From: Chloroflexota bacterium
GTDB lineage: Bacteria; Chloroflexota; Dehalococcoidia; Lucifugimonadales; Lucifugimonadaceae
Assembly (NCBI GenBank): GCA_027623795.1
Contig: JAQBUX010000004.1
Location: 1 to 42,330, forward strand
Length of the DNA: 42,330 bases
Reading direction: 5' to 3'
In this document: in pieces, positions 1-42,330 of the stretch
Layout: every line of letters starts with the position of its first letter
How positions within the stretch are numbered: the stretch's first letter is position 1
Program-made: the position numbers and the translations under genes
The notes under the pieces: model-generated
What the model saw: only the letters and a program-made list of their open reading frames with translations
Databases searched by the model: none
What the model was told of the DNA's origin: nothing

Positions 1-897
1 CGTCCGGCTACGTGGGCTCACTACGAATCGCTGCTGCGGGTCCACGTGTTGCCGACGCTGGGGCGGCTGCGCCTCGCCCGGCTCCAGCCGTCGCACCTTC
101 AGCGGTTGTACGCCGACCGCTTGGCGACCGGGTTGTCGCCAACGACCGTCCGGCACGTCCACAAGGTGGCGCACATCATGTTGGAGCGGGCGGTCCGGTG
201 GGGCGCAGTGGTCCGCAACGTTGCACGTCTCGTCGACCCGCCGAGTCCGGCGCGCCGGGACCTGCCGATGATCACCGCGGCGCAGGCCAGCGGCCTGCTG
301 GTCGCAGCGCGCGAACATCGCCTGGAGGCCCTGTTCGTTGTGGCACTCACCACCGGGGCGCGCATGTCTGAGCTGTTGGGCTTGACCTGGGCGGCCGTTG
401 ATCTGGACCGGGGGAGCGTCACCATCCGGGCAACCCTCCATTGGGTAGGCGCACAGGCCCGGCTCATGGAACCCAAGACGGCCAGATCGCGCCGGACGAT
501 TGCGCTAGCGCCGATGGCGGTGGCTGCGCTCCGGCGGCACCGTACAAAGCAGATGGAGGAGTCACTCCGCGTTGGCCCGGGTTGGAACAACGCTCTGGAC
601 CTGTGCTTCACAAGCGAGATCGGGGAGCCGCTCCGGCGGGAGCGTGTACTGCGCCGGGAGTTCCGGCCACTGGCGCGCGACGCCGGGCTGTCCCCGTCAC
701 TAACCTTCCACGATCTCCGCCACATCGCGGCCAGCCTCGCCCTGAGCCATGGCGTGCCGTGGACGCTGGTCTCAGAGATGCTCGGTCACGCCAACGTCAG
801 CACGACCATGAACGTCTACGCCCACACGGTGCCGGGCACGCAGGGGCAGGTCGCCGACGCTATGGAGGCGGTGTTCAACCGGGCCGCGTCAGGTTGA
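1..897 (+). CDS. Tyrosine-type site-specific integrase, 5'-truncated by window edge
   Basis: Frame 1 is open from base 1 (RPATWAHYESLLRVHVLPTLG...). C-terminal catalytic motifs ALTTGARMSELLGLTW, TFHDLRHIAASLAL, LGHANVSTTMNVYAH. Confidence 0.93.
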   Translation, partial: RPATWAHYESLLRVHVLPTLGRLRLARLQPSHLQRLYADRLATGLSPTTVRHVHKVAHIMLERAVRWGAVVRNVARLVDPPSPARRDLPMITAAQASGLLVAAREHRLEALFVVALTTGARMSELLGLTWAAVDLDRGSVTIRATLHWVGAQARLMEPKTARSRRTIALAPMAVAALRRHRTKQMEESLRVGPGWNNALDLCFTSEIGEPLRRERVLRREFRPLARDAGLSPSLTFHDLRHIAASLALSHGVPWTLVSEMLGHANVSTTMNVYAHTVPGTQGQVADAMEAVFNRAASG

Positions 898-1020
898 CAG
901 CAATGACAGCAGTTTTGACAGCAACCGGGGCGGAACAACGGGGAACAGCCGGGGACGATCCGAGGGCATGTGAACGTAAAAACCGTACACTCTGGGACAC
1001 CGCAGAACAGCTCCAGTAAG

Positions 1021-1074
1021 CCTTAGGAGCATGTGCCGCAAGGCGTGCGGGTTCGAATCCCGCCTCCCCCACCA
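1021..1074 (+). tRNA. 3' half of tRNA-Leu(UAG), anticodon loop to CCA; probable att-site remnant
   Basis: Anticodon loop CTTAGGA, class II variable arm TGCCGCAAGGCG, T arm GCGGGTTCGAATCCCGC, acceptor strand CTCCCCC-A-CCA. No matching 5' half (GGGGGAG, D arm) upstream. Confidence 0.82.
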
Positions 1075-1273
1075 GGCAGGCTTCGAGTTGGCACTTTCAA
1101 AAAATGGCCTGCGCCTGACTTAACGGCGGAAGTTGTAACCCCCACTTCACCATGGAAGCCCCGCTCACCCTGGCGTCATCGCAGACCCATCCCGTCGCCA
1201 GCGTAGAAGCTGGCGGGCTTGATGTGGACAACAATCGTTCCAGAAGGCACTGGGTGAAGCGATCCAATCCCGG

Positions 1274-2884
1274 ATGCCGGTGAACAAGCGATTGCCTTTC
1301 GATCGCCCGTCGATGATCGAATTCATCGGGGCGGCCGAGCAGCCCGTGGACGTGCTGGTCATCGGCGGCGGAGCGACCGGCCTTTCCGTTGCACTTGAAT
1401 CTGCGACACGCGGATATTCAACGGTTCTGCTTGAGAGGGGCGACTTCGCAGGCGGCACCTCCAGCCTGAGTACCAAGCTGATCCACGGCGGGGTCCGTTA
1501 TCTTCGCCAGGGCCGGATAAGACTGGTCCGCGAGTCGCTACGTGAACGCCGATCATTCAGGCGCAACGCGCCGCATCTGGTCCGCCCACTGCCGATCGTG
1601 GTCCCGACCTACTCACGATGGGAGAGCGTCAAGTACGGCGCAGGCCTTTTCGCATACAGCGCAATGTCGCGCGGCGATGGCTTTGGGAGGGCGCGCAACC
1701 TCAGTTCCGATGCGGTACTGAGCGTCGCTCCGGGAATCCAATCCAAAGGCCTGCGCGGAGGAATCGTGTTCCCCGATGGGCAGACCGATGACGCACGGCT
1801 TGCCCTTGCGATCGCAAAAACGGCTGCGTCGCACGGAGCGGCGGTCCTGAACTACGTCGCGGTACGCACACTCCGAACCAACCACGGCCGTGTCACCGGG
1901 GTCGAGGCCGAAGACCTGCGGAACGGCAAGTCCATTGAGATCGACGCCCGTGTCGTGATCAACGCGACAGGCGTCCATACCGATGCCACGCTTGAGTTGG
2001 ACGCTGGCGGAAGCAGCGGTCTCATTCGCTGGAGCCGAGGTACACATATCACGATGGATGGTTCTCTCCTCGGCGAGGGCCACGGACTGCTAATACCGGA
2101 AACGAGTGACGGCAGGGTCGTGTTCGCTCTGCCGTGGCTGCGGAGGACGCTCATCGGTACGACGGATGTGAATGTCGATTCGCCAGACCCTGATCCCAGA
2201 GCGGTTTTGGAAGACGCAGAGTTTCTTATCGACGAGGTGAAGAGGTACTTGCCAGAAGCGGGCCGTTCAAAAGTGCTCTCCACGTTCTCCGGGATCAGAC
2301 CCCTCATCTCCAACGGTTCAGCTTCTCCCACATCCAGCATCTCCCGTTCGCACAGAATCCTGGTGTCCCGCACCGGACTGTTGACGATTGCCGGCGGCAA
2401 GTGGACCACCGCCCGGTTGATGGCGGAACAGGTCGTCTCAAAAGCCGTCGAGATCGCCCGGCTGCGTAACTCCAAAAGCGTCACCTCGGGATTGAAGCTG
2501 GAGGGGCACGACGAAACCCCGGACGAGTCGATACGGTCGCCCTCACATATCGACGAACCCGATACTCTCTACGGGGCTGAGATCGCCGCGATAAAAGACC
2601 TTGAGGGACGATGGCCGGATCTGAAAACACCGCTTTGCGCGGGAGTCCCGTACAGACTTTCACACGCCGTGTACGGTGTGCTGGGCGAGATGGCGCAGAC
2701 GCTTGAAGACGTGTTGAGTAGGCGGACCAGGGCGTCACTTCTGGATGCCGGAGCCACCTCATCCGCCGCTTCACGCGTTGTACAGGCCGTGAGGAGGTAC
2801 GGGGGAGTCGAAGCCGACTGGGCCGCGAACGAGCTTGCAGACATGCAGAGCTCAATAGCCGAGTTTCATGGTCCCCCGGGCTGA
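1274..2884 (+). CDS. glpD: FAD-dependent glycerol-3-phosphate dehydrogenase (start may be ATG 1313)
   Basis: VLVIGGGATGLSVALESATRGYSTVLLERGDFAGGTSSLSTKLIHGGVRYL and downstream GlpA/GlpD-type sequence. Confidence 0.85.
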   Translation: MPVNKRLPFDRPSMIEFIGAAEQPVDVLVIGGGATGLSVALESATRGYSTVLLERGDFAGGTSSLSTKLIHGGVRYLRQGRIRLVRESLRERRSFRRNAPHLVRPLPIVVPTYSRWESVKYGAGLFAYSAMSRGDGFGRARNLSSDAVLSVAPGIQSKGLRGGIVFPDGQTDDARLALAIAKTAASHGAAVLNYVAVRTLRTNHGRVTGVEAEDLRNGKSIEIDARVVINATGVHTDATLELDAGGSSGLIRWSRGTHITMDGSLLGEGHGLLIPETSDGRVVFALPWLRRTLIGTTDVNVDSPDPDPRAVLEDAEFLIDEVKRYLPEAGRSKVLSTFSGIRPLISNGSASPTSSISRSHRILVSRTGLLTIAGGKWTTARLMAEQVVSKAVEIARLRNSKSVTSGLKLEGHDETPDESIRSPSHIDEPDTLYGAEIAAIKDLEGRWPDLKTPLCAGVPYRLSHAVYGVLGEMAQTLEDVLSRRTRASLLDAGATSSAASRVVQAVRRYGGVEADWAANELADMQSSIAEFHGPPG

Positions 2885-3053
2885 TGGACGCCTCCGGTTG
2901 TCTGCCGACCGGTCGTGGAACCGGCGGCTCATCGGAGTTGGGCGAATGAGCATTGCCTGTTCACGACAGGCGCCGAATAATCGGGGTGGCCTTCCACGAA
3001 ATCCGCTAACAACGCCGGAGTAGCCGCCTCCCGATGACAAAGCAATTTCGCCC

Positions 3054-4241
3054 GTGACCTCTCGCGCTCGTAACCTATTGGTTTTCCAGTCCGGGGGACC
3101 GACCCCGGTCATCAACCGGAGCCTGTACGGGGTGATCGCCGAGGCGAGCGCCGATCCCCGCGCTGGCCGAATACTTGGTTCACGCCACGGAATCGAAGGC
3201 GTGCTTCGCGGCGAGACGATCGACCTGAGCGGTCAACCATCAGATCTGCTGGATCGCGTGGCTCAGATGCCGGCTGCGGCGCTCGGCTCGAGTCGTCATA
3301 GCCTCGCGTCTGACGACATCGGCATCGTCATCGAAAGGCTTGACGCCCTCGAAATCGGATACCTGTTGCCGATCGGCGGAAACGACTCCGCCGAGACAGG
3401 CCACCGGATCGCCGAGGCCGCTTCCGCGGCCGGCATGAAGCTCAACGTCGTTCATGTCCCGAAGACGATAGATAACGACCTGGTCGGGACCGACCACACG
3501 CCGGGCTACGGCAGCGCCGCACGCTTCGTCGCACTGGCAACGCTCGGGGCAGGGTTGGAGGCCGAGGCCATGGCGCGCGCCGCCCCGATCGCCATCATCG
3601 AGGTGATGGGGCGTGACGCTGGCTGGTTGGCGGCATCGGCCGGGCTCGCCAAATACACCGACCGCGATGCCCCGCATGTGCTGGGCCTGCCGGAGGTCGA
3701 GGTCGACGAGGAGCGTCTGCTCGTCGCGATAGAAGAAGCGTACCGGCGTCACGGCTTTGCGGTCGCGGTCGTTGCGGAGAACATACGGACAGCGGATGGA
3801 GTCGTCGGCGGCGGAGCCGAGCCCTATCACGTCGACTCTTTCGGCCACGAGTACTTCCAGAGCCCGGCCTCGTACCTGGCCCGGCGTCTCATGGAACGTC
3901 TGGGTGTTCGCGTCAGGGACGAGAAGCCGGGCACGATACAACGGTCGTTCATCCCGGCCGTTTCACCGGTAGATGCCCGGGAGGCGGAGGATGTTGGCCG
4001 CGCCGCGGTCCGCTACGCTCTTGAAGGTCAGAGTGACGTCATGGCGGCGATAGAGCGCTCCCCCGGGCGCGCATATTCATGCACCTCGATCACCGTCCCG
4101 CTCGTCGATGTCGCGGGCGCGGTCAAGGCGATGCCGACAGAGTTTCTGGACCGGGAACGGTATCGGGTGACAGACGATTTCCTGGATTACGCCCGCCCGC
4201 TAATCGGCGACCCGATCCCGGCGCCCGCCCGCCTGACCTGA
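3054..4241 (+). CDS. 6-phosphofructokinase, PPi-type-like (GTG start)
   Basis: QSGGPTPVINRSLYGV, LPIGGNDSAETG, VPKTIDNDLVGTDHTPGYGSAARF, EVMGRDAGWLAA. Confidence 0.88.
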   Translation: MTSRARNLLVFQSGGPTPVINRSLYGVIAEASADPRAGRILGSRHGIEGVLRGETIDLSGQPSDLLDRVAQMPAAALGSSRHSLASDDIGIVIERLDALEIGYLLPIGGNDSAETGHRIAEAASAAGMKLNVVHVPKTIDNDLVGTDHTPGYGSAARFVALATLGAGLEAEAMARAAPIAIIEVMGRDAGWLAASAGLAKYTDRDAPHVLGLPEVEVDEERLLVAIEEAYRRHGFAVAVVAENIRTADGVVGGGAEPYHVDSFGHEYFQSPASYLARRLMERLGVRVRDEKPGTIQRSFIPAVSPVDAREAEDVGRAAVRYALEGQSDVMAAIERSPGRAYSCTSITVPLVDVAGAVKAMPTEFLDRERYRVTDDFLDYARPLIGDPIPAPARLT

Positions 4242-4265
4242 AGGTCGTGGCGGAACCCCCGCCGC

Positions 4266-4502
4266 TCAAACCGGTTTGAACCGCTCCGCAAACTCCTCTT
4301 CACGCGTCACCGAGTAGCGCCCGTAAGAGTCGCGAACGATCCAGTCACCGTTGCGCACCGGTTGGCGCCCGCCGCCGAATGTCACGAGGTACGGCCCATC
4401 ACCCGGTCGCGCGTGGTCGTATCGCATCGGGCCGATGAACGGGTCTCCCTCGTTCCACTGCTGTGCGACTACTTTTTCGGGGCTTCTCTGGTATGGATCC
4501 AA
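4266..4502 (-). CDS. Small conserved hypothetical protein, phage-type PGDYG-like
   Basis: 78 aa, PYLVTFGGGRQPVRNGDWIVRDSYGRYSVTREEEFAERFKPV; convergent with the PFK gene. Confidence 0.6.
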   Translation of the reverse strand: MDPYQRSPEKVVAQQWNEGDPFIGPMRYDHARPGDGPYLVTFGGGRQPVRNGDWIVRDSYGRYSVTREEEFAERFKPV

Positions 4503-4691
4503 AGTGGGCGGCAGTCAACTTCGGGCTGGCATGAGTACGCCGATCTTGCGGCGCCACTCCCAAGGCGGGAGATGTTAGCCACAGAGGCGTGAAGAACGCA
4601 TGAGTAACCGTAAATCCGGCCCACCGCTCGCCCGGGTTGCTACGGAAACGTATGGCGAGACACGTGGAATGGCCGTTGCCTTCCCTAAAAT

Positions 4692-6323
4692 TTAGGGCCG
4701 GATCTCCACCACACCCGTCGTGCCGTCGACCGTGATGAGCATGCCGTCGGCGATGCGTGCGGTGGCTGACTTTGTGCCCACGACTGCGGGTATCCCGTAC
4801 TCACGTGCGACGACCGCGCAATGAGCGAGCGGGCCGCCTGCATCGGTCACCACGGCGGCGGCGATCGCAAACAGCGGTGTCCACGGTGGAGCGGTGGCGT
4901 AGGTGACCAGAACATCGCCCGGAGAAAGCCGGTGCGCGTCTTCCAGGGAGAGGATGAGCCTTGCAGGTCCAGCGACGCGGCCCGCGCTGGCGGCGAGACC
5001 CTGAATACTGTTTGGAGAGCGCAACCCGTCATCCGATGCTGGCGTCGCTCCGGCGCGAGGGGCGTCTCCCCCGATCACGGGCGGTGGCAGGACATGCATC
5101 CATGACTCGCGGCTGGCCCGTCGTTCCGAGACAAGCGCCTCGTACGTCCGGTCAGGATGACCGGCGTGGCCTTTGATCTCTTCGAGATGGAGGTAAAACA
5201 CGTCGGAGGCGTTGTCGACCGCGCGACCGGCCATCAACCGCTCGCCGATCGCGAGGAATGGGATACGGAGTGTCGAATAGCCCCTCTGGTCGATGTAGAA
5301 GTTGTGATCCTCCATGAGGATCGTGTGCTGTTGTGCACGGCGCTGGCCAGTCAGAAATTCGTTGATTTTGCCTGGACTACTCAGGCGCTTCCGAGCCTCA
5401 TCCGTCCGTGCCACTCGGTTCGCCTCCGCACGCATGTGGAGCACAGCCGGACTGTTTTCATCTGGTGCGTCCAGGTATGCCCGGAGGGCGGATAGCACGA
5501 AACCGGGCTCCTCGCGCCACGTCGGGTAAGCAATCTCGTAGTAGGACTCGTTCCGCTGCCCCCAGACGTCCATGAAACGGGCCAGCAGCAGCCTGATCTC
5601 GGGTCCGTCCTTTACCGAATCGAGGTCTGAGAAGAACTGCTCCGGGGTCCGCGCACGAAGCAGGTCAGCGACTGCGGAGTGTCCAGCGATCTCGCGCGAA
5701 AGTTCCCACAGCGCTTCGGCCGATTCGACCGACTTGTTCGGCATTCCGGTGATCGATTCGACGGCGATCCGGGGCCCATCGTCGCCAAACTCGTCGCGAC
5801 AGAAAGCCTCAAAGTCACGCATAGCGATGCCGGCCAGCCCCGTGGAAAGGGTGTGCAACTCTCCGAGCCGTTGCCATGCCGCTTCGACTTCGTCCAGGCG
5901 TTGCAAAAGATAAGGCAACGAATCGCCCGGGGATGCCCACGTACGGATCGAACGAGTCAGCGCTTCTGATTCCGGCCTGTAACTGGACTCCCACAGTTGT
6001 AACAATCGATCGATTCGCACGGCGGAGTCGCGTTCCGCTATCGCCCGGAAATGTTTCGCGTCCGCCGGATCGCCCTTTAACGATCGTGAGAAGCCGTAGC
6101 CGTTGGAGTACATCCGCTCTTCATTGAACGGTCTGCCGGTCGTCTCACCGCCGCGGTACATACCCCGGCGTTTCAACGAGATCAGGTCCTGGGACAGCGG
6201 TGTCAAAGGTGTGGGGTTGTGGACCTGGTCCCAACGCCACTCGTCCCGAGACAAGTCGGCGTCCGGCCACACGACAGGGAACGGCGCGCCGCCGGGGCAC
6301 TCGTACGCGATTCGCTGTGTCAT
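4692..6323 (-). CDS. PEP-utilizing-enzyme mobile (phosphohistidine) domain protein
   Basis: C-terminal GDVLVTYATAPPWTPLFAIAAAVVTDAGGPLAHCAVVAREYGIPAVVGTKSATARIADGMLITVDGTTGVV. No ATP-grasp PPDK_N region visible at the N-terminus. Confidence 0.82.
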   Translation of the reverse strand: MTQRIAYECPGGAPFPVVWPDADLSRDEWRWDQVHNPTPLTPLSQDLISLKRRGMYRGGETTGRPFNEERMYSNGYGFSRSLKGDPADAKHFRAIAERDSAVRIDRLLQLWESSYRPESEALTRSIRTWASPGDSLPYLLQRLDEVEAAWQRLGELHTLSTGLAGIAMRDFEAFCRDEFGDDGPRIAVESITGMPNKSVESAEALWELSREIAGHSAVADLLRARTPEQFFSDLDSVKDGPEIRLLLARFMDVWGQRNESYYEIAYPTWREEPGFVLSALRAYLDAPDENSPAVLHMRAEANRVARTDEARKRLSSPGKINEFLTGQRRAQQHTILMEDHNFYIDQRGYSTLRIPFLAIGERLMAGRAVDNASDVFYLHLEEIKGHAGHPDRTYEALVSERRASRESWMHVLPPPVIGGDAPRAGATPASDDGLRSPNSIQGLAASAGRVAGPARLILSLEDAHRLSPGDVLVTYATAPPWTPLFAIAAAVVTDAGGPLAHCAVVAREYGIPAVVGTKSATARIADGMLITVDGTTGVVEIRP

Positions 6324-6551
6324 CGCGTCAAGCGGGTCCGCGCCAGACGTGTACGGTCATCCAACGATTCCATGCCCTTCACCTGATCTGGCGGTTGCCC
6401 TGGCGCTCCAGAGTCCCCGACCAACCAATGTTCGCGTCGCCCCGGGATGATACAGGCGACATCACATGGCGCCGGGGGCTGACGCCTTTGACGAGACGAT
6501 AGGCGGAAAGACGCTTATAGTGTCCGACTTCAACTACAGTGGAGCAGTCAG

Positions 6552-7079
6552 ATTACGACCGTTAGGCTCCGTCAGTCGCCGATTCCATCCCTCGGAAGGC
6601 TGCTCGCCATAGCGTTTGCCGGGATGGTCGCCGCGGCGTGTGGCAGTTCGCCGACGGGAACCTATTTTGGCGCCGCTGATCCGATCTTCCAACGTCACTC
6701 GCAGACGATGGTGAACGCGGAAACGAAGATGTCCGAGGCGACTTCGACCGACGATCAGGACGTATTCGTTCTGGGAGCCAGAAGTGGGAACGCCTTCCGC
6801 CTCCTTCCGATCTTTCGCGACACAGCGTTGGCGATCGAATCCGATATCGCGGATTGGGACGCGATCGACGTTCCGATCGTGACCAGCGACTACCACTCGC
6901 TGATCCGGGAGGTGATGTCACAAAGGCTTGCCGCCATGCGTGTGGGTATCACCGCCCTTCAAGATATAGCGGCGGGAAATAGCGCCGACGATCCGCTGAC
7001 GCAGGCGGAGTCCGCAATGGATGAGGCGAACGAGATTCTTCGTATGGCGGTTGACGAGGCCAAACGGATAAAGGGCTAA
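6552..7079 (+). CDS. Putative lipoprotein (start codon uncertain; first ATG is 6624)
   Basis: Frame reads (I/M)TTVRLRQSPIPSLGRLLAIAFAGMVAAAC-GSS, a signal peptide plus lipobox; the body is helical and acidic. Confidence 0.6.
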   Translation: MTTVRLRQSPIPSLGRLLAIAFAGMVAAACGSSPTGTYFGAADPIFQRHSQTMVNAETKMSEATSTDDQDVFVLGARSGNAFRLLPIFRDTALAIESDIADWDAIDVPIVTSDYHSLIREVMSQRLAAMRVGITALQDIAAGNSADDPLTQAESAMDEANEILRMAVDEAKRIKG

Positions 7080-7297
7080 TCGGCCACCGACGGCACACGG
7101 TCGCAACACGGGTCGCGTCCGCAGTTCAGGTTGTCGTTGGCCCGTCCGATGGCGACTGCACGAGCCAGTTCGGAGTGGCCCGTCCGATTGTGGCCACAGA
7201 CGGTTCGAAGATAGACCCTGCACGTTTTTAAGCGTCCGAAAGACGAGCGAAGAGTCCATATTTGGCCGCTGCCGTCCGGCTGGCTCTCGTATTTCAC
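7076..7297 (-). CDS. Small Cys-containing hypothetical protein
   Basis: 73 aa with clustered C/H residues: LKTCRVYLRTVCGHNRTGHSELARAVAIGRANDNLNCGRDPCCDRVP. Sits in an otherwise empty gap. Confidence 0.4.
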   Translation of the reverse strand: MKYESQPDGSGQIWTLRSSFGRLKTCRVYLRTVCGHNRTGHSELARAVAIGRANDNLNCGRDPCCDRVPSVAD

Positions 7298-7385
7298 GCA
7301 ACCAAATTGATGACGTGACCGGGCAATCGTTGACCGGGCGCCCTGACATCGACTTTTCGGGCGAAAAGTCGCCGCGGACTAATTA

Positions 7386-8579
7386 TTGGCACACCCGAAT
7401 CTTCACACGACTGCCCACAGCGTTCGCGCCGCCGCGTCTGCTACATTCGAGACCTTAATGGCATTGAACCCTGAAACATCCCCGGAGCCGGCCGAACTAC
7501 GAGCGTACCTGCGCCACGAGCTGGAGCTCGCTGCCCTGTACAGGCGAATAGCCGATGCCGAGCGCGATCCGGTGAAGGCGTCCAGCTTTGCCAGACTTGC
7601 CACGGAAGAGCTGGAACACGCACGTGAGTGGGCTGAAAAACTTGGGGTTGACCCGGATACGGTACGTCAGCGCGGGCTCGGGTTGCGGTTGCGGGTTGTG
7701 TGGTGGGCATCGCGCCTCATCGGCTCCGAGCATGCCGTGGCGCTGCCGCTTCTGATGCGGGGTGAAGAGCGCGCCGTCGCCGCGTTCGCAGCGCACCCTT
7801 CCTTGCGTGAGTTGGAGGACGAGGCGCGGATACACGCGGCAGAACTGGCCGAGCTTGGCGGACCGGGAGCGTTCGACGGAATCCGGACGGCCCTGGGACG
7901 GAGTGCGAGCGCCAGCGGAACGCTCAGGGCGGCGGTGTTGGGCGTCAACGACGGCCTGGTGTCCAACTTCAGCCTTGTCATGGGCGTCGCGGGCGGCACG
8001 GATGACTCGCAGATCGTGTTGCTGGCGGGTGTCGCCGGACTGTTTGCTGGAGCGTTTTCCATGGCCGCCGGCGAGTGGATCTCGATGCGCTCGCAACGCG
8101 ATATGTATCAACACCTCATTCGCGTGGAAGAGCGTCTGTTCGACACGCAGCCCGAGATGGCGACGATGCAGATACAAGAAATCTACGTCTTAAAGGGCGT
8201 GGAGAGAGAAGACGCCATCGCCATCGCCCGGCAACTTACGTCCAACCGCGGGGTCGCACTCGACACTTTGTCCCGGGAGAAGCTCGGGGTGAACCCGGCC
8301 CAACTGGGATCCCCGTGGGGGGCGGCGTGGACATCGTTTCTCGCCTTCACGATCGGCGCCGTCTTTCCGGTCGTACCGTTCATTTTTGTCAGCGGCAATT
8401 CGGCGGCCGTTGCTGCCGCAGGAGCCAGTTCGGTGGCACTGCTCGTCGTCGGCGGGGCGATGGCGGGGTTTACGGGCAACGGGGTCTTACGCGGAAGTTT
8501 GCGGATGCTGCTGGTTGGCGCGGTGGCCGCGGCCGTCACCTTCGGCATCGGCAGTGCGGTGGGGGTAACGCTGGACTGA
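7386..8579 (+). CDS. Ferritin-like (rubrerythrin) domain fused to VIT1/CCC1-family transporter (start may be ATG 7458)
   Basis: N-terminal ELRAYLRHELELAALYRRIADAE...EELEHAREWAEKLG; C-terminal LRAAVLGVNDGLVSNFSLVMGVAGG...GAFSMAAGEWISMRSQRD. Confidence 0.88.
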   Translation: MAHPNLHTTAHSVRAAASATFETLMALNPETSPEPAELRAYLRHELELAALYRRIADAERDPVKASSFARLATEELEHAREWAEKLGVDPDTVRQRGLGLRLRVVWWASRLIGSEHAVALPLLMRGEERAVAAFAAHPSLRELEDEARIHAAELAELGGPGAFDGIRTALGRSASASGTLRAAVLGVNDGLVSNFSLVMGVAGGTDDSQIVLLAGVAGLFAGAFSMAAGEWISMRSQRDMYQHLIRVEERLFDTQPEMATMQIQEIYVLKGVEREDAIAIARQLTSNRGVALDTLSREKLGVNPAQLGSPWGAAWTSFLAFTIGAVFPVVPFIFVSGNSAAVAAAGASSVALLVVGGAMAGFTGNGVLRGSLRMLLVGAVAAAVTFGIGSAVGVTLD

Positions 8580-8651
8580 CGGACGCCGGCCACTTGGTCA
8601 CGCGGGGGTCACGCAGGTGTCCGGGGCGCGTCCGATCTATCATTTCACGTA

Positions 8652-10499
8652 ATGGATCCTTCACACATACGCAATTTCTGCATCATCGCCCACATCGACC
8701 ACGGCAAGTCCACACTCGCCGACAGGCTGATGCAGGCGACCGGCGCCGTCTCAGACCGCGATCTGACCGAGCAGCACCTGGATACGATGGCCCTGGAACG
8801 CGAACGCGGCATCACGATCAAGGCGCAGGCGGTCCGGCTGTCTTATGACGCTGCGGACGGAGCGGAGTACCAGCTAAACCTGATCGATACGCCGGGGCAT
8901 GTCGACTTCACCTACGAGGTGTCACGAAGCCTCGCCGCCTCGGACGGGGCGATATTGATCGTCGACGCCACGCAGGGAATTCAGGCCCAAACGCTCGCCA
9001 ATATCTATCTGGCGATGAAGTACGACCTCACGGTTATCCCGGTCGTGAACAAGATCGATCTTCCGGCCGCCGAGCCTGAGCGGGTCGCGGGCGAGATGGC
9101 CGCGGCGTTCGGGTTCTCCGACGACGAGTTCGTATTCGTCTCCGCGAAGACCGGTGAAGGCGTCGACGAGATACTGGAAGCCGTTGTCAAACGCATATCT
9201 CCACCGTCCGGCGATTCCGAGGCGCCGTTCCGGGCGATGATATTTGACAGCAAGTACGACTCGTACAAGGGCGTCGTGGCTTACGTCCGTGTGGTAGATG
9301 GACGGCTCGATCACGCCGGTCGAATTCGCTTGATGGCGACCGGCGCTACCGCCGAAGCCCTGGATATGGGGTACTTCGGCCCGAGTCCGGTGAGTCAGAA
9401 GTCCATCGAGGCCGGCGAGGTCGGCTTCATAGCTACAGGACTGAAAGACGTCGATTCCTGTCGCGTCGGTGACACGGTGACCTCCGCTTCAACGCCAGCT
9501 TCAGAGGCGCTACCGGGTTACGAACAGATGAAGGCGATGGTGTATACCGGCCTGTATCCGGCGGACGGAGAGTCGTTCCCGGAGTTGCGAGACGCGCTTG
9601 AGAAGCTGCGGTTGAACGACCCGGCGCTCACGTTTGAGCCGGAGTCGTCCACAGCGTTGGGGTTCGGGTTCCGTTGCGGATTCCTGGGGCTCCTTCATAT
9701 GGACGTCACACAGGAGAGGCTTGAACGCGAGTACGATCTTTCGCTTATAGCGACGGCTCCGAGCGTCGGATACCGCGTCCTTCTTATGAACGGCGACGAG
9801 ATCGAGGTGGACAACCCGTCGGCGCTGCCGCCCGTGCAGGAGATCGACCAGATCCTTGAGCCCTGGGTGGACCTGAGCATTGTGACGCCATCACGGTACA
9901 TCGGCGCGGTGATGGAGCTGGTGACCTCCCGCCGCGGGGAGTACACGCGGATGGAGTATCTTCAGGCGGCAGATTCGCGATCAAGTATCGGAGCAGAGTC
10001 GGCATCGGGCGATGCCCGTGTCCTGCTTGAGTACAAGATGCCGCTCGCCGAGTTGCTGGTGGATTTCCACAGCCAGCTCAAATCCCGGACCCAGGGTTAT
10101 GCGTCGATGGATTACGCCGTCGGCGAGCCCCGGCGGGGTGACATGGTGAAGTTGGACCTCCTCGTGAATCACCATCCCGTCGATGCGCTTTCGCTGATCC
10201 TCCATCGTGACAACGCCCAGTTTCAAGGGCGGGAGTTGGTCGCCAAGTTGCGCAAACTGATCCCCAGGCAGATGTTCGAGGTGCCCATCCAGTCCGCCGT
10301 CGGCAACAGGGTGATCGCCCGTGAGACGGTCAAGGCGATGCGAAAGAACGTGCTGGCGAAGTGTTACGGCGGCGACGTGTCCCGCAAGCGCAAGCTGCTG
10401 GAAAAACAGGCCGAGGGAAAGAAGCGGATGAAGAAGATCGGCAACGTGGACGTGCCTCAAGAAGCGTTCATGGCCGTGCTGTCGCTGGAGCGCGAGTAG
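8652..10499 (+). CDS. lepA: Elongation factor 4 (LepA)
   Basis: [43 protein letters not shown]-terminal [39 protein letters not shown]. Confidence 0.98.
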
Positions 10500-10534
10500 G
10501 CCGCGCCGGGGGATACGGCCGTGAAGCTCCGCTG

Positions 10535-10713
10535 CGTGCTTCGAGAGCCTCAGCACGCGGGTGCCCGGAACGAGGCGCTCTGAAAGAACCGGTCGGACAT
10601 CTCCAACAAATTCGCCCCTGAGCCCACCCGCGCGCTCCGAAGCCCACCTACGGGCCCCGACCCCACCCACCGCCCTGAGCCCAGCCGACGCGCCCTGAGG
10701 CTCTCGAAGGGCG
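10535..10713. repeat. Inverted-repeat element with hairpin termini
   Basis: CTTCGAGAGCCTCAG (10539-10553) and its exact reverse complement CTGAGGCTCTCGAAG (10695-10709). Each lies inside its own 6-bp hairpin; the GC-rich core carries repeated CCCTGAG motifs. Confidence 0.65.
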
Positions 10714-10761
10714 TCCGTGCTGCGCACGACGCCCGCGTCCGGCCCAACACGCCTCATCCAG

Positions 10762-11289
10762 TCAGTGCGCGGCGTCGGAGAACGCACGCTCACCTGCGCG
10801 GATAGGCGCCGAGATGCGGTTCTCAGGTGGCGGGATCGGACAAGTCCACATGTCGTTGTACGCGCAGTACGGGTTGTAGGCGTAGTTGAAGTCCAGCCAG
10901 ATATCGCCGTCCTCCAGTATGTGAACTTCTACATACCGTCCGGTGGCGTAACTCTCCTCTCCGGCGGTGGCGTCCCGGAACGGAAGAAACATCGGCCCGT
11001 CCTCTTCCTCGCGGAAGATCGTGAGGGTGGACTGCTGGCCGTCGATGGCAAACGAAACCGTCGCCCACCGGTGGGTAGATGTCGTGCCGCCGGTCGTGAC
11101 CGGGATATCGACCTGCGTGCGGTCGTTGACCGGGTTCGGCGTCAACTTGAAGACCAGCTCGGGCGCCTCATCGAAGTAGCACAGTCCATCGAAAATGGTG
11201 CGCTGGCGGTCGGTGAGCGGTGAGTTCTCGTCCCGGCCGAAAAAGGTGTCTTTCTCAGCCCGGAACTCGGCCAGATGTGACATGTCCAA
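10762..11289 (-). CDS. DUF1684 family protein
   Basis: LAEFRAEKDTFFGRDENSPLTDRQRTIFDGLCYFDEAPEL...GRYVEVHILEDGDIWLDFNYAYNPYCAYNDMWTCPIPPPENRI. Confidence 0.85.
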   Translation of the reverse strand: MDMSHLAEFRAEKDTFFGRDENSPLTDRQRTIFDGLCYFDEAPELVFKLTPNPVNDRTQVDIPVTTGGTTSTHRWATVSFAIDGQQSTLTIFREEEDGPMFLPFRDATAGEESYATGRYVEVHILEDGDIWLDFNYAYNPYCAYNDMWTCPIPPPENRISAPIRAGERAFSDAAH

Positions 11290-11434
11290 ACGCTTTCTCG
11301 GCGAAGTTCACCGGCGACGATGATTTCGCCCGCGGCTGGCATCGCGTTACCTGTGGGCGCCGGATCAGGCCGTTACTTACCGGCTCACTTTTCGATGCCG
11401 CCACCGGGCAATGGGTGCATCGCACCCCGCCACG

Positions 11435-12301
11435 TCAGGCCCGGGTCAGTCCCAGCGCGGCGACGGCGTCCGAAAACTCAGGACGCCGCCGAGCCTCGTA
11501 GATAGTCGCCGCCAGCATACCCGCTGGCGTGCCGGCATCGATGTGGTCGCCCTCAAACTCACAGGCGTGGACAGGTTCGACGCCGATGGCTGCGGCGATG
11601 GCGTCGGTTAGCTGGATCTCGCCGAGCGCCCCGGCCGACCCGTACTCGATCCTGTCGAATACGCCCGGCGTCAGGATGTAACGCCCGATTATCGCCAGGT
11701 CGCTGGGCGCCTTCTCAAGGGGCGGCTTTTCGACCAGGCCGCGGACACGGTGAACTCCATGACCGACGGATTCGGCATCGATGATCCCGAGGTTGGGGAT
11801 CGCTTCTTGTGGCACACGTTTCGCCGCCACGACGCTACCGCCGTGCTCCTCGCTGATACGGGCCAGTTGGGCGATGGCCGGGGTGACTGACCAGATCAGA
11901 TCGTCCGGGAGAAATACGGCGAACGGCTCGTCGCCCACGAAATCGCGTGCCATAAGCACGGCGTGGCCGAGGCCCCTGGCCACCGTCTGTTCAAGAACCG
12001 TGATCTCGGCCAGTCCGTTGATTTCCTTCTGCTGCGCCAGGCGGACGGCGTCCCCGCGCTCCCCGAACGCTCTCTCCAGCCGTACGTTCGGCCGGAAGTA
12101 ATCGGCGATCGCGTCGTCACCCGGCGAAAGCACCATCGCTATCTGATCAATCCCGGCCGCCGCCGCCTCCGCCACCGCGTAGTGGATAAGCGGCCGGTCG
12201 AGTACAGGGAGCAGAGGTTTCGGGACAGCTCGTGTCACCGGGAGGAAACGGGTGCCGAGTCCGGCGGCCGGGATTACGGCTTTGCGTACTTTCTGAGGCA
12301 T
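11435..12301 (-). CDS. galU: UTP--glucose-1-phosphate uridylyltransferase
   Basis: VRKAVIPAAGLGTRFLPVTRAVPKPLLPVLDRPLIHYAVAEA, GRYILTPGVFD. Confidence 0.93.
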   Translation of the reverse strand: MPQKVRKAVIPAAGLGTRFLPVTRAVPKPLLPVLDRPLIHYAVAEAAAAGIDQIAMVLSPGDDAIADYFRPNVRLERAFGERGDAVRLAQQKEINGLAEITVLEQTVARGLGHAVLMARDFVGDEPFAVFLPDDLIWSVTPAIAQLARISEEHGGSVVAAKRVPQEAIPNLGIIDAESVGHGVHRVRGLVEKPPLEKAPSDLAIIGRYILTPGVFDRIEYGSAGALGEIQLTDAIAAAIGVEPVHACEFEGDHIDAGTPAGMLAATIYEARRRPEFSDAVAALGLTRA

Positions 12302-12393
12302 TTGAACAGTTTACCCAGATGACAAAAGTCCGGCGTTATATCGAGGCCAAATCCTGCCATATGTTTGGGCGACGTAGCCGTATACTGGAAAAT

Positions 12394-12605
12394 GGTCGTG
12401 CTAGGCGGGAAGCTAGCGGTGTCCTGTACCTGCAATCCGCTTTAGCAGGGCTTAATTCCTTCCGGAGGTCGGACAAGTTGGTCACTACGTCGTAGATACG
12501 GTGTTGAGAGTCGGGTCCTGCGCGGCGAGGACTCGTGAACCCCGTCAGGTCCGGAAGGAAGCAGCGGTAAGCGGGGCCCCTTGGGCGACGCAGGCCGGCC
12601 TGGCT
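12394..12605 (+). ncRNA. ffs: Signal recognition particle RNA (large bacterial type)
   Basis: 5' portion GTGCTAGGCGGGAAGCTAGCGGTGTCCTGTACCTGCAATCCGCTTTAGCAGGG...; domain IV core GTCAGGTCCGGAAGGAAGCAGCGGTAAG. Confidence 0.92.
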
Positions 12606-12646
12606 CGAGTCGTAATCTACGCGCATACCGGCGCTGTCCGAACGAA

Positions 12647-13591
12647 ATGAAGGTGCACGACCACTCTCCAACCAAGTCACGGAGACCCCCTCGGCCTGGC
12701 GGCAATCGTCGGCCGAGCGGGTCTCCGAAGAAGTCACTTGGGCAACATTTTCTGCGCGATCCAGAGATAGCCGTCCGCATCGTTGAAGCGGCGCGCATTG
12801 AGCCCGGCGAACTTGTGCTAGAGATCGGCCCCGGCAGGGGCGCGATCACGGAAATGCTTGTGAACCGGGCGGGGCGTATGGTGCTGGTTGAGCTGGACGG
12901 CGCCCTTGCCGACATGCTCACCGAGCGCTACCTCGAAAACCAAAACATCCGCGTGATCGAGTCGGACGCCCGCGATCTTGACCTGTCTGAGTCCGGGGAC
13001 CTTCCGGAGATCCTGGAACGGTCCTACAAGGTTGTCGCGAACCTCCCGTACTACGCGGCATCGCCGATAATCCGACGTTTTTTGGAGGCTGACAATCCCC
13101 CGGCCGAGATGGTCGTGATGGTGCAGCGGGAGGTGGCGCGTGAGATGGCGGCTCCAGAAGGAAGGATGGGGTTACTCTCGGTGGCGACGCAGTATTACGC
13201 CGATGTCGAGGTCGTTTTCGACGTACCAGCTGCGGCATTCATCCCACCTCCTAAAGTTGTCTCGTCCGTGATCAGGCTGGTTAAACGCGCATCGCCGCCG
13301 CTGGAGATCGATGACGAGCCAGCATTTTTCAGTTTTGTGCGCGCTGGATTCAAAGCGCCCCGGAAGCAACTGCACAATTCTTTGGCCCGTGGGCTGTTGA
13401 TCGAAATACCTGAGGCGGCCGGCATCATCGCCAGAGCCGGGCTTGACCCCGTCCGCCGTCCCCGGACGCTCTCCACCGCCGAATGGGGTCGCCTCTACGA
13501 AGCAAGGGCCGGAATGCAAGAACGGGCCGCCTCCGCGGCTCCCGCGCTTGTCGGCGAGGAGGCGGCCGACGACCGACAGGCGGGTGCTTGA
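12647..13591 (+). CDS. rsmA: 16S rRNA dimethyladenosine transferase
   Basis: KKSLGQHFLRDPEI, VLEIGPGRGAITEML, VVANLPYYAASPIIRRFL. The tracked start at 12581 lies inside the SRP RNA, so ATG 12647 is preferred. Confidence 0.95.
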   Translation: MKVHDHSPTKSRRPPRPGGNRRPSGSPKKSLGQHFLRDPEIAVRIVEAARIEPGELVLEIGPGRGAITEMLVNRAGRMVLVELDGALADMLTERYLENQNIRVIESDARDLDLSESGDLPEILERSYKVVANLPYYAASPIIRRFLEADNPPAEMVVMVQREVAREMAAPEGRMGLLSVATQYYADVEVVFDVPAAAFIPPPKVVSSVIRLVKRASPPLEIDDEPAFFSFVRAGFKAPRKQLHNSLARGLLIEIPEAAGIIARAGLDPVRRPRTLSTAEWGRLYEARAGMQERAASAAPALVGEEAADDRQAGA

Positions 13592-14501
13592 GCTTGAGGC
13601 GCACGCGAAGGTCAACCTGACGCTTGAGGTGCTTGGACGCCGGGACGATGGTTACCACGATATCGTGTCGATAATGCAGACGGTCGGCCTTCATGACACG
13701 GTGACGCTGAGCCCGGCGGATGACATTACGCTTGTGTGCGACGATGTCGCTCTCGCCGGGGATGAAAACCTGGCCGTCATCGCCGCTCGACGGCTCCGGG
13801 ACCACGTTGACGCGGGCCATGGCGCCGAGATCCGTTTGGAGAAGCGCATACCCGTGGCCTCCGGACTGGGCGGCGGTTCGAGCGACGCAGCCGCGGTCCT
13901 GACCGGACTCAACCAGCTCTGGGACCTCGATCTTGATCTGCCCGAGCTTGAGAAGATCGCGGTCGAGATAGGGTCAGACGTCCCGTTCTTCCTGAGCGGT
14001 GGTACGGCGCTTGTGCAGGGCAAGGGTGAACACGTCGTCCCTCTGGCCCACGCAAATATCCAGTGGATGGTCGTCGTCTCTCCGGACTCACCAGAGTTTG
14101 TGGTGCCGGACAAGACGGCGCGCCTGTACGACGCTGTGGCCCGGTCTGACTACACCAGAGGCGTTCTGACGCACAAACTTGCCGGGCGGATTCGCGGCGG
14201 AGGCGACGCCCCGGCGCAGTTCTACTTCAACGTCTTCGAGCCGTACGCATCGACCGTTTTCGCGGAGTACGCAGCGGTCCGAAATACCTTCCGAAGCCTC
14301 GGCGCCATGGGCATCCTGATGTCGGGCGCCGGTCCCAGCATGTTCGCGTTGGCCCCGAGTCGCGAAGTCGGGCTGGCCTGGCAACTGATGTTGGAGCGAC
14401 AGCACGGGTTGCGGGCCTACCTAACGCGTCGATGGGACCCTCCCGGCGCACGTCGTCGCCCGACGAACAGGGCGCATGTGAACCGCGGCCCTGCCGGATG
14501 A
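13584..14501 (+). CDS. ispE: 4-diphosphocytidyl-2-C-methyl-D-erythritol kinase
   Basis: AHAKVNLTLEVLGRRDDGYHDIVSIMQTVGLHD; PVASGLGGGSSDAAAVLTGLNQLW. GTG 13584 overlaps the rsmA stop. Confidence 0.95.
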   Translation: MLELEAHAKVNLTLEVLGRRDDGYHDIVSIMQTVGLHDTVTLSPADDITLVCDDVALAGDENLAVIAARRLRDHVDAGHGAEIRLEKRIPVASGLGGGSSDAAAVLTGLNQLWDLDLDLPELEKIAVEIGSDVPFFLSGGTALVQGKGEHVVPLAHANIQWMVVVSPDSPEFVVPDKTARLYDAVARSDYTRGVLTHKLAGRIRGGGDAPAQFYFNVFEPYASTVFAEYAAVRNTFRSLGAMGILMSGAGPSMFALAPSREVGLAWQLMLERQHGLRAYLTRRWDPPGARRRPTNRAHVNRGPAG

Positions 14502-14890
14502 CGATCGTCGCGGGATTTCTGGCTGGCACATTGATGGCGCTCATCTTTGTCGCCCACATATCGATCATGTTCGTGTATAACCCGCCGGGATTCGTCAAGA
14601 GCGCGGACTCAGAGGACAACAACATCGCGCGCGTCGTCCTCTACCTGCACGTGGCTGGGCTGTTGACATGGCCGGTAGTCGGGATTCTGGCCGCCGTTGC
14701 GTACGCAGCGGTCCGCGATGACCTGTCTGACGTATTTTTTGTCGCGGGAGTACTCGTGGTCGAACTCGCGATGGCGCCGGTGCTGTTCATTCTCGCGAGA
14801 GGACGCACCCTTCACCTCGTGGGCCAGTTCGCTACTTTCTTTATCATCTTTGGACTGGTGGTTCCGATACTCGTCGCTCGGGCGTCATAA
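14498..14890 (+). CDS. Small four-helix membrane protein, hypothetical
   Basis: ATGA overlap with ispE; hydrophobic segments FLAGTLMALIFVAHISIMFVY, LLTWPVVGILAAVAYAAV, VFFVAGVLVVELAMAPVLFI, FATFFIIFGLVVPILVA. Confidence 0.7.
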   Translation: MTIVAGFLAGTLMALIFVAHISIMFVYNPPGFVKSADSEDNNIARVVLYLHVAGLLTWPVVGILAAVAYAAVRDDLSDVFFVAGVLVVELAMAPVLFILARGRTLHLVGQFATFFIIFGLVVPILVARAS

Positions 14891-14931
14891 GCTGCACTGA
14901 TCGCGGCTTACGCTAGGGGAGGCGCGACTAA

Positions 14932-15720
14932 TTGGATGGCTCAACGACTGGACGGCTGTCCGGCAAGGTAGCGCTGGTCACGGGCGGCGCTCAGGGCAGG
15001 CGCGGCCGAAAGCACGGCTTTGGCGGCGCAACCTCGTGGGCGTTCTGCGCCGAAGGCGCCCGCGTCGTTATCGGCGACATCGATGAGGAGAACGGCCGCG
15101 CGACAGTGTCCGACCTGGTCGGGGCGGGCTTCGAGGCGCAGTTCGTTCACCTCGACGTGACGAGCCGAGAGGACTGGGAGCGCGCCGTCAACCTCACGGC
15201 CCAACGCTACGGCCGCGTCGACATCCTGGCGTCGATCGCGGGGTATGGCGACAAGTTCGATGTGATGGAGGTCGACGACCGTTCGTTTGACCTCAACTTC
15301 GACCGCAACCCCCGGGCAATGTTCTACGGCATCCAATCAGTCGTGCCGGAGATGCGCAGGGCGGGGGGCGGTTCGATCATCCAGATGGCGTCGATCAACG
15401 GGCTGGTCGGGAGTACGTCTTCGGCCGCATACCACGCGGCAAAGGGGGCGGTCAGGCTAATCGTCAAAGCCGCAGCGATCCAGCTCGCCCCGGACAAGAT
15501 CCGCGTTAATGGCGTTTTCCCCGGGTACGCCGATACCGTGAGCACGAACGATATGTGGCTTGATCCCGAGATGCGGGAGCCTCGACTGGCTCGTGTTCCT
15601 ATGGGCGAGCTAATCATGGCGGAGGACGTGGCGCCGGCGTTCGTCTATCTGGCAAGCGACGAGGCGAGGTGGGTAACGGGCTCCGAGTTGGTGATCGACG
15701 GAGGAATGACGGCGCAGTAG
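14932..15720 (+). CDS. Short-chain dehydrogenase/reductase (TTG start)
   Basis: GKVALVTGGAQGRRGRKHGFGGATSWAFCAEGARVVIGDID; SSAAYHAAKGAVRLIVKAAAIQLAPDKIRVNGVFPGY; WVTGSELVIDGGMTAQ. Confidence 0.92.
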   Translation: MDGSTTGRLSGKVALVTGGAQGRRGRKHGFGGATSWAFCAEGARVVIGDIDEENGRATVSDLVGAGFEAQFVHLDVTSREDWERAVNLTAQRYGRVDILASIAGYGDKFDVMEVDDRSFDLNFDRNPRAMFYGIQSVVPEMRRAGGGSIIQMASINGLVGSTSSAAYHAAKGAVRLIVKAAAIQLAPDKIRVNGVFPGYADTVSTNDMWLDPEMREPRLARVPMGELIMAEDVAPAFVYLASDEARWVTGSELVIDGGMTAQ

Positions 15721-16138
15721 TCGGGTCCGGGGCGTAACGGCGTGGTTGCCCTGTGATCGGGGACTTCATCCCGAGACGTCGAGGCGATAGCGACGTTTTC
15801 GCGCCCGAACGGGCCGCCGGCCTGACAGATCCCGGAGGAAGGCGCGGTGCGCTCTATCCAGCGGATGGTTCTTGAGACGGGCGAGGCGGCTCATTTCTTC
15901 CGACTGCAGCGTTGCTGCAGGCGGGACGATGGAAAGGCGCGCGCCCGGATCACACGGGTGGAAGCAAGATCGGTTTCACGAGGCTCTGGCACGCATCGCC
16001 AAAATACCATTGCAGGGGAGGAGGTTGTTTTGCTGCGAACGTGTTATTCTTACACTAGGCATAAAAAAACTCGTCCCATGGTTAACCGGCAATGTTCGGA
16101 CACCCGTGATGACCAGTCCGAAATGTCCGAACAAGACC

Positions 16139-16477
16139 ATGGAGAAAATTGAAGTGTTCCAAGACCGAGATATCAGGTGCGCAGAGTGCGGACAAGATTT
16201 CGCATTTAGTGCTGACGACCAGCAGTACCATTCCGAGCGCGGCTACTCCGACCCGAAGCGTTGCCCCTCATGTAGGGCCGCACGACGCGCTCAGGGCGGC
16301 GGCGGCGGTGGCGGCGGTGCTGGCGGCGGCGGCGGATTCCGATCCGACCGGCCGATGTTCTCCGCGACATGCGCACAGTGCGGACAAGAGGCCCAGGTTC
16401 CGTTCCAGCCGAGCGGTGACCGACCGGTCTACTGCAACTCCTGCTTCTCTTCGCAGCGGCAGTCGTCCCGGTACTAA
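16139..16477 (+). CDS. Zinc-ribbon domain protein with two Cys4 modules (alternative start ATG 16109)
   Basis: IRCAECGQDFAFSADDQQYHSERGYSDPKRCPSCRAARR, poly-Gly linker, FSATCAQCGQEAQVPFQPSGDRPVYCNSCF. Confidence 0.85.
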   Translation: MEKIEVFQDRDIRCAECGQDFAFSADDQQYHSERGYSDPKRCPSCRAARRAQGGGGGGGGAGGGGGFRSDRPMFSATCAQCGQEAQVPFQPSGDRPVYCNSCFSSQRQSSRY

Positions 16478-16518
16478 CAGGTACTAAGCGTAATCGCCTG
16501 AAAACCTCAGGTAACGAA

Positions 16519-16558
16519 ACCGCCCCGGTGATCAAAATCATCGGGGCGGTTTTTTTTC
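16519..16558 (+). terminator. Rho-independent terminator
   Basis: CCGCCCCGGTGAT-CAAA-ATCATCGGGGCGG followed by an eight-T tract. Confidence 0.92.
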
Positions 16559-16745
16559 GTCCCGATGTTTGCGGCACGCTATGGATCGACGATGTAGGGC
16601 TCGGGCCATACGGTGAATGAACTTCTGCCCATGGCGAAGAGGGCCGGCTCCCGGTCCGCGATCTGACCCCCACAATCTTCACGGCAAAGAGAGCGAGAGC
16701 CTGCGCTGGCGGTCTCACTGCGGAGAACGTATTCGGCTGGCCGGT

Positions 16746-16787
16746 GGTCTCAAAAGGCCCCGGCGATAGCCGGGGCCTTTTGAGACC
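16746..16787. terminator. Probable bidirectional terminator: perfect 19-bp hairpin, GATA loop
   Basis: GGTCTCAAAAGGCCCCGGC-GATA-GCCGGGGCCTTTTGAGACC between convergent genes. Confidence 0.8.
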
Positions 16788-16806
16788 AGTCTTGGTTTGA
16801 GACCGG

Positions 16807-17280
16807 TTAACCGATGGCTTTGACAGCCGCCTTGACGGCGTCGTAGTCAGGCTCGATGCCCGGGTTCTCGCCACGCCATGCGTACTGGATTGTGCCAGAG
16901 CCATCGACCACGTACACGGTCCGGTTCGCTGCTGTGTAGCCTGGCATACCGGCGAAATTTTCGATCGCAGTGTCGTAGGCGCGCGCCGTATCTGCCGTGT
17001 GATCGACGAGGATCGGGAAGTTCAGATTGTGCTTAATCTTGAACTCCTTCGCAACGAAGTAGTTATCGACGGCGATGCCGAGCACATCGGCGCCGGCGCC
17101 GTTGAGCTCACTTAGCGAGTCTCGGAACGCGCAGACCTCTGTATCGCACACCCCTGAGAAAGCAGCAGGGTAAAAGGCGAGGACCACGGTCTTGCCCGAA
17201 AAATCGCTGAGGCTGACGTCGCTGCGGTCACTGTCTTTGAGGGAGAAGGCCGGAGCCTTCGTCCCGATGCTGAGTGGCAT
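16807..17280 (-). CDS. Peroxiredoxin (AhpC/TSA family)
   Basis: MPLSIGTKAPAFSLKDSDRSDVSLSDFSGKTVVLAFYPAAFSGVCDTEVCAFRDSL. Confidence 0.93.
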   Translation of the reverse strand: MPLSIGTKAPAFSLKDSDRSDVSLSDFSGKTVVLAFYPAAFSGVCDTEVCAFRDSLSELNGAGADVLGIAVDNYFVAKEFKIKHNLNFPILVDHTADTARAYDTAIENFAGMPGYTAANRTVYVVDGSGTIQYAWRGENPGIEPDYDAVKAAVKAIG

Positions 17281-17374
17281 ATTGACTCCTGTGATTTGTC
17301 GCGTGCTTTGCGCGCTTATCCCATTCATACGTTTGGGACGGCGATTATGGCATGTTCATGGTCGGTCCTGTGGC

Positions 17375-18367
17375 CTAGCCGCCGCCGTTCACGGCCATGA
17401 CGGCCTTGATGATGCCGTCCTGCTGCTTGGAGTACATCTCATAGGCCTCGGGGACCTGCTCGAACGTCATTCGGTGCGTGATCAACTTTGCCGGATCCAC
17501 CCATCCGCGATCCATCAACGAGACGAGTTCCTTGATGTCGGCGGTCGGGTCTCCCGAGCCGCGCGACGAGCAGGGGATAATCGTCGCGATCTTCCGCATC
17601 CAATCCATGTGTTTGAACGGGATCACCGACCCCATGCTAATCAGGCTGAAACCCATTACCTTGCCGTATGTGTTGACGAACGAGACGGCCTGGTTGAGGC
17701 CCTCAGGGTCCCCAGATGCATCCACGACAACGTCCAGTCCGTGGCCGTCGGTGATCTCCGGGATGGCCTCAAGCGGGTTGACGTGGTCAGGATTGATCGT
17801 GTCCGTCGCGCCCAACTCCTTCGCCTTGTCGAGCCTGTAGTCAAGCAGATCCATCGCGACCACCTGAGCTGCGCCCTCAAGCGCCGCCAGGTTTGTGAAA
17901 GACAGGCCGATCGCGCCCTGTCCGATCACCCCGATCCGGAGCCCCGCGGTCGGTCCCCAGAGCTTTGTTGCGAACAGTACTGTGCCCATCGGCTGGCACA
18001 TCAACCACTCGTCGAGGGGACGGTCCTCAGGAAGCGGGATCGTGAGCGCCTTGGGAACGTTGATGTACTCAACCAGGCCGCCGAGGCTGTCTGGCTTTAC
18101 GAAGTCCGGTAGGACAATCATGCGCTGACCAACCTCGACGCCGTCCGCACGTGACTCCACGACGGTTCCGGCGATCTCGTGGCAAGGGGCGCCGGCGCGT
18201 CCGGGATACATCTCCTCCGGCAACACCGGGTCGTAGAACATGTGCGTGTCGCTGCCACAGACTGACACCTGTTGGACCTTGAGAAGGATCTCGCCTTCCG
18301 CCGGTTTCGGCGTGTCGATGTCGTAGAACTCGAAGGTCCGCGGGGCGGACATCCTTGCTGCTTTCAT
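17375..18367 (-). CDS. Zinc-dependent medium-chain dehydrogenase, paralogue 1 of 6
   Basis: VSVCGSDTH, PCHEIAG, EWLMCQPMGTVL, GVIGQGAIGLSF, VAMDLLDYR. Confidence 0.93.
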   Translation of the reverse strand: MKAARMSAPRTFEFYDIDTPKPAEGEILLKVQQVSVCGSDTHMFYDPVLPEEMYPGRAGAPCHEIAGTVVESRADGVEVGQRMIVLPDFVKPDSLGGLVEYINVPKALTIPLPEDRPLDEWLMCQPMGTVLFATKLWGPTAGLRIGVIGQGAIGLSFTNLAALEGAAQVVAMDLLDYRLDKAKELGATDTINPDHVNPLEAIPEITDGHGLDVVVDASGDPEGLNQAVSFVNTYGKVMGFSLISMGSVIPFKHMDWMRKIATIIPCSSRGSGDPTADIKELVSLMDRGWVDPAKLITHRMTFEQVPEAYEMYSKQQDGIIKAVMAVNGGG

Positions 18368-18441
18368 CGGTCGAAGGCCCTCATTTCGTGGTCGGTTGAG
18401 TTGAAGATAGATGGCCTGTGAGTTGCGGGCGTTGTGGCCGC

Positions 18442-19428
18442 CTACTTCACGGAGATCACGGTTTTGATGATCCCATCAGCCCGATTTGCGTACATCTCGT
18501 AAGCGTCGGGAATCTGGTCCCAGTTGTGGCGGTGGGTGGTCAATCGCGCCGGGTCCATCCAGCCGCGGTCACGCAGGCGCACCATGTCGGCGATACACGA
18601 GGTTGCGTCGGCCGAGCCCGCTGATCCTGTCGGGATGACCCGGATCTCTTTCCGCATCCATTCCTGGTGCCGGAACACCGTCGTCTGGGTGCCAGACTCA
18701 ACCAGGCTGAAGCCGATCACGAGGCCGCGCGGGTTGACAAGGTTTATCGCCTGGTTAATGCCGTCCGGGTCGCCAGAGGCGTCGACAACAACGTCCACCC
18801 CTGCGCCTCCCGTAGCCTCGGCCAGCGCCTCGACGACGTTTTCCTTGTCAGCGTTTATCGTGGCCGTCGCGCCGAACTCGGCGGACTTCGCCAGCCGGTA
18901 GTCCTCAAGATCGATGGCGACGACCTCACGCGCGCCCTGGTTGGCGGCGATCATCGTGAACGATAGGCCGATAGCGCCCTGTCCGAGGACGGCGATGCGC
19001 TTGTCGTCCGTCGTCCCCCAATGTCTCGCGGAGTAGAGGACCGTGCCGGACGGCTGGCACATCAGCCATTCGTCAGTGCCGCCGTAATCCGGGAGCGGAA
19101 TTACACGGCTGGTGGAGATGTACTCCGCCAGTCCGCCGGAAGATATCTCGCCGCCTGGTCCGCGATCGGTGAGTACGATGGCGCGCTGGCCGACTGCGTA
19201 GGCCGGGTTCCTGGACTCTACGATGGTGCCGGCGATCTCATGGCACGGCATTCCCGGCGTAAACGGGTACTCCTCTTCAGCGAAGACCGGCTCGTACCGC
19301 AGGTGGGTGTCGCTGCCGCAGATCGAGACGTGCTCGATCTTAAGGAGCACCTGCCCGTCGTTCACGGTCGGGTCAGGGGCGTCGGCAGCCTCGAGCTTGC
19401 GCGGGCCGGTGAGCTGAAAGGTCTTCAT
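18442..19428 (-). CDS. Zinc-dependent medium-chain dehydrogenase, paralogue 2 of 6
   Basis: MKTFQLTGPRKLEAADAPDP, VSICGSDTH, PCHEIAG, AVLGQGAIGLSF. Confidence 0.93.
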   Translation of the reverse strand: MKTFQLTGPRKLEAADAPDPTVNDGQVLLKIEHVSICGSDTHLRYEPVFAEEEYPFTPGMPCHEIAGTIVESRNPAYAVGQRAIVLTDRGPGGEISSGGLAEYISTSRVIPLPDYGGTDEWLMCQPSGTVLYSARHWGTTDDKRIAVLGQGAIGLSFTMIAANQGAREVVAIDLEDYRLAKSAEFGATATINADKENVVEALAEATGGAGVDVVVDASGDPDGINQAINLVNPRGLVIGFSLVESGTQTTVFRHQEWMRKEIRVIPTGSAGSADATSCIADMVRLRDRGWMDPARLTTHRHNWDQIPDAYEMYANRADGIIKTVISVK

Positions 19429-19510
19429 TGGTATCGGTTCCCTTCTAAAATGAGTGCCGGTTCTGGTAATGCCATGATGACAACGCCGCCTGCCGGGCGG
19501 GCGTGCTTTG

Positions 19511-20494
19511 TTACTCGATCGCTATCGCCACCTTGATCACCCCATCCTTACGATCTGCGTACATCTCGTAGGCGTCCGGGATCTGGTCCCATCCAACGCG
19601 GTGGGTGATCAGCTCCGCCGGGTCCCACCAACCGCGGTCCCGAAGTCCGACCATGTCGCGGATCGGCGCGATCGGGTCCAGAGCGCCAGCGGCGTTGGTC
19701 GGCAGGATTCGCACCTCTTTCCGCATCCACTCCTGGTGTCTGAACACGGTCGGCTCCAGGCCGGTGACGAGGCTGAATCCGACGATTGTCCCGCGGTTCC
19801 GCACGAGTTGAAGCGCTGCGTTGATGCCATCAGGGTCGCCCGAGGCCTCAACGACGCAGTCAACACCCTCGCCGTTCGTCGCCTCCATCACCGCCTCAAG
19901 GACGTTGTCCCGGTCTGCGTTGATCGTTACCTCGGCGCCAAGCTCGGAGGCTTTGTTGAGGCGGTAGTCCAGGAGGTCGATAGCGATCACTTTTTTTGCG
20001 CCCATGCGGTAGGCGATGGCGGTTGTCGAAAGGCCGATAGCGCCCTGTCCGATGATCGCGAAGGTCTTGTCGTTGGAGATCCCCCACTCGCGGCTGGCCT
20101 GAAGCGCCGTGCCCGCCGGCTGGCACATTACCCAGTCAGAGGTGCTTCCGTAGTCAGGGAGGGGAATGATCTTGTCGCCCGCGATGTACTCGGCCAGCCC
20201 GCCGGAGGTCATGCCGGCGGACGGGGTGAAGCTCGGCAGAATGATGGCCCTCTGGCCAACCGGATGGTCCGGATTTCTACTTTCGACGATGGTGCCGGCG
20301 ATCTCGTGGCAGGGCAGGCCGGGGGCGAGAGGGTAGCTCTCCTCCGGGTTGATTGGCTCGTAGTTTAGGTGGGTGTCGCTGCCGCAGATCGAGACGTGCT
20401 CGATCTTGAGCAGGATCTGGCCGTCTGCTGGCTCCGGGTCCGGGGCCTCCATCGCTTCAAGGCGCCGCGGGCCGGTAAGTTGATACGCCTTCAT
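19511..20494 (-). CDS. Zinc-dependent medium-chain dehydrogenase, paralogue 3 of 6
   Basis: MKAYQLTGPRRLEAMEAPDP, VSICGSDTH, PCHEIAG, AIIGQGAIGLST. Confidence 0.93.
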   Translation of the reverse strand: MKAYQLTGPRRLEAMEAPDPEPADGQILLKIEHVSICGSDTHLNYEPINPEESYPLAPGLPCHEIAGTIVESRNPDHPVGQRAIILPSFTPSAGMTSGGLAEYIAGDKIIPLPDYGSTSDWVMCQPAGTALQASREWGISNDKTFAIIGQGAIGLSTTAIAYRMGAKKVIAIDLLDYRLNKASELGAEVTINADRDNVLEAVMEATNGEGVDCVVEASGDPDGINAALQLVRNRGTIVGFSLVTGLEPTVFRHQEWMRKEVRILPTNAAGALDPIAPIRDMVGLRDRGWWDPAELITHRVGWDQIPDAYEMYADRKDGVIKVAIAIE

Positions 20495-20617
20495 GAGCCG
20501 TCTTTCGGACTAGCCGTATTGGATATGTTCATAACAGTCCGGGCTGTGAAGCCATCGAAATCGGCGTGCAGCCCCTTCAACGTCGGCAATTCAGGAACCG
20601 CGTTCGCCGCCGGATAT

Positions 20618-21610
20618 CTATTCCGCATTGATCTCCATCACCACTTTGATGACGTTGTCACGGCGGTGTGAATACATCTCGTAGGCGTCAGGAATGCCGT
20701 CCCAGTTGACGCGATGGGTCGTCAACACAGCCGGATCGAACCAGCCGCGGTCACGAAGCGCCACCATGTCGCGGATCGCTTCGGTCGGGTTTTCGGACCC
20801 GCCGGAGCTGGTGGGAATTACTTTGACCTCTTTGCGCATCCACTCGATGTGGCGGAACACAACCTGCTCCTCCGCCGGGATGAGCGAGAAGCCGACAACC
20901 ATACCCTGATGGTTGACCGCCTGAACCGCCTGGTTGAGCCCATCCGGGTCCGCCGAGGCGTCGACCACGACATCTACACCCGCGCCGCCGGTGGCTTCTT
21001 CCAGCGCCTCGATCAGATTGTCGGTGTCCGGGTTGATAGTGTCGGTTGCGCCGACCTCGGTGGCCTTGTCCAGCCGGTAGTCCAGCAGATCAACTGCGAT
21101 CACCTGTCGCGCGCCCTGCCGGGCGGCGATTGCGGTGAAGGAAAGTCCGATGGCGCCCTGTCCAAGGATCGCTATCCGCTTGTCGTCCGTGGTACCCCAA
21201 CGCCGGGACGAGTAGAGCGCGGTTCCGGCGGGTTGACACATCACCCAGTCCGCCGTGCTGCCGTAGTCCGGCAGGGGAATGACTTTGCTGCTCGTGATGT
21301 AGTCCGCAAGACCGCCGCCACGATGCCCACCGGCGTCAACCGCCGTCTCGGGTAAAACGATGGCCCGCGTGCCGACCTTGTACTTAGAGTTGCGCGACTC
21401 CACGATGGTGCCGGCGATCTCGTGGCATGGCGAGCCATAGAACATCGGGTAGCGTTCTTCAGGGAGCGCCGGCTCGTAGTTCAGGTGGACATCGCTGCCA
21501 CAGATAGAACTGTGCTGGACCTTGAGGACAACCTCGCCGTCCTCAGGAGTCGGGTCGTCCCCCTGAACCAGTTCGAGCCGCCTCGGCCCGGTCAACTGGT
21601 AGGCCTTCAT
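20618..21610 (-). CDS. Zinc-dependent medium-chain dehydrogenase, paralogue 4 of 6
   Basis: Family-consistent start MKAYQLTGPRRLELVQGDDP; SSICGSDVH, PCHEIAG, AILGQGAIGLSF. The tracked start at 21691 runs into paralogue 5. Confidence 0.93.
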   Translation of the reverse strand: MKAYQLTGPRRLELVQGDDPTPEDGEVVLKVQHSSICGSDVHLNYEPALPEERYPMFYGSPCHEIAGTIVESRNSKYKVGTRAIVLPETAVDAGGHRGGGLADYITSSKVIPLPDYGSTADWVMCQPAGTALYSSRRWGTTDDKRIAILGQGAIGLSFTAIAARQGARQVIAVDLLDYRLDKATEVGATDTINPDTDNLIEALEEATGGAGVDVVVDASADPDGLNQAVQAVNHQGMVVGFSLIPAEEQVVFRHIEWMRKEVKVIPTSSGGSENPTEAIRDMVALRDRGWFDPAVLTTHRVNWDGIPDAYEMYSHRRDNVIKVVMEINAE

Positions 21611-21629
21611 TCCCGGGTCTCCGATCGGG

Positions 21630-22616
21630 TTAGGGGTTGATCTCCATGACCACCTTGATGACGCCGTCTGTTCGGTTGGAGTACATCTCATAGGCTGCCG
21701 GGATATCGTTCCAGCCCACGCGGTGTGTGATCAGTTTTGCCGGGTCCGCCCACCCGCGCTCTCGCAGATGGACCATCGTCTGAATGGCTTCTGTCGGGGT
21801 TGGGGAGGCGCCTGATACCGTCGGCGCCAGGCGAGCCGCCTTGCGCATCCACGCCTGGTGATTGAAGACGACGGGTTCCGTGGCCGAGATCAGGCTGAAT
21901 CCGACTATGAGTCCGAACCGGTTTACCAGACTGACCGCCTGATTCAGACCCTCGGGGTCGCCAGACGCGTCCGCGACAACGTCCACGCCCTCTCCGCCGG
22001 TTAGCTCCTGGATGGCTTCTGCGACGTTTTCTTTGTCGGCGTTGACCGTGTCGGTCGCGCCCAGCTCTCGCGCCTTGTCGAGGCGGTAGTCCTCGAGGTC
22101 GATCGCGATCACCTGTCGTGCGCCCTGCGCCGCGGCGATCATCGTGAACGACAGTCCGATCGCGCCCTGACCGAGCACGGCGATGCGCTTGTCAGAGGCG
22201 TTGCCCCATTGCCGGGCGGAGTAAAGGACCGTACCGGTCGGCTGGCACATCACCCACTCGTCCAACCCTCCGTGGTCGGGGAGGGCGATGATCCGGCTAC
22301 TTGCGATGTACTCAGCAAGGCCACCGCCGGAAGGGCCCGTTTCCGGGTTGTAGTCCGGCAGGACGATGGCGCGCTGGCCCACCTTGTAATCCGGGTTGCG
22401 CGATTCGACGATCGTGCCCGCAATCTCGTGGCATGGCGCTCCCGGCACCGAGGGGTACCGCTCCTCGGGAAGGACCGGGTCGTAGGACAGGTGGGTGTCA
22501 CTGCCGCAAACCGAAGTCTGCTCGATCTTGAGCAGAACCTGTCCGTCCATCGGAACCGGGTCCGGCGCCTCGACGAATTCGAGTTTGCGGGGGCCGACGA
22601 GTTGTACCGCTTTCAT
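21630..22616 (-). CDS. Zinc-dependent medium-chain dehydrogenase, paralogue 5 of 6
   Basis: MKAVQLVGPRKLEFVEAPDP, TSVCGSDTH, PCHEIAG, AVLGQGAIGLSF. Confidence 0.93.
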   Translation of the reverse strand: MKAVQLVGPRKLEFVEAPDPVPMDGQVLLKIEQTSVCGSDTHLSYDPVLPEERYPSVPGAPCHEIAGTIVESRNPDYKVGQRAIVLPDYNPETGPSGGGLAEYIASSRIIALPDHGGLDEWVMCQPTGTVLYSARQWGNASDKRIAVLGQGAIGLSFTMIAAAQGARQVIAIDLEDYRLDKARELGATDTVNADKENVAEAIQELTGGEGVDVVADASGDPEGLNQAVSLVNRFGLIVGFSLISATEPVVFNHQAWMRKAARLAPTVSGASPTPTEAIQTMVHLRERGWADPAKLITHRVGWNDIPAAYEMYSNRTDGVIKVVMEINP

Positions 22617-22694
22617 GGGGTTGTCTTTATCCCTTCGTGACTCTCGGTTTGCGCATCTCAGAGATCGACGCGCCGCTAAATGCCGGGTCGGGTA

Positions 22695-23669
22695 CTAGTC
22701 CTGTTGCATCACAACCTTGATAACCCCGTCGCTTTGGTCGGAGTACATGTCGTATGCGGTCTGGATGTCCGACACGTCGAAACCCACACGGTGCGACACA
22801 AGTTTCCCGGGGTCGACGTAGCCGGTCTCCTTCATGCGGATCATCTGGCGGATGGTGTCGGTCGGCCGGTCCGTGCCGGCGACTTGAGTCGGGATGATCG
22901 TTGCCGACTTGCGCATCCATGCGGAGTGGTTGAACTGGGTAGAGCGGCCGCCAAGGAGGCTGAAGTTGATGATCGTGCCGTGCCGCCTAACGATAGAGAC
23001 GACGGAGTCCAATCCCTCTGCGGCTCCACTTGCGTCGATGGCAAAGTCCAGTCCCTGTCCGTCCGTTAGCTCCTCGACGGCCTCGACCAGATTTACATCG
23101 TCCGGGTTGATCGTGTCCGTGGCGCCCATCTCCAGCGACTTCTTGCGTCGCGCTTCTACAAGATCGATTCCGATCACCCGCTCCGCGCCCTGGGCAGCCG
23201 CAAGCATCGTGAACGACAGGCCAATTCCGCCCTGGCCGAACACGCCGATCGTTTTACCGGCGGGGTTTCCCCAGTGCGTAGCGGAGTAGAGGACCGTTCC
23301 GGAGTGCTGGCACATGACCCACTCCTCGATCGGGCCCCAGTCCGGCACGGGCATGACCATGTCAGGAGTCTGGACGACGTACTCCTGAAGCCCGCCCGCC
23401 GTGCGACCGGCGAGCACGACGACACGCTGACCGACGTTGATCTCATCCGTTTTGCTGTCCACAACCACGCCCGCGATTTCATGGCATGGACGACCGGGCG
23501 CCTGAGGGTAGTCCTCTTCCGTTAGCTGGCCGTGATAGATCCCGTGAATGTCACTGCCGCAGACAGAAGATGCCTGGACCTTGATGAGAACCTCGCCCTC
23601 ACCCGCGGTCGGCGTTTCGATATCGACCATCTCGAATGTCTGCGGGGAAGTAAGTCGTGCGGCCTTCAT
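22695..23669 (-). CDS. Zinc-dependent medium-chain dehydrogenase, paralogue 6 of 6
   Basis: MKAARLTSPQTFEMVDIETP, SSVCGSDIH, PCHEIAG, GVFGQGGIGLSF. Confidence 0.93.
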   Translation of the reverse strand: MKAARLTSPQTFEMVDIETPTAGEGEVLIKVQASSVCGSDIHGIYHGQLTEEDYPQAPGRPCHEIAGVVVDSKTDEINVGQRVVVLAGRTAGGLQEYVVQTPDMVMPVPDWGPIEEWVMCQHSGTVLYSATHWGNPAGKTIGVFGQGGIGLSFTMLAAAQGAERVIGIDLVEARRKKSLEMGATDTINPDDVNLVEAVEELTDGQGLDFAIDASGAAEGLDSVVSIVRRHGTIINFSLLGGRSTQFNHSAWMRKSATIIPTQVAGTDRPTDTIRQMIRMKETGYVDPGKLVSHRVGFDVSDIQTAYDMYSDQSDGVIKVVMQQD

Positions 23670-23963
23670 CGCTTCTCCATATTCAGTGGCGTGTATGAGA
23701 GTGTTTTCGTACGCAGCCCGTGTACGGACCGTGCGGGATGATACACCCCCGCGCGTCGTCCGCGCGCCTCACCCGGTCCCAGTCATAACGCGGGAACATC
23801 CGGCGCTCATTGGGGAGGTTCATAGGGGTCCAGAAATCGTCCGCATGTATACTCGGGATCCGGTCTCAGAACGCGCCGCGAGGGCTCTCTCACGCGGCTC
23901 CACTTTCGCCGATGAATGCACCTGATTTCATTTTGGTCTTGATTTTCCCAAAGGGGGGCTCGT

Positions 23964-25034
23964 TTGGTTGCGCCGAGAAAAAAAATAGGATTCATCGGCT
24001 CCGGTGCAATCGCTTGCTACCTCGGGGCGTTCCTGGCGCAAGACGGCCATGACGTGACGTTGATCGACGGCTGGTTCGAGCAGATCGACAAGATCAAGGC
24101 GGACGGCATCTCGGCGAAGGGTCCGCACGCTCCGTTCACGCAGAAGGTCAGGGCGCTACACATCCACGAGGCCCAGTCGCTTGAGCCGGGCGACGAGTTC
24201 GACATCGGTTTCGTGGCGATGAAGGCCTACGACACAAAGTGGGCCGGGGCGTTTATCGACCGTTTCGTCAAGCCCGATGGTTATGTGGTCGCCTCGCAGA
24301 ACTGCTGGACGGACGCGGCTCTGGCGGAAACAGTGGGAGACGGTCGCGCTGTTGGGCTGATCATGTCCGGCATTACGGTCGCCGTCTGGGAACCGGGGAA
24401 GGTCGAGCGGGGCGCTGAGAAAACCGGCCGCGAGCAGGGACATGACGTGTTCCGCGCTGGCGAGCACGACGGCTCGATAACTCCGAGGACGGAGGAGCTC
24501 GCTGAGATACTCTCGGTGGTCGACGGGTCGTTCGCCACGGCGAACCTGTTTGGCGAGCGCTGGACAAAGCTCTGCCAGAACGCCTCCGGCAATCCGGTAC
24601 AGGCGATGACGTTACAGGGCGGGGTCGAGGTTGTCTCGACGCCACGTGGCCGGCAGTTGACGATCATGCTTTTGAACGAGTGCGCCAGGGTGGGATTGGC
24701 CGCGGGGTTTCAACTCGCGAACATTCGGGGCGTCTCCGCGGAGAAGTGGGCCAGCGCAGATCAGGGCGACGTCTACGAAGAGCTGGATGGCATGCTCACG
24801 CCGACCGGTTCCGGGGGAATCAACTGGAAATCGTCGATGGCACAGGACATCACCAAAGGTCGTCGCTCTGAGGTCGAGTTCATGAACGGGTTCGTCGCCG
24901 AAACGGGCGACAAAGCGGGCGTAGACACCCCGGTAACCGACGCGATCATCGAGGTGATGCGCGCTATCGACGACAAGCGTCTCGATCCCTCGCCGGACAA
25001 CATCGAACTCACTCTGCGAAAGGCGGGGCTGTAG
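23964..25034 (+). CDS. Ketopantoate reductase family (ApbA/PanE-like) protein
   Basis: KKIGFIGSGAIACYLGAFLAQDGHDVTLIDGW; FGERWTKLCQNASGNPVQAMT; SSMAQDITKGRRSEVEFMNGFV. Confidence 0.88.
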   Translation: MVAPRKKIGFIGSGAIACYLGAFLAQDGHDVTLIDGWFEQIDKIKADGISAKGPHAPFTQKVRALHIHEAQSLEPGDEFDIGFVAMKAYDTKWAGAFIDRFVKPDGYVVASQNCWTDAALAETVGDGRAVGLIMSGITVAVWEPGKVERGAEKTGREQGHDVFRAGEHDGSITPRTEELAEILSVVDGSFATANLFGERWTKLCQNASGNPVQAMTLQGGVEVVSTPRGRQLTIMLLNECARVGLAAGFQLANIRGVSAEKWASADQGDVYEELDGMLTPTGSGGINWKSSMAQDITKGRRSEVEFMNGFVAETGDKAGVDTPVTDAIIEVMRAIDDKRLDPSPDNIELTLRKAGL

Positions 25035-25041
25035 CCCGCTT

Positions 25042-25815
25042 TTGCTTCTGGATCTGCATGTACATACGACCCGCGGTAGTGGAGACAGCAGCCTTCGGCC
25101 AGAAGAGCTTGTCGAGGAGGCGACGCGGATCGGGCTGGACGGCGTCTGTCTCACCGAGCACACCCATTCCTGGACCGACGACGAGATCGAGCGCGCGACC
25201 GACGACACAGGCCTCCGTTTCTTTCGGGCGCTCGAGGTCGAGACCGACGCCGGGCACGTTCTGGTCATAGGTGAGAACGGTTACTACTCAGAAATGCGCA
25301 GCATCGCCCGGCTTGGTGAACGAGCAAGGAGCTCCGGGGCGGCGATCGTGCTCGCCCATCCGTTCCGCCACCTGTACGCCCCCGGCCCGGAACAACGCTG
25401 CATACTGGCGAAGGATGCCGGGGTAGCTCCCGGAGACGTTCGCGCCGCCGCGAGGATCCCGGCGATACGCCACGCCCACGCCCTCGAGGTCGTGAACGGC
25501 GCGACCCCGGAGGCGGACAACAACTTCACGCTTGAGGTCGCGACGCTGCTTGGCTTTCCATCGACCGGCGGGTCGGACGCTCACTCGGTACACGGCCTTG
25601 CCTCCGGCGTCACCGAGATAGACGGCGACCCGAGAAACTCGAAAGAGCTCGCGGAGATCATCCGAGGTGGCGGCGTGAGGGCCGGTGTCGACATGCATAT
25701 CGGACGGCTGAAATTTCTTGAGACACAGGGCGGGAAACGCCGAGGCCCAATCTCACGCTCCCCGGCGTCGCAAGCGGAAGACACCCGGGACCGGGGAACG
25801 GGGCCGCGCTCGTGA
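25042..25815 (+). CDS. PHP-domain metal-dependent phosphoesterase
   Basis: LLDLHVHTTRGSGDSSLRPEELVEEATRIGLDGVCLTEHTHS; IVLAHPFRH; STGGSDAHSVHGLASGVTEI. Confidence 0.9.
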   Translation: MLLDLHVHTTRGSGDSSLRPEELVEEATRIGLDGVCLTEHTHSWTDDEIERATDDTGLRFFRALEVETDAGHVLVIGENGYYSEMRSIARLGERARSSGAAIVLAHPFRHLYAPGPEQRCILAKDAGVAPGDVRAAARIPAIRHAHALEVVNGATPEADNNFTLEVATLLGFPSTGGSDAHSVHGLASGVTEIDGDPRNSKELAEIIRGGGVRAGVDMHIGRLKFLETQGGKRRGPISRSPASQAEDTRDRGTGPRS

Positions 25816-28661
25816 CGCAGTCTGCGGGCTGGCAGGCCAGTCTCAACGAACCTCTTGATGAGACCGTAATGGTGGCCCTGGACCTGGAGACGACCGGGCT
25901 CGACGCTCGGTCAGACAAGATCATCGAGATCGGCGCCGTCAAGTTTCGCGGTGAGACGGAGATAGAGCGCTACAGCGCCCTGGTCGACCCGGGCCGGGAT
26001 ATTCCGCCGTTCATCACGGATTTGACCGGTATATCCGATAAGGATCTCGCAGGCGCCCCGTTGATTGAAGAGATCGTCCCCGGCCTGACGGAGTTTCTCG
26101 GGGATCATCCGATGGTCGGCCACAACGTGGCGTTCGATGCCGGGTTCCTCGCACGCAACGGCGTGCCACCGCGCACCCAGACCTTTGACACATATGACCT
26201 CACCTATGCGCTGATGCCAGAGGCGGTCGAGTACAACCTCGGTGGCCTCGGCATCGCCATGGGCCTCGTGCACGACAACCCGCACCGGGCGTTGTCGGAC
26301 GCGCTTGTGACGCGCGATCTGTTCCTTTTGATGTTGAAGAAGCTCGCGGAGCTTCCAGCCGGAATTCTTTCCGAGTTCAGCCGGTTGGCCGCCGCATCGG
26401 GCTGGACGACGGGGGTGTTGGCGGGACGGCTTCTCGATCACATGGACGCCGCGATCACGCTCCAGGCCACGCGCGAAATTGTCCCGAACGCGAGCGAACT
26501 GAGCAGTCGATTGCGCGCTACATCCAGACCCAGCGTGAAGCCCGGAGACGCCGCCGCAGACGATGCCATCGTGCGGCCGGCGATCGCTGACATTTTCGGA
26601 AGCGAGGGTCATCTCTCGCGTGAGTTGGCCGGGTTCGAGCACCGATCCCAGCAGGAGCGGATGGCGGAGGCGGTCGCGACCGCGATCGAGGACGGAGAGC
26701 ACCTTATCGTCGAGGCCGGCACAGGTGTCGGAAAGTCACTTGCCTATCTCGTGCCCGCTGCGCTCCACGCGCTTTCGGGCGGCGGCACCGTTATCGTCTC
26801 GACGAATACGATCAACCTGCAGGAACAGTTGATCGCGAAGGACATCCCGGCGGCGAAGTCGGTGTTGAGCGCCATCGGCTATCCCGAGGACGCACTCACG
26901 GCCGCACAGCTAAAAGGCCGTTCAAACTACCTGTGCTTTAAACGCTGGAGCCACGCAAAATCGGCCGCCGATATGCCGGTCGCGGAAGCCCGGCTCCTCG
27001 CTAAAACGATGGTCTGGTTGGAGTCGACAGCGGCCGGTGATCGCGGTGAGTTGCGTCTGAATCGCGACGACCAGGCCGAGTTCACGCGACTGTCTTCACA
27101 GGGTGCGCGTGGCTGTCCTTCGCCGGACGGCCCCTGTTTTCTCCGCACGGCGCGCGCCCGGGCGCACAGCGCAAACATCGTCGTCATCAACCACTCTCTG
27201 CTACTCGCCGATCTGGTCATGGGAGGGGGTCTTCTCCCCGAGCACGACGCGTTGATCATCGACGAGGCGCACCACCTGGAGTCTGTCGCCACAAACCATC
27301 TCGGATTCCGGGTGGAGCAGCGGCAGATAGAGGCCGACCTGGGCGGCCTGTCCGGGGATCGAGGAACCGTAAGCGACGCCATACGAGGGTTGCGGGCGGC
27401 CGGACAGGCGGACCCGGCGACGGAATCGCTGGCCACCGGCCTTCTTGAGATGGTCGGCAGGACCCGTACAGCGACAACCGAGCTATTCCGCTCCCTACGC
27501 GAGACCATGACGGCGGTCACGCCCGGCCGAGGATTTTCGGGAAGTGACGTCAGGATCACCGAGGGAACCCGGCAGCAACCGGCCTGGTCAGACTTGGAGA
27601 TCGCGTGGGAGAACTTTGATCTCGCCGCATCAACCGTGTCGCTGGGGCTCCGGGATATCGGTATCGCGATCGACAGGGCCCCCGTCTCGCTCGCCACACG
27701 CGAGCTTGAGGCGGTTGGACTGAACGTGGCCGCCCTCCTTGAATCGATGGAACTGTCGAGGAGGGGACTTCGGCAGGGGATACCGGAGCCCGAGCAGGGC
27801 ATGGTTTGCTGGCTGTCCTCGCGCGGTCCCAACGGTCCGATCGCCGTCAGCGGTGCACCCCTGGCCGTGGGTCCTTCGCTAAAAGAGGCGCTGTTTGAAC
27901 GCGAACGATGTGTCGTCCTGACCAGTGGGACGCTCGCCGATGACGGTCGTTTCGACAGAATCAGGTCTACGCTCGGTATCGAGGGTGGGCGTGAGATAGC
28001 TCTCGGCTCGCCGTTCGATTTCAAGAAGGCGGCGCTCGTACTCGTGCCGGGCGACATACCGGAGCCGAATCGTCCCGGGTTTAACGAGGCCGTCGCGCAG
28101 GCGATTACAGAGGTTGCAGCGGCGCTCAACGATCGCGTGCTCGTGTTGTTCACATCCAACTCCGCCCTCAACGCCGCGCGGGGCGCTATCAAACCCGCAC
28201 TCCAGGCGCAGGGCGTAAAGGTCGTCGCGCAGGGGATCGACGGCCCTCCACACCGCGTGATGCGCGCTCTGGACGCAGAGAAAGCGACCGTCGCACTGGG
28301 AGCCGCGAGCCTGTGGGAGGGTGTGGACCTGGAGGAATCTTCGATCGCCGCGTTGATGATCGCCCGGCTGCCGTTCCCCGTTCCGAGCGACCCCGTATTT
28401 GCCGCCCGCTCCGAGCAGTACGACGACGGTTTTGGCGACTACGCCGTTCCGGAAGCGGTCCAGCGGTTCAGGCAGGGATTTGGGCGTCTCATCCGCAGCC
28501 GGTCAGATCGCGGAGTGTTCATCGTCCTCGATTCCCGGATGGCGACGCGTGGGTACGGCGCCGCCTTCCGTGACGCTTTGCCCGGTTGCGATGTCGAGAT
28601 CGTACGTTCGTCTGAACTCGCAGCGCGTGTCACCCGGTGGCACAAAGAGGCGCGTGCGTGA
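25812..28661 (+). CDS. dinG: DnaQ-like exonuclease/DinG-family helicase fusion
   Basis: N-terminal VALDLETTGLDARSDKIIEIGAVKF; helicase IVEAGTGVGKSLAYLVPA, LIIDEAHHLES, LGAASLWEGVDL, RQGFGRLIRSRSDRGV. Confidence 0.94.
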   Translation: MTQSAGWQASLNEPLDETVMVALDLETTGLDARSDKIIEIGAVKFRGETEIERYSALVDPGRDIPPFITDLTGISDKDLAGAPLIEEIVPGLTEFLGDHPMVGHNVAFDAGFLARNGVPPRTQTFDTYDLTYALMPEAVEYNLGGLGIAMGLVHDNPHRALSDALVTRDLFLLMLKKLAELPAGILSEFSRLAAASGWTTGVLAGRLLDHMDAAITLQATREIVPNASELSSRLRATSRPSVKPGDAAADDAIVRPAIADIFGSEGHLSRELAGFEHRSQQERMAEAVATAIEDGEHLIVEAGTGVGKSLAYLVPAALHALSGGGTVIVSTNTINLQEQLIAKDIPAAKSVLSAIGYPEDALTAAQLKGRSNYLCFKRWSHAKSAADMPVAEARLLAKTMVWLESTAAGDRGELRLNRDDQAEFTRLSSQGARGCPSPDGPCFLRTARARAHSANIVVINHSLLLADLVMGGGLLPEHDALIIDEAHHLESVATNHLGFRVEQRQIEADLGGLSGDRGTVSDAIRGLRAAGQADPATESLATGLLEMVGRTRTATTELFRSLRETMTAVTPGRGFSGSDVRITEGTRQQPAWSDLEIAWENFDLAASTVSLGLRDIGIAIDRAPVSLATRELEAVGLNVAALLESMELSRRGLRQGIPEPEQGMVCWLSSRGPNGPIAVSGAPLAVGPSLKEALFERERCVVLTSGTLADDGRFDRIRSTLGIEGGREIALGSPFDFKKAALVLVPGDIPEPNRPGFNEAVAQAITEVAAALNDRVLVLFTSNSALNAARGAIKPALQAQGVKVVAQGIDGPPHRVMRALDAEKATVALGAASLWEGVDLEESSIAALMIARLPFPVPSDPVFAARSEQYDDGFGDYAVPEAVQRFRQGFGRLIRSRSDRGVFIVLDSRMATRGYGAAFRDALPGCDVEIVRSSELAARVTRWHKEARA

Positions 28662-29551
28662 CCGGCCGCGTTGAAGGGGGAGTCGATCTCCGAAGCGAGA
28701 CGTTTTTGCCGGTCGATGAGTTCGATCTCCCGGGAACCGTGGACGGCGGGCAGGCCTTTCGATGGCGACCGCTCCCGGACGCCGCCGGATATCGTGGCGT
28801 TATCGGTCGCTCCGTTATTGAGGTTAGGGGCGCGGACGGCGGTCTAACGGTTCGTGTCGCGTCGGGCCAGGATTCGACGACGGACCTGATCGGCTTCTAC
28901 CTGGGCCTTGAGGATGACCTCGACGCGCTTCGGGCGAAGTACGCCTCCGACCCCGGCCTTGGGCCGGCGATGTCCGGCTATCTCGGGCTGCGCCTGCTTC
29001 GACAAGACCCGTGGGAGTGCCTCTGCGGCTTCATCTGTTCCGCGACATCCAACATCCCCCGGATCAAGTTGAATATGGGCCGGCTGGCTGCGACGTTCGG
29101 GGAGCGTATCGGACCCGGGGATGACGATTTCGCCTTTCCTGGGCCGGCGGCCGTCGCCGCGGCGGGGGAGCAGGCAGGGCGTGAACTCGGGTGGGGTTTT
29201 CGGGCGCGGTACCTCGAGCGCGCGGCGATCACGGTCGCCTCCGGCAGACTCGCGCTGGATACGCTGCTCGACATGTCGTACGAAGACGCGCGGGAAGCGC
29301 TCGTATCGTTGGATGGAGTTGGGCCAAAGATTGCGGACTGCGTTCTGGCGTTCTCGTTACAAAAGGGAGAGGCGTTTCCGGTCGATCGGTGGGTTCGGCG
29401 GGCGATGGAGGAGTGGTACGGGGCGTCCGAGAAGATGAGTAACGACGAGATCGGCCGGATAGCGCGGGAGCGTTTCGGTGAAGACGCGGCGTACGCCCAG
29501 CAGTACCTGTTCCACCGCCAACGCCTCGCGGCGCGGGCCATGACGCCGTAG
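28658..29551 (+). CDS. OGG1-type 8-oxoguanine DNA glycosylase/AP lyase
   Basis: VDGGQAFRWRP; DPWECLCGFICSATSNIPRI; HhH-GPD LDGVGPKIADCVLAFSLQKGEAFPVDRWVRR. GTG 28658 overlaps the dinG stop. Confidence 0.9.
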   Translation: MTGRVEGGVDLRSETFLPVDEFDLPGTVDGGQAFRWRPLPDAAGYRGVIGRSVIEVRGADGGLTVRVASGQDSTTDLIGFYLGLEDDLDALRAKYASDPGLGPAMSGYLGLRLLRQDPWECLCGFICSATSNIPRIKLNMGRLAATFGERIGPGDDDFAFPGPAAVAAAGEQAGRELGWGFRARYLERAAITVASGRLALDTLLDMSYEDAREALVSLDGVGPKIADCVLAFSLQKGEAFPVDRWVRRAMEEWYGASEKMSNDEIGRIARERFGEDAAYAQQYLFHRQRLAARAMTP

Positions 29552-29590
29552 GCGCGGATAGTCCTCGGGCCTCAGCGCTCTTCGAGAACA

Positions 29591-30412
29591 TCAGGGCGCG
29601 GGATACCGCCGGGAGAGTGGTGAATCTCGGTCCTGGGCCGGGGTGGAGGCGGGTCGCAGCCACGACGTGTAGTGGCCGATGGGCTCGTACCCGATTCGCC
29701 GGTACATGGGCGCCGCCATGTCTGAAGGTTGGAGCCAGGACGGCAACTCCGGTTCCGCGGCCGCCGCTGCCCGCGTTATAGCCTCTCCGAATCCCTTGCG
29801 ACGGTGCTCCGGCGCCGTTGCGACCCCGTAAACGCCGACGACGTCGCCAGACACGTATGCCATCGCCGCCGTCACGGCCGCGCCATCGACGCGTCCAACG
29901 AAAACGTGCATCCGCGGGTCCTCGAGGACTCCGGGTGCGTGAATCCCGAATGATCCAACCGATTCCAACAACTTCTCGCTGCCGAAACCGCGGGCGCTTA
30001 CATCCTCGAACTCCTTGAGGCCGGCGGCATCACGAACGCGCTCGATAACCAGCCCGGGGGTTGGAAGGGACTCGTCGCCCGCGATAGCCGCCGGCGGTCG
30101 CCAGTACCAGTCGTTCACCGCGCCGTATGGCGACGGCGAAAACCCTCGCTCTCCGAGCTTCAATGAGTCCCACGTATCGGCGACAACGAGCGGGTCTCCA
30201 GACCGGCGACCAACAAATGCGTCCATCTCTTCAGACTGCAGATGACCTTCATCGCGCGATCCCAGCGGGATGGCCATCAGGTAGATGACGCCGGGTCCGG
30301 CTTCGCAGGTCCACAACGCGCCGGTACGCCGTGTCGGCCGCCCCAATGCAATCAGCGAGGCGTCGTGCCAGTCCGCAAGATTGGAGGCGGCGGCCGAAAT
30401 CCGGTCTATCAC
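29591..30412 (-). CDS. GNAT-family N-acetyltransferase
   Basis: VFVGRVDGAAVTAAMAYVSGDVVGVYGVATAPEHRRKGFGEAITRAAAA; MYRRIGYEPIGHYTSWLRP. Confidence 0.88.
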   Translation of the reverse strand: MIDRISAAASNLADWHDASLIALGRPTRRTGALWTCEAGPGVIYLMAIPLGSRDEGHLQSEEMDAFVGRRSGDPLVVADTWDSLKLGERGFSPSPYGAVNDWYWRPPAAIAGDESLPTPGLVIERVRDAAGLKEFEDVSARGFGSEKLLESVGSFGIHAPGVLEDPRMHVFVGRVDGAAVTAAMAYVSGDVVGVYGVATAPEHRRKGFGEAITRAAAAAEPELPSWLQPSDMAAPMYRRIGYEPIGHYTSWLRPASTPAQDRDSPLSRRYPAP

Positions 30413-31672
30413 TCAGTTGCTCGCTTCACCCTTCGTCAAGATCGGGAGCCGGCGCTTGACCAACATCAACTCGTCGTCACGGGTGCCCACGGCCCTGTCC
30501 AGTCTGGCGCGACGAAGTTCAATAAGCATCTGGCCAACCAGAGGGCCTTCCGGCACCCCGGCCGCGAGCAAGTCATCCCCGGAGAGCAGGGGTTTCTTAA
30601 ACCGCAACTCCCCCAGCCATGACTGGAGCGCGGCCCTCTGACGGGTTGCCGGGGCGAGTTGGAGTTGCGCTTCAAGCGCGGGAACCGGGAAGTCGGCGAG
30701 GAGCTCCGCTATCTCACTTGGTCGCAGGTCAGACCGCTCAAGGACGGTGGCGATCTCCCGGTATGCGGGTCCGGTTTCAAGCGCTTCCCGCCATTCCTGT
30801 GGCGGCTCTATTCGAGCCACCAGGGATATTGCTTCGGCGCGGGTAAGGCCCGCTCCGATCAGCGCGACGTGGAATAGGGCGTCGCGTTCAGGTGTGTCTG
30901 CGATGGCCCTGAGCGATCTCTCGCCGATGCGAAACGCCGGAGAAATACAGCCGAGGACTCCCAGCTCGTCCGCCCGTCTCAGTGCCGGAACGCGGGAAGG
31001 TTCGGCAAGGATGTGGCGTACTTCCGCCAGTACGCGAGCGGCGGAAACGGCGTCGAAATGGGCGCAACCACCACGTAGGTCCTCTTCCGTGCTCGGCTGC
31101 AACCGGAAACCCAGGCGGGCCTCGTAACGCACCGCCCGGAGGGCACGCGTCGGGTCGTCCACAAAGCTGTCGGGGTGGAGGGTCTTCAGGCGGCGCGTCG
31201 TCAGGTCTGACATGCCGTTGTGCAGATCGATCAGTTCGCCCCAGCCGTTTTCAGAAAGGTCGATAGCCATGGCGTTGACTGTGAAATCGCGACGCGCCAG
31301 GTCTTCGGCGATACCGGCGGGCTCGACCTCCGGGAGTGCGCCGGGGTTTGCGTACGTCTCGGACCGCGCCGTTGCGATGTCGATCGATATCGCCGCCGTT
31401 TCGACGACGGCGGTCCCGAACTCGGACAACTTGCTAACCCGGCCGCCCAGCTCATTTGCGAGCGCGGCGGCGAATCCCGGCCCGTCGCCGACCACAGAAA
31501 GATCGACGTCGCCCGCGCCCTCGCCGCGTAAAAGGTCGCGGACGAGACCCCCCACCAGGTACAAATTTTTGACGGCCACAGGCTCCCGCGACGCGACGCG
31601 CGCCCCGGCGCGAATGACCTCCATGACGGGTCTCGGCAGAGAGCGGTCCATAAGCGTGGAGACGTTGGGCAT
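30413..31672 (-). CDS. cca: CCA tRNA nucleotidyltransferase/poly(A) polymerase family protein
   Basis: LYLVGGLVRDLLRGEGAGDVDLSVVGDG; IAEDLARRDFTVNAMAIDL; DDPTRALRAVRYEARLGFRLQP. Confidence 0.88.
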   Translation of the reverse strand: MPNVSTLMDRSLPRPVMEVIRAGARVASREPVAVKNLYLVGGLVRDLLRGEGAGDVDLSVVGDGPGFAAALANELGGRVSKLSEFGTAVVETAAISIDIATARSETYANPGALPEVEPAGIAEDLARRDFTVNAMAIDLSENGWGELIDLHNGMSDLTTRRLKTLHPDSFVDDPTRALRAVRYEARLGFRLQPSTEEDLRGGCAHFDAVSAARVLAEVRHILAEPSRVPALRRADELGVLGCISPAFRIGERSLRAIADTPERDALFHVALIGAGLTRAEAISLVARIEPPQEWREALETGPAYREIATVLERSDLRPSEIAELLADFPVPALEAQLQLAPATRQRAALQSWLGELRFKKPLLSGDDLLAAGVPEGPLVGQMLIELRRARLDRAVGTRDDELMLVKRRLPILTKGEASN

Positions 31673-31860
31673 GGCGAAGGGAAAGCCTGAGCAGGACGGG
31701 GTTTGGGTGGGAGTGTCAGTCTACCGAAGCCGCCCGATCCGGCCGTCCGGAAACCGGGTACCTGTAACCAGACTTTTGACCGGGGTTCCGGCCATAACTA
31801 GACTGTTGTGGCTTCCGACATTTTTGTGGGTCGGATGCAAGCATGTCTGGAGGGCTCCAG

Positions 31861-32502
31861 TTGGTTACGACCACTCCGATCAAGACCGAGATTTTTATCG
31901 ACTTCACCTGACCGTGGGTCAAACAGGCGGGCAGTTGGCTCGCCGACGTCAAAGAGGCGATGGGTGACGATCTGCAGATCACCTGGCGGAGCTTCGCCCT
32001 CGAACAAGTGAACAGCAAAGAAGGCGACGACTGGAAGGCCTGGGAGCAGGGCCCGGATTACGAGAGCCGTGGATTGCTCGCGCTGTGCGCTGGCGAGGCG
32101 TCAAAGAGTCAAGGCGACAAGCTCCACAACAAGTTCTTCATGAACCTGCTTGAGGCGCGGCACGTGGACCGCAAAGACGTGCGCGATCGTGAGGTCATTC
32201 TCGAGATCGCCCGTGATAGCGGCCTGGATCTGGAAAAGTTCGAGAAGGAACTCGACGATCCGGAGACGCTCAAGAAGGTTGGAGCGGACCACGAACGGGC
32301 CGCCGAGCTTGGAATTTTTGGCACGCCGACTTTCGTGTTCGAAGACGCCCCGCCGACCTTCGTAAAGACTTACACGCCGCCTAAAGAAGAGGCGGTGGAT
32401 ACGTTCAAACACTTCCTGGCCCTGTCGATGGGCAGCAAACTGTTCGGCGAAATCAAGCGCCCGCAGCCGCCGTGGCCGCGTGGCGTTTTCGACGACAAAT
32501 AG
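31861..32502 (+). CDS. DsbA-family thiol:disulfide oxidoreductase, candidate selenoprotein (Sec at TGA 31909-31911)
   Basis: TTG 31861 with GGAGGG 7 nt upstream. Reads (M)VTTTPIKTEIFIDFT-[TGA]-PWVKQAGSWLADVKEAMGDDLQITWRSFALEQVN...ELGIFGTPTFVFED. The track reports only the part from 31960. Confidence 0.8.
31926..31944 (+). promoter_or_regulatory. Candidate bacterial SECIS stem-loop
   Basis: GGCGGGC-AGTTG-GCTCGCC: 7 bp with one G-U pair. The apical loop starts 21 nt after TGA and has G as its second base. Confidence 0.65.
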
Positions 32503-32522
32503 ATAGGCGAATAGAGGATCTC

Positions 32523-33254
32523 GTGCTCGGGGATGTGGTCGATGAGGCACGTCTGGACGAGCTTGAGGAGCGACTGGGTGTCCGGTTCAAGGACAGGTCG
32601 CTGCTCAGGCTTGCCCTGACCCACAGTTCGTACCTGAACGAGAATCCTGACGCGGAACTGGAGTCAAACGAACGGCTGGAGTTCCTGGGCGACGCCGTGC
32701 TTGATGCGGCGATAGGGCACCGTTTGTTCCACGAGGTTCCGGAGGCGCCTGAAGGCGAACTCACGGCGATCAGGTCACACGTGGTTCGCGAGCGGGCTCT
32801 GGCCGCTGCCGCCGGCCGGCTGGGTCTTGGCGACTTCCTCACGCTTGGCCGCGGTGAGGCGGCAAACGGCGGTCGTGATAGGCCGTCTATCGCCGCTGAC
32901 GCCTTCGAGGCGGTCGCCGGGGCCGTGATGGAAGATCAGGGATACGAGGTTGTTTCGAGTTTCGTGCTCCGATGCCTGGAACCGGAACTGGCGGCGGCGC
33001 TCAACGCAGAGTCGTCAAAAGACCCGAAATCGCTTCTCCAGGAGCGTGTTCAGGCCGATGGCTCTCCGCCGCCCGAATACAGGCTGCTTGCCGAAGACGA
33101 GCATGACGAAGCCGGCCGATTCACTGTCGAGGTGGTCGTCTCCGGAGTTTCGGTGGCGAGGGGCGTGGGGCGTCGCAAATTGGACGCTGAACGCATAGCG
33201 GCGCGCCGGGCGTTGGAGCTACCTTCGTTAATCGATAGCGCCGAAGCGGAGTGA
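32523..33254 (+). CDS. rnc: Ribonuclease III (GTG start preferred)
   Basis: LALTHSSYLNENPDAELESNERLEFLGDAVLDAAIGHRLF; DAFEAVAGAVMEDQGYE; C-terminal dsRBD. GAGGA precedes GTG 32523. Confidence 0.95.
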   Translation: MLGDVVDEARLDELEERLGVRFKDRSLLRLALTHSSYLNENPDAELESNERLEFLGDAVLDAAIGHRLFHEVPEAPEGELTAIRSHVVRERALAAAAGRLGLGDFLTLGRGEAANGGRDRPSIAADAFEAVAGAVMEDQGYEVVSSFVLRCLEPELAAALNAESSKDPKSLLQERVQADGSPPPEYRLLAEDEHDEAGRFTVEVVVSGVSVARGVGRRKLDAERIAARRALELPSLIDSAEAE

Positions 33255-33339
33255 TAGCGGCCGCTCCATCGGCGGCGTAATTCGCAGCCGAAACTTTACG
33301 CGTCTCGACTTTGGTTAGCTTCCAGTACGGCCCGAACGG

Positions 33340-34311
33340 GTGGAGGAGATCGAACTGCTACGACTGTTCCGACGGAAAGGTAAGACGGAAGCCAGCGCAT
33401 CGCGGACCGGGGCGCTCTGGTCGCGGTCGATCGGCGCACTGTTCAGGCGTACCGCGCTCGACGACGACTTCTGGGACGAGCTGGAAGAGTCGCTCATCGT
33501 CGCAGACGTTGGCGCTTCCACAACGATGGAACTGCTTGACGCCGTACGCGACCGCGCCGCGGAGCTGGGCGCGAAAGACCCGTCGGACGTCCGCGGAATC
33601 TTGCGCGATGAGATGACCACAAGACTCCAGACCTCCGTTGAGGGAGCGGGACTGGCCGATGGCCCGGATACGGTCGTGTTGATCGTCGGGGTGAACGGCG
33701 CGGGGAAGACGACGACGATCGCCAAACTGGCGTACACGGCGAAGGCCAACGGTCAGAAGGTGATTCTCGCCGCTGCCGATACGTTTCGGGCCGGAGCCAT
33801 CGAACAGCTTCAGACCTGGGGCGCTCGGGTCGGGGTAGACGTGATCGCACATCAGGCCGGCGGAGACCCGGGAGCGGTGGCTTTCGACGCGATGGAGGCG
33901 GGCAGGGCGCGCGGGGCCAACCTCGTCATCATCGACACGGCGGGGCGGCTGCACACGAAGACCAACCTGATGGACGAGTTGAAAAAAATCAGGGGTATCG
34001 TCGCCCGGCAGGCCGGGGATTTCGACCAGCGTGTGCTACTGGTCATCGACGGCACGACCGGCCAGAACGGACTGCTGCAAGCACGCGCATTCACCGAGGC
34101 GGTCCAGTGCGACGGCGTTATCTTGACCAAGTTGGACGGAACGGCACGCGGAGGCATCGTACTGGCCATCGCAGGCGAGCTTGGTCTGCCGGTCCTGTTC
34201 GTGGGGACCGGCGAGTCTCTCGATGATCTGGCCGCTTTCGACCCGGACGAGTTCGTTGACGCTTTGCTCCCGGAGTTTTCATCGGAAGGTTCAGGGGAAA
34301 ACTCGGGCTAA
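33340..34311 (+). CDS. ftsY: Signal recognition particle receptor FtsY
   Basis: VVLIVGVNGAGKTTTIAKLA; AADTFRAGAIEQLQTW; VIIDTAGRLHTKTNLMDELKKI; TKLDGTARGGIVLAI. Confidence 0.96.
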   Translation: MEEIELLRLFRRKGKTEASASRTGALWSRSIGALFRRTALDDDFWDELEESLIVADVGASTTMELLDAVRDRAAELGAKDPSDVRGILRDEMTTRLQTSVEGAGLADGPDTVVLIVGVNGAGKTTTIAKLAYTAKANGQKVILAAADTFRAGAIEQLQTWGARVGVDVIAHQAGGDPGAVAFDAMEAGRARGANLVIIDTAGRLHTKTNLMDELKKIRGIVARQAGDFDQRVLLVIDGTTGQNGLLQARAFTEAVQCDGVILTKLDGTARGGIVLAIAGELGLPVLFVGTGESLDDLAAFDPDEFVDALLPEFSSEGSGENSG

Positions 34312-34529
34312 TCGGCGCACCCGCGACGAGTCTCCTACTCCTCGATCTTTCGTAATCTAGAAAACGACAAGTCCGGGCCGCCAGGCCACCAGCTGCCGGT
34401 CCACGCCTCAACACTCGTGGTGGAGCCTTAACTCAAGCGGCCACCGCACGGCCGGGCGCTACATCAGGTTTTCCGTACTTCCCTGCAAAACAGGGCGCCG
34501 CGAGATATCGGGAAAGACGCCGACATTCC

Positions 34530-37010
34530 ATGACTGAGACCATGCGTTGGCTTTTGGCCGTGGAGGTTATCGGCCTCGCCGCGTTGCCCATCGCCTGGAT
34601 CGCCTTCCCGTACCTTCGCGACCGGGGCGCGGGGCTCGCGAAGCCACTCGGACTGATCCTGGTCGGCGGAGGGGTGTGGCTCCTTAGCGACATCGGGATT
34701 GAGTCCAATAGCGGCGCCGCTTACTGGCGTCTGACGGCGATAGTCGCCTCGGTCTCGATTTGGATCCTTTCGAGTCGCCGGCGTCGCTTCGGCCGTTTTC
34801 TGCGTAAGGAATGGCCGGCCCTTCTCGTGGGCGAGGCGTTGTTCCTGGCATTCTTCGTCGCCTGGGTCGTCATCAGATCGTTCGAGCCGGACATCGCCGG
34901 CACAGAAAAACCGATGGACTTTTTGATGCTCAACGCTGTGACGGTCGCCGACAGCGCGCCGCCGGCGGACCCGTGGCTGGCCGGCGCCCCGGTCGCTTAC
35001 TACTACTTCGGCTACTGGTTGCTGGGCGGCGTCGGGTTGATGTCTGGTGTGGCGACGGCCATCGGCTTCAATCTGTCCATCGCCCTGATCGCAGGGATGT
35101 CGGCGTCGGCGGTCTTTTCCGTGGCGTACGGAATGATCTCCCCGGGGAGGCTAAGTGACAGGTCGGCGATTCCGATCGCTGCAACCGGCGCCGTGCTGCT
35201 ACTCGTGGCGTCAAACTACGCCGGATTGTGGGAGTTCGCCGCCGCCAGATCGCTGGGCACGGAGGGTTTCTACGACTGGCTTGCGATCGATGGAGTGAAG
35301 GAAGGCGCAGTATCGAACGGATGGCGGCCAGATAGTTTCTGGTGGTGGTGGCACTCGTCGCGCGTGATCAACACCTTCTCAGGTGGCGAAGCGGCGGTCG
35401 CATTGGACTTCACCATCCAGGAGTTTCCATTCTTTAGTTTCCTCCTCGGCGATTTGCACCCGCACCTGATATCGATACCGTTTGTCCTCCTCGCCATGGG
35501 CCTTGGCCTGAACCTGTTTTTGACGCCCGGTGGCGGACGCCCGGGCTGGATACTGGCCCAACCGTTGCGCTGGCTGCTGCTGGCGACGGTTGTCGGCGCC
35601 CTGGGATTTATCAACGCGTGGGATCTGGGATTCGCCACCGCAATCGTGTTCGTCGTCGTCGCCGTCAAGATGTACCGGGATGACGTGATGCCGTTGCCGA
35701 TAGCGGCCCTCAAGGGATTGCTGACGACGGGGCTGACGCTCGCGCTCGGGATTGCGATCTTTGGGCGGTTCTATCTGGGGACCTTCAGCAGCCAGGTTGA
35801 CTGGAGCGCGCCGCTCGGCGCTGCCGAGTATGCGACGCGTCCTGTCCACATGCTCACCGTATGGGGCCTGCTTATCGTCTTGCTGGCGCCTCTGTGGTTG
35901 ACCGTGGCCGGCCGTGTCATCCGGGTCTACGTCGCACGGTTTCGTGCCTTCCTTGAGGTCCGATCCCATGCGACGCCAGAGGAAGCGCCGGCGGGCGATT
36001 TCGAGGTCGCTGTTACCGGAACGCTAGACGAAAAAGAGACCGGCGCCGGAGTGACTCCCTTTGTCGCGGTCTTTCTCGCGATCGTCGTTCCATTCGCAGC
36101 TTGGGCGGTGATCCATCTGAGCGCCAACGACGGGTCGAGCGCGGGAGACCTGCCGGGTCGCGCTCTGAATGTGTTGCCGCTCGCCGTCCTTTCGGGACTC
36201 GCCATGTTGGCGGTATTCCATCTGGCCCGCCGTGCTAGATCGCAAACGCTCGTCTTCGCCGTCGCGATGCTCGCCACTGTTTTGTACATGGTGTACGGGG
36301 CCGAGCTCCTGTATATCAACGATCTGTTCGGCACGCGCATGAACACGGTGTTCAAGTTGTACTACCAGGCGTGGATCGTGCTTGGAGCGGTTGGCGCCTA
36401 CGCCCTACACTTCTGGGTCCGCAGCCATGAGAGTTGGGGGGGTATCCGGCGTTCAGTGAGTGAAACCGGCGCAGTTGTCGTCGCCGTAATGTTTGTAGGA
36501 GCGTTGTACTACCCGGCGGCGGCGGTGGACACCCGGACGGACGGATTCTCCGGGGGACGGAACCTTGATGGGATCGCGTACATCGAGCAGACTCGACCTG
36601 CCGAGTCTCAAGCGATCAAGTGGCTGACGGACAATGCGCGACCGCAATCGGTTCTCCTTGAAGCCGTTGGAGGCAGCTATACCGATTTCGGACGCATATC
36701 GTCTTCGACCGGCATTCCGACGGTGCTCGGATGGCCGTTTCACGAACAGCAGTGGAGGGGTGATCGTTCATCGTTCGCGGGTCGCGAGGGTGAGATCGAT
36801 CGAATCTATTCGACAGGAGAATCTAACGAGGTGAGGACCCTGCTGGCACGCTATCAGGTGGACTACATAGTGGTCGGGCCACGCGAGCGGTCCACATATC
36901 CGGGCGTCGATACCGACCGGTTGTCGCAGTTCGGTGAGCGTGTTTTTTCGACGAGTACGAGTGAACCCGGTCCGCTCGACTACGTGATATTTGACGTTGG
37001 CAGGGGTTAA
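34530..37010 (+). CDS. Large polytopic membrane protein, Chlor_Arch_YYY/DUF2298-like
   Basis: APVAYYYFGYWLLGGVGLMSGVATAIGFNLS, LLGDLHPHLISIPFVLLAMGL, DLFGTRMNTVFKLYYQAWIVLG. Confidence 0.85.
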   Translation: MTETMRWLLAVEVIGLAALPIAWIAFPYLRDRGAGLAKPLGLILVGGGVWLLSDIGIESNSGAAYWRLTAIVASVSIWILSSRRRRFGRFLRKEWPALLVGEALFLAFFVAWVVIRSFEPDIAGTEKPMDFLMLNAVTVADSAPPADPWLAGAPVAYYYFGYWLLGGVGLMSGVATAIGFNLSIALIAGMSASAVFSVAYGMISPGRLSDRSAIPIAATGAVLLLVASNYAGLWEFAAARSLGTEGFYDWLAIDGVKEGAVSNGWRPDSFWWWWHSSRVINTFSGGEAAVALDFTIQEFPFFSFLLGDLHPHLISIPFVLLAMGLGLNLFLTPGGGRPGWILAQPLRWLLLATVVGALGFINAWDLGFATAIVFVVVAVKMYRDDVMPLPIAALKGLLTTGLTLALGIAIFGRFYLGTFSSQVDWSAPLGAAEYATRPVHMLTVWGLLIVLLAPLWLTVAGRVIRVYVARFRAFLEVRSHATPEEAPAGDFEVAVTGTLDEKETGAGVTPFVAVFLAIVVPFAAWAVIHLSANDGSSAGDLPGRALNVLPLAVLSGLAMLAVFHLARRARSQTLVFAVAMLATVLYMVYGAELLYINDLFGTRMNTVFKLYYQAWIVLGAVGAYALHFWVRSHESWGGIRRSVSETGAVVVAVMFVGALYYPAAAVDTRTDGFSGGRNLDGIAYIEQTRPAESQAIKWLTDNARPQSVLLEAVGGSYTDFGRISSSTGIPTVLGWPFHEQQWRGDRSSFAGREGEIDRIYSTGESNEVRTLLARYQVDYIVVGPRERSTYPGVDTDRLSQFGERVFSTSTSEPGPLDYVIFDVGRG

Positions 37011-39261
37011 CGCATTGAACGGCGAGGAGTCTCTGATTCTCCCTGGGACAGGTGTTGGGCCGCCTCCCGCGTCCCCTTTCGCCCCGGCGACGACCTCCCA
37101 CGGACGATGGCTTGGCGGCCGATGGGTCGAGGCCGAGCCGCTCAGCGCTGAGGCCTTCCACCCTCAGGGTGTCGACGGCGACACTCCTGAGTCTCCACCG
37201 GTACGAGGCAGCGGCTGGCGACGCGATCTCCCGTTTCGATGGGAGTTCGGCGCGTACGCCTCGCTGTTCCTCGTTGCGCTGGCGATGCGTTTGTGGGACC
37301 TCGGTGGCCGTGCGGTCCACCACGACGAGAGCCTCCACGGCTATTTTTCGTGGCAGCTCTTCACCGGCGGAGGGTACGAGCACAACCCGCTCATGCACGG
37401 TCCGTTCCAGTTCCACGTAACGGCGGGTTCTTTTTTCCTGTTCGGTGACAGCGAATTCACCATGCGGCTCGCGCCGGCTCTTTTCGGAACGGCGTTAATT
37501 TTGATGCCGTTGCTCCTTCGCAAACGGCTTGGCAACGTTTCGGCGTTGCTGATCGCCGGGATGCTGGCGTTCTCACCATCGCTGCTTTACTTCAGCCGGT
37601 TCGCACGGAACGACATCTTCGTGGCCGTCTGGACGATCGGCCTGGTCGCGATGATCTGGCGATACATGGACGATCAGCGGCCCCGGTATCTTTACCTGGC
37701 GGCGGCATTTGTCGCACTGGGATTCGCCACGAAGGAAACGCAGTACATTGTGGTGGCGCTTGTCGCCATCCCGCTGCTCCTGATCGCCCGTCATGACGTG
37801 CTGGGCTGGATCTGGGGTCGGCGAAAGTTGTCCGAGTGGGGTCCGGCCGGTGGCCTGTTGGTGATCATCGGCACGCTGATGCTGCCGATGATCGGAGCCG
37901 GGTCCGGATTTATTCAGGGTGCGATCGGCCTCACGCTCGCGAACGACGACAGTTCGACCGGCATCCCGCTGGGCAGCGCAGACGGAACGGGCGAAGTCGT
38001 GGCGGTCGTCATCACGGTCGCGCTTCTTGCCCTGGCGGTAGTTATCGGAATGATGTGGAATCGCCGGGTCTGGTTTCTGAGCGCCGCCATCGCCACGGGA
38101 ATATTCGTGGTGCTTTACAGCACCGTGTTTACGAACTGGGGCGGTCTCGCCTCCGGCGTCTGGCAGGGACTCGGCTACTGGATCGCCCAACAGGACGTCG
38201 CCAGAGGCGACCAGCCTGATTACTACTACATCATGTTGACCAGCGTTTACGAGTTCCTCCCGGCGACGATAGGGCTGGTCGGCGCCGTCTACTACGCCTT
38301 CAAGGGAGACGCCTTCACAAGGTTCCTGGCGTACTGGCCGATTGCGACATTTGCGGCCTACTCCGCCGCGGGAGAAAAAATGCCGTGGCTGGAGGTTCAG
38401 GTCGTCCTGCCCTTCATCTTCCTAGGCGGGAAGGCGCTGGGCGATCTCGTAACAGCGTTTGACTGGAAACCTTCTCTGGCTCGCGGCGGCGTGTGGGTGT
38501 TCGCAGGCGTCCCGATCGCAGTCGTCGTACTGTGGCGGCTGATCTTCCTGACCGACGACCAACCCGGACTGGGCGGCCTGAATGCACCATCCGGGGCGAC
38601 CGTTCTCTTCGGCGTCCTGGCGCTACTTGCCGCTGGTTTCTTCTGGCTGATCCGACGTATCGGCTCGCGGCAAGCGTGGGGGGTTATGGGCGCGACCCTG
38701 GCTGGGTTGATGGCGATCATCACCATCAGGACGGGATGGATCGCATCGTTCCAGGACCCCGACGTGCCGAACGAGATACTGGTATACACGCAAACCTCGC
38801 CCGCGTTGGCTGACCTGGCGCATGAGATCGAGGCGGCGGCGAGTTTGACCGGCGACGGGGCCGATCTTCGCGTGACGATCGACGGATCAAGCGGCTTTAC
38901 GTGGCCGTGGACCTGGTATCTGAGGGACTACAACCAGGTCTCGTACCCGAATCTGGGATTTTCCCGCCCGGACGGCCCTTCGGACTCGGCGGTCGCCGTC
39001 GTACATACGCGGAACGAAAACATCGCAAAACCCGCGTATGTGGACAATTTTACGGAGGGGCGTCAGTTCCCCCACCGCCAGTGGTTTCCGGAGACATACA
39101 AGAACACGACATTCAACCAGTTCTTCGACACGCTGATCCGGCCGAGCCGGTGGCGAAATGCGCTCAACTTCTTCCTGTACCGGGAGATGACTCAGGAGAT
39201 CGGATCAGAAGACGCGTTCGTCTATTTCGATCGCAGCATCCCACTTCGGGTGTTCGAGTGA
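36991..39261 (+). CDS. Polytopic glycosyltransferase-like membrane protein, TIGR03663-like (start may be TTG 37015)
   Basis: DLGGRAVHHDESLHGYFSWQLFTGGGYEHNPLMHGPFQFHVTAGSFFLFGDSEFTMRLAPALFGT. Confidence 0.85.
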   Translation: MTLAGVNALNGEESLILPGTGVGPPPASPFAPATTSHGRWLGGRWVEAEPLSAEAFHPQGVDGDTPESPPVRGSGWRRDLPFRWEFGAYASLFLVALAMRLWDLGGRAVHHDESLHGYFSWQLFTGGGYEHNPLMHGPFQFHVTAGSFFLFGDSEFTMRLAPALFGTALILMPLLLRKRLGNVSALLIAGMLAFSPSLLYFSRFARNDIFVAVWTIGLVAMIWRYMDDQRPRYLYLAAAFVALGFATKETQYIVVALVAIPLLLIARHDVLGWIWGRRKLSEWGPAGGLLVIIGTLMLPMIGAGSGFIQGAIGLTLANDDSSTGIPLGSADGTGEVVAVVITVALLALAVVIGMMWNRRVWFLSAAIATGIFVVLYSTVFTNWGGLASGVWQGLGYWIAQQDVARGDQPDYYYIMLTSVYEFLPATIGLVGAVYYAFKGDAFTRFLAYWPIATFAAYSAAGEKMPWLEVQVVLPFIFLGGKALGDLVTAFDWKPSLARGGVWVFAGVPIAVVVLWRLIFLTDDQPGLGGLNAPSGATVLFGVLALLAAGFFWLIRRIGSRQAWGVMGATLAGLMAIITIRTGWIASFQDPDVPNEILVYTQTSPALADLAHEIEAAASLTGDGADLRVTIDGSSGFTWPWTWYLRDYNQVSYPNLGFSRPDGPSDSAVAVVHTRNENIAKPAYVDNFTEGRQFPHRQWFPETYKNTTFNQFFDTLIRPSRWRNALNFFLYREMTQEIGSEDAFVYFDRSIPLRVFE

Positions 39262-39323
39262 CGGCGGTTTCTTTTGACGGCCTTCCATCCGAATTTCCGC
39301 TGCGCGAGCGGTAGGATGATTCG

Positions 39324-40445
39324 GTGATCTCGCAACGAAGTGTCTGGGCTGGGCTGGCGGTGAGCGTCGGGTTTTTGACCGTGTTCGCTCTCCTGTTTCT
39401 GCCGTTCGATGACGTTGGCGACGTCGTCCGGGAGGCGAACTTCTGGTTCGTCGCGCCGGCGATGGTGTTCTACTTCGCAGCCGTCTACTTCAGGAGTCTG
39501 CGCTGGCGTTACCTGCTCAACCCCCTGATCGGTAAACCGCGACGGGCGCTCTTCCCAGTGGTCGTCGTCGGGTACATGGCGAACAACCTCCTCCCGGTGC
39601 GGCTCGGGGAGTTCGTGCGTTCCTACTACGTCGGGGTGCGTGAGGGCGTAAATCCGGCGGCGGCGTTCGGGACCATCGCCGTCGAACGCGTCTTCGATGT
39701 GTTCACACTTTTCTTCGTGATAGCGGTCGTGTGGGTGCTGCCGGTCGGCGATCTCCTGGAGCGCGTCGCAGACGACCTGCCGGGCGGCACGCCTGCGTTA
39801 CTTGCGCTGTCGGTGCTTCCTTTCATCGGCGTGACGGCGATCATCGGCGCGATCGTTTTGCTGGAGGCGACGACCGCTATCTCCCTGATCGGGCGATTGT
39901 TGTTTTTCGTACCGATCGGGTTTCGCACCAGACTCCTCGGGCTTGCGGCACGCTTGATTGAAGGTCTGACCGTCGTCCGAACGCCCCGGGCCCTCGCGAC
40001 CGTATTGTTGCTTTCGCTCCCGATATGGGCGTCTGAGTTGGCGATGCTCTATGTGATAGCGCTCGGATTTGACATCGAGTCCGCGTTCGGCGGGCACGTC
40101 GAGACTATCGCCGCGCTCGGGTTGTTCATGGCGATCGCCAACCTCGCGCTCGTCGTGCCATCCACAGCGGGCGGAGTCGGCCCGTTCAACTTTTTCGGAG
40201 CCGCGACGCTCGTTGCGCTTGGCGTTGGCGAGGCGGAGGCCGGAACCTACGTGCTGACGGCGCATATCGCGTTGTTGTTGCCGGTGACGCTGCTCGGCTT
40301 TCTGATGATCGTGTCCGACCACATGTCGCTCCGGACCCTGTTATCCCGGACACGCGCCGTGCAGGACGGCGAGGGGGCGGACGCCACCCTGGCGCCATCG
40401 TCCATCCCCGCCCCCAAGCCTGCGCCGGCGGGACCGGTGACTTGA
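39324..40445 (+). CDS. Flippase-like/LPG-synthase-TM (UPF0104) family membrane protein
   Basis: YFRSLRWRYLLNPLIGKPRRALFPVVVVGYMANNLLPVRLGEFVRSYYVGVREGVNPAAAFGTIAVERVFDVFTLFF. Confidence 0.9.
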   Translation: MISQRSVWAGLAVSVGFLTVFALLFLPFDDVGDVVREANFWFVAPAMVFYFAAVYFRSLRWRYLLNPLIGKPRRALFPVVVVGYMANNLLPVRLGEFVRSYYVGVREGVNPAAAFGTIAVERVFDVFTLFFVIAVVWVLPVGDLLERVADDLPGGTPALLALSVLPFIGVTAIIGAIVLLEATTAISLIGRLLFFVPIGFRTRLLGLAARLIEGLTVVRTPRALATVLLLSLPIWASELAMLYVIALGFDIESAFGGHVETIAALGLFMAIANLALVVPSTAGGVGPFNFFGAATLVALGVGEAEAGTYVLTAHIALLLPVTLLGFLMIVSDHMSLRTLLSRTRAVQDGEGADATLAPSSIPAPKPAPAGPVT

Positions 40446-41758
40446 GGATCGGCGTAATCGGGGCAGGCGCCGCGGGACTCGCAGCGGCGTTCGATTTCGC
40501 CCGGGCTGGCCACGGCGTGACGGTGTACGAAGCGGCGCCGTTTGCTGGCGGGCAGGCGTCGACGATCGAAGTCGGTGGCGGCCGTCTGGAGCTCGGTTAT
40601 CACCACCTTTTCACGAACGACTCGGCGATCCTTGGTCTGATGACGGAGCTTGGCATCGACGGCTCGATGCGGTGGATTCCTTCGACCGTGGGGATCTACA
40701 CGGACGGCAAGGTGTACCGTTGGAGTACGCCGCTCGATCTCCTTCGCTTCGGGGCCATTTCTTTACGGGACCGGATTCGTTTCGGGCTGCTCGCGAAGAG
40801 GCTTGAGCGGATGAAAGACTGGCGCAGCCTGGAAGGCGTACCGGCGGCTCAATGGATCCGGGACAACGCCGGAAGCTCGGTCTACGAGAAGGTGTGGGAG
40901 CCGCTGCTACGCGGAAAATTCGGGGACCGCTTCGAGAGCATTGGCATGCCCTGGTTCTGGAGCAAGATCCAGACCCGGTTCGCGTCGCGCGACCGGCTCG
41001 GACGCGAGAAGTTGGGCTACCCGGTCAACAGCTTTGACGAGGTGTTTGAAACCTTGGTAGAGCAAATCCAGGCAAAAGGCGGCCAGGTCCACCTGAATAC
41101 GCCGGTGACGCGCGTGCTTGTCGAGGATGGCGCCGCGAACGGGTTACGAGTCAAGCGGCCGGACGGCAGCGAGGCTGACGAGCCATTCGATCTCGTGCTG
41201 TCGACGACGCCGTCGTTCGCGTTCCCGGAGCTGGTCGATCTTCCTGACGCCTATGTGGAAAAGCTGAACGCCGTTGAGTACATGGGCGCGGTCGTGATGA
41301 TCCTGGAGATGACTCACCCGCTCACCTCGGTCTACTGGATGAACATCGCCGACCATGAAGTGCCATTCCTGGGATTGATCGAGCACACAAACCTGATGCC
41401 GCCTGAAATGTACGGCGGAAGTCACGTCCTTTATCTGACGAACTACCTCGAACGCCACGACGACCTCTACCTGATGTCTGAGGACGATTTGCTGGAGGTT
41501 TATCTTCCCTACCTTGCGCGCTTCAACCCGTCGTTCGATCGCTCGTGGATAAAGCGTGTTCACCACAACCGGGTCAGCGCGGCGCAGCCCGTGATAGGCA
41601 CGAACTACTCCGAGCGCATCCCCGAACATCAGACGCCCGTCCGCAACTTGTTCCTCGCGAACACGACCCAGATCTATCCGGAAGATCGCGGGACGAACTA
41701 CAGCGTTCGCATGGGTCGGGAAGTAGCGGCGATGATGTTGCGGGGCGACGACGAGTAG
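40442..41758 (+). CDS. NAD(P)/FAD-dependent amine-oxidase/phytoene-desaturase-like oxidoreductase
   Basis: RIGVIGAGAAGLAAAFDFARAGHGVTVYEAAPFAGGQASTIEVGGGRLELGYHHLF; TTG start overlaps the preceding stop. Confidence 0.9.
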   Translation: MRIGVIGAGAAGLAAAFDFARAGHGVTVYEAAPFAGGQASTIEVGGGRLELGYHHLFTNDSAILGLMTELGIDGSMRWIPSTVGIYTDGKVYRWSTPLDLLRFGAISLRDRIRFGLLAKRLERMKDWRSLEGVPAAQWIRDNAGSSVYEKVWEPLLRGKFGDRFESIGMPWFWSKIQTRFASRDRLGREKLGYPVNSFDEVFETLVEQIQAKGGQVHLNTPVTRVLVEDGAANGLRVKRPDGSEADEPFDLVLSTTPSFAFPELVDLPDAYVEKLNAVEYMGAVVMILEMTHPLTSVYWMNIADHEVPFLGLIEHTNLMPPEMYGGSHVLYLTNYLERHDDLYLMSEDDLLEVYLPYLARFNPSFDRSWIKRVHHNRVSAAQPVIGTNYSERIPEHQTPVRNLFLANTTQIYPEDRGTNYSVRMGREVAAMMLRGDDE

Positions 41759-41779
41759 AGACGTATGGCATACGCCCGA

Positions 41780-41798
41780 GGGCGGGCGAGCCCCGCCC
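41780..41798. repeat. Short GC-rich palindromic repeat remnant
   Basis: GGGCGGG-CGAGC-CCCGCCC followed by CCTAC, just after a CDS. Confidence 0.4.
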
Positions 41799-42330
41799 CT
41801 ACAAATACACCGTCTGATCGAGGCTTGCCGCCCAACCCGCGCCCATCCGGAATGCGCGTCCTGATCACATGGACACAAAAATACCAATCAAGTTTGTCAT
41901 GATGGCTGAACTGATCGGACGACTGCCGAACTTCTGAACAAGCTTCCATGAAGTCGTGCAGGTGGACCTGGTGAGACGATAGGTAGAACTCATCGCGACC
42001 ACTTCAACATAGGGTGAATGGTCGCCAACTCAGCATGCCACCGGCGATCCGGCCAATTGACTGTGGGAAGTCGTACGGCACCGAAGCGACGGTTTCCTAA
42101 ACCCCGACGCCAATCGGTGTTTGTGAACACTTTTCGTGCCTGACGGACGCAATCTCAGTCCGTTCTCGTTGAGACTACATCAGTTGGTGTTCACAGTCAG
42201 TGCACGGATGTCTCGATGCGGGGGGGACTCCAGTACACGATCTAGCCTGCAATCGACGGTCTCACCGGACACAGGAAGTCGTCATGGCGGAAGCGCGCCC
42301 GCCACCCTATTGAACCCGCCGCCGCGGCGA

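Follow-up and report, generated by a model that had tools for sequence, protein, structure and literature searches.

The question raised by this locus is whether a TGA triplet near the 5′ end of a gene for a DsbA-fold protein is read as selenocysteine (Sec) and, if so, what kind of enzyme would result. Standard gene calling places the start of the gene at an internal Met (31960), 3′ of the TGA, within the 42,330-nucleotide stretch of Chloroflexota DNA analysed here (assembly GCA_027623795.1, contig JAQBUX010000004.1; hereafter the window). The original prediction held that the frame runs further 5′ through a single TGA, from a TTG codon with a GGAGGG Shine–Dalgarno sequence, and that the TGA stands in for the nucleophilic Cys of a DsbA/FrnE-family protein. 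The features concerned are:

31849..31854, + strand: Shine–Dalgarno-like GGAGGG, six bases 5′ of TTG 31861
31861..32502, + strand: predicted DsbA-fold selenoprotein gene, 213 residues, TTG start, TAG stop, translated with TGA as Sec
31909..31911, + strand: almost certain UGA selenocysteine codon, residue 17, motif UPWV, from the Sec/Cys column of the orthologues and the changes on their tree
31926..31944, + strand: candidate bacterial SECIS hairpin, stem 31926-31932 with 31938-31944, loop AGTTG 31933-31937, 21 nt after the UGA

Translation and conservation in relatives agree with the proposed frame. Between TTG 31861 and TAG 32500-32502, the TGA at 31909-31911 is the sole internal stop and lies in frame with the 31960-32502 ORF. 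The congeners have an ATG or TTG start exactly 16 codons 5′ of the TGA with GGAGG-type sites ahead of it, so that homologues do not begin 3′ of the TGA; because this position is kept, 31861 rather than Met 31960 is the likely start of the gene. Over the six codons 5′ of the TGA, all 24 nucleotide differences within the genus (summed over genome pairs) are third-position and synonymous, which argues that this region is translated. As had been claimed, TGA is a normal stop elsewhere in the window, where it ends dinG, a GNAT gene, a CCA-type nucleotidyltransferase gene and rnc, and the genetic code of the window is thus standard.

When 100 related genomes were searched with the read-through protein as query, 56 proved to encode an orthologue. 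The column in question holds TGA in 46 of them, TGC or TGT in 10 and nothing else, and it stays restricted to Sec or Cys over a range of protein identity from 90% within the genus down to 31% at the margin of the order. An in-frame UGA aligned with Cys in homologues, one criterion for a selenoprotein, is therefore present, and the substitution of the TGA for a catalytic Cys is borne out. The TGA is kept in all six congeners having the gene (85-90% protein identity); since these and the 46 orthologues in the order retain it, we take it to be real, neither a chance occurrence nor a read error. The same follows at the assembly level from the many independent assemblies with TGA where reads with TGC or TGT might have been feared. 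A second scan, with one genome per species, yielded 80 named loci whose titles read Dehalococcoidia, SAR202 or Chloroflexi/Chloroflexota; these contain 78 Sec and 3 Cys gene copies, with one locus (L148) lacking a visible motif. The Sec form is carried by the cultured Ca. Lucifugimonas marina JH1073, and other classes of the phylum have Sec forms too. Two loci (L113 and L124) each hold two Sec copies of the DsbA-type gene, and in other Chloroflexota genomes (L185, L186 and L217) more distant DsbA-family genes have an in-frame TGA in a UPWC motif, a dithiol-type Sec form.

The prediction had left a SECIS element to be looked for, and the hairpin at 31926-31944 fits this role. The published bSECIS model has a loop of 3-9 nt, a stem of 4-16 bp, a distance of 16-37 nt from the UGA, a G in the first two loop positions and an MFE at or below −7.5 (PMC13188914). 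The window hairpin lies within all of these limits, with 7 bp, −11.8 kcal/mol and a G at loop position 2. Taken by itself, the folding energy of the wider region around the window hairpin does not differ significantly from that of shuffled sequences, and we therefore made use of covariation and synonymous-recoding controls. Pairing in the stem reaches 98.6% across 20 close Sec relatives, with C-G, U-G, G-U and G-C all seen at one position, and in 19 more distant ones, where the stem is shifted by one base, both-side changes occur at 5 of 8 pairs. In the ten Cys genes, pairing in both stem registers drops to the shuffle level. Compared with synonymous recodings, the hairpin region is more stable in Sec genes, with a mean z of −1.31 (86 genes) versus −0.04 in control windows of the same genes (266 windows) and −0.39 in Cys genes (9 genes), averages that rest on related rows and hence do not amount to independent tests. 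A few Sec relatives have a hairpin that is weak or in another register, the weak ones being AT-rich, and some have no G in the first two loop positions. In genus g10 (L018, L019, L020, L022, L024 and L025) the hairpin lies in another register with the loop CUGGCU or CUGGUU, which breaks the rule on the G; here a re-invention of the SECIS element is possible.

Genes for Sec incorporation were found in the window's own genome, which encodes SelA, SelB and a tRNA-Sec with anticodon TCA (tRNA-Sec(UCA)), the latter confirmed by ARAGORN; their presence is a further criterion for a selenoprotein. The tRNA-Sec search also matches serine tRNAs (e.g. in L074), and only scores of ~60 bits or more were read as likely tRNA-Sec. 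Among the four sel genes whose presence had been at issue, selD is the exception, with no match above cut-off in the window's own assembly, which is 83% complete. SelD is present in seven of seven congeners, where it has itself an in-frame TGA, as it does in nearly all relatives having SelD (e.g. L155 and L156); from its sequence, SelD looks like a selenoprotein in this lineage. SelB scores above cut-off in each of the 46 Sec genomes, while among the ten Cys genomes it is absent in four and kept in six, namely five of genus g7 (G032, G023, G050, G045 and G040) and G068. In these six, other selenoproteins must therefore hold the Sec trait. On this comparative evidence, the TGA at 31909-31911 is almost certainly a selenocysteine codon.

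What the Sec residue might do depends on its surroundings. The DsbA fold is assigned by a PF01323 DSBA match of 66.1 bits (cut-off 25.6). In a confident structure model (pLDDT 91.8), the first strand (residues 7-13) leads to U17 and the first helix (18-37); U17 is thereby predicted to sit where this helix begins, at the catalytic position in the usual thioredoxin active-site layout. A second element is expected at this site:

32323..32328, + strand: Thr155-Pro156 within FGTPT, the expected cis-Pro loop across from the active site (alignment A4)

F153, G154, P156 and T157 are invariant in alignment A4, and from the model and the thioredoxin fold Thr155-Pro156 is expected to form the cis-Pro loop opposite U17. 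The C-terminal PQPPWP is invariant within the order. The fourth motif position is Val (once Ala) in all 56 orthologues, and the family alignment shows no conserved second Cys at any position. Like all its orthologues, the protein thus combines a DsbA fold with a single catalytic chalcogen (UPWV) and lacks a resolving Cys. With Val, or rarely Ala, in the fourth position and no further conserved Cys, internal bond cycling of the CxxC type is not possible. Of the original assignment the DsbA fold stands, while membership among FrnE or dithiol DsbA proteins was rejected for want of the second Cys of the CxxC motif. Val was correctly placed at the second Cys position of UPWV, but it is the norm of the single-Cys/Sec clade and the motif is not atypical. 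No NCBIfam model supplied a name for the family: TsoY (NF047643, UxxV), itself a selenoprotein, matched none of the 32 members (release 20.0), and the DsbG-like seleno-lipoprotein Rcas_1661 (NF041057) gave 29.2 bits over residues 72-159 only, against a cut-off of 190 bits. Two relatives have open frames of 670 and 685 residues that could be read as a fusion with an upstream enzyme, a reading we rejected as the upstream part resembles the antisense of another gene rather than a domain.

In both sequence and fold, the closest PDB match is the Deinococcus radiodurans protein DR2335 (7dk9, 7dka; Foldseek TM-score 0.81, 26% identity). Both proteins are DsbA-like with one chalcogen, the single conserved Cys of DR2335 lying in CPYA and the Sec of the window protein in UPWV; DR2335 lacks the PQPPWP tail. 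FrnE (DR_0659) and Rv2466c, thioredoxin-fold proteins of the DsbA family, share the overall fold but match less well than DR2335. FrnE has a CP(W/F)C dithiol and Rv2466c a CPWC dithiol, in contrast to the family studied here, which has no second Cys. The function of DR2335 is unreported (PMC8945050), and no paper on 7dk9 was found in the literature search.

Metagenomic precedent for DsbA-like selenoproteins, also part of the prediction, does exist. Table 2 of the 2008 Global Ocean Sampling survey contains "DsbA 3" (pfam01323, UxxV) with five Sec sequences and 72 Cys homologues (PMC2398784). Compared by description, it has in common with the window gene pfam01323, a UxxV Sec motif, marine origin and Cys homologues; it consists of five metagenomic sequences only, for which that table names no organism. 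A 2026 review has a DsbA-like protein form 2 with the motif DxxUP, MDP6049977.1 (PMC13188914, citing its reference 62). By description, this form shares PF01323 and D-x-x-U-P with the window protein (DFTUP), but unlike the latter, MDP6049977.1 is labelled a crotonase-family protein in the review table. The family is probably already known in outline, its likeness to earlier sequences being one of description only.

Other explanations of the locus have to be weighed against this evidence. That the TGA is an ordinary stop, the protein starting at Met 31960 or the gene being a decaying pseudogene, would agree with standard gene calling and with TGA as a normal stop in the window. We consider it extremely improbable, since the genus keeps the frame 5′ of the TGA and varies it only synonymously, since relatives swap the TGA for Cys codons and never for another stop, and since the truncated form would, in the predicted model, be left without its first strand and active site. 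Decoding of the TGA as Cys or Trp, through a reassigned code or readthrough, could account for the Cys of relatives in the same column. Such decoding is left with next to no probability by the use of TGA to end at least four genes in the window, by the presence of tRNA-Sec, SelA and SelB, and by a covarying hairpin 3′ of the TGA that occurs only in TGA genes.

If the Sec residue is accepted, the nature of the enzyme can be read in other ways. The PF01323 match and the FrnE structures among the matches might point to a conventional DsbA/FrnE dithiol enzyme in which Sec is incidental, but this is very improbable given that no second Cys occurs at the fourth motif position or is conserved elsewhere in the family and that the FrnE matches are weaker than DR2335. 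The selenoprotein might also be real but act outside thiol redox chemistry, as a transferase or isomerase in the manner of GST kappa or 2-hydroxychromene-2-carboxylate isomerase. These two enzymes have the DsbA fold and need no resolving Cys, of which the selenoprotein family has none, and structures of both turn up in the profile and fold searches. GST kappa and 2-hydroxychromene-2-carboxylate isomerase have Ser at the equivalent position, whereas Sec here exchanges with Cys only, never with Ser, and the closest match, DR2335, is a Cys protein, so that we regard this possibility as unlikely, if worth keeping in mind. As a whole, the explanation that comparative sequence data make highly probable is a DsbA-fold selenoprotein, probably cytoplasmic, in which UGA codon 17 would be decoded as Sec by tRNA-Sec(UCA) and SelB, guided by the hairpin just 3′. 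Its most likely role would be in monoselenol redox chemistry: the selenolate of U17 would react with a disulfide, a mixed disulfide or a peroxide, and an external thiol would then resolve the selenenyl intermediate. For the part of a monoselenol redox enzyme with an external thiol as resolving partner, we lean towards this function by a narrow preference.

On a tree built with the Sec column masked, well-supported branches make three or more Sec/Cys changes necessary. The Cys forms fall in small-genome lineages (genera g6, g7 and g20). The tree has no firm root and contains some long branches, but Sec to Cys is the more natural direction of change. The selenoprotein gene is taken to be old in SAR202/Dehalococcoidia, several lineages having swapped Sec for Cys. 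More tentatively, and with some doubt on our part, the monoselenol DsbA might be a near-core selenoenzyme of ancestral origin in SAR202 and related Chloroflexota, working with an external low-molecular-weight thiol in place of a resolving Cys, and might be among the genes that help to keep the Sec trait alive in this abundant deep-ocean lineage.

The DsbA-type selenoprotein, encoded here by an uncultured ocean bacterium, is widespread in SAR202, a group within the Chloroflexota that is ubiquitous in the ocean. We found no account of SAR202 selenoproteins in the literature searched, and the SAR202 cultivation paper makes no mention of selenium (PMC10444878). What is new here concerns the host lineage, the depth of conservation, the SECIS covariation, the repeated Sec/Cys switches, the missing resolving Cys as a family trait and the cultured strain carrying the gene. 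As ordinary gene calling starts 3′ of the TGA, the active site would vanish from the annotation. With the Sec form present in Ca. Lucifugimonas marina JH1073, Sec incorporation and selenium dependence are testable, and the Sec/Cys switches offer natural pairs for the contribution of Sec in a thioredoxin-fold enzyme with a single chalcogen.

The selenoprotein gene is followed by a second gene on the same strand:

32523..33254, + strand: rnc (ribonuclease III; PF14622, PF00636, dsrm), 20 bases 3′ of the selenoprotein gene

The two are probably co-transcribed, and among 100 loci fetched for the family, 84 showed a relative of rnc. The surrounding genes (rnc, ftsY) have housekeeping roles and carry little information on the substrate. 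The sole Rfam match in the window at the gathering threshold is a bacterial large SRP RNA at 12396-12660 on the + strand (181 bits).
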